Positions 1 through 64,000 of a stretch of DNA of 64,000 nt are shown in pieces. Position 1 is the stretch's first letter. The number at the start of each line of letters is the position of its first letter. Under the pieces are notes generated by a model that worked only from the letters and a program-made list of their open reading frames with translations, was not told where the DNA came from and did not search any database. The DNA is from Terriglobia bacterium (lineage in GTDB: Bacteria; Acidobacteriota; UBA6911): assembly GCA_020072565.1 (NCBI GenBank), contig JAIQGI010000003.1, forward strand, positions 186,001 through 250,000, in the 5' to 3' direction. Position numbers and translations under genes: made by a program.

Positions 1-2
1 AA

Positions 3-1271
3 GCTCCCAGGTCCGCAGCTGCCATTGAGGAGGCTCTTCGGGCCGCGCCCATGGGAGAATCCGATCCCGATCAGATCGACCAGCTGAATTTCGCCGTGCA
101 GGCCGCGGCCGCGTTGGGAAACATCGGTTCCGAAAACAGCGTCGGTGTGCTTCAACAATTGGCGCGCCGGCCCGGCCCGGTCGCGAACAACTCCGTGATC
201 GCGCTGGCCAGACTGTTGCGCAAGGACCCGGAATGGTTCTTCAGCCTGGTTTCCGGAACCCGGTTCGACACCCCGGCAGGGGCGCGGGCGTGGGCGGGAG
301 CGCTGGGTGAATTGGGCGGCCCGCGCGCGCAAAGCGAGCTGAAGCGGATGCTGGCGCAAGCAGCTGGAAGTCAGGCAGCAACCGCGGACATCCTGGCGAT
401 CCCCGCGGTTTTGCAGGCGCTGGCGCGCGCGCAAGCCCCGGACCTGCAGGAGATTCTCCCAACCTATCTCGCCTCGCAGGACAGCGTGGTCCTGCGCGCC
501 GCGCTTGCTGCCTACTCGCCTCCTCCCGGAGCCCCCGCACCCTGGAGGCCAATTCTGCTGGCGTATTCCACAAACGGCGGCGGTATGGACCCGGAAACCA
601 GGGCCGCGATCTTCGCCCGGCTGGAACCTTGGATCGGTGCTGCGGATGTTCGATCCTTCCTCCGGACGGCGCTCCAGGATCGTGCCCGCAATGTCCGCAT
701 CGCGGCGGCCCGTTTGTTGAAGCAGGCAGGTGTCACGGACGTCCCGGAAGATCCTGGACCGTCAGCCGTCACCGCAACAGATCAAACCTATATCCAGGCC
801 GCGGCGGAACGCCAGGATCGCACTATGGCCGTCCTCGAGACGACGCGCGGCCGGATCGAGATCGAGCTGTTTCGTGAGGATGCCCCCCTGACCGTGGCCA
901 ATTTCGTCTCACTCGCGAAGAAAGGATTCTTCGACGGGCTCACTTTCATGCGCGTGGTTCCTAATTTCGTGATTCAGAGCGGTGACCCGCGCAACGACCA
1001 GGAAGGCGGCCCGGGCTACGCGATCCGGTGCGAGATCAACATGCACCCGTTCGAGCGCGGCTCTGTCGGGATGGCGCTGGCCGGGAAGGATACGGGGGGG
1101 AGCCAGTTCTTCATCACACTGTCGCCGCAGCCCCACCTCGACGGCGGCTACACCTGTTTCGGCCGCGTCATCAGCGGCATGCCGGCTGCGGAGCACATGG
1201 TCGCCGGCGATCTTATCCTCAAGGTCCGCATCCGGGAAGAGATCACCATGCTCGACTACCGCAGGTACTGA
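3..1271 (+). CDS. HEAT-repeat protein with C-terminal cyclophilin-type peptidyl-prolyl isomerase domain (5' end outside window)
   Basis: The reading frame is open from base 3, so the true start lies upstream; the first in-frame ATG at 51 falls inside a helical repeat region and is probably internal. The N-terminal half is Ala/Leu-rich with repeated helix pairs typical of HEAT repeats, which usually serve as protein-binding scaffolds. The last ~140 residues form a bacterial cyclophilin domain: it begins around AVLETTRGRIEIELF, continues with PLTVANFVSLAKKGFFDGLTF, and has the catalytic-type segments FMRVVPNFVIQSGDP and GSQFFITLSPQPHLDG. Cyclophilins catalyse cis-trans isomerisation of Xaa-Pro bonds. 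The fusion suggests a foldase tethered to a client-binding solenoid; export cannot be judged because the N terminus is missing. The next gene is convergent. Confidence 0.9.
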   Translation, partial: APRSAAAIEEALRAAPMGESDPDQIDQLNFAVQAAAALGNIGSENSVGVLQQLARRPGPVANNSVIALARLLRKDPEWFFSLVSGTRFDTPAGARAWAGALGELGGPRAQSELKRMLAQAAGSQAATADILAIPAVLQALARAQAPDLQEILPTYLASQDSVVLRAALAAYSPPPGAPAPWRPILLAYSTNGGGMDPETRAAIFARLEPWIGAADVRSFLRTALQDRARNVRIAAARLLKQAGVTDVPEDPGPSAVTATDQTYIQAAAERQDRTMAVLETTRGRIEIELFREDAPLTVANFVSLAKKGFFDGLTFMRVVPNFVIQSGDPRNDQEGGPGYAIRCEINMHPFERGSVGMALAGKDTGGSQFFITLSPQPHLDGGYTCFGRVISGMPAAEHMVAGDLILKVRIREEITMLDYRRY

Positions 1272-1377
1272 GAAGATTCGCCGCAGCGCACCCGGCGGCC
1301 GCAGCCAAAACGGGAGCCACGAAACCTGTCTCGTGTGTCCCGTGTTGCTGACCTTCAAATCCCTCTGCGTCGAGGTT

Positions 1378-2622
1378 TTAGTGCACCCGCTGCATTCTTT
1401 TTCGCATGTAGTCCATGAGGATGTACTGGCCGAGCGAGCTGGGCGTCGTGAAATAGGCCTTGCCGTGGCACATCTCCGTGATGCGCTGGACGAATGACAC
1501 CAGATCATGGTCTCGCGCCAGCATGAAAGTGTTGATGAGGATGTTGGACTTGCGGCATTGGCCCACCTCCTGGAAGGTCAGGTCCAGAACGTAAGGATCA
1601 AGCCCGAAGGAATTGCGATAGATCGATCCGTCCGTCTCGGTGACCGCCGAAGGCTTGCCGTCGGTGATCATGATAATCTGGCGCATGTCCTTGCGCTCGC
1701 ACGCCAGAATGCGCCGGGCGAGGCGCAGGCCCTCGCGAGTGTTGGTGTAGAACGGTCCGACCTAGACGCGCGCCAGCCGCGCAAGCGGAATTTCCTCCGC
1801 GGAATCGTGAAACAGCACCACGTGCAGGGAATCACCCGGGTATTGCGTGCGGATCAGATGCGCCAGCGCCAGGGAAACCTTCTTGGCCGGCGTGAAGCGA
1901 TCCTCGCCGTACAGAATCATGCTGTGGCTGCAGTCGAGCATCAGGACCGTGGCACAGGACGATTGATATTCACACTGATGGACCTCGAGGTCGGGATAGT
2001 CCAGGTCCAGAGGCAGCGCCAATCCCCGGCGCCGGATCGAATTCAGAATGGTCGCGCTCGCATCCAGGTTCATGGTGTCGCCGAATTCGTAGCGCCTGCT
2101 GACTCCGGTCGACTCGATGCCGGTGTCCAGATCGCGCGTGTCATGGCGGCCGAAACTGGAGCGACCCAAGGATCCGAGAAGGTTCCTGAGCGCTTTGTAG
2201 CCCAGGAAGTCGAGGGCCTTATCGGTCAGTTCGAAACGCGCGCGTACCGACTCCTGGGCGCGCGCTCCTTTTCCGGTCACGGGTTTGTTGCTGCGCCGCA
2301 CTTTGATGTAACCTTCGTCTGAGAGTCGTTGGATCAGGTACTCGACGAGACGCGCAACCTCGGAGTCACCGGGTTTCCCGCCCTCGGCCTGAGCCTCAGC
2401 CTTCTGCCGCATCTCTTCCGGGATCAGCGAATGCTGCAGCAACGCCTGGAGGATGGCATTGTGCAGTGACTGCAGATCGCGGTCGAAGTCCCGGAATTCA
2501 TCGAGGATGCGGCTGTTGAACCCGGACTGCAGCAGATAGTCCGAGAGCTTGTTCAGCAATTCCTCCAGGCTGAGCGAGTCCCAGTTCTCGCCGGCGTATT
2601 TCGCATAAGTGACGGCTTTCAC
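1378..2622 (-). pseudogene. VWA-domain protein, partner of the MoxR-like ATPase, interrupted by an in-frame amber codon
   Basis: Translation starts at a GTG at 2622, one base after the stop of the upstream ATPase gene (TAG-C-GTG), so the two are probably translationally coupled. The predicted product is 414 residues with a metal-ion-dependent adhesion site motif DCSHS at residues 230-234. The frame is broken by a TAG at 1762-1764 (codon 287). Without any shift it continues with [12 protein letters not shown] and [12 protein letters not shown], both conserved parts of the VWA fold, to a TAA at 1378. The context ARV-stop-VGPF fits a CAG to TAG change, since related proteins (from memory) have Gln here. 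As read, the product would lack the last third of the VWA domain. Alternatives are a sequencing error or amber readthrough. MoxR/VWA pairs typically act as chaperone-like maturation modules. Confidence 0.85.
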
Positions 2623-2623
2623 G

Positions 2624-4105
2624 CTAGTTCCATTTCTTGCGATTGTCGCCGGCGTTCTCAAGAAACCCCTCGCGCTGCCCTTCGAGCGCTTTGAAGATCC
2701 GGTTCTCGCTGCGGCTGATCTTCTTGCGGGCGTGCAATCCCTCCAGAATGAACTCGGCCGCGGCACTCCGTTGGTCTGAGGAGTGGCGTCCGGCGCCCAG
2801 AAGCTGGTCCGCTTTCTCCAGCAGGCCCTGTATGCCGCGAAACTGCTCAAAGCATTCCGCGCTCGGCATGTCGTCCGGCAGCTCGAGCGAACCCCCCAAC
2901 TCGAACCAGTCGACGATGTGCTGGAAATCGTCCCCGTCGGCGTATCGGGCGAACACTTCGCCGATCGCAGCCCGTATCAGCTCGCGCGCAATCGTGTCGG
3001 CGCCGCGCAGTTCACCCTCGTATTCGAGCTCGAGCTTTCCGGTCAAGGCCGGAATGGCCGCGTAAATGTCACCGATGCGCGGAACCACGCACTTCTCGTG
3101 GTGGAGAAAGGCGCGCCGCTCTGCATTCGACACGGTATTTTCAAGGCAGGTGATCGGAAGACGCTGGCTCACGCCGCTGCGTTTGTCGATGTGCGGGCTC
3201 TTGCGCGCCCCGAAGGCGATCTCTTCGACCACTTCCGCTACAAACACCGGAATCGTGCACGGGATGCGCGGATCGCGCGCCAGCCAGGCCTCCTGATGGG
3301 TGATCGCCATCCCTTCTGCCAGCGAAACCGGGTAGTGCGTGCGGATCTCGGACCCGATGCGGTCCTTCAGCGGGGTGATGATCTTGCCGCGCGCCGTGTA
3401 ATCCTCGGGATTGGCGGAAAAGACCATGACCAGATCCAGAGGCAGGCGCAGCGGGTAGCCTTTGATCTGAACATCACCTTCCTGAAGGATGTTGAGCAGC
3501 CCCACCTGGATCTTGCCTGCAAGGTCCGGCAGCTCGTTGAGTGCAAAAATGCCGCGATTGGCGCGCGGCACGAGCCCATAGTGGATGGTCATTTCGTCCG
3601 ACAGGTCCAACCCACCCTTGGCCGCGCGGATGGGATCAATGTCTCCGATCATGTCGGCGATCGTGACATCGGGCGTCGCCAGCTTTTCGACATAGCGCTG
3701 GTTGCGGTGAAGGAATCGAATCGGCAGCCGGTCGCCCACTGTCTCGAGGCGCTCGCGGCACGAGCGGCAGATGGGCGCATAGGGCGAGTCGTGGATCTCA
3801 CAGCCCGCAATTTCTGGAATCCAATCATCCAGCAGCGCCGTCAAGGATCGCAGGATCCTGCTCTTAGCCTGCCCGCGCAGCCCGAGGAGGATCATGTTGT
3901 GCCTGCTGAGAATGGCGTTGACGATCTGCGGTGTCACCGTGTCGTCGTAGCCGATGATCCCCGGGAACAGCCTCTCTTTTTTCCGGAGCAGCGCCAGCAG
4001 GTTGGCGCGCATTTCCGCCTTGACGCTGCGCCCGTGCGCATGGATTTCGTGGAAGGGACTGCTCTTCAGCCCCGCAAGGTCTTGCGGAAAGTCTTCTTTC
4101 ATCAT
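2624..4105 (-). CDS. AAA+ ATPase of the MoxR / magnesium chelatase ChlI-like type
   Basis: A 493-residue AAA+ protein. The nucleotide-binding loop GLRGQAKS (residues 75-82) departs from the canonical GxxGxGKS/T by having Ala before Lys. A Walker-B-like segment GIFALNELPDL lies near 185-195 and the sensor segment VFSANPEDY near 228-236, with the phrase ILQEGDVQIKG typical of the MoxR/ChlI clade. Cys102, Cys113 and Cys116 form a possible metal-binding cluster between them. It is followed after one base by a VWA-domain gene, the classic MoxR-VWA pair in which the ATPase remodels targets recruited by the VWA protein. Two consecutive ATGs (4105, 4102) follow AGGTGGG; the second has the better spacing. 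The specific substrate is unknown. Confidence 0.85.
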   Translation of the reverse strand: MMKEDFPQDLAGLKSSPFHEIHAHGRSVKAEMRANLLALLRKKERLFPGIIGYDDTVTPQIVNAILSRHNMILLGLRGQAKSRILRSLTALLDDWIPEIAGCEIHDSPYAPICRSCRERLETVGDRLPIRFLHRNQRYVEKLATPDVTIADMIGDIDPIRAAKGGLDLSDEMTIHYGLVPRANRGIFALNELPDLAGKIQVGLLNILQEGDVQIKGYPLRLPLDLVMVFSANPEDYTARGKIITPLKDRIGSEIRTHYPVSLAEGMAITHQEAWLARDPRIPCTIPVFVAEVVEEIAFGARKSPHIDKRSGVSQRLPITCLENTVSNAERRAFLHHEKCVVPRIGDIYAAIPALTGKLELEYEGELRGADTIARELIRAAIGEVFARYADGDDFQHIVDWFELGGSLELPDDMPSAECFEQFRGIQGLLEKADQLLGAGRHSSDQRSAAAEFILEGLHARKKISRSENRIFKALEGQREGFLENAGDNRKKWN

Positions 4106-4235
4106 CCCACCTATCCCGAATAAACGTAGCGCGAACAGAGGGGGTAGTCAAATCAGCGACCGGCATTCCAGCGGCCGACTCCGCGGCCGGAACAGGTGAG
4201 CGTCCGGGGTTTCACGGTGAGGATGGAGATCGCAT

Positions 4236-4264
4236 TTGACCAGGTGTCCTGACTTGACGATAAT
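4236..4264 (+). promoter_or_regulatory. Sigma70-type promoter for the S41 protease gene
   Basis: TTGACC at 4236-4241 and GATAAT at 4259-4264 are separated by exactly 17 bases and lie about 80 bases before the ATG at 4343. The region is the divergent spacer between the ATPase gene and the protease gene, where a promoter is expected. Prediction from consensus match only. Confidence 0.5.
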
Positions 4265-4342
4265 CTGCGTGCGAAGTCGATGCCGATCTCTGACCGCATC
4301 TGAATCACGAATCGCGTTCACCAGTCAGACAAAGGAGTCGTT

Positions 4343-7300
4343 ATGAGACGCACCGCTCTCATGATCGTCGCAAGCGTTCTGTTCGTTACCACGGTCGCGT
4401 TCGCCGGCGTGCCGGGCCGTTTCATGCATTACCCCGACATCAACGGCGACACCGTCGTCTTCAGCTACGAAGGCGACCTGTTTTCGGTGAGCACGGCCGG
4501 AGGACCCGCGCGCCGGCTGACGAATTATCCGGGGACGGAGGATGCGGCCAAGCTCTCGCGCGACGGCAAGTGGATCGCGTTCACAGGCAGCTACGACGGT
4601 GCGTCGGCTATCTATGTGATTCCGGTCGACGGCGGCGCGCCGAGCCGCGTGACCTGGAACGGGGTAGGCGTCCAGGCGGTCGGGTGGTCGCCGGACGGGA
4701 AAAAGATCATTTACCGTGCCGGCCAGGAAGCGAACTATCGCACCATCGTCAGGCTCTATGCCGTCTCTCCCGAAGGTGAGCTGCCTGAGCCGCTCCCGGT
4801 CGAACGGGGCATCCTCTGTTCGTTCTCGCCCGACGGCAGCAAAATGGTGTACAACCGGCGCGGCAACGAGGAGTACTACTGGAAGCGCTACAAGGGCGGG
4901 CAGTATACCGACGTCTGGATGTACGACTTCAGCAGTAAAAAGTTCACCCCGCTCACCGACTACGTCGGCAAGAACGCCTACCCGATGTGGGTCGGCAACC
5001 GCATGTACTTCGCGTCCGACCGCGGGCCGAACGGCATCGCCAACCTGTACACCTACGACTTCGCCGGCAGGAAAGTCGACCAGGTCACCAAGTACGCCGA
5101 TTTCGACGTGCAGATGCCGTCGACCGACGGCAAGCGCATCGTGTACATGCAGGCGGGCTACCTGCACGTGCTCGATGCGGCCACCAACGCCGACCGGAAG
5201 ATCGCAGTGGATATCCCGAGCGACCGCTGGCAGCTGCGCGAGCGCACCGTGAACCCGCGCGACTTCATCCAGACCATGGCCGTGTCGAACGACGGTAAGA
5301 CCGCCGTGTTCGAAGCCCGCGGCGACATCTACGTCGTGCCCACAGACGATTCGCAGCCGCCCAGGAACCTGACCGGCACGCCGGCGACGCGCGAGCGGTT
5401 CCCGCAGATCTCCCCCGACGGCAAGCGCGTCGCGTTCTATTCGGACAAGACCGGCGACTACCAGATGTACCTGACGGACATCTCCGGAGACCGGCCGTGG
5501 GAGCCGCTGACCACGACGCTCGACCGCGCCGTGTACCACCTCGAATGGTCCCCCGACGGCAGCAAAATCCTATACGGCGACAAGGACTTCTCGATCTTCT
5601 ACCTCGATGTCGCGACCAAGAAGATCGTGAAGGTCGCCTCCTCCAACCAGCTCAAGAACGACGAGTTCTTCTGGGAGGTGAGCGACTACTCCTGGTCCCC
5701 CGACAGCCGTTGGATCACGTACTCGTTCGTGCAGTTCAACCGCAACAACAAGGTTTTCCTGTACAGCCTCGAACAGGGCAAGAGCTTCGCCGTCACGGAC
5801 GGCTTCTACGATTCGCTCAACCCGTCGTTTGACGCCAACGGGGACTATCTCTACTTCCTCTCGTACCGTAACTTCACAACCCAGCTCGACATTTTAGAGG
5901 ACAACCACGTCATTCCGAGCCCCGTCCAGGTGATGGCCGTGCAGCTCAAGGCGGGTCAGAAGCCGCCGTTCGACAAAAGCGCGGCGCCCGGGAAGGATGA
6001 GCTGTTCCGCATCGACCTTACCGGCATCGAAAAGCGCGTGTTCCCGCTGCCGATCCCGTCCGGAAACTACTTCTACCTGAAAGCCGGCAAGGGGATGGTG
6101 ACGTTCGCCGCGCTGCCGGGCAACTGGGGCGAGACGGAAATGGAGGAGATCTTCAAGCCATCGGGCGCGGACCAGTGGTCGCTGCACGTCTTCAACATGT
6201 CTTCGCAGCGGGACGTGGCGATGGATGCGACCGTCAGCGACTGGCGGCTCTCGGCCAACCGCCTCCACGCCATCATCCAGAAGGGTGGCCAGTTCACCCT
6301 GAGCCCGGTGGACAGGCTTGCGGCAAACACGAAATCGCTCGGAACCCAGGTCGCGCTTGACCGCCTCAGCTACCGCTACAAGCCGATGGATGAGTGGCTG
6401 CAGATTTTCGACGACACCTGGCGCTGGTACCGCGACTTTTTCTACGACGCCGGCATGCACGGCCGCGACTGGAAAAAGATGGGCGAAACCTACCGGGGTT
6501 GGGTGGCCGACCTCTCGAGCCGCACCGATTTGAACTGGCTCCTGTCGCAGATGGTGGGCGAATTGTGCGTGTCCCACACCTACATCTCGGGCGGCGACTT
6601 CAGCCCGCAGGCGCAGGCGCCGGCCAACCCGGTCTACACCGGCCTGCTGGGCGCGGACTTCGCGCCAGATGCCAGCGGTTATTACAGGTTCGCGAAAATC
6701 CTCGGACCGACGAACTACAACCGGGATCTCACGGCGCCGCTCGTCAGGCCCGACATCGATCTCAAGGAAGGCGAGTACCTGCTCGCCATCGACGGGCAGG
6801 CCGTGAAGGCGCCCGACAACCCCCACCGGCACCTGCAGGTGACGCGCGGCCAGAAGGTGTCGATCACAGTCGGCAGCAGCCCGGCAGGCACCCCCACGAG
6901 GGTCTTCGAGGTCGAGCCGATCCGCTCGGAGTCGGCGTTGCGCTACAACCGCTGGCTTGCCGACAACATCGACAAGGTGCTGGCGGCGTCGAACGGCGAA
7001 CTCGGCTACATGCACATCCAGGCGATGAGCACCGACAACATCGGCCAGTTCGACAAGTTCTGGCGCGCCTTTCGCTACCAGAAGGGGCTGATCATCGACG
7101 TGCGCGGCAACGGCGGAGGCTGGACCGAGTATTTCCTCATCGACAAGCTCGAGCGCCAGATGGTGGCGTACAACAACCTGCGCGGCATGGAGCCGTTCCG
7201 CTACCCCGGTTCCGTTACCACCGGGCCGATTGCGGTCGTCACCAACGAATACGACGGGTCTGACGGCGAGGCGTTCCTGGAGCACTTCCGGGCGCGCAAG

Positions 7301-7594
7301 CTGGGGACGGTGATCGGCGTGCCGACGTGGGGCGGTCTGGTCGGCATCGTGAACCGGCAGAGGACGATCGACAACGGCGCGGTGGAGCAGTCGAACAACG
7401 CCTTTTACGGGCGCGAAGGCAAGTGGTGGATCGAAAACCACGGCTTCGATCCCGACATCCTGCTCGACAACGATCCCGCGTCGGCCACGGCCGGCAAGGA
7501 CTTGCAGCTCGACAAAGCCATCGAGGTCCTGATGCAGCAGATCAAGGAGAAGCCCTTCACCTTCACGCCGAAGCCGCCGTATCCGAAAAAGTGA
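4343..7594 (+). CDS. Tricorn-like S41 family serine protease, secreted
   Basis: A 1083-residue protein with a Sec signal peptide (MRRTALMIVASVLFVTTVAFA). The first ~600 residues contain WD/TolB-like beta-propeller repeats (recurring SPDG, DGKWIAF, SPDSRWI segments). A core domain, a PDZ-like segment (about 775-850) and a C-terminal S41 catalytic domain follow. The catalytic residues match Tricorn in order and spacing: His745 (VSHTY), Ser973-Asp974 (GSDGE) and Glu1031 (IENHGFDPD). Length is close to archaeal Tricorn (about 1070). The family degrades oligopeptides; the signal peptide places this one outside the cytoplasm. AAAGGAG precedes the ATG at good spacing. Nothing essential appears to be missing. 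Confidence 0.93.
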   Translation: MRRTALMIVASVLFVTTVAFAGVPGRFMHYPDINGDTVVFSYEGDLFSVSTAGGPARRLTNYPGTEDAAKLSRDGKWIAFTGSYDGASAIYVIPVDGGAPSRVTWNGVGVQAVGWSPDGKKIIYRAGQEANYRTIVRLYAVSPEGELPEPLPVERGILCSFSPDGSKMVYNRRGNEEYYWKRYKGGQYTDVWMYDFSSKKFTPLTDYVGKNAYPMWVGNRMYFASDRGPNGIANLYTYDFAGRKVDQVTKYADFDVQMPSTDGKRIVYMQAGYLHVLDAATNADRKIAVDIPSDRWQLRERTVNPRDFIQTMAVSNDGKTAVFEARGDIYVVPTDDSQPPRNLTGTPATRERFPQISPDGKRVAFYSDKTGDYQMYLTDISGDRPWEPLTTTLDRAVYHLEWSPDGSKILYGDKDFSIFYLDVATKKIVKVASSNQLKNDEFFWEVSDYSWSPDSRWITYSFVQFNRNNKVFLYSLEQGKSFAVTDGFYDSLNPSFDANGDYLYFLSYRNFTTQLDILEDNHVIPSPVQVMAVQLKAGQKPPFDKSAAPGKDELFRIDLTGIEKRVFPLPIPSGNYFYLKAGKGMVTFAALPGNWGETEMEEIFKPSGADQWSLHVFNMSSQRDVAMDATVSDWRLSANRLHAIIQKGGQFTLSPVDRLAANTKSLGTQVALDRLSYRYKPMDEWLQIFDDTWRWYRDFFYDAGMHGRDWKKMGETYRGWVADLSSRTDLNWLLSQMVGELCVSHTYISGGDFSPQAQAPANPVYTGLLGADFAPDASGYYRFAKILGPTNYNRDLTAPLVRPDIDLKEGEYLLAIDGQAVKAPDNPHRHLQVTRGQKVSITVGSSPAGTPTRVFEVEPIRSESALRYNRWLADNIDKVLAASNGELGYMHIQAMSTDNIGQFDKFWRAFRYQKGLIIDVRGNGGGWTEYFLIDKLERQMVAYNNLRGMEPFRYPGSVTTGPIAVVTNEYDGSDGEAFLEHFRARKLGTVIGVPTWGGLVGIVNRQRTIDNGAVEQSNNAFYGREGKWWIENHGFDPDILLDNDPASATAGKDLQLDKAIEVLMQQIKEKPFTFTPKPPYPKK

Positions 7595-7623
7595 CGGCGC
7601 CGGCTGAACAGCGCATCCATGGG

Positions 7624-7649
7624 AACCCGCGCCGTCGACGGCGCGGGTT
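7624..7649. terminator. Perfect 26-base palindrome downstream of the S41 protease gene
   Basis: A perfect GC-rich palindrome with centre GTCGAC and arms AACCCGCGCC / GGCGCGGGTT, 30 bases after the protease stop codon. Only three T residues follow it, so it may act as a weak intrinsic terminator or an mRNA-stabilising hairpin. Confidence 0.45.
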
Positions 7650-7696
7650 TCGCGGCGCCGTTCGCAGCGTCCGTTCCCCTTCACAGAGGCCTTGCC

Positions 7697-8917
7697 ATGA
7701 AGAAACTCCTGATTGCCCTCCTGCTGCTTGTGCCGCAGATCCGCGTCCCGGCCGCTCCCGCGCCGGACATCGAAATCGTCGAGAGCATCCCCGTGGGCAC
7801 CACGCTGGACAATCCCGAAATCCGCAACACCCAGGAGGTGTGGCTCGAGATGATCGGGCGCGCGCGCAAGACGCTCGACCTGGAACAGTACTACATCTCC
7901 GACGAGTCAGGGAAACGGCTCGAGGCGGTGCTCGCCGCCATCGATGCCGCCGCGGGCCGCGGCGTGAAAGTGCGGGTCCTGGTCGACGCGCGCATGTACA
8001 GAACCTACCCGGCGAGCGTCGACAAACTCGCGCAGCGCCCGAACATTGAAGTGCGCCGCATCGATTTCGGCCCCATTGCCGGGGGCATACAACACGCCAA
8101 ATACTTCATCGTCGACGGCCGGGAGGTCTTCGTCGGCAGCCAGAATTTCGACTGGCGGGCTTTGGAGCACATCCACGAACTCGGCCTCCGCATCAGCGAC
8201 AGCCAGATCGCGGCCGCCTACGGCGATGTTTTTGACCTCGACTGGCGGCTCGCGTCGTTGGCACCCGAAGCGATCAAGACTTTCTCGGTCCCCCGGAAAA
8301 CCTACCGGATACCCATCCGCGTCGCCGGCGCCGAGGGGCAGGTCGCATTCCTGTGCCCCACCTTCAGCCCGCTCGGTTTCATTCCCGACCCCGCACTGTG
8401 GGATGAGCGTGCCATAGTCGAACTGGTCGATGGTTCCCAACGATCGCTTTCGCTGCAGTTTCTGTCCTATTCCCCTGCCGATCGACAGGGCGACAGGTAT
8501 GCCGAGATCGATGATGCACTGCGGCGGGCCGCGAAACGCGGGGTGAAGGTTCGGATGATCGTCTCGGATTGGGAGAAAGGGTCCTCCGCCGTGGCCGCGC
8601 TCAAGGACCTGGCCGAAGTGCCTAACATCGAAGTCGCCTTCACCGCCATCCCGGAATGGTCCGGCGGTTACATCCCGTTCGCCCGAGTGGAGCACTGCAA
8701 ATACATTGTCGCCGACGGCGCGAAATTCTGGCTCGGGACGAGCAATTGCGAAAAGAGCTATTTTTACGGCTCCCGGAACCTGGGGATTGTGTGCACGAGC
8801 CCGAATCTCGCGGGTGCGCTCTCAAACATTTTCCTCAAGAGCTGGAACAGCCCGTACAAGGAGTTGATTACAAAATCGGGAGAATACCCACCTCGCGAGC
8901 ATGGGGAAAAGAAGTAG
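7697..8917 (+). CDS. Secreted phospholipase D-like (HKD) protein
   Basis: A 406-residue protein starting at the ATG at 7697, behind AGAGG and with a typical signal peptide (MKKLLIALLLLVPQI...). Two PLD catalytic motifs are present: HAKYFIVD at residues 133-140 and HCKYIVAD at 333-340, each H-x-K-x(4)-D, as required for the two-lobed active site of bitopic PLD enzymes. The layout resembles cardiolipin synthase and PLD3-like proteins, acting on phosphodiester bonds of lipids or nucleic acid. The signal peptide suggests a periplasmic or extracellular location. The substrate cannot be read from the sequence. An upstream in-frame ATG at 7619 would bury the signal peptide and is rejected. Confidence 0.88.
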   Translation: MKKLLIALLLLVPQIRVPAAPAPDIEIVESIPVGTTLDNPEIRNTQEVWLEMIGRARKTLDLEQYYISDESGKRLEAVLAAIDAAAGRGVKVRVLVDARMYRTYPASVDKLAQRPNIEVRRIDFGPIAGGIQHAKYFIVDGREVFVGSQNFDWRALEHIHELGLRISDSQIAAAYGDVFDLDWRLASLAPEAIKTFSVPRKTYRIPIRVAGAEGQVAFLCPTFSPLGFIPDPALWDERAIVELVDGSQRSLSLQFLSYSPADRQGDRYAEIDDALRRAAKRGVKVRMIVSDWEKGSSAVAALKDLAEVPNIEVAFTAIPEWSGGYIPFARVEHCKYIVADGAKFWLGTSNCEKSYFYGSRNLGIVCTSPNLAGALSNIFLKSWNSPYKELITKSGEYPPREHGEKK

Positions 8918-8996
8918 CTGCCAATTGCATGCTGACGCACCTTTTTCGGACCGGAATCGCAGCGAGCGCCATTTAGCGGGCGCAGGGGGCTATACC

Positions 8997-9386
8997 ATGA
9001 TCATCGGAGTACACTCGATCATTTACAGCACGAATCCCGATGCCGACCGTGCTTTCCTGCGCGACACGCTCCGGCTGGTGAACATTGATGCGGGCGGCGG
9101 CTGGCTGATCTTCGGATTGCCGCCCGCAGAAGTCGCCGTGCATCCGTCCAGCAAAAACGACGTGCACGAGTTCTATCTGATGTGCGACGACGTCGGCGTG
9201 CTCGTCGCAGAGATGAAAAAGTGTGGCATCGCCTGCAGCCCGGTGCAGGACCGGGGCTGGGGATCGCTCACCATGGTGACGCTTCCGGGCGGCGGAAAGC
9301 TCGGCATCTATGAGCCCAGGCACGCGCGGCCCAAGGCGATGAGCTTGAGGAGGCCTGCGAAAAAGCCCGCTCAAGAGAATCGCTGA
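8997..9386 (+). CDS. VOC-superfamily (glyoxalase/bleomycin resistance-like) protein
   Basis: A 129-residue single-module protein beginning MIIGVHSIIYSTNPDADRAFL, the usual first beta-alpha unit of the vicinal oxygen chelate fold, and ending with the strand pattern GWGSLTMVTLPGGGKLGIYEP. HEFYLMCDDV supplies a His and acidic residues of the metal-binding type. AGGGGG lies just before the ATG at 8997. VOC proteins range from dioxygenases to antibiotic-binding proteins and the substrate is not predictable here. The gene is convergent with the VWFA gene that follows. Confidence 0.85.
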   Translation: MIIGVHSIIYSTNPDADRAFLRDTLRLVNIDAGGGWLIFGLPPAEVAVHPSSKNDVHEFYLMCDDVGVLVAEMKKCGIACSPVQDRGWGSLTMVTLPGGGKLGIYEPRHARPKAMSLRRPAKKPAQENR

Positions 9387-9407
9387 TTCCTTCCAACCAT
9401 CAGCAGG

Positions 9408-11207
9408 TCAGCGCTTGTTATTCGCGGGCGCGCGATAGCCGGTTCGCGCCCGGACCTTGACTCCGGGGCAGTCGACCTCAACGCGGAGGCGGTGGAAAGC
9501 CCCGTCCTTTTTTGAATCGGAGGGGTAGTAGCAGAGCGTGAACTGGTGGCGCAGCTGTTCGGCGATGCGGGCGAAGACCTCACCCGGGTCGGCCCCGGGT
9601 TGCGCGACATAGAGTTCGCCGCCGCTGCCGTCGCACAGGCTGAGGAGGTATTTGTCGGCGCGCCGGTAGCGCTCGCTGTTGTTGCGAATGTCTTCGGGAA
9701 GCACGACCCAGGAGGAGACTCCCGGGAAGGGTTTCAGACCGCTTTCCTTGCTGGTGTCATACTGGATTCCGTATACGAGCACGTTGGACTCTTCTGCGGC
9801 CGCCAGCGTGCCGACCGAGCCGGCGATCCGGCTGCGCGTGTCCACACCGTCGGTAAACAGCAGGATCGCCTTCCGCCCCCGGATCGCGTCCAGTCGATCC
9901 GCGAGAACCAGGTCGACGGCATCGAAGAGCCGCGTCCCTTCGTCAGGCCGCAACAGTGAAATGGCGGCGCGCAGCTGGAGCCGGTCGGCAGTCGGTTCGG
10001 AGTGCACATAGATCCGGTTGTCGAACGAGACAACCATGAGCCTGTCATCCGGGCGTATGGCGCCGGCGAAGGCCAGGGCCGCCTTTTGAATCTCGGTGGC
10101 CTTGAGGCGCATGCTCGTGGAGGTATCGAGCATCAGGGCGACATCAAAGGGTTCCGCCTCGGGGATGATGCGGTCGATCTTTTGTTCGACGCCGTCTTCG
10201 AACACGTGAAAGTCGGAATAATTCAGATCCGAGACATACTTCCCGTCCTGGTCCATCACCATCACCGGCACCGTGACCAGGGTGACATCGACCCGAAACG
10301 CCTGGCTTTCGCCCGCCGGTTTCTCCGCTAGAGTCGGGGAGGCCGGCGGCAGGACGGGATCCGTTTTCAATTCGGGAGCCGCCGCGCGGCCCACCGATGG
10401 AGTCCCTGCGATGCGCAAAGTCTGGGCGGAAGCGGCACAGAGCGGGAAATGGCTGGGGGGCCTCTTTTCCTTGTTGTGAAATTGCGCCGCCACAGCCTCC
10501 GGTGACGCGGGAGCTATTTCCACGCCCCTGGGCATGCGGGTGCGTTTCCAGGTGACCGATCCCTCCCACAGCCTTGCGTTCATCAGGGAGGCGCTCCGGA
10601 CGGCTTCTGGATTGAAGGCCGCTGCCGGAACGACGATAGCGAAAACGGTCTGCAGAAACTCCGCCTTGTTGTCTCCCCGGGGCGCGAAAACCAGCGAGTT
10701 CGGAGCTGAAAGCGTCCCGATCATCATGGGGAGATAGGTCCCTTCCGCAAGAAACACCAGATCCGCCTTGCCGGGCGAGTCGACGATCACGTACTCCTTC
10801 CGCTTGAGGAATTCCTTCTCGATCCTTTGCTTGATGTCCGGGTCCGGCGCCACCCGGTCCAGTTCGGCACGGCCCGGCACCGGCCTCGTTGCCGCAACGC
10901 CTGCGCCCGCGGCCGGCAGCGGCAGAATGTTCGTGAGCGAACCGTTTTCGTCAAAAAACGTGAAAACCGCCTCATTCTCGGATGGATACACAACCCGGGC
11001 GTTGCCGTTTGATTTCCAGGTTTTGCCGTCCAGGAAGCTTACCGCCTCCGTGGTGGGACACATGGTAAACAGGTGCGAGTCCCGCGCCGCCAGGACATAC
11101 ACCGCTTGGCCCCGCTGTGGCTGGATAGTCTGGGAATAAAGGAGTGGAAGCGCCGCCAGGACGATGAGAACGAACCGCATCGTAACGACCTGAAATCGCC
11201 CACGCAT
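9408..11207 (-). CDS. VWFA-related secreted protein (acidobacterial type)
   Basis: A 599-residue protein with an N-terminal signal peptide (MRFVLIVLAALPLLYSQ within the first 30 residues). The ATG at 11207 is preceded by GGGAGG at ideal spacing, which decides it over 11234. The C-terminal half is a von Willebrand type A domain introduced by VTVPVMVMDQDGKYVSDL and carrying the MIDAS motif DTSTS. It ends with FTLCYYPSDS...RVEVDCPGVKVRARTGYRAP, the signature tail of the VWFA-related proteins numerous in Acidobacteriota. The N-terminal 250 residues are family-specific. The role is unknown; metal-dependent protein binding outside the cell is likely. A shorter homologue lies at 13294-14331. Confidence 0.88.
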   Translation of the reverse strand: MRGRFQVVTMRFVLIVLAALPLLYSQTIQPQRGQAVYVLAARDSHLFTMCPTTEAVSFLDGKTWKSNGNARVVYPSENEAVFTFFDENGSLTNILPLPAAGAGVAATRPVPGRAELDRVAPDPDIKQRIEKEFLKRKEYVIVDSPGKADLVFLAEGTYLPMMIGTLSAPNSLVFAPRGDNKAEFLQTVFAIVVPAAAFNPEAVRSASLMNARLWEGSVTWKRTRMPRGVEIAPASPEAVAAQFHNKEKRPPSHFPLCAASAQTLRIAGTPSVGRAAAPELKTDPVLPPASPTLAEKPAGESQAFRVDVTLVTVPVMVMDQDGKYVSDLNYSDFHVFEDGVEQKIDRIIPEAEPFDVALMLDTSTSMRLKATEIQKAALAFAGAIRPDDRLMVVSFDNRIYVHSEPTADRLQLRAAISLLRPDEGTRLFDAVDLVLADRLDAIRGRKAILLFTDGVDTRSRIAGSVGTLAAAEESNVLVYGIQYDTSKESGLKPFPGVSSWVVLPEDIRNNSERYRRADKYLLSLCDGSGGELYVAQPGADPGEVFARIAEQLRHQFTLCYYPSDSKKDGAFHRLRVEVDCPGVKVRARTGYRAPANNKR

Positions 11208-11522
11208 GAAAACCTCCCACCCAGCTGCAATCATACAGGCCTTCGGTGTCGGAATCGGCGGCGCATCGGATCAAAGTTCGGTCAGGCTTTCCCCAGAGAG
11301 GCGATCAACGGGAGTGCCAGCAGGGCGACCAGGCCCAGCCGGGAAACTGTACGTGCGACCAGCCGAAGGTGCATGGACTGTATCTCGTGCCGTAAATGCC
11401 GGTCTCTCCAAGCCAAAGTGACCCGGACGATATTTGGAACCGACGACGGCTGGAAACTCAAGCAAGATCGGCCGCCGACGGATCGACGCCGAATCCATAG
11501 ACGGCGGATTTTCACGATTGGT
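11208..11522. other. Intergenic region without a supported gene
   Basis: This 315-base stretch upstream of the VWFA gene contains its ribosome-binding site. A 30-codon reading frame on the minus strand (11282-11374) with a hydrophobic end has no ribosome-binding site. I see no RNA gene or clear promoter. Confidence 0.5.
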
Positions 11523-11771
11523 TCATTCAGGAAGCCATCCCCGTACGGTGATCCCCCTAGCGTTCTCTTCGAGCCATAGAAAGGGGCAGATCCCGCGTTC
11601 GCGCTCAAACTCGACTTCGAGGCCGCAGCACGGCATGACGCCGCGCGCGCCGCGCCAGCAGGCTTCATGGTTCAGATCCGTGCAGTCCATGTCGAAGCTC
11701 TGGCAGAGCCGCTCGATCTTGCGCTCGTCGCGCGGCAGACGTTCGTCCCCGGTCACAAGGAGAAATTCCAT
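11523..11771 (-). CDS. Small hypothetical protein, cysteine-containing
   Basis: An 82-residue frame starting at an ATG with AAGGAG two bases upstream, which is unusually close. Codon use matches the neighbours, with mostly G/C at third positions and no rare-codon clusters. The product is acidic and contains five cysteines, among them Cys-Cys in GVMPCCGLEV and ERGICPFLWLEE. That could suggest metal or thiol chemistry. I do not recognise a family. It is divergent from mpl, with the repeat at 11824-11853 between them. Confidence 0.5.
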   Translation of the reverse strand: MEFLLVTGDERLPRDERKIERLCQSFDMDCTDLNHEACWRGARGVMPCCGLEVEFERERGICPFLWLEENARGITVRGWLPE

Positions 11772-11823
11772 GGCTCCTTATTTATCATAATCTCACGGAA
11801 CCGGGAAGCACGCGGAAGCCGTT

Positions 11824-11853
11824 TTCATGTATTTCGTGTATTTTGTGGTTCAG
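11824..11853. repeat. Dispersed TTTCGTG repeat, copy upstream of mpl
   Basis: The stretch reads as successive ATTTCGTG-like units (TTCATGTATTTCGTGTATTT followed by TGTGGTTCAG). Related units occur in intergenic DNA at 18005-18051, 45549-45567 and 62641-62692. Here the repeat sits where the mpl promoter should be and runs directly into a -10-like TACAAT. Confidence 0.55.
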
Positions 11854-11870
11854 GTACAATTGCGGGCGTT

Positions 11871-13286
11871 ATGATCACCGTCGATAAAATCCGTCGCATT
11901 CATTTCATCGGTATCTGCGGCACCGGCATGGCCACGCTCGCGGCCATGCTCCAGGAGCGCGGCTTTGAGGTCACGGGGTCCGATGAGGGCGTCTACCCGC
12001 CGATGAGCGAGTTTCTCGCGGGAAAGAAGATCCGCGTGACGCAGGGTTTCAACCTTGCCAATATGGAGCCGGCTCCCGATCTGGCCGTGGTGGGGAATGC
12101 CGTATCGCGCGGCAATCCGGAGGTCGAGTACCTCCTGAACTTCAAGATCCCCCACACTTCGTTTCCCGAAGCAGTGAAGGAGTTCTTCCTCCGGACGAAG
12201 ACCTCGGTCGTCGTGGCCGGCACTCATGGCAAAACGACGACCACATCCATGATCGCCTGGGTTCTTCACTCGGCCGGTTTCCAGCCTGATTTTTTGATCG
12301 GAGGAATCGCCGAGAACTTCCAGTCCAGTTACGGGCTGGGTGGTGGACGGCATTTTGTGATCGAAGGAGACGAGTATGACTCGGCCTTTTTCGACAAGGG
12401 CCCCAAGTTTCTGCACTATCTGCCGGACGTGGTGGTGATCGGCAACGTCGAGTTCGACCATGCGGACATCTACCCGGATCTGGAGGCGGTGTGCCTGCAG
12501 TTCCGGCGCCTGGTGAACCTTATCCCGGGGCGCGGGTACCTGGCCGTCGGCGCCGACAGCCCGGACGCCCGGCAGGTGAGCTCCGGCTCCCTGTGCATGA
12601 AGGAGACCTTTGGTCTGAATCAAGACTGCGACTGGACCGCGCGCGACATCAGGTACGAAGATGACCGTCTCTGCTTCGACATCCTTTACCATAAGAAACT
12701 CTTCCGCAAAGTGCGTCTCGGGTTATGCGGCGCCTTCAACGTCCGCAACGTCCTGGCCGCTACTGCGATTCTGCATCGCCTGGGAGTGCCGGAGGACGAT
12801 ATTCGCGACGGCCTGGAGCAGTTCCGCGGGGTCCGCCGCCGCCTGCAATTGCTCTCCGACGTGGGGGGGATCCGCATCTACGAGGATTTCGCGCACCACC
12901 CGACGGCAGTGCGCGAAACCCTGCAGGCCGTGCGCGCTGCCCTCCGGCCTGTGCGTCTCTGGGCGATCTACGAGCCGCGTTCAGCCACGAGCCGGCGGAA
13001 CGTTTTCCAGCGGGAGATCGCCGGTGCCCTGGCCGAGGCCGATTGCATCGCAATGCCGCCTCTGTTCAAGCCCGAGAGAGTGCCCGACGGGGAAAGGCTC
13101 GACATGGCTCAGCTGATCCAGGAGCTGCAATCGATGGGCCGTGCCGCCTGGAATCTCGACGGCGTGGAAGGTATAATTCGACAGGTCTGCGCGGAAGCGC
13201 GCAGGGGTGACGTAATCGTGATCCTGTCGAACGGCGGATTTGGAGACATCTTCGAAAAATTGCCGGCTGCCCTCGGCAGGAGATAA
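11871..13286 (+). CDS. mpl: UDP-N-acetylmuramate:L-alanyl-gamma-D-glutamyl-meso-diaminopimelate ligase
   Basis: A 471-residue Mur-ligase family enzyme that reattaches recycled murein tripeptide to UDP-MurNAc, allowing reuse of peptidoglycan in diderm bacteria. The N terminus IHFIGICGTGMATLAAML is the Mur UDP-binding loop and GTHGKTTTTS (residues 117-126) is the ATP-binding loop. The later segment YEDFAHHPTAV plus WAIYEPRSATSRRNVFQ distinguishes Mpl from MurC. The ATG at 11871 is chosen because the family N terminus begins there; frames extending upstream run through the repeat. The VWFA gene follows by eight bases, suggesting co-transcription. A TACAAT hexamer only ten bases before the ATG would give a nearly leaderless mRNA. 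Confidence 0.94.
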   Translation: MITVDKIRRIHFIGICGTGMATLAAMLQERGFEVTGSDEGVYPPMSEFLAGKKIRVTQGFNLANMEPAPDLAVVGNAVSRGNPEVEYLLNFKIPHTSFPEAVKEFFLRTKTSVVVAGTHGKTTTTSMIAWVLHSAGFQPDFLIGGIAENFQSSYGLGGGRHFVIEGDEYDSAFFDKGPKFLHYLPDVVVIGNVEFDHADIYPDLEAVCLQFRRLVNLIPGRGYLAVGADSPDARQVSSGSLCMKETFGLNQDCDWTARDIRYEDDRLCFDILYHKKLFRKVRLGLCGAFNVRNVLAATAILHRLGVPEDDIRDGLEQFRGVRRRLQLLSDVGGIRIYEDFAHHPTAVRETLQAVRAALRPVRLWAIYEPRSATSRRNVFQREIAGALAEADCIAMPPLFKPERVPDGERLDMAQLIQELQSMGRAAWNLDGVEGIIRQVCAEARRGDVIVILSNGGFGDIFEKLPAALGRR

Positions 13287-13293
13287 GGAACGT

Positions 13294-14331
13294 ATGGGCC
13301 TGCAAACCAATAAAATGGCACTCTGCCGGGCGAAACACATCATGCTTCCCTTGCTGGGATTGCCGGTCCTGGCGGCCGCCGGTTTCCTCGCGCCCCGGCT
13401 TACCTGGTCACAAGCTCAGCAATCGCAAAATCCCCCTCAAACGCAGCAGCAACGGCCGTTCAAGATTGGCGTCGAAGTGAACATGGTGACCGTGCCGGTC
13501 ACCGTGCGCAAGCCGGCGGGGGGATTTGTCAAAGGGCTGCCGAAAAGTGCCTTCCACGTTACCGAGGATGGTGAGGAGCAGGAGATCCTGACCTTCGAGC
13601 AGGAGGGTGTGCCTACACGCCTGGCGATCGTATTGGACGTGAGCGGCAGTGTGCGCCCCGAATGGGGAACGATCAAATACGCCACCAGGAAATTCGTGGA
13701 GAATCTCAAGTCTGAAGATCAATTTGCGCTCATCACGTTCAATACCGAAACCCGCCTGAAGATGGATTGGGGAACCAAAGCCGACCGCCTCGAGGACGTG
13801 CTCACATCAGTCTACTGCAAAGACAACACCAACCTCTGGGACACCATCTACACCGTGTCGAACGATGTATTCAAGGACATCCGCGATAAAAAGGCCATGA
13901 TCATCATGACCGACGGCCTGGACAACAACAGCACCATATCCTATAAAGATGCGCTCGATGCTGCAGTCCATTCTGAGGCGGCCGTCTACGTGGTGAGCAA
14001 AACCCAGGCGGTGCGCGAGGCATATCTCGCCGACAAAGCGCAGGGTGGCTGGTACGCGGGCGTTCCCGAAGAGGAGTTTCTCCAGGCGGACCTGGCCCTG
14101 CGCAAGCTGGCGTATGAAACCGGCGGCAGGGTTCTCTATCCCAACACTTTCGGTCAACTCGACAATATCTACGCCCAGGTGGACGAAGAATTGCGCAACC
14201 AGTACACCCTGGGATACATATCGGCCAACACCGCGAAAGACGGCAGCTACCGCCGCATCGAAGTGACCGTCGACGCTGCCGGCGCCACTACTTCGGCCCG
14301 GCCAGGCTATTACGCCCCCAAACGCAAGTAA
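13294..14331 (+). CDS. VWFA-related secreted protein (acidobacterial type)
   Basis: A 345-residue protein starting at the ATG at 13294 (AAGGA upstream), eight bases after mpl. A hydrophobic segment LLGLPVLAAAGFLAPRL acts as a signal or anchor. The body is the short form of the acidobacterial VWFA-related family: VNMVTVPVTVRKPAGGFVKGL, then the MIDAS motif DVSGS, then TDGLDNNSTIS. It ends with NQYTLGYIS...YRRIEVTVDA and RPGYYAPK. It therefore lacks the extra N-terminal region of the homologue at 9408-11207. Function is unknown. The position directly behind mpl is suggestive of an envelope role but does not prove one. Confidence 0.9.
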   Translation: MGLQTNKMALCRAKHIMLPLLGLPVLAAAGFLAPRLTWSQAQQSQNPPQTQQQRPFKIGVEVNMVTVPVTVRKPAGGFVKGLPKSAFHVTEDGEEQEILTFEQEGVPTRLAIVLDVSGSVRPEWGTIKYATRKFVENLKSEDQFALITFNTETRLKMDWGTKADRLEDVLTSVYCKDNTNLWDTIYTVSNDVFKDIRDKKAMIIMTDGLDNNSTISYKDALDAAVHSEAAVYVVSKTQAVREAYLADKAQGGWYAGVPEEEFLQADLALRKLAYETGGRVLYPNTFGQLDNIYAQVDEELRNQYTLGYISANTAKDGSYRRIEVTVDAAGATTSARPGYYAPKRK

Positions 14332-14616
14332 CACACCCGCCAGTCACAAGCCGCTGGACATGCCGCGCCACTCTGTTCTCTACGGCCCCGGCGATCTCGC
14401 GTTGAGATATTTCGGCGGCGGCAGCTCTCTTTTCTACGCAGATTAAAAAGTCCTGAGAAACTCCTTGACACCGAATGAATGCCACATTACCGTGAATTTG
14501 ACCCTCAGCACCTTTCCTCGAACTCAGCCTGAAATCTCGGAGCCATGCGGCAAACTCCGCTGTCCAGGAACGCCCGCTGGCTCCTTGCCAAAACTATCGG
14601 CATGGAGGGCTGAGAA

Positions 14617-15243
14617 GTGCGCGATCTTGCCTATTCTCTCATCTATGAAACTGATCCGCCCCGAATCTGCGAATCCGTGCGGGTCGGTTACGATCCATCG
14701 CGAGTTCATTCCGTCTGCTGGACGGAGGAGGAGTTGGGGCGTATCCGACTGGTCCTGAGAAAACTGACGGCGCTGCGAGTGGGCAATCCCGAGGACGCCG
14801 AGGACCTGGTCCAGGACACGCTCCTGACCATGGTGCGTAAAGCCCCGGAGATCGATCTCGAAAAAGGAATGCTGATCTGGGCCATGGGAATCCTGCGCAG
14901 GAAAGTGGGCAATTATTATCGCAGGGCACAGCGCTTCACCTCGCTCGACGAACAGGTCCGGCACTCGGTCCGATGCTCATCCGTCGTGCCTTCGCCGGAG
15001 GCGATCTTGCATCACGCTGAGCTGTGCGCCATGATCGACGCGATTCTTAGCAGGCTTCCCCCGCAGGAACGCGAGGCAATCGATCTCTTTCTCGCAGGCA
15101 GACAGACCGGCGAGATCGTCTCGCTCTTGCGCCCGGAGCGCTACCAGAACATCGTCAACCGGGTCCACCGCGGGCGCAAGAAGCTCGCCAAAGAGCTGGC
15201 CAGATTCGGTTACGCAAGGCATGCCTCTAAGAAGCAGCACTAA
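14617..15243 (+). CDS. ECF-type RNA polymerase sigma factor
   Basis: A 208-residue sigma70-family protein starting at a GTG with GGAGGG seven bases upstream. Region 2 is recognisable in NPEDAEDLVQDTLLTMVRKA followed by LIWAMGILRRKVGNYYRRAQ. Region 4 is LSRLPPQEREAIDLFLAGRQ with a helix-turn-helix continuing to VHRGRKKLAKEL. The first ~40 residues precede region 2 and are not conserved. No anti-sigma gene is adjacent, which is unusual for ECF factors, so it may be controlled transcriptionally or by a distant partner. Confidence 0.88.
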   Translation: MRDLAYSLIYETDPPRICESVRVGYDPSRVHSVCWTEEELGRIRLVLRKLTALRVGNPEDAEDLVQDTLLTMVRKAPEIDLEKGMLIWAMGILRRKVGNYYRRAQRFTSLDEQVRHSVRCSSVVPSPEAILHHAELCAMIDAILSRLPPQEREAIDLFLAGRQTGEIVSLLRPERYQNIVNRVHRGRKKLAKELARFGYARHASKKQH

Positions 15244-15852
15244 TCGCACCCAGATCTGCGGCCGGCTCGGCTAAGCTTTTGCGGATGCTGCATCAATCCG
15301 AATTATTCGTGAAGCAGAACCAAACGCCGGTAAAAGGCAACAAAATTGGACGCGGCTAAACGCAGGCAGGAGCTTTTGCCGCGGCAAAAGCTCCTGCACG
15401 CAGACCAAGACCGACCGGTCAGCGTCTGTCAGCGGTTTCCCGCGTCCAAAAATTTCTTTTGATCGCATATTCATGAATAATCCGGGTTTAGCTGTCGAGG
15501 CCCGAGGCCGGGTTGATGCTCGTGGCTGCGCCCTGCACGCATGGGAGACTGTGTTGAGATTTATTTTATGCGCTTAGGGGGCGCCGTGCCATGTGTGGCA
15601 GTTTTTGGCCCGGCATTTCGGAATCGCAGTGATGTTCACGACGATTTTTTGAAATAGAAGGATCTCCCGCGAAACTATACGGGCGACAACACTCCCGGCG
15701 GCGGGACCCAACAACAGCCACCCCTTCCATCCCGACTCATCGCCGCCGGGCTCCCTCAGGACCCAAACCACAAAGAAATGAAGTTTTTGTTTCCTGTACC
15801 TCACCTATTTGGCGGTTTCAGCCTTATAATCTGGGTGAATGGGTGACGTGAA
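15244..15852. other. 609-base intergenic region
   Basis: No supported gene. It contains a perfect 32-base palindrome (15366-15397), a degenerate copy of the CTGCGTTGAG repeat near 15549-15575, and a perfect TATAAT hexamer at 15825-15830, 22 bases before the emfourin start. Two minus-strand frames of 67 and 76 codons lack ribosome-binding sites and recognisable sequence. Confidence 0.6.
15366..15397. repeat. Perfect 32-base palindrome
   Basis: The arms read GCAGGAGCTTTTGCCG and its exact complement with no loop. A cruciform or hairpin is possible. It lacks a T tract, so it is not a standard intrinsic terminator for the sigma gene 123 bases upstream. It might be a dimeric regulator site or a mobile palindromic element. 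Confidence 0.6.
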
Positions 15853-16158
15853 ATGCGTATCCTCTTTGAACGCACCGGCGGCTTTGCCGGCTTGAAAATC
15901 AAGGCAGCGCTCGATGCCGAATCGCTGCCGCCGCGGCAGGCCAGGCAGCTACAAAAGCTGCTGGAAGCAAGCCATTTCTTCGACCTGCCACTCAGGCTTG
16001 AAACGGCCGTTCCCCGGCCGGACCGCTTCCATTACCGGCTGACCGTTGAGAACGCCAACTGCATCCACACGGTGCAGGCCAGTGAGGATGCAGTTCCCCC
16101 CGAGATGCGCCCCCTGCTCGAATGGCTTACAGCCGCCGCGCGCCAGCAAAAACCGTAA
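15853..16158 (+). CDS. Emfourin-like protealysin inhibitor
   Basis: A 101-residue cytoplasmic protein beginning MRILFERTGGFAG. The GGFAG turn, the ESLPPRQARQLQKLLEASHF helix and the DRFHYRLTVEN strand match emfourin, described as a proteinaceous inhibitor of protealysin-like M4 peptidases. The next gene, 132 bases downstream on the same strand, encodes exactly such a peptidase. The inhibitor-first order also occurs in Serratia. Its expected job is to block the protease inside the producing cell. GGGTGA and a TATAAT hexamer lie upstream of the ATG. Confidence 0.82.
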   Translation: MRILFERTGGFAGLKIKAALDAESLPPRQARQLQKLLEASHFFDLPLRLETAVPRPDRFHYRLTVENANCIHTVQASEDAVPPEMRPLLEWLTAAARQQKP

Positions 16159-16290
16159 AATATCACCGCGAGGAAGCTCGGGACCCGCTGAAACGGACCG
16201 GAGTTCCGGCCATGATCTTTTTCCTGGAGTCCCCGGTGCTCATCCTGTGATAGGCTGAGTGCAAAATCCTGGGGAAGGAGCCTTCTGCCT

Positions 16291-17313
16291 ATGCCGGCAC
16301 ACTGTATCATTCCACCCCATATCCTGCGCGCTATTATCATGAACGGCGACAAGCGCCAACAAGCGGCGGCCTGGTCCACCCTCACCAATTCCGAGCAGTT
16401 TCGCGGGCAACGCCGAGTTCTGACCTCCCTGGCTCAGATCGCGAGCACTGCTACCGGCACGAAGAGGAGAACCATCTATGACGCCCGACACGGATATAGC
16501 CTGCCTGGTCGTCTGGTACGGGGAGAGAGGAGCCCGAGAAGCAAGGATATCGCGGTCAACGAGGCTTACGACGGATCCGGCGCCACCTACGACTTTTTTT
16601 ATCGCGTTTATGGTCGCAGCTCGATCGACGATCGGGGATTCAGGCTTGACTCCACCGTGCACTACGGCACGAACTACGACAACGCATTCTGGAACGGCCA
16701 GCAGATGGTCTACGGCGACGGGGACGGTGAGATCTTCCGTCGCTTCACCGCGGCTCTCGATGTCATCGGCCACGAATTGACTCACGGCCTGACCCAATAC
16801 GAGGCCAACCTGGACTATCGCGATCAGCCGGGAGCGCTGAACGAATCCTTCTCGGACGTGTTTGGTTCGCTGGTCAAACAGTACAAGCGCAAACAATCAG
16901 TCGAAGAAGCCGACTGGCTGATTGGAACCGATCTTTTCATGCCTGGAATCAAGGCCAGGGGTGTCCGGTCCTTGAAGGAGCCGGGAACGGCCTATGACGA
17001 TCCCTTGCTGGGGAGAGATCCGCAGCCCGGCCACATGCGTGATTATGTGCGTACCACCGAGGATAACGGCGGCGTTCACATCAATTCGGGAATTCCCAAC
17101 CGGGCCTTCTATCAGCTCGCGGTCAGGCTGGGCGGATGCGCGTGGGAGAAGGCAGGGCAGATCTGGTATCGCGCCCTGTGCGAAAGGCTGCGCGCGCATT
17201 CAACCTTCTCTGACGCGATGAATCTGACCGTGCGCACGGCGGCGGAGATTTACGGCGTAAACAGCCTGGAACATAAGGCGGTCCGCGAAGCGTGGTCCGA
17301 AGTAGGTCTGTGA
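16291..17313 (+). CDS. Protealysin-like M4 family metallopeptidase
   Basis: A 340-residue thermolysin-family protease. Zinc ligands and catalytic Glu are in HELTH at residues 161-165, with the third ligand Glu185 in NESFSD; the later DNGGVHINSGIPNRAFY supplies the conserved His of the active site. Like protealysin it has no signal peptide. It begins with a short propeptide containing Cys5 and IPPH (7-10), the protealysin-type precursor motif that keeps the zymogen inactive. It is paired with the emfourin-like gene upstream. Location may be cytoplasmic, or external by an unknown route. GGGGAAGGAG precedes the ATG. Confidence 0.92.
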   Translation: MPAHCIIPPHILRAIIMNGDKRQQAAAWSTLTNSEQFRGQRRVLTSLAQIASTATGTKRRTIYDARHGYSLPGRLVRGERSPRSKDIAVNEAYDGSGATYDFFYRVYGRSSIDDRGFRLDSTVHYGTNYDNAFWNGQQMVYGDGDGEIFRRFTAALDVIGHELTHGLTQYEANLDYRDQPGALNESFSDVFGSLVKQYKRKQSVEEADWLIGTDLFMPGIKARGVRSLKEPGTAYDDPLLGRDPQPGHMRDYVRTTEDNGGVHINSGIPNRAFYQLAVRLGGCAWEKAGQIWYRALCERLRAHSTFSDAMNLTVRTAAEIYGVNSLEHKAVREAWSEVGL

Positions 17314-17430
17314 CGCAGATGGAAGTCTGCATGCACTTGGCTGCCTGTTAAGGAGACGATTCCTCTTCCCACCCACTGGCCGTCCACGATGGTTTCCTTC
17401 GGGATCGGGGATCTGCTATGATCTGCGGCC

Positions 17431-18000
17431 ATGCAACGCTCAACAGGTGAACTGAACGGCACCCGGGTTTTTGCTGCCAGGCGCTTCGCGGATGAGCGTG
17501 GGACGCTTTTGCAGTCCTACACTCATTCGGGCCTGGAAGCCATGGGCATCCGCGCTCTTTTCAAACAGGCAATTCAGAGCCGGTCAAAGCGCGGCGTAGT
17601 TCGAGGCCTGCACTTCCAGTGGAATCCTCTGCAGGGAAAGCTGGTGCGCTGCGTGACGGGCGCCATTCTCGACGTTGTGGTCGATGTCAGGCCCGGATCT
17701 CCCACGCTCGGTGATCACGCTGCCATGGAGCTGAGTGAAGAAAATGGTTCCGTACTCTGGGTGCCGCCGGGTTTCGCGCACGGCTTTATGGCCCTTGCCG
17801 AAGATTCGATCGTCTATTATGAGTGCACTGCAGAGTGGGCCCCCGCGGCCGAGGGGGGGATCTTGTGGTGCGATCCCGCGCTTGGCATTAACTGGCCGGC
17901 CATCGAGCCTACTTTGTCCGAAAAAGACCGCAAGATGCCGACCCTCGCACAATGGCTCGCCGACCCCCGATCGGCGCACTTCCGCATGCAGAACTTATGA
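17431..18000 (+). CDS. rfbC: dTDP-4-dehydrorhamnose 3,5-epimerase
   Basis: A 189-residue cupin epimerase of the dTDP-L-rhamnose pathway, which feeds surface polysaccharide. The catalytic His is in RGLHFQ (His61). VVVDVRPGSPTLG, LWVPPGFAHGF and ECTAEWAP (the last close to the usual CTxxY segment, with Trp in place of Tyr) line the active-site barrel. The other rhamnose genes (rfbA, rfbB, rfbD) are not adjacent. A TATGAT hexamer lies only eight bases upstream of the ATG, with no Shine-Dalgarno sequence, so the mRNA may be leaderless. Confidence 0.92.
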   Translation: MQRSTGELNGTRVFAARRFADERGTLLQSYTHSGLEAMGIRALFKQAIQSRSKRGVVRGLHFQWNPLQGKLVRCVTGAILDVVVDVRPGSPTLGDHAAMELSEENGSVLWVPPGFAHGFMALAEDSIVYYECTAEWAPAAEGGILWCDPALGINWPAIEPTLSEKDRKMPTLAQWLADPRSAHFRMQNL

Positions 18001-18004
18001 GAAT

Positions 18005-18051
18005 CACGAAATGCACGAAAAAGGCTCTCCCCTTTTCGGTGCATTTCGCGG
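18005..18051. terminator. Hairpin of inverted TTTCGTG-type repeats between convergent genes
   Basis: CACGAAATGCACGAAAAAGG at 18005-18024 pairs with CCTTTTCGGTGCATTTCG at 18031-18048, giving a long stem with one bulge. It lies between the convergent rfbC and AMMECR1-like genes, 4 bases after the rfbC stop, and both arms contain A/T runs. It could terminate transcription from both sides. The arms belong to the dispersed repeat also seen at 11824, 45549 and 62641. Confidence 0.6.
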
Positions 18052-18060
18052 TTCTTGCTT

Positions 18061-18618
18061 TTATTCGGAGAAGACCTGGGCTTCGAAAATCTGAATGGCT
18101 GCATTTGGCTGGCGCCACGCGTTGCTGGGCAGGCCGGCCTTGCGGCATGTCTGGGCCAGGAAGGTCTCCCGGTCCCAGTCGTATTTGGTTGCCACTTGGG
18201 GCAGAAGCAGTCCGCGCAGGCCGCCCAGGGAAACAATCAGCCCGTGTCTGCCGACTTCGATGACATGAACATCGGTGATGCGCTCGAACGGCGAGAGTAC
18301 GGAGATCTCGATCTTCAAATCGGCGACCTCATGTCGAGTTACCGGCTTGAAGCGGCTATCTTCCAAAGCGGCGCTCAGCGCGCAGCGCTGGACCGTCCGG
18401 TACAACTCCCCTTCGCTCGACAGCAGGCCGATACATCCTCGCAGTTCCGCTCCTCTATGCAAGGACACAAACGCGCCCCTGCGCTCCAGCAAAGCAGGGT
18501 GCTGAGCACAATATTCGGGAATCTGGCCGGTCGAGAAGTAGCTCTCGAGGGTCGCGCGCGTCAGCACGAGCAGTTCTTTCTGTGCGGATTCGTCCAGCAC
18601 CGGCAGTGAATTATCCAT
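18061..18618 (-). CDS. AmmeMemoRadiSam system protein A (AMMECR1-like)
   Basis: A 185-residue AMMECR1-domain protein. The signature LRGCIGLL occurs in GAELRGCIGLLSSEGELY, followed by SALEDSRFKPVTRHEV and the family tail FLAQTCRKAGLPSNAW. In many bacteria AMMECR1 proteins co-occur with a MEMO protein and a radical SAM enzyme; the biochemical role is poorly defined. The MEMO component is 23 kb away at 41818-42621 and no radical SAM gene is in this window. The gene follows pgsA by 35 bases on the same strand. Confidence 0.88.
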   Translation of the reverse strand: MDNSLPVLDESAQKELLVLTRATLESYFSTGQIPEYCAQHPALLERRGAFVSLHRGAELRGCIGLLSSEGELYRTVQRCALSAALEDSRFKPVTRHEVADLKIEISVLSPFERITDVHVIEVGRHGLIVSLGGLRGLLLPQVATKYDWDRETFLAQTCRKAGLPSNAWRQPNAAIQIFEAQVFSE

Positions 18619-18653
18619 AATCGGAAAAGCCCTGTGGCGCGCGCGACCCTCCG

Positions 18654-19391
18654 TTATCGCGAATCCCGAAGGCTGCTTGCGGTCGGAGCCTCTGCATTTA
18701 CCTGAGCCGTTCTTTGGCCCTCCAGCTTGCGCAGACGCCGGAGTTCCCGCCTCTCGGCCATGATCTGGCGCTTCCGCTCGAGGATGCGCAAGCGCCGATG
18801 CTCGCGATTCTTGATGCTGCTGTCCAGCATGGACCAGAATTCGACGAAGTATTGAATCATCGAAACCAGAGCGAAAAGGACCACGGCCCAGAGCAGGACC
18901 TTCGCTGTCTGCATAACCCAGCCAGGGTGTGCACGCCCGAGGATCAGCCCCACCACGGCCGCCACCTGGAGTACCATCTTCCCTTTGCCAAGAGTGGAGA
19001 CGCCGACGTTGAATCCCTCGGAGGCCGCGATGCTCCGCAGCCCGGTGACTGCGAACTCGCGTCCGAGAATGATCGCAACCATCCAGGCAGGAGCAAGCCC
19101 GAGCTGCACCAATGAGATGAGAGCCGAAGAGATCAGGAGCTTGTCGGCAATGGGATCGAGAAGCCGGCCGAGCGTCGTTACCTGCTTGCGGCGCCGCGCC
19201 AGGTAGCCGTCGAGGAGATCCGTGAGTGCAGCCCCCAGAAACAGGGACACTCCCCAGATGGCCCAGGTCTGGAGCTGGGACGCCCCCCAGATAGCCCAGG
19301 TCTGCAGCTGTGCGGGTGGAGTAAGCAGAACTACCACGATGAATGGCACCAAAAAAATGCGCACCAATGTCAGACTGTTCGGGAGGTTCAT
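18654..19391 (-). CDS. pgsA: CDP-diacylglycerol--glycerol-3-phosphate 3-phosphatidyltransferase
   Basis: A 245-residue membrane enzyme making phosphatidylglycerol phosphate. The CDP-alcohol phosphotransferase motif DG-x2-AR-x8-G-x3-D-x3-D is present as DGYLARRRKQVTTLGRLLDP plus IADK. N-terminal NLPNSLTLVRIFLVPF is typical of PgsA. The first loop contains an exact-length 11-residue duplication (QLQTWAIWG occurs twice) that most relatives should not have. A charged C-terminal tail of about 60 residues (many Arg/Glu) follows the last membrane helix. It is upstream of the AMMECR1-like gene in one transcript. Confidence 0.92.
   Translation of the reverse strand: MNLPNSLTLVRIFLVPFIVVVLLTPPAQLQTWAIWGASQLQTWAIWGVSLFLGAALTDLLDGYLARRRKQVTTLGRLLDPIADKLLISSALISLVQLGLAPAWMVAIILGREFAVTGLRSIAASEGFNVGVSTLGKGKMVLQVAAVVGLILGRAHPGWVMQTAKVLLWAVVLFALVSMIQYFVEFWSMLDSSIKNREHRRLRILERKRQIMAERRELRRLRKLEGQRTAQVNAEAPTASSLRDSR
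19252..19317 (-). repeat. 33-bp tandem duplication inside pgsA
   Basis: Two copies of a 33-base unit beginning CCCCAGAT (plus strand) lie head to tail with only a few differences. The duplication is in frame and adds 11 residues in the first membrane-proximal loop of PgsA. Confidence 0.8.
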
Positions 19392-19818
19392 GACTGGTTT
19401 CCCACTGTTATGAGACTACCACAAATCCTGCAAAATCAAGCCTAAATGTGAAAAATCTCAACGCAGCGCTCCTGCGACGACTATCGTCGCCGTTCATTGA
19501 GAAAAGAAACTTTTAGTTATGCGCGCCGCCAGGTGAACCTATGGTGAATATATGCTGGATATATATTGAATTCCCGGCCCTCCGGGGGGAAGTTTCCGGA
19601 GAGAGCGCTGAGATCGCCGATGCCGCGCACCAAAGATCAGAGCAGACGCCGGAGGATCGATCACAATCCGCTCAGCAGCGGTTTCTGCGATCTCATTGAA
19701 CTCTGCGTCGAGATTTTCTGGATGCTGCTATGCCGCGCCGTGCTGCGGGTTTGTGCGATTGCCATCCAAAATTCGCAACCCAAAATCCCAAACCGTTCCG
19801 GCTCCCGGCTGAATGTGA
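19392..19818. other. 427-base intergenic region with repeat copies
   Basis: It holds AAAAATCTCAACGCAG at 19451-19466 and a longer, opposite-orientation copy of the same dispersed repeat at 19691-19739. An A/T-rich patch (19540-19572) could contain the pgsA promoter on the minus strand. No gene is supported. Confidence 0.6.
19691..19739 (+). repeat. Dispersed CTGCGTTGAG repeat, copy 1
   Basis: A 49-base element matching 36701-36749 at 41 of 49 positions by eye: both run TCTCA, two variable bases, GAACTCTGCGT, and end GCTATGCCGCGCC. A more divergent copy lies on the minus strand at 30880-30922. All are intergenic. Confidence 0.7.
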
Positions 19819-20679
19819 CTAAGACTGCAGGATGACGGTCGCCTCGCAATGAGAGAGAATGCGCTCGGTAGTGCATCCGAAAAACATTTCCCGGATCGGG
19901 CTGTGGCCATAAGCCCCCATGATAAGGATATCCGAGCGTGCCGCGCGGACGATGTCACAGAGTAGTTCGGAAGCTCTGGTGCCAATGACCACCTTCTTCT
20001 GCGGCGTCACACCATGATGGTAGAGAAAAGCCTCCGCGGGACCGAGGGTTTCCTGGCCTGCCTCCTCCGTGGGCGCGACCGTGGTCAGGAGGCATTCGAT
20101 GCCGGGGCCGGATCCCAATTCCACCACCACACTCAAGGCGCGCGCTGCGTGGACGCTTCCATCATAGGCCACCATCATGCTTTTGACAGCGCCGCCGGCG
20201 GGAGACTCTTTGCCGGCTACCAGCACCGGCCGGATCGAACCTCGAATCACACTGGACACCAATGGATCGACCGCGCTTTCATCGCCCTTGGATGCCCTGG
20301 TATATCCGGCGTGTGACATGACAACGAGGTCATGTGCCACGGCTTCCCGTGCTATCACTTCACCGGGGATTCCGGCCCTGACATCGGTCGAGCATGATAT
20401 CCCCTTCTCTTCGCAGACACGGGCGAACAGGTCAAGCCGTTCCTTGGCAAGCCTCGTCAGTTCGTCTAAGAGGGCCTGACTTTCTGCAATCGGCGGGGAT
20501 ACCACGGAGGGCATGAAACCGTCGGCACTGCCCAGCACCGGGATTTCAAAAGATTTGACGTCAATCACAGCCAGGCCCTGGATGTGGCCGCCGCCTCTCC
20601 TGGCCAGCCAGAAAGCATAGTCACGCGCACTAGCCGCTTGGGGCCATTCGGCCAAAGGCAGCAGGATTGAAGCGAGCAT
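19819..20679 (-). CDS. Tandem universal stress protein (UspA family)
   Basis: A 286-residue protein with two Usp folds. The second has MMVAYDGS at its start and the nucleotide-loop segment GAYGHSPIREMFFGCTTERIL at its end; the usual Ser of the G-x9-G-S/T-T loop is Cys, though a Thr pair follows. The first fold has a degenerate loop (SHAGYTRASKG). Usp proteins bind ATP or signalling ligands and modulate stress survival. The ATG at 20679 is preceded by GGAGGGG, better than the ATG at 20691. The site-2 protease gene ends 28 bases upstream, so the two are likely co-transcribed. Confidence 0.88.
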   Translation of the reverse strand: MLASILLPLAEWPQAASARDYAFWLARRGGGHIQGLAVIDVKSFEIPVLGSADGFMPSVVSPPIAESQALLDELTRLAKERLDLFARVCEEKGISCSTDVRAGIPGEVIAREAVAHDLVVMSHAGYTRASKGDESAVDPLVSSVIRGSIRPVLVAGKESPAGGAVKSMMVAYDGSVHAARALSVVVELGSGPGIECLLTTVAPTEEAGQETLGPAEAFLYHHGVTPQKKVVIGTRASELLCDIVRAARSDILIMGAYGHSPIREMFFGCTTERILSHCEATVILQS

Positions 20680-20707
20680 AACCCCTCCCATGATAAAAGG
20701 GGAATGA

Positions 20708-21841
20708 TCACGAAAGGCCTAGATCTGATTTGATCTTGAACAGGTCGAGCAGATCCCGACGCGAGACGATTCCTACCAGCCCGCCGTCCTCGATCACAGG
20801 CATACCGCCCAAATCCTCCGCTACCATGCGCTTGAAGGCTTCGGTGGCGTCATCGGTAGGCTTGAGATGCGGCACCTGTTCGATCGGCGTCATGATATCG
20901 CGGACTTGCTTAAACATCCACAGTTCCTTGGGCACGGCTTTGACCTGTTCCAGAGAGACCATCCCGACCAGTTCACTCCGGTTGAAGACAGGAAAGCTCG
21001 TGAACTGCTGTTTGTAAATGTATTCGCGCACAAGCTCGTCGAGCGAGATCAACCAGTCTACTGAAACGACGCTCTCCTTCATTATTTGCCGGATCTGGAC
21101 CCCGATCAGGGATTCGCGGATGACGACCGCCTGATAGCTTCCCACGGCCGATTGCTTCATGAACAGGCCGATAAGGACGAACCAGGCTCCCGTGATGAAA
21201 GCCTGAGCCACCAGGAACACCAGGACTCCCAGAAAAATGAGAAAAAGGGCAAACGAGTTACCGATCTGGCTGACCACTTTTGTTGCCCGGGATAAATTGC
21301 CCCAGCGATCCCAGAGAATCGCGCGCAGAATCCGTCCGCCGTCCAGCGGGAACCCCGGAATCATGTTGAAAACTCCGAGCAGGATGTTGGCGGCCGCCAG
21401 GTACCAAGCCACTGCCGCGGCAGGCCCGAGCCTTCCAGCCAGCCACATCAGCGCATAGAAGAAGCCGAAACCGAAGCCGATGAGCATGCTCACCGCGGGC
21501 CCGGCGAGAGCAATCAGAAACTCGTGCCGGCCCGACTCGGGCTCCGAAGAGACCTGCGCTAGCCCCCCGAAAACGAACAGGCGTATGCCCGTGACCCGAA
21601 TCCCGTGTTTCGTGGCCACGAAGGAATGAGCCAGTTCGTGCAGCAGAACCGAGGCGAAGAACAAAAATGCTGCAGTCAGCCCCATGATCCAGTACTGAGC
21701 AGGGCTGAATTGCTTCTGGACCGCCGGGAAATAACTTTCCGCCATGGTCGAGGCCACCAGAATGAAAACTACGAACCACGAATAGTCGATAATTATCTGG
21801 ATGCCACCCAACCGGAACAGATGAATACCCTTTAATTGCAT
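20708..21841 (-). CDS. Site-2 protease (M50 family) with CBS domains
   Basis: A 377-residue polytopic membrane protease. The zinc motif HELAH is at residues 68-72, inside a membrane helix, and the third ligand Asp167 is in NMIPGFPLDGGR. Six or so hydrophobic segments precede a C-terminal pair of CBS domains (about 240-370), which sense adenine nucleotides. This layout defines the SpoIVFB-like CBS subfamily of intramembrane proteases. The start at 21841 gives the family N terminus (MQLKGIHLFRLGGIQI); a GTG at 21865 is an alternative, and neither has a clear ribosome-binding site. The universal stress gene downstream fits an energy/stress-sensing unit. Confidence 0.9.
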   Translation of the reverse strand: MQLKGIHLFRLGGIQIIIDYSWFVVFILVASTMAESYFPAVQKQFSPAQYWIMGLTAAFLFFASVLLHELAHSFVATKHGIRVTGIRLFVFGGLAQVSSEPESGRHEFLIALAGPAVSMLIGFGFGFFYALMWLAGRLGPAAAVAWYLAAANILLGVFNMIPGFPLDGGRILRAILWDRWGNLSRATKVVSQIGNSFALFLIFLGVLVFLVAQAFITGAWFVLIGLFMKQSAVGSYQAVVIRESLIGVQIRQIMKESVVSVDWLISLDELVREYIYKQQFTSFPVFNRSELVGMVSLEQVKAVPKELWMFKQVRDIMTPIEQVPHLKPTDDATEAFKRMVAEDLGGMPVIEDGGLVGIVSRRDLLDLFKIKSDLGLS

Positions 21842-22156
21842 GGAAAAGATATACCATGAAGACACAGCGATTTTAACTCCGCATCTCCGACCTCATACCG
21901 CCGACCTCCGGCCCCAGATTTGGTGACCGAAGCCGGGAACTGCGCGGGTTTTGGGGCCGGTATCGGTACCGGCGATTTCCCCTTGGTTTAGATTGGAGGT
22001 CGGAAACCCGCGTCGGAGCAACAAACCATTCAATCAGAACAGGATCCTGCCGATGTGAATTGCAGGGTCACCGGCATGCCGGTTTTCTCTCCTGACGTCG
22101 GCTGGGACTGCGCTTCGAGTGTGATACAATATTCCTTTTGTTGAGGAGGTTGAAAG
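21842..22156. other. Divergent intergenic region of 315 bases
   Basis: It contains an inverted repeat GCCGGTA-TCGG-TACCGGC at 21956-21973. A 14-base palindrome ACCGGCATGCCGGT at 22070-22083 is followed by TTTCTCT and looks like a short terminator. A TACAAT hexamer near 22125-22130 may be the -10 of the nucleotidyltransferase promoter. No gene is seen. Confidence 0.5.
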
Positions 22157-23197
22157 TTGATCAAGGCATTCATTCTGGCAGGCGGAAAAGGGGCGCACCT
22201 CCGCCCACTAGCGTTGCACATCCCGAAGCCTATCGTTCCCCTGGCAAATATCCCATTCCTGTTTTTCCAGATTGACAATATCAAGCGTGCCGGGATCACG
22301 GAGATTATCCTCGGCCTCTCCTACCAGCCGCGGAAGATCACCGACATCTTCGGCGATGGGATGAAGTACGGGGTCACCATGAGGTACGCCTACGAGGATT
22401 TTCCCCGGGGAACGGCCGGTGCCTTGAAAGCCGCCGAAAACATGATCGACGACACTACGGTTGTGCTGAACGGCGACATCCTCACCGACACCGATCTTCG
22501 GGAAGTGATCCAGCTTCACCAGGAGCGCAAGGCGGATGCCACTATCGTCACCGCCCGCGTGATGAATCCGAGCGGGTACGGTCTGGTGGAGGCAGATGGT
22601 GATGGCAGGGTTGTCCGGTTTCTGGAAAAACCTCCGGAGGACGAGATCACCGGCGATACCATCAACGCCGGCATATACGTCCTGGAAGTTTCAGTGCTCA
22701 ATCGCATTCTCAAGGAAGGCTCCCAAAGCTTCGAGCGCGAGATTTTCCCCTCCATGCTGGCCGACGGCGCACGCATTTACACCTATGCAACGCGTGCATA
22801 CTGGCAGGATATCGGCAGTCCCCAGAAATATCTCGAAGCGCACTACGGCATCATCTCCGGCCGCGTGAAGCTTCCCAGCTATCCCCAAAAATCCTGTCCC
22901 CCGAACAACTGGGAGAAGCGCCAGGTGCAGATCGATTCCTACTCGATCCTCGACGGAGGATGCATGATCAAATCCGGCGTCGTGATCGAGAACTCGGTGC
23001 TGGGAGAAGACTGCAGGGTCGAGGAGGGAGCTCTGATTAAGGATTCCGTGATCTGGAGCCAGACTCGGATCCGGCCGAATGCCAGAATCGAGAGGGCCAT
23101 CATCGGACGGCAGTGTCACATCGGTGAAGGTGTAAGGTTGCGCCCCGGTACCGTCCTCGGCGATAAGACCATTGTGACCGATTACAGCGTACTCTGA
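22157..23197 (+). CDS. NDP-sugar pyrophosphorylase-type nucleotidyltransferase with left-handed beta-helix
   Basis: A 346-residue enzyme of the mannose-1-phosphate guanylyltransferase / glucose-1-phosphate nucleotidyltransferase group. It starts at TTG, decided by GAGGAGG six bases upstream. The N-terminal loop is LAGGKGAHLRPLALHIPKP; the usual GTRLRPLT is altered to GAHLRPLA. Lys in PKP, NGDILTDTD (metal-binding Asp) and the sugar-binding EKP (in FLEKPPEDE) are intact. After about 240 residues hexapeptide-like repeats (IKSGVVIENSVLGEDC...) form a trimerising helix. The specific sugar cannot be assigned. It may supply activated sugar for polysaccharide. Confidence 0.85.
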   Translation: MIKAFILAGGKGAHLRPLALHIPKPIVPLANIPFLFFQIDNIKRAGITEIILGLSYQPRKITDIFGDGMKYGVTMRYAYEDFPRGTAGALKAAENMIDDTTVVLNGDILTDTDLREVIQLHQERKADATIVTARVMNPSGYGLVEADGDGRVVRFLEKPPEDEITGDTINAGIYVLEVSVLNRILKEGSQSFEREIFPSMLADGARIYTYATRAYWQDIGSPQKYLEAHYGIISGRVKLPSYPQKSCPPNNWEKRQVQIDSYSILDGGCMIKSGVVIENSVLGEDCRVEEGALIKDSVIWSQTRIRPNARIERAIIGRQCHIGEGVRLRPGTVLGDKTIVTDYSVL

Positions 23198-23238
23198 AGA
23201 TCTCAACGCAGGGGACGCAGAATGACGCCCGTTTTTCT

Positions 23239-25089
23239 CTATTCATGTTGGTGTTTCTCCAGGTTCTCCGCGTAGAGATTTGAGAAGTATTCCATGAGTT
23301 GGGCGGCGGCCTTGGGACCCACGTAAGGCGCTAATTCCTCATACTTTGCCTTTCTGATTCGTTCGAGGCTCCCGAAGGCCCGGAGCAACACCTTCTTGCG
23401 CACCTCACCGATGCCCGGCACTCCGTCCAGTTCGGAGGTCTGATCGCGCATCTCGAGGCGCTTTCTGTGATAGCTCACGGCAAAGCGATGGGCTTCGTCG
23501 CGCAGCGTCTGTATGAGATGCAAGACCGGCGATTCCCGGGGCAGCGCCAACGGCTCTTCCCTTCCGTTCACAAAGAGGATCTCCTCTTTCTTGGCAATCG
23601 CGGCGACTGCCTGATCCTCCAGCCCCAGATCCGAGAGCGCCGCCACTGCCGCGGAGAGCTGGCCTTTACCGCCGTCGACCAGAATCAGGTCGGGCAACCG
23701 CCCATCGTCCTTCTCCAGCACATTCTCGTAGTGGCGGTGCACCACCTCGCGCATCGATGCGAAATCGTCAGGACCTTTGACGCTCTCGATCTTGAACTTC
23801 CGGTATTCGCTCCTTTTCATCTCCCCGTTTTCGCACACAACCATGCTGGCCACGGTGTCGATTCCTTGCGTATGTGATATGTCGAAAGCTTCAATGCGAT
23901 GGGGCAGTGAATCGATGCCGAGCACTTCCTGGAGCGGCCGCAGGATTTCTTCGCCCCGGGGCTTCATGATGCGGAACCTGGTTTCGAACGACATGTGCGC
24001 GTTGCGCATCACGAGGTCCAGCAGGCCGGCTTTCAGGCCGCGCCGGGGCGAGCGTATATGGACCCGGCTCCCTTTGCGCTCTGTGAGCCAGGACTCCAGC
24101 GCTTCGGCGTCCTCGATGTCGGCAGGGATGAGGATCTCCTTGGGAGTGAAGGTGTCCTGCAGGTAGTACTGCTTGAGAGCCGCGGAAAAGAACTCGCTCG
24201 GATCGAACGACAGGAGGTCCTCCCAATAAAACTCGCGCCGGCCGACCATGCGTCCCGCGCGCATGGCGAAGACCGCCATGGCCAGTTGCTTCCCCTCCTG
24301 GCAATAGCCGAACAGATCGGTATCGTCCTGACCTTCGAGAATCATCTTCTGCCGTTCCGACATGTCCCGCACCATCGCGATCCAGTCGCGATACATGGCG
24401 GCCGCCTCGTAGCGAAGATCCTCGGAAGCCTTTTCCATGCGCCGCTCCAGCTCCCGGATCAGCCTTTCCGTCTTCCCCGACAGGAGGAGCTTGACGTCTT
24501 CGACGGCCTGGTCGTACTGATCCTTCGAGCACAAGCCTGCCACGCAGGGGCCCAGACAACGCTTCATCTGGTAGTCCAGGCAAGGGCGCGGCAGGGTACC
24601 GTCAATGGGGAGGTTGCACGTGCGAAGTTTGAAATACCGGTTGACCAGCCGGATCGTCTGGCGCGCATAGCTGGCCGGCAGGAACGGACCGAAATAAAGC
24701 GCCCCGTCATTCCGGATCCGGCGGGTGATGAATATGCGCGGGTATGGTTCATTGACCGTGAGTTTGAGATAGGGAAAACTCTTGTCGTCCTTGAGATTGA
24801 CATTGTAACGGGGCTGGTTTTGCTTGACGAGCGTCGACTCGAGGATCAGCGCCTCGACTTCGTTGTCGACCATGATGGTTTCGAGGTCGGCGACCTCCGC
24901 CACCAGGTGCTCGGTTTTAGGATCGAGCGATCGACTTTCCTGGAAATAGGAGCGGACCCTGTTCCTCAGAGACAGGGCCTTGCCCACATAGATCTTCTTC
25001 CCCTCGGCGTTCTTGAAGATGTAAACGCCGGGCGAAGCCGGCAGGCTGTCGAGTTTCTGACGTAACGGGCTGGCATGGATCTCGGTCAT
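23239..25089 (-). CDS. uvrC: Excinuclease ABC subunit C
   Basis: A 616-residue UvrC, the nuclease that incises both sides of a lesion in nucleotide excision repair. The GIY-YIG domain is at the N terminus (SPGVYIFKNAEGKKIYVGKA). The UvrB-binding UVR motif lies near residues 200-240, followed by the RNase H-like domain (EAFDISHTQGIDTVASMVV; ILVDGGKGQLSAA). A helix-hairpin-helix pair lies at the C terminus (LDGVPGIGEVRKKVLLRAFG). Cysteines C-LDYQMKR-C-LGP-C-VAGL-C form the iron-sulfur-like cluster found in many UvrC proteins. The ATG at 25089 starts the family N terminus. TATAAT lies eight bases before it. Confidence 0.96.
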   Translation of the reverse strand: MTEIHASPLRQKLDSLPASPGVYIFKNAEGKKIYVGKALSLRNRVRSYFQESRSLDPKTEHLVAEVADLETIMVDNEVEALILESTLVKQNQPRYNVNLKDDKSFPYLKLTVNEPYPRIFITRRIRNDGALYFGPFLPASYARQTIRLVNRYFKLRTCNLPIDGTLPRPCLDYQMKRCLGPCVAGLCSKDQYDQAVEDVKLLLSGKTERLIRELERRMEKASEDLRYEAAAMYRDWIAMVRDMSERQKMILEGQDDTDLFGYCQEGKQLAMAVFAMRAGRMVGRREFYWEDLLSFDPSEFFSAALKQYYLQDTFTPKEILIPADIEDAEALESWLTERKGSRVHIRSPRRGLKAGLLDLVMRNAHMSFETRFRIMKPRGEEILRPLQEVLGIDSLPHRIEAFDISHTQGIDTVASMVVCENGEMKRSEYRKFKIESVKGPDDFASMREVVHRHYENVLEKDDGRLPDLILVDGGKGQLSAAVAALSDLGLEDQAVAAIAKKEEILFVNGREEPLALPRESPVLHLIQTLRDEAHRFAVSYHRKRLEMRDQTSELDGVPGIGEVRKKVLLRAFGSLERIRKAKYEELAPYVGPKAAAQLMEYFSNLYAENLEKHQHE

Positions 25090-25092
25090 TAC

Positions 25093-25103
25093 CGCCAATT
25101 ATA
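25093..25103 (-). promoter_or_regulatory. uvrC: -10 element immediately before uvrC
   Basis: On the minus strand a perfect TATAAT ends eight bases before the uvrC ATG with only a weak -35 (TTCGCG) 18 bases further up. Initiation would fall at or near the start codon, giving a leaderless message. The ends given here are approximate. Confidence 0.45.
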
Positions 25104-25274
25104 CCGGAAACCGGAAGCAGCCGCGAAGAACAGGGCGCGGTGTGGCCGCGTCCAAAAAACCCCGGCGCAGGGCGCGCTTAGTTCCGGAAGGCCCAAGAGC
25201 ATTGATTTCGGTCCCGGGCGTTGCAGCGCGAACTCTGAGGTAGGTGTCCGTCGCGACACCTTATTCTGCAGCGG

Positions 25275-25730
25275 CTAGGCTTTGGGCTCCAGCCTGCGCC
25301 GGACGGCGGCGTTGACGGCTTTCCCGTCGACAAGCTTGCCTGCGAAACGCGCCATGCACTGCTTCATGACCGCCCCGGTGTCCTTGACGGAGGATGCGCC
25401 GATCTCCCGAACCACCTCGTCGACGGTTTTTTCGATCTCATCCTCGGAGACGGCTGCAGGAAGGTACCCCTCAATAATCTTGATTTCGGAAGCTTCCTTG
25501 TCTGCCAGTTCGAGCCTTCCGCCGCGCGTGAATTGCTCGATGGAGTCCTTGCGCTGCTTGATGAGCGTGGATAGCACCTGAATCACCTGCGCATCCTCGA
25601 GCTCCGCCCTCAGCTCAATTTCCTTGTTCTTGACGGCCGTCTTCATCATGCGCAGGACGCTCAGGCGCAGGACATCCTTGGCTTTCATTGCCGCCGTCAG
25701 ATCCTCGTTGATCTTATCCCGCAGTTTCAC
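25275..25730 (-). CDS. GatB/YqeY domain protein
   Basis: A 151-residue protein homologous to the tail domain of GatB (YqeY family): MKLRDKINEDLTAAMKAKD at the start, GGRLELADKEASEIKIIEGYLP in the middle and GAVMKQCMARFAGKLVDGKAV at the end. These match the tRNA-binding helical domain of amidotransferase GatB, although the free-standing form has no proven catalytic role. GTG start, decided by AAGGAG six bases upstream. It follows suhB by 45 bases on the same strand. Confidence 0.92.
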   Translation of the reverse strand: MKLRDKINEDLTAAMKAKDVLRLSVLRMMKTAVKNKEIELRAELEDAQVIQVLSTLIKQRKDSIEQFTRGGRLELADKEASEIKIIEGYLPAAVSEDEIEKTVDEVVREIGASSVKDTGAVMKQCMARFAGKLVDGKAVNAAVRRRLEPKA

Positions 25731-25775
25731 GATCAGCTCCTTGTTGCGCCGCGAGGGCGCGCCAGAAAGCGATTC

Positions 25776-26606
25776 TTATCTCGCCCCGGGCTCCCGGGGG
25801 GATGTTGCGCGCAAGACTTCCATCATCTCCTCGTGGATGCGCACATTCGTAGCGAGGCATTCCCGATCGTATATCGAGCCGGGGTCTCCACGGAGGTTCG
25901 TGACCTTGCCGCCCGCCTCGCGCACCATCAGGTAGCCGGCCGCGCAATCCCAGGGATTGAGCTTGAACTCCCAGAAGCCGTCGAAGCGGCCCGCCGCCAC
26001 ATAGCACAAGTCCAGGGCGGCCGAGCCCGCCCTCCTGATCCCCTGGGCGCGCAGTGCGAATTCGTGAAAGTAGTCGAGGTTGTTCTTCGGGCTGGTCCGG
26101 ATATCGTACGGAAATCCGGTGGCCAGCAGACTTGACCCGAGCGACGCCGTCTGCGAGACCCGGATGGGAATTCCGTTGAGAACGGCGCCGCCGCCGCGGC
26201 GCGCCGTGAATACTTCTTCCAGGTTGGGATTGTACACAATCCCCCATTCGACCACGCCGGCGATCTCCAGGCCGATGGAGACGCAGAAAACCGGATATCC
26301 GTGAGCATAGTTGGTCGTACCGTCGAGCGGATCGACTATCCAGGTACAGGCCCTCCGGGCCGTCTCAGCGTGCATTTCCTCGGCAAGCACGGCGTGGCCG
26401 GGATAGGCAGCAGCCAGCCGGGAAACAATCAGCTTCTCAGCCGCCAGGTCGATCTCCGTCACCAGGTCGATCTCCCCCTTGCGGGCGACCGCAAATCTGC
26501 CGTGCAGATGATCCATGAGGAATCGGCCTGCTGTGCGCGCTACCTCCTCGCCCACGCGGGCATACGCGGCGATCTCTTCACTGTCCGATATCAGTTCCCG
26601 GTCCAC
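25776..26606 (-). CDS. suhB: Inositol monophosphatase family protein
   Basis: A 276-residue Mg-dependent phosphatase. Metal ligands lie in VDPLDGTTNYAHG and VLAEE, and in the C-terminal WDCAAGYLMVREAGG motif; all are intact. Substrates in the family include inositol-1-phosphate, fructose-1,6-bisphosphate and sulfated nucleotides; SuhB also modulates rRNA transcription in enterics, so the gene symbol is by family only. A GTG at 26606 has AAAGGTGGAG at good spacing. An ATG at 26630, overlapping the lolA stop codon, is an alternative adding eight residues. It is part of the ileS-lspA-lolA-suhB run. Confidence 0.9.
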   Translation of the reverse strand: MDRELISDSEEIAAYARVGEEVARTAGRFLMDHLHGRFAVARKGEIDLVTEIDLAAEKLIVSRLAAAYPGHAVLAEEMHAETARRACTWIVDPLDGTTNYAHGYPVFCVSIGLEIAGVVEWGIVYNPNLEEVFTARRGGGAVLNGIPIRVSQTASLGSSLLATGFPYDIRTSPKNNLDYFHEFALRAQGIRRAGSAALDLCYVAAGRFDGFWEFKLNPWDCAAGYLMVREAGGKVTNLRGDPGSIYDRECLATNVRIHEEMMEVLRATSPREPGAR

Positions 26607-26619
26607 CGGTTCTCCACCT

Positions 26620-27312
26620 TTACTTCTCATCCAGGCGCACAACTTCGACTCCCTTCGGTATCTTGAACTGAAACTGCCTGCTGTCGACCCTCACATTGGT
26701 CTTCAGGTTGTCAAACTCGAATTCAGACGTGTTTCCGGTGCGCTCGCGGATCACGATGCCGCGCAGGTCGTAACTGGCGCTGTCATACGCGATGACTACA
26801 TAGGCATAATCGGAGGCCGCGGCGCGGGGTGTGAGGCGAAGCCGGCTGGTCGCGCCGGCGTTGTATCCGGCAACGGATTCCCAGGAAACGTCGTAATTGC
26901 GACGAATATCCCCTTGGCCAAGCAGGAATTGAAGCGGTGTGCTGCGCAGGTCGTCTGCCGTGAAGTGCTGCACCAGGACCTGCCGGTCTTCCGGCATGTA
27001 AAGGTAGGTGTCGCGCCCGTCGGCGACAAACAGCTTCACCTCGGGGTTCCGATATTCCCAGCGCATCAGGCCCGGCTTCTTCATGAATACGGTTCCAGAT
27101 TCCGTCTGGTTCACCGCCGGGGCGCGGTAAGTCTGCCTGAATTCGGCACTGATGGAGTCGACCGTCGCGTAGCGCCGCTGCAGTCCCGCGATCGCCGCCG
27201 CAAGATCGCCCTGTGCATACAATCCCGGACTCGCGAAGGAGACCGCGAGCCCGCAAATGATGCAGCCCACAGCCAGGTATCGAAACGGGTGAAACTTCAA
27301 TCGGGATTCCAT
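26620..27312 (-). CDS. lolA: Outer-membrane lipoprotein carrier protein LolA
   Basis: A 230-residue periplasmic chaperone that carries lipoproteins from LolCDE to the outer membrane. A signal sequence (FRYLAVGCIICGLAVSFASPG) is followed by the LolA core: ISAEFRQTY, GTVFMKKPGLMRWEY and DGRDTYLYMPEDRQVLVQ, all diagnostic, and FEFDNLKTNVRVDSRQFQFK near the end. Its presence implies a diderm envelope. Two identical 18-base palindromic repeats lie just upstream. Start at the ATG 27312, with weak spacing signals. It lies between lspA and suhB on the same strand. Confidence 0.94.
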   Translation of the reverse strand: MESRLKFHPFRYLAVGCIICGLAVSFASPGLYAQGDLAAAIAGLQRRYATVDSISAEFRQTYRAPAVNQTESGTVFMKKPGLMRWEYRNPEVKLFVADGRDTYLYMPEDRQVLVQHFTADDLRSTPLQFLLGQGDIRRNYDVSWESVAGYNAGATSRLRLTPRAAASDYAYVVIAYDSASYDLRGIVIRERTGNTSEFEFDNLKTNVRVDSRQFQFKIPKGVEVVRLDEK

Positions 27313-27342
27313 TTTGAAATCTGCGCCGAAATGCCCTGGAAA

Positions 27343-27398
27343 GCGGCGTCATGCCGCCGCTGCTTCATTCAATCGCAAAGGCGGCGTCATGCCGCCGC
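27343..27398. repeat. Two identical 18-base GCGGCGTCATGCCGCCGC repeats
   Basis: Copies at 27343-27360 and 27381-27398 are identical, 38 bases apart, and each can fold on itself (GCGGC / GCCGC). They fill most of the lspA-lolA gap and may act as attenuators or a small mobile palindrome. Confidence 0.75.
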
Positions 27399-27407
27399 AC
27401 ACCATAG

Positions 27408-27917
27408 TCATTGCTGGAGGGGATCGGCTCCCTCGCGGCTTACATCCTGGTCCGGGTGCCTCAGGGTATCGATCAGCAGCAAGGCGATGCCGATCGTGAT
27501 CGCGCTGTCGGCAAGGTTAAAGGTCGGCCAATAAAAGCGATTCCTGATGTGAACCTCGATAAAGTCCACTACGGAGCCGCGCATGAGCCGATCGGTAAAA
27601 TTGCCCAAAATTCCCCCCATGGTCACGGCCAACGCCGCCTGCAGAAGCACACGCTCCAACGGCATGCGCATGCTGTAGATCATGATCACCACTACGGCAG
27701 CCACCGCCAGACTCGCTAACAGGTACGGCTTCCAGGTCGACTGGGGATCCTGGAAAAGGCCGAATGCCACGCCGGAATTGAGTACAAAGGAAAAGCGAAG
27801 AAAACCGGGGATGATCTCGATGCTCCCGTGCGGGTCAATCGTCGTACTGACGAGGTACTTCGTCAGATGGTCAAGCACCAGAACCACCAGCGTCACCAGG
27901 ATAAACTTGCTCCTCAT
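27408..27917 (-). CDS. lspA: Lipoprotein signal peptidase (signal peptidase II)
   Basis: A 169-residue membrane aspartic protease that cleaves the signal peptide of prolipoproteins. Four hydrophobic helices are visible. The catalytic Asp residues are Asp118 (GSVVDFI) and Asp137 (FNLADSAI), and NSGVAFGLF and GGILGNFTDR are the other conserved motifs. The C-terminal tail of about 20 residues is hydrophilic. It sits 33 bases after ileS, a common ileS-lspA order. Together with LolA and the amidohydrolase lipoprotein at 60948 it indicates active lipoprotein export. Confidence 0.96.
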   Translation of the reverse strand: MRSKFILVTLVVLVLDHLTKYLVSTTIDPHGSIEIIPGFLRFSFVLNSGVAFGLFQDPQSTWKPYLLASLAVAAVVVIMIYSMRMPLERVLLQAALAVTMGGILGNFTDRLMRGSVVDFIEVHIRNRFYWPTFNLADSAITIGIALLLIDTLRHPDQDVSREGADPLQQ

Positions 27918-27950
27918 CGCGTCATCACCCGGGAAGGATAGCCGGCCCCC

Positions 27951-30764
27951 TCAGCCATACATCTCTCTGACATGCACCACGCAGCGCTCGCAGATCGTGG
28001 GAAGGTCGGCATCCTTGCCCACCTCGACGGAATAGTTCCAGCAGCGTTCGCACTTCTCACCTTGCGCGCGTCCCACATCGACTCGCAACTCAGTCCCGGG
28101 CTCGTCGACCACTTCCGTCTGGGAAACAATGAAGATGTAGCGCAGATCCTCGGCTTGCCGGCGCAGCAATGCGGCAGTGTCCCCGCCGGCATGGATGGTC
28201 ACGCGCGCTTCGAGCGAGTTCCCGATCGCCCCGGTCTTTCGGAATTCCTCCAGCGCTTTCGACACCGCCTGCCGCACTTCGAGCAGCCGGTCCCACGCAG
28301 CCACCAGATCCTCCCGGTCATGATTGGCTTCATATTCCGGAAACAGCAGCAGGTGAACCGAGGCGGGCCGGTCCTGCCAGCTGCGCCCCTCATACATCGC
28401 GCTGAAGATCTCCTCTGCGGTGAAGGGCAGTATCGGCGCGATCAGGCGCGTGAAAGCATCCAGAACATGCCACAACGCCGTCTGGGCCGAGCGCCTCGAA
28501 ACCGATCGGGTCGCGTGCGTATAAAGCCGGTCCTTCAGGATATCGAGGTAAAAGGCCGACAGGTCCACGGTACAGAAATTGTACAGGGCGCTGTAGACGA
28601 GGTGGAACTGGTAGTCCTCATAACCCTTGACGCATCTCTTGATCAGCCGCGCCGTACGCGCCAACACCCAGCGATCAATCTCGAGCATCTGCTCATAGGC
28701 AACCGCGTCGCGATCCGGATCAAAACGGGCGTGCCGGGGATCGTGTTGGTTGCTCAGATTCCCGAGCATGAAGCGGGCGGTGTTCCTGATCTTCCGATAG
28801 GCTTCCCTGAGCCGCTCGAACAACTCGTCGAAGATACGGAGATCCTCGACATGGTTCACCGAACTCACCATGAGCCGCGTCACTTCGGCACCTTGCTCCT
28901 TGACCAGTTCGCTGGGATCCATGCCGATGCCTTTGGACTTGGACATGGCCCGCCCCTCGGCATCGAGCGCCCAGCCGTGGGTAATGGATGCGCGATAGGG
29001 AGACGCGTCCTTCAATGCCACGCCGACCAGGAGTGAGCTCTGAAACCAGCCACGGTACTGGTCGCCCCCTTCAATGTAAAGATCGGATGGCCAGGGGAGA
29101 TCTTCCCGGTGCCCCAGGGCCGCCAAATGGCTGCCCCCGGATTCGAACCAGACGTCGATGATGTTCATATCCTTGCGGAAACCCCGGCCGCCGCACTTTC
29201 CGCAAACGGTTCCCTCGGGCAGCAACTCCTCCGCCTTGCGGATGTACCAGCTGTCGGCGCCCTCGCGGCTGAATATGCCGGCGACATGATCGATAGTCCT
29301 TTTTTCGAGTAGGATCTCGCCGCAGCCCTCGCAGTAAAACGCAATGATCGGCACGCCCCAGTCGCGTTGGCGCGAGATGCACCAATCGGGACGATCCTTC
29401 ACCATGTTGCCGATGCGTTCCTCGCCCCAGGCCGGAATCCAGCGCACCGTCCGGATCACTTCGAGCACGCGCGCGCGGAAACCCTTGTGGTCCAGCGCGA
29501 TGAACCACTGCGGAGTGGCTCGGAACAGTACCGGATTGTGGCAGCGCCAGCAGTGCGGGTAGGTGTGGCTGAATGGCTCGGAATGGAGCAGCAGGCCCAG
29601 ATTGCGCAGATGCTCGACGATCCTGGGATTGGCCTCGAAGACAGGCATGCCGCCGAATTTCTCCACCTCAGGCACGAAACGGCCATCGTCGTCGACCGGA
29701 CAGTAGATATCCATCCCGTACGCGACACCGGTGAGATAGTCCTCGTAGCCGTGGCCGGGCGCCGTATGCACACAACCGGTCCCCGCATCCAACGTTACAT
29801 AGTCGGCAAGCACGAGAAGTGATTCGCGGTTCAGGAACGGATGCCGCGCCTTACGCCGCTCGAGCACCTTGCCGCGGAAACGGGAGACTTCCTGCACCTG
29901 CTGCCAGCCGCAGGCTTGCGCGACGGGCTTCAATAACTCCGTCGCAATGATGTATCCCTTTCCATCGACGCGCACCGCGGAGTATTCAAAATCAGGATGA
30001 ACCGCTATCGCCAGGTTCGCCGGCAGTGTCCAGGGCGTCGTGGTCCAGATCACGATGGCCCAATCACCCCCTGCCAGCCTGGGATCGATGTCAGAGAGAT
30101 CCGACTCCATCGGAAATGCCACATAGATGGAGGGGCTGATGTCGTCCTCATACTCCACTTCCGCCTCTGCAAGTGCGGTCTTGCAGCTCATGCACCAGTG
30201 CACCGGCTTTTGGCCCTTGTAGACCATCCCCTTTTCGACAAACCCTCCGAAAGCGCGCGCAATTTCAGCTTCATAGGAGTGGCTCATGGTCAGGTAGGGA
30301 TGCTCCCACTCTCCAAACACCTCCAGCCGCTTGAATCCATCGCGCTGAACCTCAATGTACTTTTCCGCATACCTGCGGCATTCCTTGCGCACCTCGACCT
30401 TGGTCATCGCCGCTTTCTTCGATCCGAGAGTCTGATCGACCTTGATTTCGATCGGCAGCCCATGACAATCCCAACCGGGCAGGTAGGGAGCGTCAAAGCC
30501 CATCATGGTGCGCGATTTGACAATGATGTCCTTGAGTATCTTGTTGATCGCCGTGCCCATGTGGATGGCCCCGTTCGCGTAGGGCGGTCCATCATGCAGG
30601 ATATAGGAAGGACAACCTTCCCGCGCGGCACGGATTTTCCCGTAGATGTCGATGTCATCCCAGTGCTTCAGCATCGTCGGCTCCCGCTGCGGCAGGTTTG
30701 CCTTCATGCTGAAGGAGGTCTTCGGCAGGTTCAGCGTGTTCTTGATTTCCGGTGGCGGTTGCAC
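27951..30764 (-). CDS. ileS: Isoleucyl-tRNA synthetase
   Basis: About 937 residues; it charges tRNA-Ile with editing of valine. The Rossmann motif reads GAIHMGTAINKILKD (HIGH replaced by HMGT, a tolerated variant) and the KMSKS loop reads RAMSKSKGIGMDP. The editing domain segment TTTPWTLPANLAIAV is intact and a C-terminal zinc ribbon C-ERC...CERC is present. Start uncertain: a GTG at 30764 has TTTGGAG eight bases upstream, while a TTG at 30779 extends it by five residues. TATAGT-like sequences lie about 40 bases upstream on the minus strand. First gene of the ileS-lspA-lolA-suhB run. Confidence 0.95.
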   Translation of the reverse strand: MQPPPEIKNTLNLPKTSFSMKANLPQREPTMLKHWDDIDIYGKIRAAREGCPSYILHDGPPYANGAIHMGTAINKILKDIIVKSRTMMGFDAPYLPGWDCHGLPIEIKVDQTLGSKKAAMTKVEVRKECRRYAEKYIEVQRDGFKRLEVFGEWEHPYLTMSHSYEAEIARAFGGFVEKGMVYKGQKPVHWCMSCKTALAEAEVEYEDDISPSIYVAFPMESDLSDIDPRLAGGDWAIVIWTTTPWTLPANLAIAVHPDFEYSAVRVDGKGYIIATELLKPVAQACGWQQVQEVSRFRGKVLERRKARHPFLNRESLLVLADYVTLDAGTGCVHTAPGHGYEDYLTGVAYGMDIYCPVDDDGRFVPEVEKFGGMPVFEANPRIVEHLRNLGLLLHSEPFSHTYPHCWRCHNPVLFRATPQWFIALDHKGFRARVLEVIRTVRWIPAWGEERIGNMVKDRPDWCISRQRDWGVPIIAFYCEGCGEILLEKRTIDHVAGIFSREGADSWYIRKAEELLPEGTVCGKCGGRGFRKDMNIIDVWFESGGSHLAALGHREDLPWPSDLYIEGGDQYRGWFQSSLLVGVALKDASPYRASITHGWALDAEGRAMSKSKGIGMDPSELVKEQGAEVTRLMVSSVNHVEDLRIFDELFERLREAYRKIRNTARFMLGNLSNQHDPRHARFDPDRDAVAYEQMLEIDRWVLARTARLIKRCVKGYEDYQFHLVYSALYNFCTVDLSAFYLDILKDRLYTHATRSVSRRSAQTALWHVLDAFTRLIAPILPFTAEEIFSAMYEGRSWQDRPASVHLLLFPEYEANHDREDLVAAWDRLLEVRQAVSKALEEFRKTGAIGNSLEARVTIHAGGDTAALLRRQAEDLRYIFIVSQTEVVDEPGTELRVDVGRAQGEKCERCWNYSVEVGKDADLPTICERCVVHVREMYG

Positions 30765-30856
30765 GTGCAAGATCTCCAAAACATAAATCTTATACTATAT
30801 CAAAAGAATAGCCCATTCACGCCCGGGATTCTGCGCAAAACCGGGATTCAGACCGT

Positions 30857-30922
30857 GGGGAAAAAGCCGGCGCCGAATGACACGGCAAGGCACAACCGCA
30901 TCCAAAAAAATCTCAACGCAGA
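30857..30922 (-). repeat. Composite dispersed repeat, minus-strand copy
   Basis: The 30880-30922 part is an inverted, divergent copy of the CTGCGTTGAG...GATGC element at 19691 and 36701. The adjoining 30857-30884 part matches 43989-44017 (GGGGAAAAAGCCGGC and GAATG then CAC), so the element family is longer than the 49-base core. Confidence 0.6.
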
Positions 30923-31023
30923 CATCTTGAGATCACAGAGACCACGGGCCACCCGGATTTCTCGGTGTCTGCCGCCCCCGTGTAGCGCCGGCTTCCCCGG
31001 ACTGCTCATACTCCCACTCATAT

Positions 31024-31052
31024 TTGACAATCTATCGCTCAGATTTTATTAG
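31024..31052 (+). promoter_or_regulatory. hsp20 promoter with TTGACAAT-N6-CTCAGAT box
   Basis: TTGACA at 31024-31029, 17-base spacer, TATTAG at 31047-31052. TTGACAAT and CTCAGAT are separated by six bases and recur with the same spacing at 31579 before the second hsp20 gene, which supports a shared regulatory element. Confidence 0.6.
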
Positions 31053-31104
31053 ATGCGCGTAGTCAATGAGGATTGGACCAAATGACGAGGAGGAGGAAAA
31101 AATC

Positions 31105-31569
31105 ATGGTGATCAGAATTGCGGGAGCCAGCCACAGCCCCCAGACCGAGCATGAGCAGAACCAGGCCCCCACCCCATTTCGCCTGTTTGAGGATATGTTC
31201 AACAACTGGGCAATGCAGAGTGCCTTCGCCCGCAGACGCGAAAACTCGAAACCCCCGGTCGATATTTGGGAAAAAGACAATAAGATAATTATACGCACTG
31301 AGATACCAGGCGTCAGCGACGAAGATATTGACCTCAGACTCGACGGCAGGACTCTGACCATCAAGGGTGAAAGAAAACCCGAACCTGAAGGTTCCGGCTT
31401 CAGTTACCATCAAGTCGAAGGCTGCTACGGCACCTTCAGCCGTTCTTTCGACCTGCCGGATTCGGTGGATGCCGAGAAGATTTCCGCAGCCTATAACAAC
31501 GGGGTATTAGTAATCACGGTCCCACAGAAACCCGAAAACAAACCCCGCACTATCAAAGTTAACGCTTGA
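31105..31569 (+). CDS. Small heat shock protein Hsp20 (alpha-crystallin family)
   Basis: A 154-residue holdase. The alpha-crystallin domain runs from PPVDIWEKDNKIIIRTEIPG to NNGVLVITVPQKPE, with the conserved A-x-x-x-NGVL-x-I motif as AAYNNGVLVITV, and it ends in the basic extension KPRTIKVNA. The ATG at 31105 has GAGGAGGAGG upstream. The N-terminal arm (about 45 residues) is rich in Gln/Asn/Phe. It sits first in a proteostasis cluster and has its own promoter. The following homologue is about half identical in the core by eye. Confidence 0.94.
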   Translation: MVIRIAGASHSPQTEHEQNQAPTPFRLFEDMFNNWAMQSAFARRRENSKPPVDIWEKDNKIIIRTEIPGVSDEDIDLRLDGRTLTIKGERKPEPEGSGFSYHQVEGCYGTFSRSFDLPDSVDAEKISAAYNNGVLVITVPQKPENKPRTIKVNA

Positions 31570-31578
31570 AGCACACAT

Positions 31579-31607
31579 TTGACAATAAGACACTCAGATC
31601 TTACATT
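31579..31607 (+). promoter_or_regulatory. Second hsp20 promoter with the same TTGACAAT-N6-CTCAGAT box
   Basis: TTGACA at 31579-31584 and TACATT at 31602-31607 with a 17-base spacer. It begins ten bases after the stop of the first hsp20 gene, so each hsp20 is independently driven. The box sequence and spacing equal those at 31024. Confidence 0.6.
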
Positions 31608-31663
31608 GGTTTTACCGGGATGGGAACCCGGGAGAGATGAGAAAGGAAAAGGAGGAAAGCAAA

Positions 31664-32116
31664 ATGAGATTGATTCCTTATGTTAGGAGAAGTGAGACGC
31701 CTTCAAGGATTTGGCCTGAGACTACCTCGTTTTTTGAGGATTTTTTCAATGATCCGTTCCTCTCATCGGTCACCAGGCCGAGCGAGAGATGGCTGCCGGC
31801 CGTGGACATTCTCGAGAAAGAAGGAAACTTGATTCTGCGCGCGGAAGTTCCCGGCGTCAACGAAAAGGACATCGACCTGAAGCTCGAAGGCAACGTCTTG
31901 ATCCTCAAGGGGGAGAAGAAGCTGGAAAACGAGGAAGAGCGCAACAATTATCATCGCATGGAGAGCTTCTACGGTTCGTTTACCCGTTCCTTCACGCTCC
32001 CCGATTCGGTGGACCGTGATCACATCAAGGCTGATTATAAGAACGGCATTCTGGTGATCACGATACCGCAGAAGCCTGAGGTCCGGCCCCGCGAGATTCC
32101 GGTCAGTACCAAGTAA
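31664..32116 (+). CDS. Small heat shock protein Hsp20 (alpha-crystallin family)
   Basis: A 150-residue paralogue of the preceding gene. The core LPAVDILEKEGNLILRAEVP leads into KDIDLKLEGNVLILKGEKKL, and the terminal strand has YKNGILVITIPQKPE. The N-terminal arm differs (SRIWPETTSFFEDFFNDPFL), so the two likely form distinct oligomers or have different clients. The ATG at 31664 follows AGGAGG. A strong terminator-like hairpin lies 68 bases downstream, separating it from clpB. Confidence 0.94.
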   Translation: MRLIPYVRRSETPSRIWPETTSFFEDFFNDPFLSSVTRPSERWLPAVDILEKEGNLILRAEVPGVNEKDIDLKLEGNVLILKGEKKLENEEERNNYHRMESFYGSFTRSFTLPDSVDRDHIKADYKNGILVITIPQKPEVRPREIPVSTK

Positions 32117-32183
32117 ATGCCGGCCAGGTGCGCGGAGGGCAACCGGCGAGGGGCCTAAGGAAATCCCGTATCGGTCTCAGAGC

Positions 32184-32218
32184 GTGGCTCCCTGAAGTCC
32201 GGGGAGCCACTTCCATTT
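32184..32218 (+). terminator. Intrinsic terminator after the second hsp20 gene
   Basis: GTGGCTCCC (32184-32192) pairs perfectly with GGGAGCCAC (32202-32210) around a nine-base loop; a T-rich TTCCATTT follows. No gene overlaps it. Confidence 0.7.
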
Positions 32219-32326
32219 GATGACGAGTGATGAGTAGCGAATAATGAATGAGCAACGACGTTACGGATCGCCTTTCAACTGAGAACCGTCACCCGTCAAC
32301 CCGCGCCGGTCGATAGGGATATAGTT

Positions 32327-34928
32327 ATGATCCAATTTGACAAGCTCACCATCAAAGGACAGGAAGCATTGCAGGCCGCACAGAATCTGGCCGGGGCGCA
32401 GCAACAGCCTCAGCTGGAACCGGAACATCCATCTGCTGGACGCCCTGATCCAACAGGAGGAAGGTATTGTTACGCCGCTGCTGCGCAAACTCGGCGTGGG
32501 ACCCGAGAGCCTGCACCAGGAACTGGTGACGCACTTTTCGTCACTCCCCAAGGTCCAGGGCGGTCAGATTTCCCTGTCGCCGAGGCTTGACACCGTGTTT
32601 CGCCAGGCGCAGGCCGAGGCCGATCAATTCAAGGACGAGTACATTTCCACCGAGCATCTGCTATTGGGACTGGCCGGAGACGACGGCTTTGCGGGCCGGC
32701 TCCTGCGCGGGCGCGGGGTCAGCCGTGCGGAGATTTTGAAGGTGCTGGTCTCGATCCGCGGCAGCCAGCGGGTGACGGACCCTAACGCGGAGGAAAGATA
32801 TCAGGCGCTCAAGCGCTATGCGCGCGACTTGACGGATCTGGCCCGGCGGGGAAAGCTGGATCCGGTCATCGGCCGCGATGACGAAATCCGCAGAGTGATG
32901 CAGGTCCTGTCGCGCCGGACGAAGAATAACCCGGTGCTGATCGGAGAGCCGGGCGTCGGCAAGACCGCGATCGTGGAAGGACTTGCCCAGCGCATCGTGG
33001 CCGGAGATGTCCCCGAGACGCTCAAGAAAAAGCAGATGGTGGCTCTGGACCTCGGAGGCATGCTGGCAGGCGCAAAATATCGCGGTGAATTCGAGGACCG
33101 CCTCAAAGCCGTGCTGCGCGAGATCGAGGACTCGGCCGGGTCCATCATCCTTTTCATCGATGAGCTGCACACGCTGGTCGGAGCCGGGGCTGCCGAGGGT
33201 GCGATCGACGCGTCCAACATGCTGAAGCCTCCGCTGGCGCGGGGCGAACTCCGCTGCATCGGCGCGACCACATTGAATGAGTACAAGAAACATATCGAGA
33301 AGGATGCGGCGCTCGAACGGCGTTTCCAGCCCATATACGTCGGCGAGCCCTCCGTCGAAGACACGATCGCGATCCTGCGCGGCCTCAAGGAAAAATACGA
33401 GGTCCATCATGGCGTGCGCATCACCGACTCCGCGCTGGTGGCTGCCGCCACCCTGTCGCACCGCTATATCGCGGACCGTTTCCTCCCGGACAAGGCAGTC
33501 GATCTCGTCGATGAGGCGGCTTCCCGCCTGCGGATTGAAATCGACAGCATGCCTGTGGAGATCGACGAGGTGGAACGGCGGATCACCCAGCTGGAAATCG
33601 AGCGCCAGGCGTTATCCAAGGAAAAGGACAAGGCCGCACGGGAACGGCTCACAAACCTCAATGCCGAGCTGACCGAGCTGCGCGAAAAGAGTGCCCGAAT
33701 GAAGCTCCACTGGCAGCAGGAACGGGAAGTCATCGGCTCCATCCGGTCTCTCAAGGAGCGCATCGAACAGGTGAAAGCGGAGGGGCAGAAGGCGGAGCGC
33801 ATCGGAGATCTCGGCAAGGCAGCCGAGCTTCGTTACGGGACGCTGGTCCAGCTGGAGAAGGAACTCGCCGGACAGAATGTACGCCTGGCCAAGCTGCAAA
33901 CCGGCCAGAAGTTCCTGAAGGAGGAGGTCGACGAGGAGGACATCGCCGAAGTCGTGGCCAAATGGACCGGCATACCGGTCAGCAAGATGCTCGAGGGAGA
34001 GCTCCAGAAACTGGTGCATATGGAAGACCGCCTGCGGACGCGAGTGCTGGGGCAGGATGAGGCGCTGTCGGCGGTAGCGGGCGCCATTCGTCGGGCGCGC
34101 GCGGGTCTGCAGGATGCCAGGAAGCCGATGGGCTCGTTCATCTTCCTTGGTCCGACCGGCGTCGGCAAGACTGAACTGGCGCGGGCGCTGGCGGAGTTCC
34201 TGTTCGATGACGAGCACTCCATGGTGCGCATCGACATGTCCGAATACATGGAGAAGCACTCCGTCGCCCGCATGATCGGAGCGCCGCCGGGATATGTGGG
34301 TTACGAAGAGGGCGGATTCCTGACGGAGGCCATCCGGCGCCGCCCCTACGCGGTCATATTGTTCGATGAGATCGAGAAGGCTCACCCGGATGTCTTCAAC
34401 ATCCTGCTGCAGATCCTTGATGACGGACGTCTGACTGACGGGAAAGGGAGAACCGTCGATTTCCGAAACACTGTCATCATCATGACCTCCAACATCGGGA
34501 GTCAATGGATTAGCGAAGCATCGGGAGATCTCGATTCCGTAATGACGCAGGTGATGGAGAGTCTCAGGCACACCTTTCGTCCCGAATTCCTCAATCGCGT
34601 CGACGACGTCATTGTCTTCCGCCGATTGACGCCGGAGTTGATCGAGGGGATTGTGCACCTGCAGATCTCGATCCTCGAAAAAATGTTGGCTCAGAAAGAT
34701 CTTAAACTTGACGTCCGTCCGGGTGCCGTAAAGATGCTGGCCAAGGAGGGGTATGATCCGGTGTACGGGGCGAGGCCACTCAAGCGCCTGATCCAGAAGA
34801 AGATACAGGATAAGATGGCCATGATGCTACTAAACGGAGAAATCCGGTCCGGCGAAACCATCCGCATCGACTGCGATGCGAAATCCGGCGAGCTCACCTT
34901 CTCCCCTGCCCCGACGGAGCGAGCATGA
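32327..34928 (+). CDS. clpB: ATP-dependent chaperone ClpB, with an N-terminal frameshift
   Basis: Hsp100 disaggregase of about 866 residues if the frames are joined. The first 34 residues ([20 protein letters not shown]... to LEPEH) read in one frame from the ATG at 32327; from about 32429 the family sequence [17 protein letters not shown] continues in the next frame. One extra base in the CCAT at 32429-32432 explains the break. The rest is intact: Walker A GEPGVGKT near residue 206, a coiled-coil middle domain, and second Walker A GPTGVGKT near 608. As read, the protein would have to start downstream and lose part of its N domain, as natural short ClpB forms do. It sits in the proteostasis cluster. 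Confidence 0.9.
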
Positions 34929-35069
34929 GAGCCTCGGAGCATACGAGCAAGCTCGCGCTCGTGCTTCCAGGCTTCCGGCAAGTCGCGACGGTGCCATCAG
35001 GTAGTGACAAACTGCTGCCCCCAAGCATAGTCAGGTGGCCGGTTATATGGTAAAATGAGAGGTGTTATG

Positions 35070-35909
35070 ATGAATAATCTCAAGACGGTACTGTTACTCG
35101 GTCTCCTCACAGGGATCATCCTGTTTCTTGGCAGCCTCTGGGGCGAGCGGGGAATAACTATAGCCTTAGTTTTTTCCGTGCTCATAAATTTCGGGAGTTA
35201 TTTCTTCTCCGATAAGATCGCGCTGAGCATGTATGGTGCCAAACCCGTAAGTCGCGAGGAAGCACCCCGTCTGTACTCAATTCTCGATTTACTGTGCGCG
35301 CGAAGCGCCTTGCCGATGCCCAAGGTCTACCTGATCCCGACAGATTCTCCGAACGCTTTTGCCACGGGACGCAACCCGCAGCACGCGTCGGTGGCGGTCA
35401 CTGAAGGGGCCTTGCGGCTTCTGGATGAGAATGAGCTGCAAGGAGTACTGGCCCACGAACTCTCACACGTAAAGAATCGTGACATCCTGATCAGCAGCAT
35501 CGCTGCGACCATAGCCGGCATCATCATGTGGGTTGCGAACATGGCCCGATTCGCCATGATCTTTGGCGGATCCCGGGATCGCGAGGAAGGTGGGGGTGGC
35601 TTGGGTGGCCTGGTTACCATTATCGTGGCCCCGATTGCCGCGATGCTGATCCAGCTGTGGATCTCCCGGACGCGCGAGTACGAAGCAGACCACAGCGGCG
35701 CCGGCATGGCGGGGAATCCTTACGGCCTGGCTTCCGCACTGCAGAAGCTCGAAAACTACTCCAAGCGTATTCCGATGGAGGCCTCCCCAAGCACGGCGCA
35801 TATGTTTATAGTGCATCCGTTCTCGGGCGGTGGCATGATGAATCTCTTCAGCACCCACCCGCCGATTCAAAAGCGAGTCGAACGTCTTCTGGGAAGAAAC
35901 ACGCAATAA
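35070..35909 (+). CDS. htpX: Membrane metalloprotease HtpX (M48 family)
   Basis: A 279-residue zinc protease that degrades misfolded membrane proteins. HELSH is the zinc motif (VLAHELSHVKNRD), the third ligand Glu is in REYEADHSGAGMAG, and four hydrophobic segments are present. Two adjacent ATGs at 35067 and 35070 follow AGAGGTG; the second is better spaced. Its position between clpB and grpE completes a stress-protein block. Confidence 0.94.
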   Translation: MNNLKTVLLLGLLTGIILFLGSLWGERGITIALVFSVLINFGSYFFSDKIALSMYGAKPVSREEAPRLYSILDLLCARSALPMPKVYLIPTDSPNAFATGRNPQHASVAVTEGALRLLDENELQGVLAHELSHVKNRDILISSIAATIAGIIMWVANMARFAMIFGGSRDREEGGGGLGGLVTIIVAPIAAMLIQLWISRTREYEADHSGAGMAGNPYGLASALQKLENYSKRIPMEASPSTAHMFIVHPFSGGGMMNLFSTHPPIQKRVERLLGRNTQ

Positions 35910-36002
35910 CGGAGTGCGCACCCGGGTCTCTGCAGCGTGGGGATTGAAGGCGGGGACTCCTATAGCGCCTCATCGCGAGCCATACCGGGGGGTAGAGTAA
36001 TC

Positions 36003-36656
36003 TTGGATAGCAGGAAGATTCCTATCAGCGCAAACGAACATTCACCGCTCCCGACCGACCTGCACGAAGAACCCTCGCAGTTGCGAGTTGTCGACAAGCG
36101 GCATTTCACGCAGGCGGATCTCGAGACGCCGGTTTCCGGACCCGTGGAGGACAAACCGCGCTATCCCACTTACGTGGAAGAATTGATGGCAAGGGTAGCT
36201 GAGACCGAACGCCGTTTCAGTGAACGGGTGAAACTGGTCGACCAGGAGATCGCCCGATCGAAGGCCCGCCTCGAGGCGGAGTACGAACGCAAGCTGGCGC
36301 TCAGCAAGCAGAGCCTGTTGTTGCCGTTTCTCGATGTGCTTGACAACCTCGAGCGGGCGCTTCGGGCCGCGTCTATTGCTGGAATCAAGGACGAGCTGCT
36401 CGAGGGTGTGAAGATGACAGCCGAGCTCTTCTGCTCAAGGCTGCGGGAACATGGGATCGAGCCGATCGAGGTCCTGAACCAGCCTTTCGATCCCAACTTG
36501 AGCCAGGCGGTAGGAGTAGTTCCCGTTTACGAGCAGGATAAGGACGGTCTGGTGGTCGAGGAAGTTCTTCGCGGCTATCGCATGGAGAAGATCCTGGTCC
36601 GGCCCGCGCAGGTGCGCGTCGGCCAATATCAGCAGGACCAGAAAACCTCAGCATAG
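36003..36656 (+). CDS. grpE: Nucleotide exchange factor GrpE
   Basis: About 217 residues: a long coiled coil (ARVAETERRFSERVKLVDQE onward) then the beta-sheet domain that opens DnaK's nucleotide cleft (FLDVLDNLERALRAA; QPFDPNLSQAVGVV; VVEEVLRGYRMEKILVRPAQ). These are the diagnostic GrpE segments. The start is uncertain: a TTG at 36003 follows GGGGGGTAGAG, and a GTG at 35937 has no ribosome-binding site but adds 22 residues. dnaK and dnaJ are not in the window, an atypical arrangement. Confidence 0.9.
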   Translation: MDSRKIPISANEHSPLPTDLHEEPSQLRVVDKRHFTQADLETPVSGPVEDKPRYPTYVEELMARVAETERRFSERVKLVDQEIARSKARLEAEYERKLALSKQSLLLPFLDVLDNLERALRAASIAGIKDELLEGVKMTAELFCSRLREHGIEPIEVLNQPFDPNLSQAVGVVPVYEQDKDGLVVEEVLRGYRMEKILVRPAQVRVGQYQQDQKTSA

Positions 36657-36700
36657 ACGATCCCTGCGCCGGCCATATTAACTCTCTGCGGCGTCTGCAG

Positions 36701-36749
36701 TCTCAGCGAACTCTGCGTTGAGGTTTTTTGGGTGAAGCTATGCCGCGCC
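36701..36749 (+). repeat. Dispersed CTGCGTTGAG repeat, copy 2
   Basis: Same 49-base element as at 19691-19739 with eight differences by eye. It lies between grpE and the end of the anti-sigma gene, which converge here. Confidence 0.7.
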
Positions 36750-36768
36750 AGGCGTTTCGCATTTATTT

Positions 36769-38064
36769 TCATCGAATCCGATAGTTCGTGCCGTTCCAAT
36801 AGAGCAGGAAAGGTATTCCTGAGAAGTGTAATTCTGCCAGTGCAGGCTCCTTTGCGAGGATATCTTGGTATTCCTTCGAATTCCGGTTGATCTCCCGGAA
36901 TGGGGCTTCAGGATGCAAGGCACACTCAGCATCAATCCAATTGCCGGTCGTGAGGTAGAACGCGCGCGTGCCGAGCTTTTTCACAAATCCAGCTGTGGAC
37001 TCCTTCGCGATCACCGAACCCCACTGCCTGGAACCAGGGCCTGGAAGATCGAAACGAGGTGGAGTGCTGCTAAGGAAGGAACCCTTGTTAGCATAGCCAC
37101 CCTGAAACGCAAGAGCTTGCACTTTCACAGTCTCTGCCTGCGCCATTCGGATCGGGGCGACGGCACCTAGCTGGCCGCCTCCCCCGCCTCGCCCCCCGCC
37201 TCCGCCTTGTGCTGTTGCTTGAGCTTGTGCCGCGCGAGCCGGCGCAACAGCAGCCTGCCGGCCTGGTTGAACCGCTTGCTGAATCATTTGTCCAGTCTGC
37301 TGACCTGCCAATCCGGCTTGCATCTTTGCATCTTCCGGACGGGCGCCTGCCACCTTCATCTTTAGCGCTTCGGCGTCAAGTTGGGCCTGCTTTCGCAGCT
37401 CCATTTCGACCACCTCAGGTTTGACCGCCTCCGCCCGGGCAGGAGCTTGGGGCCGGACAATATTTGAGGCATCCAGAGTCACCGGCGCTGGTGGAGCCGC
37501 GACGATTGCCGGGCTGATCGCTGCCGGCGCAGGCTGGTTCACGGGTCGGGCCTGAGGCGGCACGTTCGCGGCTGCGGGAGGCAGGGCCCTCTCAGAAGAA
37601 ATGTGAGTTGCAGGCGAGGTTGTCCTCGCCTGCGGGGAGATCAGAGCCGCATTGGATCCCCCCGAGATGCTGGGTCGCGATTCCTTGTTCGCCACCTGCG
37701 GTGCCGGCTGAGCAAGCCGGGACTCTCTCGTGGCTTGAAACAGGAGCAGACCGACGACCGCCACGACTACTGCTGCCAGTGCGAAGCGCACCGGAGAAGA
37801 ACTGTAAGAGAATCTACGTGGCTCGTAAGCCGAGCGGCCGGCGCTGACCGTTTCCCGATCCTCCAGCTGCAGGGACAGTGCCAGCGTTTCCTGGCACGCG
37901 GCACAATGTGAAGCATGCTCCTCAAAGCGCGACGTCTCGCCGGCGGTCAAGCGGGATTCGAGATAAGCTGCCAGCACGTTGGCGTCGGGGCAAGCTTCTG
38001 ACTCATGGCCCTGCCGCCGTGCAAGAATGCGCCGGATGGCCGCCTCTACGAATGGATCACTCAT
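36769..38064 (-). CDS. Zinc-finger anti-sigma factor with long low-complexity extracytoplasmic region
   Basis: A 431-residue membrane protein. Near residues 50-57 HASHCAACQE is the H-x3-C-x2-C zinc-binding core of the anti-sigma (zf-HC2) fold. A single membrane helix (RFALAAVVVAVVGLLLFQ) follows near 92-108. About 200 residues rich in Ala, Pro and Gln follow, including a Gly-rich patch (GGGGGRGGGGG). A C-terminal ~75-residue globular segment (TRAFYLTTGNWIDAECAL; LHFSGIPFLLYWNGTNYRIR) ends the protein and could sense the envelope. The sigma gene ends 22 bases upstream. Sequestration of that sigma factor is the expected role. Confidence 0.85.
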   Translation of the reverse strand: MSDPFVEAAIRRILARRQGHESEACPDANVLAAYLESRLTAGETSRFEEHASHCAACQETLALSLQLEDRETVSAGRSAYEPRRFSYSSSPVRFALAAVVVAVVGLLLFQATRESRLAQPAPQVANKESRPSISGGSNAALISPQARTTSPATHISSERALPPAAANVPPQARPVNQPAPAAISPAIVAAPPAPVTLDASNIVRPQAPARAEAVKPEVVEMELRKQAQLDAEALKMKVAGARPEDAKMQAGLAGQQTGQMIQQAVQPGRQAAVAPARAAQAQATAQGGGGGRGGGGGQLGAVAPIRMAQAETVKVQALAFQGGYANKGSFLSSTPPRFDLPGPGSRQWGSVIAKESTAGFVKKLGTRAFYLTTGNWIDAECALHPEAPFREINRNSKEYQDILAKEPALAELHFSGIPFLLYWNGTNYRIR

Positions 38065-38086
38065 AGCTCACCCCTATTATTGACGA

Positions 38087-39088
38087 TCATCCAATCCCGC
38101 CTTGCACCTTCTTTTGGCTCAGGGCATCTGCCGGCGCAGGCTGCAGCAAGGACTCGAGCGCCGGGTCTTCGGTTTCCGAGATCCAACGCCAGAGGGAACC
38201 CAGATCTCGCGCGCTGAGTCGGTGTGCTTTGCGCAGTTTGCTTTCGACTCGTTTCCGTATGCCCTTGCGCACACGCTCCAGCCAGCGCGACGCCGTCGCT
38301 TCATGCACCCCGAAGTGGCGGCCAATCACCTTGAGCGGTACTCCTTGCAGGTGATAGAGGCTGAGCAGCAAACGATCGCGCGCGCCGAGGCGCAAGATTT
38401 CCTCATTCAAGGCTTCTGCCAGCACGGGACCCCAGCGGGCATCGAGTCGCTCTTCCCCGGCACCCATGGGTCCAGGATTCTGGAAGCGCGGTAATCTCCC
38501 CCGTTCCACCAACTCGTCCAAAGAGACTTGCTTCCGCGCCCGCCGAAACCGATCGATCGCCGCATGCGACACGGCAGCACGCAGCCAGCCCGCGAGCGAT
38601 CCACGACCGTTGTAGCTCAGGAGTTTTCCTTTGGTCACGGGATTCGCGCCTGGCTCTGACTGTGCACACTGGTGCAGACTGCCGGCAGCCGTACCGGCCT
38701 CTCCAAGCAGGACAGCGACAATCTCCTGCGCAAGGTCCTCACTCGCCTCGAAATCCCGGCAAGCGCCAGCGGCGAAACGTCTGAGCAACGCCAGGTATTC
38801 GTCCGCGAAATGCTCCCATGCCACGCGGTCGCCCCCGGCACAGGCCAATGCCAGAAACAGGTCCTCGTGGTGCAGCTGTCGAACCAGGGACATGCAGCCG
38901 GAGCAAATGGCAGCGCCGCCGTCCTGAGTTTCCTGTGCGGCTGTCGCTGCGTGTTCTTCATGGCCGGCGGCCATGATTTCCTCCGCACGGGCGCAGAACG
39001 ATTCGAACGGGAGATTGATCGTTGGATAGCGTCGCCGGCAACGCTCAAAAACCTGGCTTATTTCCTTGACTGTCTCCGATGGCAGCAT
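38087..39088 (-). CDS. ECF-type RNA polymerase sigma factor with N- and C-terminal extensions
   Basis: A 333-residue sigma factor. Region 2 runs from LACAGGDRVAWEHFADEYLA to LLSYNGRGSLAGWLRAAVSH, and region 4 holds LSLYHLQGVPLKVIGRHFGV with HEATASRWLERVRKGIRKRV as recognition helix. About 75 extra residues at the N terminus contain C-x2-C (CSGCMSLVRQLHHEDLFLAL), and about 45 residues extend past region 4. The zf-HC2 anti-sigma gene lies 22 bases downstream. This pair is a textbook membrane-signalling module; the signal and regulon are unknown. The N-terminal Cys motif may sense redox or metal. Confidence 0.88.
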   Translation of the reverse strand: MLPSETVKEISQVFERCRRRYPTINLPFESFCARAEEIMAAGHEEHAATAAQETQDGGAAICSGCMSLVRQLHHEDLFLALACAGGDRVAWEHFADEYLALLRRFAAGACRDFEASEDLAQEIVAVLLGEAGTAAGSLHQCAQSEPGANPVTKGKLLSYNGRGSLAGWLRAAVSHAAIDRFRRARKQVSLDELVERGRLPRFQNPGPMGAGEERLDARWGPVLAEALNEEILRLGARDRLLLSLYHLQGVPLKVIGRHFGVHEATASRWLERVRKGIRKRVESKLRKAHRLSARDLGSLWRWISETEDPALESLLQPAPADALSQKKVQGGIG

Positions 39089-39318
39089 GAGAGCCGTCCT
39101 GCCGGCATTTTACACGAGTGGAATCCAAAAGCTTAGCCGCAGATTTCACGGACTGCATGAAAGCATGAGTCGCCCTTGACCACGAGTGCAGAAACGGGAT
39201 CTGTGAAGTCCGTGGAATTATCCATGCCAGGCTTTTCCGTTGCAGATCTGAATTTTAAGGGTTGGAACCATATGGTAGTATGTCACTCCCGGCTTTTGTG
39301 AAAGGAATTCCATTCCCG

Positions 39319-40584
39319 ATGTCTATCAAGATTCTGACCAGGAACATGCACGTTCCCAATCTTACGAGCATCGATGTCTACGAGTCGCTCGGCGGCTATC
39401 AGGGGCTGCGCAAGGCGCTGCGCGAATACACGCCTGCCGAGGTAACCGACATCGTGAAAAAGTCAGGCCTGCGCGGCCGGGGCGGTGCCGGCTTCCCGAC
39501 GGGGATGAAGTGGGGATTCGTGCCCAAGAACTCGGGCAAGCCGGTGTATCTGTGCGTGAACGGCGATGAGAGCGAACCCGGCACCTTCAAAGACCACGTT
39601 ATCATCGAAAAGGATCCGCACCAGATGATCGAAGGCGCCATCATCTCCGCTTATGCCCTTGGTTGCCACCAGGCGTTCATTTTCCTTCGCGGAGAGTTTT
39701 TCTACGGAGCCAGGGTAGTTCAGAAGGCGCTGGCCGAGGCTCAGGAGAAAGGATATCTGGGCAGGAACATCCTGGGGACAGATTACCACCTGGAGGTCAT
39801 CCTGCACCGGGGAGCCGGAGCCTACATCTGCGGTGAGGAAACAGCCCTGCTTGAATCGATCGAGGGCAGGCGCGGACACCCAAGACTCAAGCCGCCCTTT
39901 CCCGCCGTCGTCGGGTTGTACCAATGCCCAACGGTCATCAACAACGTGGAGACTCTGGCGAACATTCCGCACATTATCAGCAACGGCGCCGAATGGTTTG
40001 CGGGCATCGGCAGCGACCGCAATACGGGCACCCGGCTGTTCGGTGTCAGCGGTCATGTGGAGAGGCCGGGCGTCTATGAGTTCCCTATGGGAATTACTCT
40101 GCGCGAGCTGATCTATGAGCACTGCGGCGGCATCAGAAACGGGCACAAGCTCAAGGCGGTAGTCCCGGGCGGCTCCTCCGTTCCGGTCTTGTCCGCGGAC
40201 CAGGTCGATGTGCGCCTGGACTTCGATTCCGTCGCCAAGGCAGGCAGCATGCTTGGCTCTGCCGGCGTGATCGTGATGGATGAAACGACCTGCATGGTGA
40301 AAGCGGTGCGCCGGATCACGAAGTTTTATGCCGAGGAATCCTGCGGACAGTGCACTCAATGCCGTGAGGGAACGGAGTGGCTCTACCAGATCCTGACACG
40401 CATCGAGAAGGGCGACGGCAGACCCGGCGAACTCGAGATCATGCTCGACATCTGCACCAACATGAAAGGGCGCACGATCTGCCCTCTTTCCGATGCGGCA
40501 GCCATGCCCGTGGAAAGCTACATCCAGAAGTTCCGCGACGAGTTCGCTGCTCATATCCAGGGGCAGCGCTGCATCGTAGCCTGA
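39319..40584 (+). CDS. nuoF: NADH-quinone oxidoreductase subunit F (NuoF-like)
   Basis: A 421-residue NADH-binding flavoprotein. RGRGGAGFPTG near residues 52-62 is the NADH/FMN glycine loop, and VNGDESEPGTF and GAYICGEETALLESIEG complete the FMN site. Cys342, Cys345, Cys348 and Cys388 ligate the N3 4Fe-4S cluster (C-x2-C-x2-C-x39-C), so the enzyme looks functional. Neither nuoE nor nuoG adjoins it. Distinguishing NuoF from the flavoprotein subunit of a bifurcating hydrogenase or formate dehydrogenase is not possible without partners. The ATG at 39319 gives the family N terminus. Confidence 0.88.
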   Translation: MSIKILTRNMHVPNLTSIDVYESLGGYQGLRKALREYTPAEVTDIVKKSGLRGRGGAGFPTGMKWGFVPKNSGKPVYLCVNGDESEPGTFKDHVIIEKDPHQMIEGAIISAYALGCHQAFIFLRGEFFYGARVVQKALAEAQEKGYLGRNILGTDYHLEVILHRGAGAYICGEETALLESIEGRRGHPRLKPPFPAVVGLYQCPTVINNVETLANIPHIISNGAEWFAGIGSDRNTGTRLFGVSGHVERPGVYEFPMGITLRELIYEHCGGIRNGHKLKAVVPGGSSVPVLSADQVDVRLDFDSVAKAGSMLGSAGVIVMDETTCMVKAVRRITKFYAEESCGQCTQCREGTEWLYQILTRIEKGDGRPGELEIMLDICTNMKGRTICPLSDAAAMPVESYIQKFRDEFAAHIQGQRCIVA

Positions 40585-40610
40585 GCCGAAAGGTTACAGA
40601 GCACTGCCAA

Positions 40611-40646
40611 GACGCCAGGATCCCAGGAACCTCATTTTCTGGCGTC
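40611..40646 (+). terminator. Hairpin downstream of nuoF
   Basis: GACGCCAG (40611-40618) pairs with CTGGCGTC (40639-40646), and an overlapping CCCAGGA / TCCTGGG pair could compete. The following TTTT is short, so termination is plausible but unproven. CGCCAGG/CCTGGCG units of this kind are common intergenic repeats. Confidence 0.45.
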
Positions 40647-40756
40647 CTGGGGTTTTGGTGTCCTGACGGCCGTCTTCGCGTTTCATTCCAAAGCCTCATT
40701 TCATTTGGTTAACCCGATCGATGTTGCTAGATTAGGAGTCACGCGGGCAATGCACC

Positions 40757-41788
40757 ATGGGCAGACCGGGATTCTTGATCGACGATCGATTTCGACTCCA
40801 CGATCCGGGAGGCGGCCATCCGGAGTCCTCGAAGCGGCTGCTTCACATTCAGCAGGCGCTCGACGCATTTGGCATTGCCGGGCGCTGGCGGCGGATCGAA
40901 GCGCGCGCGGCACCGGCTGAACAGCTGGAACTGATTCACTGCCCGGGTCACATCGAGCGCGTCAAGCGCGCCTCGGAGCAGGCTCCGAGCTATCTGGATC
41001 CGGATACCCCGGTCTCCATTGAAAGTTACGCCACCGCGCTTCTGGCTGCCGGAAGCATCCTGGCATGCGTCGATGCCATCTGTGATGGGTATATCGATCG
41101 CGCATTCGCTTTCGTCCGGCCCCCGGGGCACCATGCAGAGCCCGACAGGGCCATGGGATTCTGCCTGTTCAACAACGTCGCTCTGGGCGCCGCCTATCTC
41201 CGGTCGGAGCACAAGCTCGAGCGGGTCGCCGTCGTCGATATCGACGTCCATCACGGCAATGGCACGCAGGCATGCTTCTACGATGATCCGAACGTGCTCT
41301 ACGTCTCCACTCACCAGTATCCCTACTTTCCAGGCACCGGCAGTTTCGGCGAACTCGGAGTCGGGGATGGCTGGGGCTACACGCTCAATTTCCCTCTGCC
41401 CGCCGGAACAGCAGACTCCGCATTCGTGCCTATTTATGCGCGGATTGTCTCTGCCGTTCTCGACCAATACCAACCCCAGTTCATCCTGGTCTCGGCGGGA
41501 TTCGACGCCCTGCTGGGTGATCCGCTGGGCGGCCTTGCCGTATCCGCCGCCGGCTATGCCTCTGTGGCCGCTTCCTTGCTCAAGGCGGCAGACAGGTGCT
41601 GTAGAGGCAGGATCTGCTTCGTTCTTGAGGGTGGTTACAGCCCGGCGGGGCTCCGGGAGTGCACAAAGGCGGTGCTGACCGAAATGGAATCCGATGACCC
41701 AAAGGAGCTGGCCCTCTCCGGCGATTCCCTCTTTGAAGCAATATCGCAAGAGGTCGGGGAGTGGATCGGCGAACGATGGAAATGGTAA
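40757..41788 (+). CDS. Histone deacetylase-family (acetoin utilisation AcuC-like) protein
   Basis: A 343-residue zinc-dependent deacetylase of the class II/AcuC fold. Active-site elements are intact: PPGHHAEPDRAMGFC with the two catalytic His, DIDVHHGNGTQ (Asp and His zinc ligands), GFDALLGDPLGG (second Asp) and LEGGYSPAGL. Bacterial members remove acetyl or acyl groups from proteins or polyamines. It is followed 29 bases later by a MEMO-family gene, suggesting joint transcription. ATG start; no strong ribosome-binding site visible. Confidence 0.92.
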   Translation: MGRPGFLIDDRFRLHDPGGGHPESSKRLLHIQQALDAFGIAGRWRRIEARAAPAEQLELIHCPGHIERVKRASEQAPSYLDPDTPVSIESYATALLAAGSILACVDAICDGYIDRAFAFVRPPGHHAEPDRAMGFCLFNNVALGAAYLRSEHKLERVAVVDIDVHHGNGTQACFYDDPNVLYVSTHQYPYFPGTGSFGELGVGDGWGYTLNFPLPAGTADSAFVPIYARIVSAVLDQYQPQFILVSAGFDALLGDPLGGLAVSAAGYASVAASLLKAADRCCRGRICFVLEGGYSPAGLRECTKAVLTEMESDDPKELALSGDSLFEAISQEVGEWIGERWKW

Positions 41789-41817
41789 CCAAAACTGCTC
41801 TTGGTGGAGGATTGGTT

Positions 41818-42621
41818 ATGATCAGAGAGCCGGCCGTTGCGGGTCAGTTCTACCCCGCAAATCCGCAGAGGCTGCAGGAGAATATTCGCTCCTTCCTCAG
41901 CCGAAGCGAAGCCTTGCTCGACGTTAAGGGGATTGTCGCGCCACACGCAGGCTACGTATATTCCGGGGGGGTGGCCGGCGCCGTTTATGCAGCCGTCCGG
42001 CTGCCCAGGCGTTTCATTATTCTCGGGCCCAACCATACGGGGAAGGGAGTGGCGCTCTCACTATACCCTTCGGGCCAGTGGCGCACTCCGCTTGGACTCG
42101 TCGGCATCGACGAGGAACTGAACCGCAGTCTCGTGCGGGAGTGCAGCCTCCTGGTCGAGGACACAGCCGCGCACGTGCGTGAGCATTCCATCGAGGTTCA
42201 GATCCCCTTCCTTCAGTCTCTGGCCGATGCGCCCCGTTTCTCGGCGATTTGCGTCGGGACGTCGGATTACGCTTCTCTCGAGACTCTGGGTCACGCCCTT
42301 GCCCGTGTCGTCCAGTCGACGTCCGAGCCCGTACTCCTGGTCGCAAGCTCGGATATGAGCCATTATGAACCTGCCGACGTCGCCGCCCGGAAGGATCGAT
42401 TCGCCATTGATAGGGTCGTGGGTGTGGATCCGCATGGTCTTTATCAGACCATCTTCGAAAAGGATATCAGCATGTGCGGTTTCGCGCCGGCGGTTGCCGT
42501 GCTGACTGCATGCCGTGATCTGGGCGCGACCAGCGGCCAGCTGATCCGCTACGCGACCTCGGGCGACGTCAGCGGCGACTACGAGCACGTGGTAGCATAC
42601 GCCGGCATGGCTGTCTTCTGA
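41818..42621 (+). CDS. AmmeMemoRadiSam system protein B (MEMO-like)
   Basis: A 267-residue MEMO1-family protein. MIREPAVAGQFYPANP opens the domain. IVAPHAGYVYSGGVAGAVYA, FIILGPNHTG, EHSIEVQIPFLQ and VLLVASSDMSHYEP carry the His/Asp/Cys residues of the dioxygenase-like pocket. It is related to non-heme iron aromatic dioxygenases, but most MEMO proteins have unknown activity. The ATG at 41818 has TGGAGGA seven bases upstream. It belongs with the AMMECR1 protein at 18061 and a radical SAM protein not present here. The gene converges with ruvC. Confidence 0.9.
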   Translation: MIREPAVAGQFYPANPQRLQENIRSFLSRSEALLDVKGIVAPHAGYVYSGGVAGAVYAAVRLPRRFIILGPNHTGKGVALSLYPSGQWRTPLGLVGIDEELNRSLVRECSLLVEDTAAHVREHSIEVQIPFLQSLADAPRFSAICVGTSDYASLETLGHALARVVQSTSEPVLLVASSDMSHYEPADVAARKDRFAIDRVVGVDPHGLYQTIFEKDISMCGFAPAVAVLTACRDLGATSGQLIRYATSGDVSGDYEHVVAYAGMAVF

Positions 42622-42624
42622 ACC

Positions 42625-43137
42625 TCAATTCCCGCGTCGGCTTCTCCCGGCCCGGCGCGAGGTCTCCCGGCCCGCCCTGTGGCTGTGGCAGATGGCTACT
42701 GCCAGTGCATCCGCGGCATCATCAGGGGTCGGAGTCTCCGGCAGGTCCAGCAGATGCCGAACCATCATCTGAACCTGGCTTTTCTCAGCGCGCCCGTAGC
42801 CGACGATTGCGCTCTTGATCTCGAGGGGCGAATACTCAAATACGGGGAGTCCTTGTTGGGCCGCAACCAGGAGGGCTACGCCTCTGGCATGGCCTAATTT
42901 GAGCGCCGACTGAACATTCGCCGAATAAAAGACCCCCTCGATCGCGACTGCATGGATTTCTTCGTGAGACAGGATCTCCGTCAGCCGGGTGTAGATTTGC
43001 AGCAGGCGCTCGTGAAAAGCGCGGCGCGGCGATGTTCGAATCGCGCCGAAAAGTATGGAGGAGTGCCGGGAGCCGTCCGACTCGATGAGGCCGTAACCCG
43101 TCGTCTCGCTTCCAGGGTCAATCCCCAGTATTCGCAT
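42625..43137 (-). CDS. ruvC: Holliday junction resolvase RuvC
   Basis: A 170-residue endonuclease cleaving four-way junctions. Acidic catalytic residues are Asp7 (ILGIDPGS), Glu67 (VAIEGVF) and Asp140/Asp143 (TPDDAADALAVA). The C terminus is a basic tail (RAGRETSRRAGRSRRGN). The ATG at 43137 yields the family N terminus. ruvA and ruvB are not seen downstream; yebC is upstream on the same strand, a frequent neighbour. Confidence 0.95.
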   Translation of the reverse strand: MRILGIDPGSETTGYGLIESDGSRHSSILFGAIRTSPRRAFHERLLQIYTRLTEILSHEEIHAVAIEGVFYSANVQSALKLGHARGVALLVAAQQGLPVFEYSPLEIKSAIVGYGRAEKSQVQMMVRHLLDLPETPTPDDAADALAVAICHSHRAGRETSRRAGRSRRGN

Positions 43138-43149
43138 CAGCAAGCGGTC

Positions 43150-43896
43150 TCAGGAAGCTTCTTGAATGGCTGCCTCATCGATGTCGAAATTCGACCATAC
43201 GTTCTGGATATCTTCCTGGTCTTCGAGGGCTTCCATGAGCTTTAGCATGGTTTGAGCTTCCTTGCCCTCGAGTTTTACATAATTCTGAGGCACCATGGAA
43301 ACTTCTGCGGCAGCCATCGGGATGGTGGCCGATTCGAGTGCCGCTTTCAGGGGTTCGAAGCTCTCCGGAGCAGCAAAAATCTCGTAGTTGTCCCCGTCTT
43401 CGCGCATGTCGTCGCCGCCATTGCCGAGGACGATGTCGAGAAGCTTCTCTTCGCTGGCCGCCGCCTTCTCGATGACAAAGTAACCTCTTCGCTCAAACAT
43501 CCATGCCACACAACCCGACTCGCCGAGGTTCCCGCCGTTCTTGGAGAGAATGTGCCGCAGCTCGGCGACCGTGCGGTTGCGGTTGTCGGTGAGGACGCGC
43601 ATAAAAACAGCTGCCCCTCCCGGCCCGTAGCCTTCGTAGTTCACTTCTTCATAGGATACGCCGGGGAGTTCGCCGGTCCCGCGCATGATCGCGCGCTTGA
43701 TATTCTCAGCCGGCATATTCGCCGCCTTCGCAGTATTGACCACCAGGCGCAGCCGGGGATTCGAATCAATATCGCCTCCGCCCGAGCGCGCCGCGACCGT
43801 CATTTCCTTGATCAAGCGTGTAAATATGCGCCCGCGTTTCGAATCAGCTGCAGCTTTTTTATGCTTGATAGAATGCCATTTTGAATGACCGGACAT
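43150..43896 (-). CDS. yebC: YebC/PmpR family DNA-binding protein
   Basis: A 248-residue protein with the invariant start MSGHSKWHSIKHKKAAADSK and the segments GGDIDSNPRLRLVV, AANMPAENIKRAI and YEGYGPGGAAVFMRVLTDNR. Members were described as transcription regulators and more recently linked to ribosome pausing at proline-rich sites. AAAGGAG lies seven bases before the ATG at 43896. The frame is open further upstream but through repeat DNA, so that extension is rejected. The gene lies 12 bases before ruvC. Confidence 0.95.
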   Translation of the reverse strand: MSGHSKWHSIKHKKAAADSKRGRIFTRLIKEMTVAARSGGGDIDSNPRLRLVVNTAKAANMPAENIKRAIMRGTGELPGVSYEEVNYEGYGPGGAAVFMRVLTDNRNRTVAELRHILSKNGGNLGESGCVAWMFERRGYFVIEKAAASEEKLLDIVLGNGGDDMREDGDNYEIFAAPESFEPLKAALESATIPMAAAEVSMVPQNYVKLEGKEAQTMLKLMEALEDQEDIQNVWSNFDIDEAAIQEAS

Positions 43897-43988
43897 AAAG
43901 ACGCTCCTTTTCCCACAGGATATTTTTATATTAGCATAGGTGCTGGCACTTTGTACCCATCGGCTGCAGGCTCGGCGAGTCGGACACA

Positions 43989-44017
43989 GGGGGAAAAAGC
44001 CGGCACAGAATGCCACG
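43989..44017 (+). repeat. Dispersed GGGGAAAAAGCCGGC repeat
   Basis: Reads GGGGGAAAAAGCCGGC then ACAGAATGCCACG and matches 30857-30884 with a few substitutions. It lies in the yebC-pyrE spacer, with further TTCGTCGTGTCATTCG-type sequence at 44093-44112. Confidence 0.55.
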
Positions 44018-44170
44018 AAGAAAACGAATGCGAGGCAATATTGCCGGCGGGCACGAATGCGGCGGAAAAATGCAGAGCAGGCGCGATTCAAGTTCGTCGT
44101 GTCATTCGCGGCTGCTTTTTGCGGCAATGTCTGAATCGCAGGCAGGCCCATCCAGAATCTTGGAGCGATC

Positions 44171-44743
44171 ATGACGCAAGAGGAGATTCTCGCGCTTTTC
44201 AAGACCTCCGGTGCCCTTCTTGAGGGGCATTTTCGCCTTTCTTCGGGCCTGCACAGCAGCCGTTACCTGCAGTGCGCCCTGGTTTTGCAGCATCCCGGCC
44301 ACGCCACTGCCCTGGGCGCCGCGCTCGCGGCCCGCATGCGTGAGCGCGCGGAGCAGCCCCGCCTGGTGATCGCTCCAGCCCTCGGCGGCATTCTGGTCGC
44401 CCACGAAGTGGCGCGCGCGCTCGGAGTTCGCGCTCTGTTCGCAGAACGCCAGGAGGGCGTGCTCACGCTGCGCCGCGGCTTCCAAATTGAGCCGGGTGAG
44501 ACATGCTATGTCGTCGAGGATGTGGTCACGACCGGTGGTTCCACCCGGGAAACCATGGATGTCGCGAGGCAAGCTGGGGGAGTGGTCACTGCCGCCGGCG
44601 CCATCATAGACCGAAGCGGCGGCAGAACGGATCTGGGTGTGCCGAGCCTGGCCCTGGCGGTGCTGGATTTCCCCAATTACCCGCCGGACGATTGTCCCAT
44701 GTGTCGGTCTGGCAGCAGGGTGGTTAAGCCGGGGAGCCGATGA
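44171..44743 (+). CDS. pyrE: Orotate phosphoribosyltransferase
   Basis: A 190-residue enzyme joining orotate to PRPP in pyrimidine synthesis. The PRPP-binding motif VVEDVVTTGGS is intact, with FRLSSGLHSSRYLQCAL and IAPALGGILVAHEVA as substrate loops. The C-terminal CPMCRSG with two Cys is typical of the subgroup. Its stop overlaps the truA start (ATGA), so the two are coupled. GGAGCGATC precedes the ATG. Confidence 0.95.
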   Translation: MTQEEILALFKTSGALLEGHFRLSSGLHSSRYLQCALVLQHPGHATALGAALAARMRERAEQPRLVIAPALGGILVAHEVARALGVRALFAERQEGVLTLRRGFQIEPGETCYVVEDVVTTGGSTRETMDVARQAGGVVTAAGAIIDRSGGRTDLGVPSLALAVLDFPNYPPDDCPMCRSGSRVVKPGSR

Positions 44744-45483
44744 AATCCCGCCGCAATATCAAGCTCGTTCTTGGATTTGACGGCACGGCCTATCATGGCT
44801 GGCAAATCCAGGAGCGACAAAAAACCGTCCAGGGGGAGCTCCGCAAGGCGCTCCAGGAAATCACCGGAGAGCAGTCAAATCCCATTGGAAGCGGCCGCAC
44901 CGACGCCGGTACGCACGCACGCCGCTTTGTGGCCAGCTTCACCACCGGCGCCCGCATTCCCGTCGCGAGCCTGTCCCGGGCCTTGAACAGTGTCTTGCCG
45001 CCTGACATCCGGATCCTATCGGCCCGTGAGGTACCTGAGGATTTCCATGCCCGGGGAAGCGCGCTCTCAAAAATCTATCGCTACCAGATCTACCGGGGTT
45101 CAGTCCTGCCGCCTCATCTGGCACGGGAGCATTTTCATTACCCATACCCCATTGACCTTACGATCATGCAGCGGGCGGCGGCGTTGTTTGTGGGCGCGCA
45201 CGATTTCGCCAGCTTCGCCGCCAAGGGGGGTGGCCGGAAACATACCGTGCGCCATATTTACAGTTGCCGGCTCAAAGGCGCCGGCTACCGCCTGCTTTTC
45301 ACGGTCGAGGGGAACGGTTTCCTGCACCACATGGTCCGCAACATGGTGGGCACGCTCCTCGAACTGGGACGTGGGCTGATGACATTGCCCGAATTCGAGG
45401 ATCTGTTCGAGTGCCACGATCGCAGCCGGGCCGGTTTCACGGTCCCGGCCCACGGCCTCATCCTGCTCAAAGTCCGGTATTGA
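44740..45483 (+). CDS. truA: tRNA pseudouridine synthase A
   Basis: A 247-residue enzyme modifying U38-U40 of tRNA anticodon stems. The catalytic Asp55 lies in SGRTDAGTHA, and YHGWQIQ, the DFHARGSALSKIYRY segment and LHHMVRNMVGTLLELG are the other TruA motifs. The start overlaps pyrE by four bases. Confidence 0.96.
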   Translation: MKSRRNIKLVLGFDGTAYHGWQIQERQKTVQGELRKALQEITGEQSNPIGSGRTDAGTHARRFVASFTTGARIPVASLSRALNSVLPPDIRILSAREVPEDFHARGSALSKIYRYQIYRGSVLPPHLAREHFHYPYPIDLTIMQRAAALFVGAHDFASFAAKGGGRKHTVRHIYSCRLKGAGYRLLFTVEGNGFLHHMVRNMVGTLLELGRGLMTLPEFEDLFECHDRSRAGFTVPAHGLILLKVRY

Positions 45484-45548
45484 GGGCGCCGGCCGCTATC
45501 TCCAAGGCAACCCTGAACTGCGGAGAATCCCCGAAGGTTCCTTGGCCG

Positions 45549-45567
45549 CATTTCATGTATTTCGGGG
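45549..45567. repeat. Dispersed TTTCGTG repeat, copy before uppS
   Basis: CATTTCATGTATTTCGGGG, sharing CATGTATTTCG with the copy at 11824-11853, lies between truA and uppS. Confidence 0.5.
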
Positions 45568-45620
45568 TCCCATTTTGGTGCTACCATGGTACATCTAATC
45601 ATAGAGCGAGGTTTCCTTGT

Positions 45621-46394
45621 ATGACTGGTAAGGGTGTTCTTGCCCAACCAGGAACTGTCGAAGCGAGCCTGCTCCGGAGCATTGACAGAGACCGGCTGCC
45701 GCGTCACGTTGCCGTCATCATGGATGGTAACGGCCGGTGGGCACGACAACGCAGACTGCCAAGGGTCGCCGGACATCGTGCCGGTATCGATTCGGTTCGG
45801 GAGATCGTCGAGGTTTCTGCGCGCCTGGGCCTTGAAGTCCTGACGCTGTATGCGTTCTCCGTGGAGAACTGGAAGAGGCCGCAAACCGAAGTGCGCATCC
45901 TCATGCGGCTGCTCAAGGAGTATGTCAAGCGCGAGCTGACCAGGCTGGTCGACGGGAACATTCGCTTTCTCGCCATCGGTCGCGTGGAGGAACTCGCACC
46001 TTCGGTCCGGCATGAGCTGGAACGGGCCATGGAAAAGACGAGCTCCAATACCGGAATGATCCTCAATGTGGCGCTCAATTATGGGGGACGCGCCGAACTC
46101 GTGGACACCTTTAACAGGCTGCTGGATCAGCAGAATGGACGCCGGATCCAGATTACGGAAGAGCTGATTTCTCAATCCCTTTATACGGGGGGCATTCCGG
46201 ACCCGGACCTGCTCATCCGCACCAGCGGCGAACTGCGGGTCAGCAACTTCCTTCTGTGGCAGATCGCCTATGCCGAAATCTATGTCACGCCGACCTACTG
46301 GCCCGATTTCCGCCGGCGACACCTGTTCGAAGCCATCCTGGACTTTCAAAAAAGAGATCGCCGCTATGGGGGCATCCCGGATGTCTCCAGATGA
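45621..46394 (+). CDS. uppS: Isoprenyl transferase (undecaprenyl diphosphate synthase)
   Basis: A 257-residue cis-prenyltransferase producing the C55 lipid carrier of cell-wall polymers. The catalytic Asp35 lies in VIMDGNGRWA, LYAFSVENWKRP and LALNYGG-like segments follow, and LLIRTSGELRVSNFLLWQIAY is the diphosphate-binding site. ATG at 45621 after GAGG. cdsA overlaps its 3' end. It opens the conserved uppS-cdsA-dxr-rseP block. Confidence 0.96.
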   Translation: MTGKGVLAQPGTVEASLLRSIDRDRLPRHVAVIMDGNGRWARQRRLPRVAGHRAGIDSVREIVEVSARLGLEVLTLYAFSVENWKRPQTEVRILMRLLKEYVKRELTRLVDGNIRFLAIGRVEELAPSVRHELERAMEKTSSNTGMILNVALNYGGRAELVDTFNRLLDQQNGRRIQITEELISQSLYTGGIPDPDLLIRTSGELRVSNFLLWQIAYAEIYVTPTYWPDFRRRHLFEAILDFQKRDRRYGGIPDVSR

Positions 46395-47199
46395 TATGCT
46401 CAAACGAGTCCTATCTGCCCTGCTGCTGATACCGGTCACACTGGCTGTTGTTCTCCTCTCTCCGCCGGCTTATTACCTCGCGGCACTGGGGATCGTCGGA
46501 TCCTTGTGCCTCAATGAGTATTTTCAGATCATGCAGAGCATGGGGATACGCGGGCAGCCGTGGCTCGGTTACGCCGGCTTCTGGATTCTTCTCATCGGCT
46601 TTCAGTCGGGGCGGTTTCCGACCACCGTTCTGGGTGCGGGATTGTTTGTGGCCGCGTTCCTGGCGGCAATGTGGCGCCGGGATGCGATGCGGGACCGTGT
46701 GCTGGGGCTGATGGTCAACCTGCTGGGCGTCTGCTACCTGGCGCTCTGCCTCTACGCCGCCTTTGCCGTGCGTTATGCATTTGGCGCCAAGTTCGGTTTG
46801 GAGTGGACCCTGATTTTGCTGGCCGTCATCTGGGCGGGAGACACCGCCGCCTTTATTGCCGGCAAGAGCTTCGGCCGCACACCTTTTGCACCCCGGCTAA
46901 GCCCTAAAAAGACCAATGAGGGGGCACTGGGCGGCCTGCTGGCCGGGCTGTTGGTGGCTGTCCTTCTCCGTCATTACTTCTTTGCCGATCTTCCCTTGAG
47001 GCACGTCATCGCGACTTCGCTGCTCGTTGGCATATTCGGCCAGCTCGGTGACCTGGCGGAATCGATGCTCAAACGCGCAGCGGAGGTCAAAGAAAGCTCG
47101 AACCTGATCCCGGGGCACGGGGGCCTGCTCGACCGCATTGACAGCCTTCTGTTTGCTTTCCCTGCCATGTATTTCTATCTCCAGCTCATGTACTCGTGA
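46381..47199 (+). CDS. cdsA: Phosphatidate cytidylyltransferase
   Basis: About 272 residues with eight or so membrane segments; it makes CDP-diacylglycerol, the precursor used by PgsA at 18654-19391. The signature GHGGLLDRIDSLLFAFPAMY with the upstream LSPKKTNEGALGG is intact. The ATG at 46381 follows GGGGG by eight bases and overlaps uppS; an ATG at 46396, just past the uppS stop, is an alternative. Its last 14 bases overlap the convergent treZ. Confidence 0.94.
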   Translation: MSPDDMLKRVLSALLLIPVTLAVVLLSPPAYYLAALGIVGSLCLNEYFQIMQSMGIRGQPWLGYAGFWILLIGFQSGRFPTTVLGAGLFVAAFLAAMWRRDAMRDRVLGLMVNLLGVCYLALCLYAAFAVRYAFGAKFGLEWTLILLAVIWAGDTAAFIAGKSFGRTPFAPRLSPKKTNEGALGGLLAGLLVAVLLRHYFFADLPLRHVIATSLLVGIFGQLGDLAESMLKRAAEVKESSNLIPGHGGLLDRIDSLLFAFPAMYFYLQLMYS

Positions 47200-49063
47200 A
47201 CAGAATAGCTCCATATCCCGCAGTAACGACATGCAGGGGCGCTTCAGCTCTTTTTCTTAGAAGCGCGGGCGGTTCTGATTCGCCCAAACGGCCCCCGTAT
47301 TGAGAAGCGCCGCTCCACAGCGCCAGCCGCCAATCACAGTCATCATAGAGGATCGGGATGCTCTGACTGCCAGAGGAGAAATTGCAGACCAGCAGGGCCC
47401 GAGAGGCGGATGAGTCCCTCCGCTCAATGACCAGCCATTTCGCCTGCGTGGATAAATCGACGCTGGTAAGATCCTTACGGCAATTGGACAGACAGTTGTG
47501 CTGCTTTCTCAAGGCCACCAAATCCTGATAAAATCGAAGAATTCCGGCGTGTGGCGATCGCTCCATCAACGGCCAGCAGAGTCTGGACCTCTCGAATGTT
47601 GCAGGCGCCTGCGGCTCTGGAAATTCGCGGTCGGAGTAAAATGCGGCGTATTCTCTCCTGCGCCCTTCGCGAACCGCCTGCGCCAATTTTGGGTCATCGA
47701 AGCTCGTGAAAAAGAAAAACGGCGCAGTCTCTCCATACTCCTGCCCCATGAAGATCATAGGAATACAGGGGGAACACAAAACGACTGCCCCTGCCAGTTT
47801 CTGCTGCTCCGGCGAGACGCGGATCGACAATCTGGCCCCGAGGCATGCATTTGCAACCTGGTCGTGGTTCTGAACATATACCACGAATTGACTGCCTGGC
47901 CGCTCCTTCGACGAGCTGCCATGGCATCGCCGGCGATAAGCGGAGTACTTGCCGTCATACACGAAACCATCACAAATGGACTTCCTGAGATCCTCGAGCG
48001 TGCCAAAGTCCGCCAGGTATCCGCGCTTGTCTCCTGTCACAACCGCGTGCAGAGAGTGATGGAAATCATCGTGCCATTGGGCGTCGATCCCAAAGCCACA
48101 TCGGGATCGGGGCTCGATGATGCGGACATCGTTGAGGTCGCTTTCGGCGATGATCCAGGCTGAGCGTCCCAATCGCTCCGCCTGTCCATGAAAAGATTCA
48201 GCCAGTTCCGCCAGGAAATGCCGGGATCCGCCATCGAAAATCTCGTGAACGGCGTCAAGACGCAAGGCATCGACATGATACTCGGTCAACCAGTACAGGG
48301 CGTTATCGACGAAGAAGCGGCGTATGCCGTCACTGTCGGCGCCATCGAAATTGACCGCGTCACCCCAGGGCGCGTGATATCTGGCGGTGAAGATGGGAGC
48401 GAAATCTCCCAGGTAATTTCCCTCCGGACCGAAATGATTGTAAACGACGTCCAACACAACGGCGAGACCCGCGCGGTGGCAGGCATCCACAAGTCTTTGA
48501 AGCCCAGCCGGACCTCCATACGCTGAATGGGGGGCATACAGGCAAGCGCCGTCATAGCCCCAGTTGCGCGCGCCCGGGAACTCCGCCACCGGCATCAGTT
48601 CCACCGCGGTAATCCCCAGTTGCCGCAGATAATGGAGTCTGGGAATAATTGCCTCAAAAGTTCCCTCTGGTGTGAAGGTCCCCACGTGCAGTTCGTAGAT
48701 CACCAGTTGTCTGAAAGCGATCCCCTTCCAGTCCTGGTCGGACCAGACAAACGAATGGGGATCGACCACCCGCGAAGGGCCGTGGACTCCCGCAGGTTGC
48801 CAGCGGGAAACCGGATCGGGGCGTTCCCTGCCGTCCCCCAGTATAAAACTGTAATCGGTACTCGCGGCAAGATCCGGCACTGTTGCGGTGAACTCTCCTG
48901 CGGCTTCCGGACTCATCGGGATTGTGCGGGTCGCGCTCTGCAGGATCTGCAAGGCGATGGTCTGCAGCCGTGGCGCCCAGACACGAAACTGCACGCCGCC
49001 GCCCGGCAAAACCCGAGCGCCAAATCGAAGTTCCCATGGATCCCTTAGCGGTCCCTCAGGCAT
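47186..49063 (-). CDS. treZ: Malto-oligosyltrehalose trehalohydrolase
   Basis: A 625-residue glycoside hydrolase family 13 enzyme that releases trehalose from maltooligosyl trehalose. An N-terminal beta domain ([15 protein letters not shown]) is followed by the barrel with nucleophile region [11 protein letters not shown], acid/base region [10 protein letters not shown] and VQNHDQVAN for the third acid; [12 protein letters not shown] is typical of TreZ. The ATG overlaps the treY stop by eight bases, indicating coupling. Its 3' end overlaps cdsA on the other strand, which shows how tightly this block is inserted. Confidence 0.95.
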
Positions 49064-51992
49064 TGCGCGAGGTGTCCTCCATATCCAGCAAAGCGAAGGG
49101 CAGGTGCGAAAAAACCTGCGCCAAAGGAAGAGCTAGCCTGCCTTTGTTGCTGTCCACGCTTATACGCCGCTGGGTGAACACATCCAGAAGGGTGTTGCCG
49201 ACCACCCTCTTGCGCAGCAGCACAATCGTGTCCCCCCAAGCCTCCTCTCCCACCGGAAATGGCCCGCCGTTCCCTAGCGCCGTGAAAAAGCGGCCGGCCA
49301 AGGCGAGCACGGACCGGCGACCCAGCGTCCGGGCAAAAGCAATGATGTGTTTTTGCCGACTCCCAGCTGCGCGCAAAGGGAGGTAGGCTCCCCGGGCAAA
49401 GAGATCCCGGTTGGCCTTGCGAAACTTCAAAGCTCGACTCGTCACATAGAGCTTGATGCCGCCGTCGCTGGGTTCGTTTGCCAGGCGCAGGACCGCATCG
49501 GCCGGATCTTCCCGACTCTCATCATCCAGCCGCTCGAGCAGGGACCGACGCAGTTGATAGTCCACCGGGCGGCGGTTGTCGGGATCCACGAGACTGAAGT
49601 TCCAGACTTCGTTACCCTGGTAGAAATCGGGGACGCCCGGCGCAGCGATCTTCAGCAGCACCTGCGCCAGAGAATTCAGCATTCCAGCCCACGCGATCCT
49701 GCGCTGAAAGGGGATGAATCCATTGAGAAACTCGTTGCCGGGCGCGGGATCCAGAACCGCCTGGATAAAATTACGCACGATAGTCTCGTAGGATGTGTTG
49801 GGGCTGACCCAGCTGGTGAACAGCTTTGCCTCACGCAACGCCTTTTCCATGTAAGCTTGAATTCTGGATACGAACTCCTCGTGCTCCTGAGGGTTCATGG
49901 GCTTGAGGGGCCACACACCCAGGAGCGTCTGGTAGAGAAGGTACTCCGCATTGGCGCTCGGCGTTTCGACGCCAGCAAGATCTGCCTTCCGGCTCCGGTT
50001 CAGTTTCTGCCAGGAGCGCAGCGCCCGATACCATTCCGCGGGTATCTCCGACAGGACATTGATACGAGCCCGGACATCCTCACTGCACTTGCTGTCATGA
50101 GTGGACGTAGTCAGCAGCGAGTTGGGCCATTGGTCCATGCGCGCGGCATTCCGGGCATGGAAATAATCACGCGATACGCCGAATCGCTGCGGGCTGCCGC
50201 CAACCTCATTGAGCGAAGCCAGGGGATAATAGCGATAGAACGCGGTGTCCTCCAGGCCTTTCGCCATCACCGGCCCGGTGTACTGTTGCAGGCGCAGGAC
50301 GAAGAGCCTTCGTTCGGCCCGCTGTTCGTCACTGAGTCCGCCGGGGTCCTCCAGCAGAAGCACGCTCTGGATGAAGTCGAAAACCGACGCGCTCAACGCC
50401 GGGTTGCGTCGTTTTGCGACTGAGATCGCCAGCCGGATGTAGCGTTCGTCCTCGGAATCCACCCTTGTCGCGTCGCTTTCAATATAGGTTCGATAGATCG
50501 GGAAGCAGCTGACCACGTCGCGCAACGCATCGCGCAGGTTTTCGAGTGTGAAATCCCGCGACCATCGGTGCTGCTCGGAAACGCGATCCAGCATGCGTGC
50601 CAGCACGTTCAGCTCGCTTGACATCGACACCTGCATGATCAGTTTCTTGCTGTGCTCAAAAACCATGCTCTCGTACGGCCCCGACCAGCCGGTGAACTTC
50701 TGGTAAAGATGCACAAACGTGCGTCGTCTCGCCCTGTCGACGAAGACTCCATTGAGGAGGTTCAGGAAGTCGTACCCTGTCGTGCCTTCGATCTCCCAGC
50801 CGGGGCGCAGAGCTTCATCACCAACCAGGATTTTTTCCGCCACGACAAAAGACGGGTGTTCCGAAGCAGAACCGGAGGATTCGCGTGCGGTCCGGCAACC
50901 CTCCTGCAGGTCCCGGAAGTACCGTTCCGGCTCGAACAGACCGTCCGGATGGTCGATTCGCAGCCCGATGACATGGCCGAGCCGGATGAGATCGAAAATC
51001 GACGCATGAACCGCGGCAAATACTGCGGGATCCTCTACCCGGATCGCTGCCAGATCATTGATATCGAAGAACCGCCGATAGTTGATCTCGTCGGCAGCGA
51101 CGCGCCAGAAGCTAAGACGGTACGCCTGCCCCGCCAGGAGCCGTTCCAGCCGGTCGAAGCTCCTGGGATCGCCTGGCGTTCCGTTGATCCTCGTCAGGGA
51201 TGCTTCGAAGGCGCACCGGACCGGAGCGCTGGCTTCGAGAAGGGTCGACAGGCGCCGTTTGATGACCTCCTTTTCCCGCTGCCGCTCGTGGATCCTGGCC
51301 TCATCGGTTTCGCTATGGTCCGGGAGGTGCGATATGGCGGTGAGGATGCTTTCCAACTCGAGCACATCCTGGGGCGAATCGCCGACAGTCTGCTTCAGTT
51401 CAGCCAGCGCCGGCTCGAGAATCAGGTGCCAGGTATGCGGTGCGACCGGTAATCGGGTCTGATAGAAACATGTGGAAAAGCCATTGGTGTCCCATGCTAT
51501 GGTAATCTGCTGGTCTTCCAGGACTCGCCCGTACTGGTCGCCAAGAACCGGAAGGAGCACTTTGTTGGCGAGGTCCTCTTTGGGCGGATTCCAGTCGATG
51601 TCAAAAAACCACGCGTAAGGGGAACTGGGACCGTTCTCGAGTACATCCCACCACCAGATGTTGCTCGAGTCTCCGATACACATGTGATTAGGCACGACGT
51701 CCAGGAGCAGGCCCATATCAAGTTGTCTGAGACGTCCGACAAAGCTCGAGAACTCCTCCAGGGTTCCGATCTCCGGATTGATCCTGGTGAAATCTGTCAC
51801 GTCATAGCCGTGCAGGCTGCCGGGGCGAGCCATGAGCAACGGTGAAGCATAACAGTCGCTGATGCCGAGCTTGTCCAGGTAGTCTGTAAGTGCCGCAGCA
51901 TGTTTTATGGTAAAGAAGCGATTGAATTGCAGTCGATAAGTGGACGCGGGAACGTAAACGGGGTCGCCCCTAGTGCGCTTCTTCATACCCAT
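49056..51992 (-). CDS. treY: Malto-oligosyltrehalose synthase
   Basis: A 978-residue GH13 enzyme converting the reducing end of maltodextrin to a trehalose linkage. It starts with the strands [42 protein letters not shown] (catalytic Asp) and SFVVAEKIL (Glu) are the active-site regions, with [16 protein letters not shown] near the end. The ATG at 51992 is behind AAAGGTG; a second ATG is at 51986. It is longer than most TreY (700-850) because of its middle and C-terminal insertions. It overlaps treZ; treT ends just past it. Confidence 0.94.
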
Positions 51993-52146
51993 TGCACCTT
52001 TCGCCGACGCGGAAACATGCCAGCCCGGCATCGGGACAAAGGCACTTTGAATGGAGACGCCAAAAGGACCCAAGATTCGAGATGCCCGCTTCGGAAGCAC
52101 CATGCGTAAACCAGGCAGAGTGGAATCAGATAGCCTCTCTCCGGCA

Positions 52147-53376
52147 TTAGTCCAGATAAACGATATCCTTCTCAGGGTAGTCGAGCGCAAGCATGATCAA
52201 CAGGTAATCCTTCACATTCCGGGTCAGCAGAAAATTCTGCTTCACGTGCTGATAGCCATTTTCACCCAGCCTCCGGCGCAGTTCCGCATCGGAGAGCAAC
52301 TGAAGGGCTCGATACGCTGCGCCTTCGGGAGAATGAACCAGGAATCCCGTGACTCCATCGATAATTTGTATCTTGATGCCGCCCACCGCGGACCCGATGA
52401 CCGGTTTCTTCTTCCACAGAGCTTCGCTCACGGTAAGACCGAAGCCCTCCTTGATGGATTTCTGAAAAACAATGGTGGAGGCACGAACAAGTGCGTTGAT
52501 CTCGATATCGCTGAAGGGCGGAAGCAGCAGGATGTGAATATCGGGATCAGTTCCTGCCGCTTCCCGCACTTCCTGCAGAACCAGTTCCCCCTCCGGATCG
52601 TCCGATGCCCCGCCTCCGGCCAGAACCAGCTGGCAGTTGCATCGCTTCTTGACTCTCCGATAAGATGCGATCACGCCCACAGGATCCTTGAGACGATCGA
52701 ATCGCGAGATTTGTGTCAGAATCGGGCATTCGGGATCGATCCCGTATTTTTCCAGAACCTTGACAATCTCGCCCGGCTCCAGGTCGCGATTCTTCTCGCT
52801 CAGGGGATCGATGGAAGGAGCCATCATGAATTGCGGGATGGGCAGGCGCTGGGCGAAATCGGGCATGGAAAAAATCGATGCGTCGTACTGCTCCACGAAG
52901 GGTCTGAGAAACTCCCACACGCGCGGATCCGGGGTTGATATGTCGATGTGGCACCGCCAGACCCATTGGCGGCCGATCTCTTTCTTTGCGGCGATCAGTC
53001 CGGCCGGCTGCGGATCGTGAATCCACACGACGTCTCCGGTGAAATTCATCTCGCGCAGATTCATCTCAGTATTTGCCCGGTAGCACTCCAGCATTTCTTC
53101 AGAAATCTGCTCGGATTTTCCGTGCAAGGCGTTGTGGAAGGCCTTCGTGACATTGAAAAAGGCCTGGTCTCCTTTGATCACATCCCAAGCCGCATCGACA
53201 CCGAGTTCGCGCAGCAGGGGCACCATCCTCGTGAGGATCTCTGCCACGCCGCCGCCGACCGGGGTCGAATTGATGTTTTGCAGCCGCTTGGTCCGGACAC
53301 GATCGGCGACGACTTTGAGCTCGTCCAGAATCTCGACCCCAACGATGCCCTCGTAATCCCGCAGCTTCATGGGCAT
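52147..53376 (-). CDS. treT: Trehalose glycosyltransferring synthase (GT4 family, TreT-like)
   Basis: A 409-residue GT-B glycosyltransferase. [20 protein letters not shown] and [20 protein letters not shown] are close to TreT from hyperthermophiles, which joins NDP-glucose to glucose. The GT4 E-x7-E motif appears as [28 protein letters not shown] and [10 protein letters not shown] are also TreT-type segments. A 1-base gap separates it from the DUF5752 gene, and treY/treZ lie behind it, so two trehalose routes are in one operon. Symbol by homology memory; related GT4 enzymes with other acceptors cannot be excluded. Confidence 0.82.
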
Positions 53377-53377
53377 A

Positions 53378-54031
53378 TCAATGCGCTCCCTTCCGGCGGC
53401 TCAACTCGATGATCTCGTTTTTCAGCTCGTCCATGGTGCGTTCATAGGGATCCAGTGCACCGATAGCCCCGGCAAGTTCCGTCTTACCCCACCCTGCCAG
53501 CCATTGGGAAAAATCGTTGGTGGCACGCTCCAGCCGGAAGCGCGCCTCCAGAAAATGGAAGTAGAGCGAGTTGTTCGTAATCGTCGGCAATTTGGAGAAA
53601 AAATCCGCGACGTTGCTCCCGACCGTGCCGAGCGGCATGATAAAGCTCTTGGACTTGCAGAAATGAAACTCATCGCCAGGCGGGCATTCGCGGGCACGTC
53701 CGCCGACCGTGCGCAGGTGAATCTCGATCGTCTGCACGATGCTGTCGCGCAGTTGCCTCACCGAGGTGAAAGCCAGCATGTCGATGGCGGCGAGTTTTTC
53801 CGATAGCGCATCCTCCCGCAACGCCTCGCCGACCCAAACGGCAAAGTCGTTGTAGACCACGGGCTTCTCAAAGTGGTGTGTCAGAAAACGCTGGTGGGTG
53901 TGATAGAAGACAGAAGAGCCCGGCACTTCGCGCAAAATGGCGAGCAGCTGGGGGAGAGTACGCGCGTTCCGGCCGGTGAGTTCGACCAGATGACGTTCCG
54001 TGTAAAATCGAAACGGCTCAGGGTGGTTCAT
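53378..54031 (-). CDS. DUF5752 family protein
   Basis: A 217-residue protein without signal peptide. The opening FRFYTERHLVELTGRNARTL is followed by LREVPGSSVFYHTHQRFLTH and FEKPVVYNDFAVWVGEAL; the conserved His and acidic residues suggest a metal or phosphate site, but no activity is known. The ATG at 54031 follows a G-run; its stop is one base before treT, so it is translated with treT. The partnership suggests a regulator or accessory of trehalose or glucan metabolism. Confidence 0.75.
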   Translation of the reverse strand: MNHPEPFRFYTERHLVELTGRNARTLPQLLAILREVPGSSVFYHTHQRFLTHHFEKPVVYNDFAVWVGEALREDALSEKLAAIDMLAFTSVRQLRDSIVQTIEIHLRTVGGRARECPPGDEFHFCKSKSFIMPLGTVGSNVADFFSKLPTITNNSLYFHFLEARFRLERATNDFSQWLAGWGKTELAGAIGALDPYERTMDELKNEIIELSRRKGAH

Positions 54032-54384
54032 CCCCCCAACCTCCGCGGTGGATGATAACAACACACGTCTATATTGTGATTCCAGATTGGTCGTTGGGCA
54101 AGCTGCGGCAACCGGGTCTGCTGCCGTCCTGGCGCAATTTGCCAGGGGAGCTGTATCGGCCGCTGAGATCGTTGTTTCAAAGGCCAGCACACCCGGCTTG
54201 CCCCGCCTCGTGGATCTGTTCGGACAGGATGGCCGACCGCCTGCAGCGGAACTCGATGGGGCAACAAAGAGCAATCTTGCCGACATCAGGATTCCCAAAG
54301 GTGCCTTTTTCGGAAGTTTGGTGGCGCCGCGGAGCCGGATTCGATAGAATGTAAGTTTTATATTGGCCCACGAGGCGCGTTTCC
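54032..54384. other. Divergent region between the trehalose operon and dxr
   Basis: 353 bases holding, by position, the promoters of both units. Two overlapping plus-strand frames of 99-100 codons (54048-54354) lack ribosome-binding sites and recognisable motifs. A/T-rich DNA at 54344-54366 may include the dxr promoter. No RNA gene is seen. Confidence 0.5.
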
Positions 54385-55569
54385 ATGAAATCCATATCAA
54401 TTCTTGGTTCGACGGGTTCCATCGGCACCAATACTCTCCGGGTGACTTCCAGTTTCCCCGCTGCTTTTCGTGTCGTAGGGCTGGCCGGCGGCAGAAACAT
54501 CTCGTTGCTGGCGAACCAAATAGAGGCCGCCCATCCACGGATCGCGTCCAGCCTGGACGAATGCACCTCCCGTGAGTTGCAGGCGATCCTGCGCCACCGA
54601 GGGTACCCTCTCGATCAGACCCGCTTCGTTTATGGAGAGGAGGGGACGACCGAGGTCTCGTGCCATCCGGAGGCGACGACAGTCCTGTCGGCCATCACCG
54701 GAGCCGCGGGGCTGCTGCCGACCTATCGCGCAGTCGAGAGCGGCAAGCACATCGCCCTGGCCAACAAAGAGACGCTGGTCATGGCGGGTCAATTGATGAT
54801 GGAAAAGGCGCGCGAGCGCGGCGTGGAAATCCTGCCGGTGGACAGCGAGCACAACGCGATCCACCAGTGCCTGCGCAGCGCATGCCGGAGCGAGATCCGG
54901 CGTTTGATCCTGACCGCTTCGGGCGGGCCGTTCCGGGACACCCCGAAGGAGAAGTTGGCCGCGGTTACGAGAGAAGAGGCCTTGAACCATCCCACCTGGC
55001 GCATGGGAAAGAAAATCACCATCGATTCCGCCACCCTCATGAACAAGGGGCTTGAAGTCATCGAGGCCTCCTGGCTGTTCGGTGTCACAGCCGACGAGGT
55101 CGCCGTCACGGTCCATCCCCAGAGCATCGTCCACTCGATGGTTGAATTCATCGATGGATCCGTCCTGGCTCAGTTGGGGCTGGCAGACATGCGCGTCCCC
55201 ATCCAGTATGCCCTGACATATCCGGAAAGGTGGAACTGCGCGCTCCCCTCCCTCGATCTCCAGAAACTCTCCAGGCTCGAATTTCTAGAGCCTGATCATG
55301 ACAAGTTTCAGTGTCTGAACCTCGCATATCGGGCGTTGCGGTCCGGGGGCACGGCCCCTGCAGTGCTCAATGCTGCCAACGAGGTTGCTGTCGAGTCTTT
55401 CCTGGACAACAGGATCGGGTTCGACGGCATCCCCAGCATCATTGCCTCGGTACTGGACGCACATACTCCGGTAGAAGCTTCCTCCCTCGGCGCCGTTCTC
55501 GATGCCGATGCCTGGGCGCGACGGAAGGCATGGGAGTTCGCAGACCACACGTGCTCGGCTGCGCATTGA
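54385..55569 (+). CDS. dxr: 1-deoxy-D-xylulose-5-phosphate reductoisomerase
   Basis: A 394-residue NADPH enzyme that forms MEP in non-mevalonate isoprenoid synthesis, feeding UppS. The NADPH loop is SILGSTGSIGTNTL, the metal site includes LPVDSEHNAI, and the substrate loop is TASGGPFRD...HPTWRMGKKITID; the C-terminal helical domain ends LDAHTPVEASSLGAV. ATG at 54385. It lies 55 bases before rseP, as usual in the uppS-cdsA-dxr-rseP order, but cdsA is now 7.2 kb away. Confidence 0.96.
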   Translation: MKSISILGSTGSIGTNTLRVTSSFPAAFRVVGLAGGRNISLLANQIEAAHPRIASSLDECTSRELQAILRHRGYPLDQTRFVYGEEGTTEVSCHPEATTVLSAITGAAGLLPTYRAVESGKHIALANKETLVMAGQLMMEKARERGVEILPVDSEHNAIHQCLRSACRSEIRRLILTASGGPFRDTPKEKLAAVTREEALNHPTWRMGKKITIDSATLMNKGLEVIEASWLFGVTADEVAVTVHPQSIVHSMVEFIDGSVLAQLGLADMRVPIQYALTYPERWNCALPSLDLQKLSRLEFLEPDHDKFQCLNLAYRALRSGGTAPAVLNAANEVAVESFLDNRIGFDGIPSIIASVLDAHTPVEASSLGAVLDADAWARRKAWEFADHTCSAAH

Positions 55570-55624
55570 GAGTTTTTCCCCTTTGGAGCATCATAATTAG
55601 GGGGAGCAAGAGGAAACTGTTCTG

Positions 55625-57010
55625 ATGGTAACAACTATCCTGGCTTTCATCGTGGTGCTGGGCATCGTGATCACTGTTCACGAGTTCGGTCATTTCGCCA
55701 TGGCCAAGCTGTTGAAGATCCGGGTGATCACCTTTTCATTGGGTTTCGGCCCACGCCTCGCTGGATTTACGCGCGGAGGCACGGAGTATCGCGTAAGCCC
55801 CCTACCTCTGGGCGGTTACGTGAAGATGGCCGGGGAGGCGTTTGATGAGGAGCGTCAAGGAGCTCCGGACGAGTTCCAGTCTCATCCCAAGTGGCACCGG
55901 TTGCTGGTTTCACTGGCTGGCCCGTTCATGAACATCCTGCTGGCAGTGGCGATTGTGACCACTTCCTACATGGAGGGTGTGCTGGCATACCGCTATCTCA
56001 TCGGCCCGGCCGATGTTGGCCCGGTCATATACAACTCGGTCGCGCAGCGCGCCGGACTCAAGTCGAAAGACCGCATCGTGGCGGTCAACGGCAACCGGGT
56101 CAACACCTGGCAAAGCATGGAGATCGCGCTGGGGACGGCGCCCCGGGATGCGCTGAACGTGAGCGTCGATCGCAGCGGCCAGCGGATCGAGCTGCACTTC
56201 GATACACCGCCGACAGAAGACGTCGATCCTATCAGCCTCGGGTTTAACTACATGCTGCCCAGGACGATCGTGCAGGAGTTGGATCCAAACTCGCCTGCAC
56301 AGAAGGCCGGCCTGAAACCAGGGGATGAGATCCTCTCGGTTCAGGGAGGCGGCAAGCGGGGCAGCGGCTATGACGAGATCCTCAGCATCATTTCGGAAAG
56401 CAAGGGTGTGCCGCTGCAATTCGAGATCCGGCGCCCAGCCGTTTCGCCTCCGCCTGGCGCGAGCTGGGAATCCACAGTTCAGGAGCTTCCTCGCACCAGT
56501 GCCACGCATTGGCTCACAATCACGCCGATCGAGGACAAGGGTCGCGTGCTTGTCGGCTTTTACGCCAAGATTCCGGCAGACCACGAGCGCTACGGGCTCC
56601 TCGGGTCGGTGAAACACGCGGTTCGCCACAACTATGACATCGCAGTTCTTACGATGCAGGTTATCGGCAGGATATTTACCGGAAGCGCCTCAGTCAAGAC
56701 TATCTCGGGACCTATCGGGATTGCAGGCGTAGCCGGGGACGCTGCCCGTACTCACAGCGCCCGGCTCTTCATCGGTTTTATTGGGTTGTTGAGCCTCAAC
56801 CTCGGAATCTTCAACCTGCTCCCGATCCCCATTCTGGATGGCGGCGTAATTGCTCTGCTCCTGATCGAAGGCCTGATCGGGCGGGACCTGAGCCTCGGAA
56901 TCAAAGAGAAGATCGTTCAGGTGGGTTTCGTTTTCCTGATCCTCCTGATGGGATTTGTCGTGATCAACGATCTCACCAAGGTCCTGAACTTCAACAGTAT
57001 CTTCCGCTAA
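55625..57010 (+). CDS. rseP: RIP metalloprotease RseP (M50 family)
   Basis: A 461-residue intramembrane protease. HEFGH at residues 19-23 is the zinc motif and NLLPIPILDGG carries the third ligand. Two PDZ domains (about 115-190 and 200-290) lie between the helices. The proteolytic targets are usually anti-sigma factors and signal peptides. Plausible substrates are the zf-HC2 anti-sigma protein here or others elsewhere. The stop codon overlaps the ancestral stop of the STAS gene on the other strand. Confidence 0.95.
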   Translation: MVTTILAFIVVLGIVITVHEFGHFAMAKLLKIRVITFSLGFGPRLAGFTRGGTEYRVSPLPLGGYVKMAGEAFDEERQGAPDEFQSHPKWHRLLVSLAGPFMNILLAVAIVTTSYMEGVLAYRYLIGPADVGPVIYNSVAQRAGLKSKDRIVAVNGNRVNTWQSMEIALGTAPRDALNVSVDRSGQRIELHFDTPPTEDVDPISLGFNYMLPRTIVQELDPNSPAQKAGLKPGDEILSVQGGGKRGSGYDEILSIISESKGVPLQFEIRRPAVSPPPGASWESTVQELPRTSATHWLTITPIEDKGRVLVGFYAKIPADHERYGLLGSVKHAVRHNYDIAVLTMQVIGRIFTGSASVKTISGPIGIAGVAGDAARTHSARLFIGFIGLLSLNLGIFNLLPIPILDGGVIALLLIEGLIGRDLSLGIKEKIVQVGFVFLILLMGFVVINDLTKVLNFNSIFR

Positions 57011-57289
57011 AAACTGCCGATCGCGGTCTGCTCGTTGTCGTAAGTCTGAAACACTGTCAGCAGTCTGTCCGCCCTGATTGGTGACCGTCGTAAAGCTGCT
57101 GACCAGTTCGCCTATGCCGGAGCTGTCGATGTAGTTGACGTCGGCAAGGTTGAGCACGATTTTCTTGCCGCCGGCCTTGATCACCTCGCGGACCGTATTC
57201 CGAATGGCCATCGTCCCCTCGCCGAGGGTTATTTTTCCGCTGCAATCCAGCACATGCACGTCCCCGACGATGCGATTCTCGATCTTCAT
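57007..57289 (-). pseudogene. STAS-domain anti-anti-sigma factor, damaged by an internal deletion
   Basis: SpoIIAA/RsbV-like: MKIENRIVGDVHVLDCSGKI, then the phosphorylatable Ser57 in NYIDSSGIGELV, ending normally at TNQGGQ. The next expected segment (about 18 codons) is missing, and the typical C terminus LLTVFQTYDNEQTAIGSF resumes in another frame and ends at the TAG on 57007-57009. As read, the frame instead runs antisense through rseP to 56690 (199 residues). A deletion of about 50 bases, not a multiple of three, explains this. Start ATG behind AAGGAG. It follows the RsbW-like gene with a four-base overlap. Confidence 0.8.
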
Positions 57290-57738
57290 ATCTCTGTCTC
57301 CTTGACTGCTGAATTTGAAGGTACCTTCTTAACCATGCGAACTTCCATTCCACCCTGGGAGTGCGCAATGAATTCTACCTCATCCATAAAGGACCGAATA
57401 TAAAAGATTCCGCGCCCGCTGGGCTTCAGGAGATTCTCGGGATCGAGCGGATTCGGCAGGCTGTCAATCTGAAAGCCGGCACCCTCGTCCCGGACCGATA
57501 TGTCGAGCTGATCCGTGGCAACCTCGAAGGTGATGTCCACTCTCTTGCTCAGATCCATCCGGTTGCCGTGCTGGATGGCATTCGTTACCGATTCACGGAC
57601 CGACATGCCGATCCAGTGAGCCGTATCATCGTCAAATCCCATGAAGTCCGTAACGCAGTCCGTTAGGGTCTGCACCAGATCCAGGTATTCCAGCGCGCTG
57701 CCGATCCTTATCTCAATCCTGTCGCTCTTGATGGTCAT
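57286..57738 (-). CDS. Anti-sigma regulatory factor (RsbW/SpoIIAB-like serine kinase)
   Basis: A 150-residue GHKL ATPase: the N box SVRESVTNAIQHGN, G1 box VRDEGAGF and G2-like GRGIFYIRSF are intact. Such kinases phosphorylate the STAS partner and hold or release a sigma factor. The partner gene directly downstream is damaged, which would leave the kinase without its antagonist. The start ATG at 57738 gives the family N terminus; an upstream ATG (57807) is an alternative. No sigma gene is adjacent. Confidence 0.85.
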   Translation of the reverse strand: MTIKSDRIEIRIGSALEYLDLVQTLTDCVTDFMGFDDDTAHWIGMSVRESVTNAIQHGNRMDLSKRVDITFEVATDQLDISVRDEGAGFQIDSLPNPLDPENLLKPSGRGIFYIRSFMDEVEFIAHSQGGMEVRMVKKVPSNSAVKETEI

Positions 57739-58031
57739 CGGATGGAATCTACAAACGTAAAGTAGCTCATGAGATATGTTCGTGCATTCACGCTGAGCCC
57801 GCCGCAATCTTAGCCGTGGCTCTTAGAGCCTGTCAAGGCGCGATTTGTCGTTGCATTACAGAAAAAGGGAGAGGCATGAACCGCCCTCAGAAAGGGAGAT
57901 AGCAGGACCCAACCGCGAAATGGTCGACCGGGAAAGCCCGGGGCGCGAGGCCTCCTCCGTCCTCGTCCACCCCGTTGGTACCGGAGAGGCTTCATTCCTT
58001 GACGCCGGTCCGCGCCTGCCCGTTTTCCCGC
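57739..58031. other. Intergenic region of 293 bases
   Basis: It separates the RsbW-like and BRCT-TPR genes, both on the minus strand. It is GC-rich with no supported gene or clear terminator; a few G/C inverted repeats are visible but none is followed by a T run. Confidence 0.4.
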
Positions 58032-59174
58032 TCACGCCTCGGCGCTCACGGAAAGGTGCCGCCTGGCGACACGTGCCGAGGCGCTTGCCGGATCCAGTTT
58101 CAGGTAGGCAAACCAATGCCGGCAGGCATCCCGCCTGCGGCCGGCCTTTTCATAGCATAGCGCCAGGTTGAAGTGCCCGTCGGCATAATCCGGGCTTGCC
58201 GCGAGAGCCGAGTGATAGCTCGCGATGGCTTCCTCAGTCTTTCCCTGTTCCTCCTGGGCTCCAGCCAGATTCCACCAACCCAGAGCCATGCCGGGGTCCA
58301 GCTGCGTGGCGCTGCCGTAAAACTCCTCGGCAGCCCACAGGACGCCCATCTCACGCATGACGTTTCCCAGATGCATGTAGGCCTGGGAAGAACCGGGCTC
58401 GAGCGCCAGAACCGCCCGGAATGCCTCGGTGGCTTCCGGATACAATCCCTCCTCTTCGCAGCCGAGGCCCAGTTCGAACCACTCAGCCGAATTGCGCGCC
58501 TGTAGGTCCAGAGGGAGCACGACGCCTCCGGCCCGGCCCTGCCCCTCAAAATTGAACAGCAGTTGCCCGGTCGCTGAGAAGCGCACACCATCGTGATTGA
58601 CAAGCAGCACGTTCGGATTCTCCCCGATCACCCGCAATTGGGCCAGTGGTCTTTCCATACCCGGGAGGATGACTGCCAGATTGCGCAGGCTCTGGGCGAT
58701 CTTCTCCGGCCGGACGCCATTACGTACCAATTCGTGGATGGCCTGGATGGAAACCAGATCCTGAAAATCATAGAACCCATCCTGGGACCGGATCAGCCCA
58801 GACTGTTGCCAGCCGCGGAGTGTCCCTCTGTCGATCTTCAGGATCCGGCATACCTCGCCTGGCGGGAACATCTTGCGCTGCGCCTCCCCTGGCTCCGCCC
58901 TGCCGATAACCTCCAGGAACTCCGTCTCGGGCGCGATGCGAATCGGGCAGCCTGCTCCCCTCAGCTCTTCCGCACGTCTAAGCTTGTGGCTGATCTCACC
59001 GTCAGGAAGCAGCGGCCAGCCGTCGGTGCCGACGACCAGCATCGCCGTTCGATGCGATACATACGAAGTGGGTTCGCCGCCGTGGTCGCGTACAATGCAC
59101 CAGGCTTCCCGGCGTGTCATCGAAGCCATTTTCCCGGTGAAAGTAATTCGAGCCTTTTCGAGCAAGTTGGCCAT
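58032..59174 (-). CDS. BRCT - MerR-type HTH - TPR fusion protein
   Basis: A 380-residue cytoplasmic protein with three distinct modules. Residues ~1-90 form a BRCT domain (KARITFTGKMASMTRREA, with VSHRTAMLVVGTDGWP). Residues ~100-165 form a MerR-like helix-turn-helix (MFPPGEVCRILKIDRGTLRG, WQQSGLIRSQDG, FYDFQDLVSIQAI). A linker rich in hydrophobics precedes four or more TPRs (AEWFELGLGCEEEGLYPEAT; YADGHFNLALCYEKAGR). The ATG at 59174 is used; longer frames have no supported start. BRCT domains bind phospho-proteins or DNA nicks, so the combination suggests a transcription or repair adaptor. The exact role is unknown. Confidence 0.8.
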   Translation of the reverse strand: MANLLEKARITFTGKMASMTRREAWCIVRDHGGEPTSYVSHRTAMLVVGTDGWPLLPDGEISHKLRRAEELRGAGCPIRIAPETEFLEVIGRAEPGEAQRKMFPPGEVCRILKIDRGTLRGWQQSGLIRSQDGFYDFQDLVSIQAIHELVRNGVRPEKIAQSLRNLAVILPGMERPLAQLRVIGENPNVLLVNHDGVRFSATGQLLFNFEGQGRAGGVVLPLDLQARNSAEWFELGLGCEEEGLYPEATEAFRAVLALEPGSSQAYMHLGNVMREMGVLWAAEEFYGSATQLDPGMALGWWNLAGAQEEQGKTEEAIASYHSALAASPDYADGHFNLALCYEKAGRRRDACRHWFAYLKLDPASASARVARRHLSVSAEA

Positions 59175-59416
59175 GTAGTACCCTAATCGGGAGACCGTCC
59201 GCTTTCGAGGACGCCATGCGCGCATTGCCCGTGGAGCTGTTGATGACCGTGAGCACCGGGAGAGGGATTCAGATTCTTGAGCCGGCTCAGAAGCTATATG
59301 AGCCAGACGGGGTTGAAGCTCCCCCTCCGGGCTACAGCCCACCGGATCAGGATTTCGTACCAACGACGGTAGCGCCGCTTCGGGCTTAACACAATAAAAA
59401 AGTCTAAGGGGGAGAG

Positions 59417-60778
59417 ATGGAACCGTTTCTGTATCACGTGTTTATCTGTGATCAGGTAAAGCCGGAAGGCGCACCCGCCTGCACCGCTCGTGGCGCCGGG
59501 GCGGTCATTGAGACGCTTCGCAGAGAGATTGCCGCGCAGGGAATGATCGACGAGGTTCAGCTCACCACGTGCGGGTCGCTGGGACTCTGCGAGCACGGAC
59601 CGAACCTGGTGGTGTATCCGGATGGCATCTGGTATGGCGGCGTCAGCCCCGAGGACGTGCCCGAAATCGTGCGCTCCCATTTCAAGGAAGGAACTCCGGT
59701 GGAGCGCTTGATGCGCAGTGACACCTCGCAGTTGAGGGCGGAAATCCTCTGCAATCGTGAGAAGAGAGAGGCTGCGATGCGCGCCCGGGATGCTTCCGGA
59801 TCTCTTCCGGACGAGTTGCTGCAGACCCTGCGCGCGTTCCAGGAAAGCCGCGCGCTGTTGACCGCGATCGAGCTCGACGTTTTTTCCGCTGTCGGAGGGG
59901 GAGCGTCGGCGGAATCAGTTGCGGCCTGCCTGGCTACTGACACACGCGCCACGGAAATGCTCTTGAACGCCCTGGCGGCCATAGGCATGCTGTCAAAAGA
60001 GTCCGGGATTTTCCACAACACGAGAACAAGCGCGCGTTATTTCACTGCCGGCTCTCCGGACAATTCCCGAGAGGGCCTGATGCACACCGTCCATCTTTGG
60101 CCGCGGTGGTCCACCCTGACCGACTGCATTCGCGCCGGAACCGCCGTCATAAGCAGGGAGACGGGCGCGCGCGATGAGAACTGGACGCATGCGTTCATCG
60201 CCGCCATGGATCGCAACGCTGCCGAGCGGATACCGCTCGTTGTCCGCGCCGTGGATTTGGAGGGAGTGCACAGGATGCTGGATCTGGGCGGGGGATCCGG
60301 TGCTTACTCGATAGCGTTCGCACAGGCATCCGGCGACTTGCAGGTGGAAATATTAGATCTTCCTGAGGTTGTCCCGATCACCGGGAAATATGTCGAAATG
60401 GCCGGTCTGACTGCACGCATAAAGATAGGCGCGGGCGATCTGCGCGCCGACCCCCTCGGCGCCGGCTTCGATCTCGTTTTTGTATCGGCGATCTGTCACA
60501 TGCTCGATCCCGGGGAAAACCGCGACCTGTTCCAGCGTTGCTGTCAGGCCCTCGGGCCGCAGGGTCGCCTGGTCGTGCAGGATTTCATCCTCGAGCCGGA
60601 CAAAACCTCACCCAAATCTGCAGCACTGTTCGCGCTCAACATGCTGGTGGGTACCCGTGCCGGCAGCAGCTATAGTATAGACGAATACACAGCCTGGATG
60701 CGGGAGGCGGGTTTCCCGGATGTGAAACACATCCGGCTGCCGGGGCCGACGTGCCTGGTAGTCGGGACGCGGGGATGA
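59417..60778 (+). CDS. Thioredoxin-like [2Fe-2S] ferredoxin fused to an O-methyltransferase
   Basis: A 453-residue two-part protein. Residues 1-100 resemble Shethna-type thioredoxin-fold ferredoxins (HVFICDQVKP, and LGLCEHGPNLVVYPDGIWYG); Cys11, Cys22, Cys52 and Cys58 are candidate cluster ligands. From ~130 on is a SAM methyltransferase with dimerisation helices and the SAM loop MLDLGGGSGAYSIAFA, then LDLPEVV and a plant O-methyltransferase-like C terminus. The ATG is behind AAGGGGGAGAG. An iron-sulfur domain on a methyltransferase is uncommon and suggests redox gating or cofactor transfer. Substrate unknown. Confidence 0.85.
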   Translation: MEPFLYHVFICDQVKPEGAPACTARGAGAVIETLRREIAAQGMIDEVQLTTCGSLGLCEHGPNLVVYPDGIWYGGVSPEDVPEIVRSHFKEGTPVERLMRSDTSQLRAEILCNREKREAAMRARDASGSLPDELLQTLRAFQESRALLTAIELDVFSAVGGGASAESVAACLATDTRATEMLLNALAAIGMLSKESGIFHNTRTSARYFTAGSPDNSREGLMHTVHLWPRWSTLTDCIRAGTAVISRETGARDENWTHAFIAAMDRNAAERIPLVVRAVDLEGVHRMLDLGGGSGAYSIAFAQASGDLQVEILDLPEVVPITGKYVEMAGLTARIKIGAGDLRADPLGAGFDLVFVSAICHMLDPGENRDLFQRCCQALGPQGRLVVQDFILEPDKTSPKSAALFALNMLVGTRAGSSYSIDEYTAWMREAGFPDVKHIRLPGPTCLVVGTRG

Positions 60779-60947
60779 TTCAACAGGGATTGCGTTTCAG
60801 TGATCAGGTATAACGCAAAGCATCGTGCTTCGTGAGAAACACTCGACACGCCCTGGAAATTATTCGTGTCATTCGCAGCTGTTTCTGCTTATCATGCAGA
60901 AATAGCAGTTCGCAGCCTATACTTCCGGCATTGCACAAGGGGGACTC

Positions 60948-62633
60948 ATGTCAGGGAAAGCAGTGATTCTTTTGACCCGAGGCGCACTTCTTGTCCTTGT
61001 CTCAACTTTCATGATCGCATGCAAGCCGTTCCCGCGTGCCGAGCGCATCTTTGTAAATGGACACGTCGTCACCATGAACGACTCACTCCCGGAAACCGAA
61101 GCATTCGCCGTGGGGAACGGCAAAATCGTAGCCGTAGGCAAAACTGGGGATATGAGACGTGCGTTTTCGGACGCCGAGCAAATCAACCTGCGCGGCAGGA
61201 CGGTCATGCCCGGAATCATCGAATCGCACGTTCACCTTTTCAGTCTGGGTAAGAGCTTCATCGAGCTGAATGTCGAAGGAATCACGACACCGGATGAAGT
61301 GGTGCAGAAAGTAAAGGATCGTGCCGCCCAATCGGCGGCGGGAGAGTGGATCACAGGCTGGGGATGGGATGAGGGGGCGTGGGCGAAAGCTTACCCGAAC
61401 AACGAGAAGTTGAGCCTTGCGGCGCCGAACAACCCGGTATGGCTCAGCGGGCTGCACGGCTTTGCCGGCTGGGCAAACGCAAAAGCGATGGAGATCGCCG
61501 GAATTACAGGCAACACACCCAATCCGCCGAACGGGGAGATTCTCAAGGATCCTAAAACCGGAAGGCCGACCGGCATCCTGAAAAATGATGCACAGGCGTT
61601 GCTTACGCGGCACATTCCCCCGTTGTCCCCCGCGCTTATGGAAAAGCCCTTCACGCTGGCGGGTGAGGAATGCCTGAAGTATGGCCTGACGACGGTTCAC
61701 GACGCAAATGTGTCGAAACCGATGCTCGCGGCGCTCATGTCCCTCGCGAACAAAAAACAGCTTAAAACCAGAGTCTACGTGATGCTCGACGCTACCGACA
61801 GGGAGTTGATCGAGCCTTTTCTCCAGCATGGACCTTACTTTGACGCTAACGCTACGCTGACCATACGCTGCCTCAAGATATTTGCCGACGGGGCGCTGGG
61901 ATCGCGCGGCGCAGCCCTGTTTGAACCCTATTCGGATGCTCCCGAAACCCGCGGACAATTGACCACGTCGCAGGAGGAGATCTACAAACTGACCTCCCGG
62001 GCACTGAAAGCCGGATTGCAGGTGGCCGTGCATGCCATCGGGGATCGTGCCAACCGGGTCACCCTGGATGCCTATGAGGCCGCGCTCAAAGAAGCGCCCG
62101 GCGCAAAGGATCCCAGGCTGCGGATCGAACATGCCCAGGTGATTGCCCTGCAGGACATCCCGCGATTCACCAGGCTCGGCATCATAGCCAGCATGCAGCC
62201 GCCCCACTGCACCTCGGATATGGCGTGGGCGGAAAACCGTGTCGGCACGGAGCGGATCAAAGGCGCTTATGCGTGGCGGGCATTTCTGGATGCCGGTGTG
62301 CATGTGCCGCTCAATTCCGACTTCCCGGGCGAAACTCCCAATCCATTCTGGGGTATGTATGCTGCGGAGACGCGACAATCTCCCGACGGCAAGCCGGAAG
62401 GCGGCTGGCACGCCGAGCAGTGCCTCACGAGGAAGGAAATCCTGCGCGCCTACACCGTCGAGTCCGCTTACGCCGGGTTCGAGGAGGAAATCAAAGGTCA
62501 GATCGCACCCGGCATGCTGGCTGACTTCATCGTGCTCTCCGATGATATCCTGACGATACCGCCAAGAGCGCTCCTGTCGCTCGAAGTGGAGCGGACCTAT
62601 ATCGGCGGCAACATGGCTTACATAAGGCGTTAG
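60948..62633 (+). CDS. Amidohydrolase family lipoprotein (YtcJ-like)
   Basis: A 561-residue enzyme with a lipoprotein signal ending FMIAC (Cys25 lipidation site). The amidohydrolase barrel begins GRTVMPGIIESHVHLF (HxH metal site). It continues with VAVHAIGDRANR and IEHAQVI, and the Asp of NSDFPGE completes the metal centre. Amidohydro_3 members cleave varied amides and their substrates are not predictable. Lipidation implies a periplasmic-face location. GGGGGA precedes the ATG. rpiB follows after a repeat element. Confidence 0.9.
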   Translation: MSGKAVILLTRGALLVLVSTFMIACKPFPRAERIFVNGHVVTMNDSLPETEAFAVGNGKIVAVGKTGDMRRAFSDAEQINLRGRTVMPGIIESHVHLFSLGKSFIELNVEGITTPDEVVQKVKDRAAQSAAGEWITGWGWDEGAWAKAYPNNEKLSLAAPNNPVWLSGLHGFAGWANAKAMEIAGITGNTPNPPNGEILKDPKTGRPTGILKNDAQALLTRHIPPLSPALMEKPFTLAGEECLKYGLTTVHDANVSKPMLAALMSLANKKQLKTRVYVMLDATDRELIEPFLQHGPYFDANATLTIRCLKIFADGALGSRGAALFEPYSDAPETRGQLTTSQEEIYKLTSRALKAGLQVAVHAIGDRANRVTLDAYEAALKEAPGAKDPRLRIEHAQVIALQDIPRFTRLGIIASMQPPHCTSDMAWAENRVGTERIKGAYAWRAFLDAGVHVPLNSDFPGETPNPFWGMYAAETRQSPDGKPEGGWHAEQCLTRKEILRAYTVESAYAGFEEEIKGQIAPGMLADFIVLSDDILTIPPRALLSLEVERTYIGGNMAYIRR

Positions 62634-62640
62634 GATCAGG

Positions 62641-62692
62641 GCCACGAAATAGGCGAAGGTGATTTCGTGTATCTCGTGCATTTCGCGGCTTC
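62641..62692. repeat. TTTCGTG dispersed repeat with inverted ends
   Basis: GCCACGAAAT at 62641 pairs with ATTTCGCGGC ending at 62690, enclosing ATTTCGTGTATCTCGTGCAT. It is the same unit as at 11824, 18005 and 45549, and lies between the amidohydrolase and rpiB genes. Confidence 0.6.
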
Positions 62693-62731
62693 AGTTTTGC
62701 GGGGCTCGGCTTGCAGGAGGATAATTGGCTT

Positions 62732-63169
62732 ATGAAGATCGCATTGGCCTCAGATCACGCCGGTTTCCTCTACAAGGAACAGATTCGTGCGATGCTCACT
62801 GCCGCGGGACACGAGGTGCGGGACTTCGGCACGTATTCCGAAAATCCCGTGGACTATCCTCTTTTCATCAGGCCCGCTGCCGAGGCGGTTGCGGATGGCG
62901 CATGTGAGCGCGGCGTCGTGCTCGGCGGTTCAGGGAATGGGGAAGCTATAGTTGCCAATCGGCTCCCGGGCATTCGATGTGCCGTGTGCTGGAACAACGA
63001 AAGTGCGGAACTGGCTCGCAGGCACAATGACGCCAACATGATCTCGCTCGGCCAAAGGATGATGCCACTGCAGGCTGCGCTCGAGATCGTGCGCATCTGG
63101 CTCGGGGAGCCCTTCGATGGCGGGCGCCACCTCAGGCGGATCGAGCTGATAGACCACCCGACCCGCTAG
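62732..63169 (+). CDS. rpiB: Ribose-5-phosphate isomerase B-type sugar isomerase
   Basis: A 145-residue RpiB/LacAB-family isomerase. [16 protein letters not shown] and [12 protein letters not shown] are the phosphate-binding segments; [20 protein letters not shown] is the active-site region of the actinobacterial/acidobacterial RpiB type, with Ser in place of the usual Cys/Thr. [15 protein letters not shown] completes the pocket. The ATG at 62732 follows GGAGG at 11 bases. Ribose-5-phosphate or another aldose may be the substrate. Its stop overlaps the next gene's stop. Confidence 0.9.
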
Positions 63170-64000
63170 CGGAAGAGCGGTGGGAAGCCTCGCGGATCTG
63201 CTTCATGCATGAGGCCATAAACCGCCTCGAAAACCTGCTCCCGGTTCGGCTTCGAGAAGTAATCGCCGTCAGAGCCATAAGGCGGCCGGTGCTCCCGGGC
63301 GGGTAATGTCCGAGGTGCCGCGTCGAGCCATTCGTAGCCGCCCTGCCGTTCGATAGTCTGCTGCATCATGTAGGCCGTAGCTCCCCCGGGTGAATCCTCG
63401 TCCACGAAGAGCACGCGGTTTGTTTTCCTGAGCGATTCCACGATTACGCCGCGCAAGTCGAACGGCGTCAGTGTCCGCACGTCGATCAGCTCCACCTCGA
63501 TGCCGACCCGGCTCAGCAGTTCCGCCGCTTCCTCCGCAACTGTACAGCAGGCGCCATAAGTGACGACGGTCGCATGCCTGCCGGTCCTGATCACCTCCGG
63601 CACGCCGAGCGGAATCGTAAACTCTGCGATGTTGTCCGGCAAGGGCGCCCTGCGCCGATAGGCATTCAGCACCTCGACGATGAGCGCCGTATCGTCCGAG
63701 CGCAGGATCGTGTTGTAGAAGCCCGCGGCCTGCGTGGAGTCGCGCGGCACGCAGATGTAGATGCCCCGCAGCAGATCGATCAGGCCGGACATGGGAGAGC
63801 CCGAATGCCAGATGCCCTCGAGCCGGTGCCCCCGGGTCCGGATGATCACAGGCGCCTTCTGCCCTCCCCGCGTGCGCCAGCGCAGCGTGGCCAGATCATC
63901 CGACATGATCTGCAGCGCATAGAGAGCGTAGTCCAGGTATTGGATTTCCGCGATCGGGCGGAGGCCGCGCAGCGCCATTCCGATGGCCTGCCCCAGAATC
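63166..64000 (-). CDS. 2-oxoacid dehydrogenase E1 beta / transketolase C-like protein (5' end outside window)
   Basis: The frame is open to the window edge, so the N terminus is missing; 278 residues are visible. The segments [40 protein letters not shown] and [20 protein letters not shown] belong to the E1-beta pyrimidine/thiamine-binding fold. The transketolase C-terminal domain follows ([20 protein letters not shown], and [10 protein letters not shown]). Pyruvate, branched-chain or a related 2-oxoacid could be the substrate; the alpha part may be fused upstream, as in some E1 proteins. It shares a CTAG stop overlap with rpiB. Confidence 0.88.

Follow-up and report, generated by a model that had tools for sequence, protein, structure and literature searches.

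Which cellular process is served by a protein that carries a BRCT domain, a MerR-type helix-turn-helix and tetratricopeptide repeats (TPRs) in a single chain is the question raised by this locus of the window, the stretch of 64,000 nucleotides of Terriglobia bacterium DNA that was analysed. The gene is read from the minus strand, which the sequence-only reading had left unstated while giving the coordinates exactly, and it encodes 380 amino acids (Table 1). Its closest named relative, found in a congeneric Acidobacteria MAG (L031/L064), is 63% identical over the full length and lies among the same neighbours; a chance open reading frame or a contaminant is ruled out by this full-length, syntenic copy. 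No signal peptide was seen and the protein is cytoplasmic in look, as had been supposed. A defence system was also considered and rejected, as PADLOC gave weak partial matches only (best E 0.008).

Table 1. Window positions of the BRCT-MerR-TPR gene, of its modules and of the two adjoining genes
Feature	Position	Strand	Basis and remarks
BRCT-MerR-TPR protein gene	58032..59174	-	ORF with ATG at 59174 and stop ending at 58032; domain matches; congener 63% identical end to end
BRCT domain, residues 5-91, RFC1/LigA type	58902..59162	-	Profile and model; motifs FTGK..S.TR, VSHRT, S.KLRRAEEL, PET.FLE
MerR-type winged helix-turn-helix, residues 103-166	58677..58868	-	Pfam MerR_1 E 1.5e-7; aligns across the family
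Middle segment, residues 167-212, ending in conserved GQLLFNF (residues 203-209)	58539..58676	-	Family alignment
Four TPRs and capping helix, residues 229-375	58050..58490	-	Pfam and model
RsbW-like HATPase_c_2 anti-sigma kinase, 150 aa	57286..57738	-	HATPase_c_2 E 1.2e-22; neighbour only, outside the conserved unit
STAS domain, intact for about the first 75 residues only	57064..57289	-	STAS E 8e-8; neighbour only

All three modules that had been proposed were found to be real by Pfam, NCBIfam, PDB profile and AlphaFold2 evidence, and their combination is indeed unusual. MerR_1 passes its Pfam cut-off over residues 106-165 (E 1.5e-7, 31.9 bits against a cut-off of 21.6), and several TPR models pass theirs over residues about 225-366. 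The BRCT on its own stays under the Pfam cut-off, with E 0.016 in the whole protein and 9.5e-4 for a scan of the 90-residue piece by itself. Residues 5-90 match the BRCT-bearing C-terminus of NCBIfam PRK06195 with E 2e-15; the DnaQ-like exonucleases of this type have a similar BRCT at their C-terminus, whereas the window protein is without an exonuclease domain. Moreover, a profile of the family BRCTs run against the PDB recovered the BRCTs of LigA (7e-10) and RFC1 (2.7e-9). The AlphaFold2 model of residues 1-100 (pLDDT 81, pTM 0.73) shows the element order b1-a1-b2-b3-a2-b4-a3, which is the BRCT order (b-a-b-b-a-b-a), and the best Foldseek match of this model is the RFC1 BRCT 2ebu (E 1e-5), LigA chain 9a6z being matched as well. 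The full-length model was built from two sequences only; its BRCT part was unusable (pLDDT <50) and was replaced by the domain model, and its TPR part is predicted with pLDDT >90 as four hairpins and a capping helix. The structural check suggested by the sequence-only reading, for a BRCT fold in the N-terminus and a helix-turn-helix in the middle, found both to be present.

Sequence profile and predicted fold place the BRCT with the DNA-binding domains of RFC1/LigA type and not with the tandem phosphopeptide class. It has its fold in common with the BRCTs of RFC1 and LigA, and in its N-terminal half also the TG, arginine and GG positions. On the other hand, it is placed N-terminally on a MerR-TPR protein, without any clamp loader or ligase part, and contains the insert GWPLLPDGE. 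The isolated RFC1 BRCT prefers 5'-phosphate DNA ends with a Kd of about 10 nM (PMC9293009). The binding face differs inside the whole RFC complex (PMC9293004), and because of this difference the carrying over of the 5'-phosphate end function to the window BRCT is something that we infer.

The insert is common to two other proteins. The nearest BRCT in sequence (46% identity over 80 residues) belongs to an NAD-dependent DNA ligase (L032 3213-5249), whose C-terminal BRCT has the same insert and is unlike the usual LigA BRCTs of the sampled genomes. The other is a 1113-residue HEAT-repeat protein of a Singulisphaera MAG (L033 3030-6368), which contains an internal BRCT of the window subtype.

The family of the window protein was sampled in 297 Acidobacteriota genomes, with 77 loci examined, and, beyond that phylum, in plasmid records. 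A full member was called with the family profile in 97 of the 297 genomes. Members score at least 155 bits, clearly apart from the highest non-member (125 bits, a partial match on the TPR side); the window protein reaches 341 bits and is homologous along MerR, GQLxF and TPRs in that order. In most Acidobacteriota relatives the alignment begins near residue 100 and runs to the C-terminus, and the BRCT is absent; the core of the family is thus formed by the MerR domain, a middle segment with GQLxF(D/N)F at its end and the TPRs, with the BRCT as an optional N-terminal addition. Positions that hardly vary in the family alignment include G203, Q204 and F209. Whether the architecture recurs had been posed as a check, and it does: a BRCT is carried at 21 of the 77 loci. 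These belong to the window pair, to one genome of f14 and to a large clade made up of further families (f51/f36/f32 and kin), whose members are without most of the middle segment and retain GQLxFDF. Within this middle-segment-deleted clade (L066-L077, L142-L151) the BRCT has been lost or is degraded in some members (f24, part of f32). The fusion of BRCT to the MerR-TPR family is found in several lineages. The BRCT label needs six changes on the MerR-TPR tree, and the BRCT tree leans to at least two fusion origins, with a single origin not rejected (AU p 0.33); for a placement of the window pair among ku-linked members from the same class, the trees spoke neither for nor against it (AU p 0.17). 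Database labels for members read 'tetratricopeptide repeat protein' or 'helix-turn-helix', and once, for a plasmid copy, 'MerR family transcriptional regulator'. In the openly licensed literature that was searched, the family and its ku linkage were found to be undescribed; an earlier description elsewhere is possible.

A lead to function comes from the BRCT-less relatives. Bacterial non-homologous end joining (NHEJ) is presented in the literature as consisting of two components (PMC12784961, PMC3102665), and two surveys of Ku and NHEJ mention no TPR or MerR gene (PMC7719229, PMC11936186). At 26 of the 56 BRCT-less Acidobacteriota loci, ku adjoins the family gene; in nearly all of these it precedes the gene in the same orientation, one pair being divergent, and in 15 of them ligD is present within about 1.2 kb beyond. 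Further, a tblastn search of plasmids gave 33 Burkholderiales records with a full-length member, and comparison of coordinates with the ku search placed ku directly upstream on the same strand in 32, one of the plasmid ku readings running over the origin of its record. In annotated plasmid examples the gap from ku to the gene ranges from -4 to about 60 bp, often as a 4-bp overlap, and plasmid p2 of Cupriavidus metallidurans (L200) has the order ku, MerR-TPR, ligD. The association extends to whole genomes: family gene and Ku are both present in 74 of the 297 Acidobacteriota genomes, the family gene only in 23, Ku only in 23 and neither in 177 (odds ratio 25; Fisher p 7e-29, which overstates the significance because related genomes are not independent). 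Many co-occurring genomes carry the family gene and ku unlinked, and therefore the tie is more than physical. Hence the MerR-TPR family is very probably tied genetically to the Ku and LigD system. The view in the sequence-only reading that a BRCT usually marks DNA-repair proteins fits here, as BRCT-less members of the same family adjoin ku.

Several loci deserve mention in their own right. In the Burkholderiales plasmids L182-L186 and L199-L201, ku is followed at once by the MerR-TPR gene, which makes this gene a candidate third NHEJ gene independently of the window protein. One of them, a plasmid of Variovorax boronicumulans (L183), carries ku twice at a distance of about 4 kb; ligD accompanies one copy and the MerR-TPR gene the other. 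Within one genus, ku lies directly before the MerR-TPR gene in one genome (L086, G015), and in another (L088, G020) the MerR-TPR gene is kept and no Ku was found, which suggests a recent loss of ku or an assembly gap.

From the MerR domain through the final TPR, GQLxF motif included, the window protein is homologous to the ku-linked MerR-TPR proteins of Burkholderiales plasmids and Acidobacteriota. Whereas those proteins lack a BRCT and lie beside ku, the window copy has a BRCT and belongs to a genome without Ku: Ku was found neither in the window genome (G000, 98% complete) nor in the congener (G001, 92% complete). The gene is neighboured by rsbW, STAS, rseP and dxr and not by ku. This holds more widely, as no BRCT form lies beside ku among the 21 BRCT loci; Ku is present in 11 of 20 BRCT genomes, away from the BRCT gene. 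The neighbours in the large BRCT clade are glucokinase, a DEAD-box helicase and IF-1, and they offered no repair lead. As the genus has no Ku and no BRCT form lies by ku, the step from the family to the window copy rests on homology and on the BRCT itself. The LigD search of the window genome covered LigD_N, and a standalone phosphoesterase-type domain of this kind was found as an open frame of 144 residues beside a STAS gene (L181 1435-1866, G000:C36).

The reading we prefer, to which we give about an even chance, is that the window protein belongs to a BRCT-bearing branch of a MerR-TPR family working with double-strand-break end joining, and that it acts physically at DNA breaks. In the proposed mechanism, the MerR winged helix would be the DNA-holding part of the family core, and the TPR solenoid may offer a docking surface for repair partners, possibly contacting Ku and/or LigD in the ku-linked members. 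The RFC1/LigA-type BRCT of the window protein would most likely recognise a 5'-phosphorylated DNA end or a nick, so that this copy could serve as a Ku-independent scaffold at breaks or nicks. Beside Ku and LigD, bacterial end joining probably has a third component that has gone unrecognised, namely this family. With NHEJ taught as Ku and LigD, a gene that follows ku with hardly an exception in one plasmid set and co-occurs with it across a phylum has a strong claim to be a partner or regulator that has been missed. The full proposal, in which MerR-TPR proteins are the third end-joining component and, in some Ku-less lineages, a fused end-binding BRCT took over break recognition independently of Ku, goes further and is unlikely as a whole. 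If it is true, the BRCT form would be a case in which bacteria have fused a eukaryote-like module for sensing breaks to that partner and can perhaps do without Ku.

A regulatory role is the alternative which survives best, and we regard it as a real though doubtful possibility. Here, the MerR domain would bind an operator (the ku promoter in the relatives), the TPRs would sense or recruit and the BRCT would sense damage-related DNA or a phosphorylated partner. MerR domains usually control transcription, and MerR_1 is over the Pfam cut-off in the window protein and in most members, one plasmid copy even being annotated as a regulator of this family. Moreover, a regulator is commonly encoded downstream of the gene it controls, and a trans-acting one could be unlinked to ku; copies unlinked to ku are seen in the window genus and many Acidobacteriota. 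On the other side, similar winged helices are also known in architectural DNA binders such as RacA, phage Xis and gpNu1, and the window protein differs from MerR regulators in that the shared winged helix-turn-helix is followed by the GQLxF segment and TPRs. A BRCT, which is not sequence-specific, would also be an unexpected part of a protein that controls promoters. As for gene order, an overlap of 4 bp with ku and a place between ku and ligD fit a stoichiometric partner no less than a regulator, and a partner is favoured by them for the family core. An autoregulatory operator upstream of ku was considered separately and set aside, since a comparison of 28 ku-linked loci revealed no shared dyad there; this test is a weak one and its outcome is weak evidence against autoregulation.

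The protein may instead be a housekeeping TPR/helix-turn-helix adaptor with no tie to DNA breaks, for which the ku linkage of the relatives would not be transferable and the BRCT would be a generic protein-binding module. The lack of Ku in the genus and the variation of neighbours from lineage to lineage, as described above for the large BRCT clade, are in agreement with such a role. It is nevertheless quite improbable, as the BRCT falls in the DNA-binding class and not in the one that binds phosphopeptides in tandem, and as the family co-occurs with Ku even where the two are unlinked.

The RsbW and STAS genes lie downstream of the BRCT-MerR-TPR gene, as the sequence-only reading had said, but the signalling role it had seen hinted there was not borne out, because this arrangement is confined to the two species of the window genus and is absent from every other sampled family locus. 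Membership of a partner-switch circuit formed with these neighbouring RsbW and STAS proteins is accordingly very improbable, even though strand and order are the same in both genomes of the genus, as a gap of 293 bp with a promoter-like TTGACA-18-TAAGAT precedes rsbW (the site being a weak indication, about one such site being expected by chance in the region), and as the window STAS frame is broken while the BRCT-MerR-TPR gene is intact. This neighbourhood tells little about the function of the BRCT-MerR-TPR protein. As for the STAS frame itself (56690-57289, minus strand), its C-terminal part is lost after TVTNQGG by an apparent frame-changing deletion, which could be real or an assembly error; the STAS gene of the congener (L064 10384-10806) is intact.
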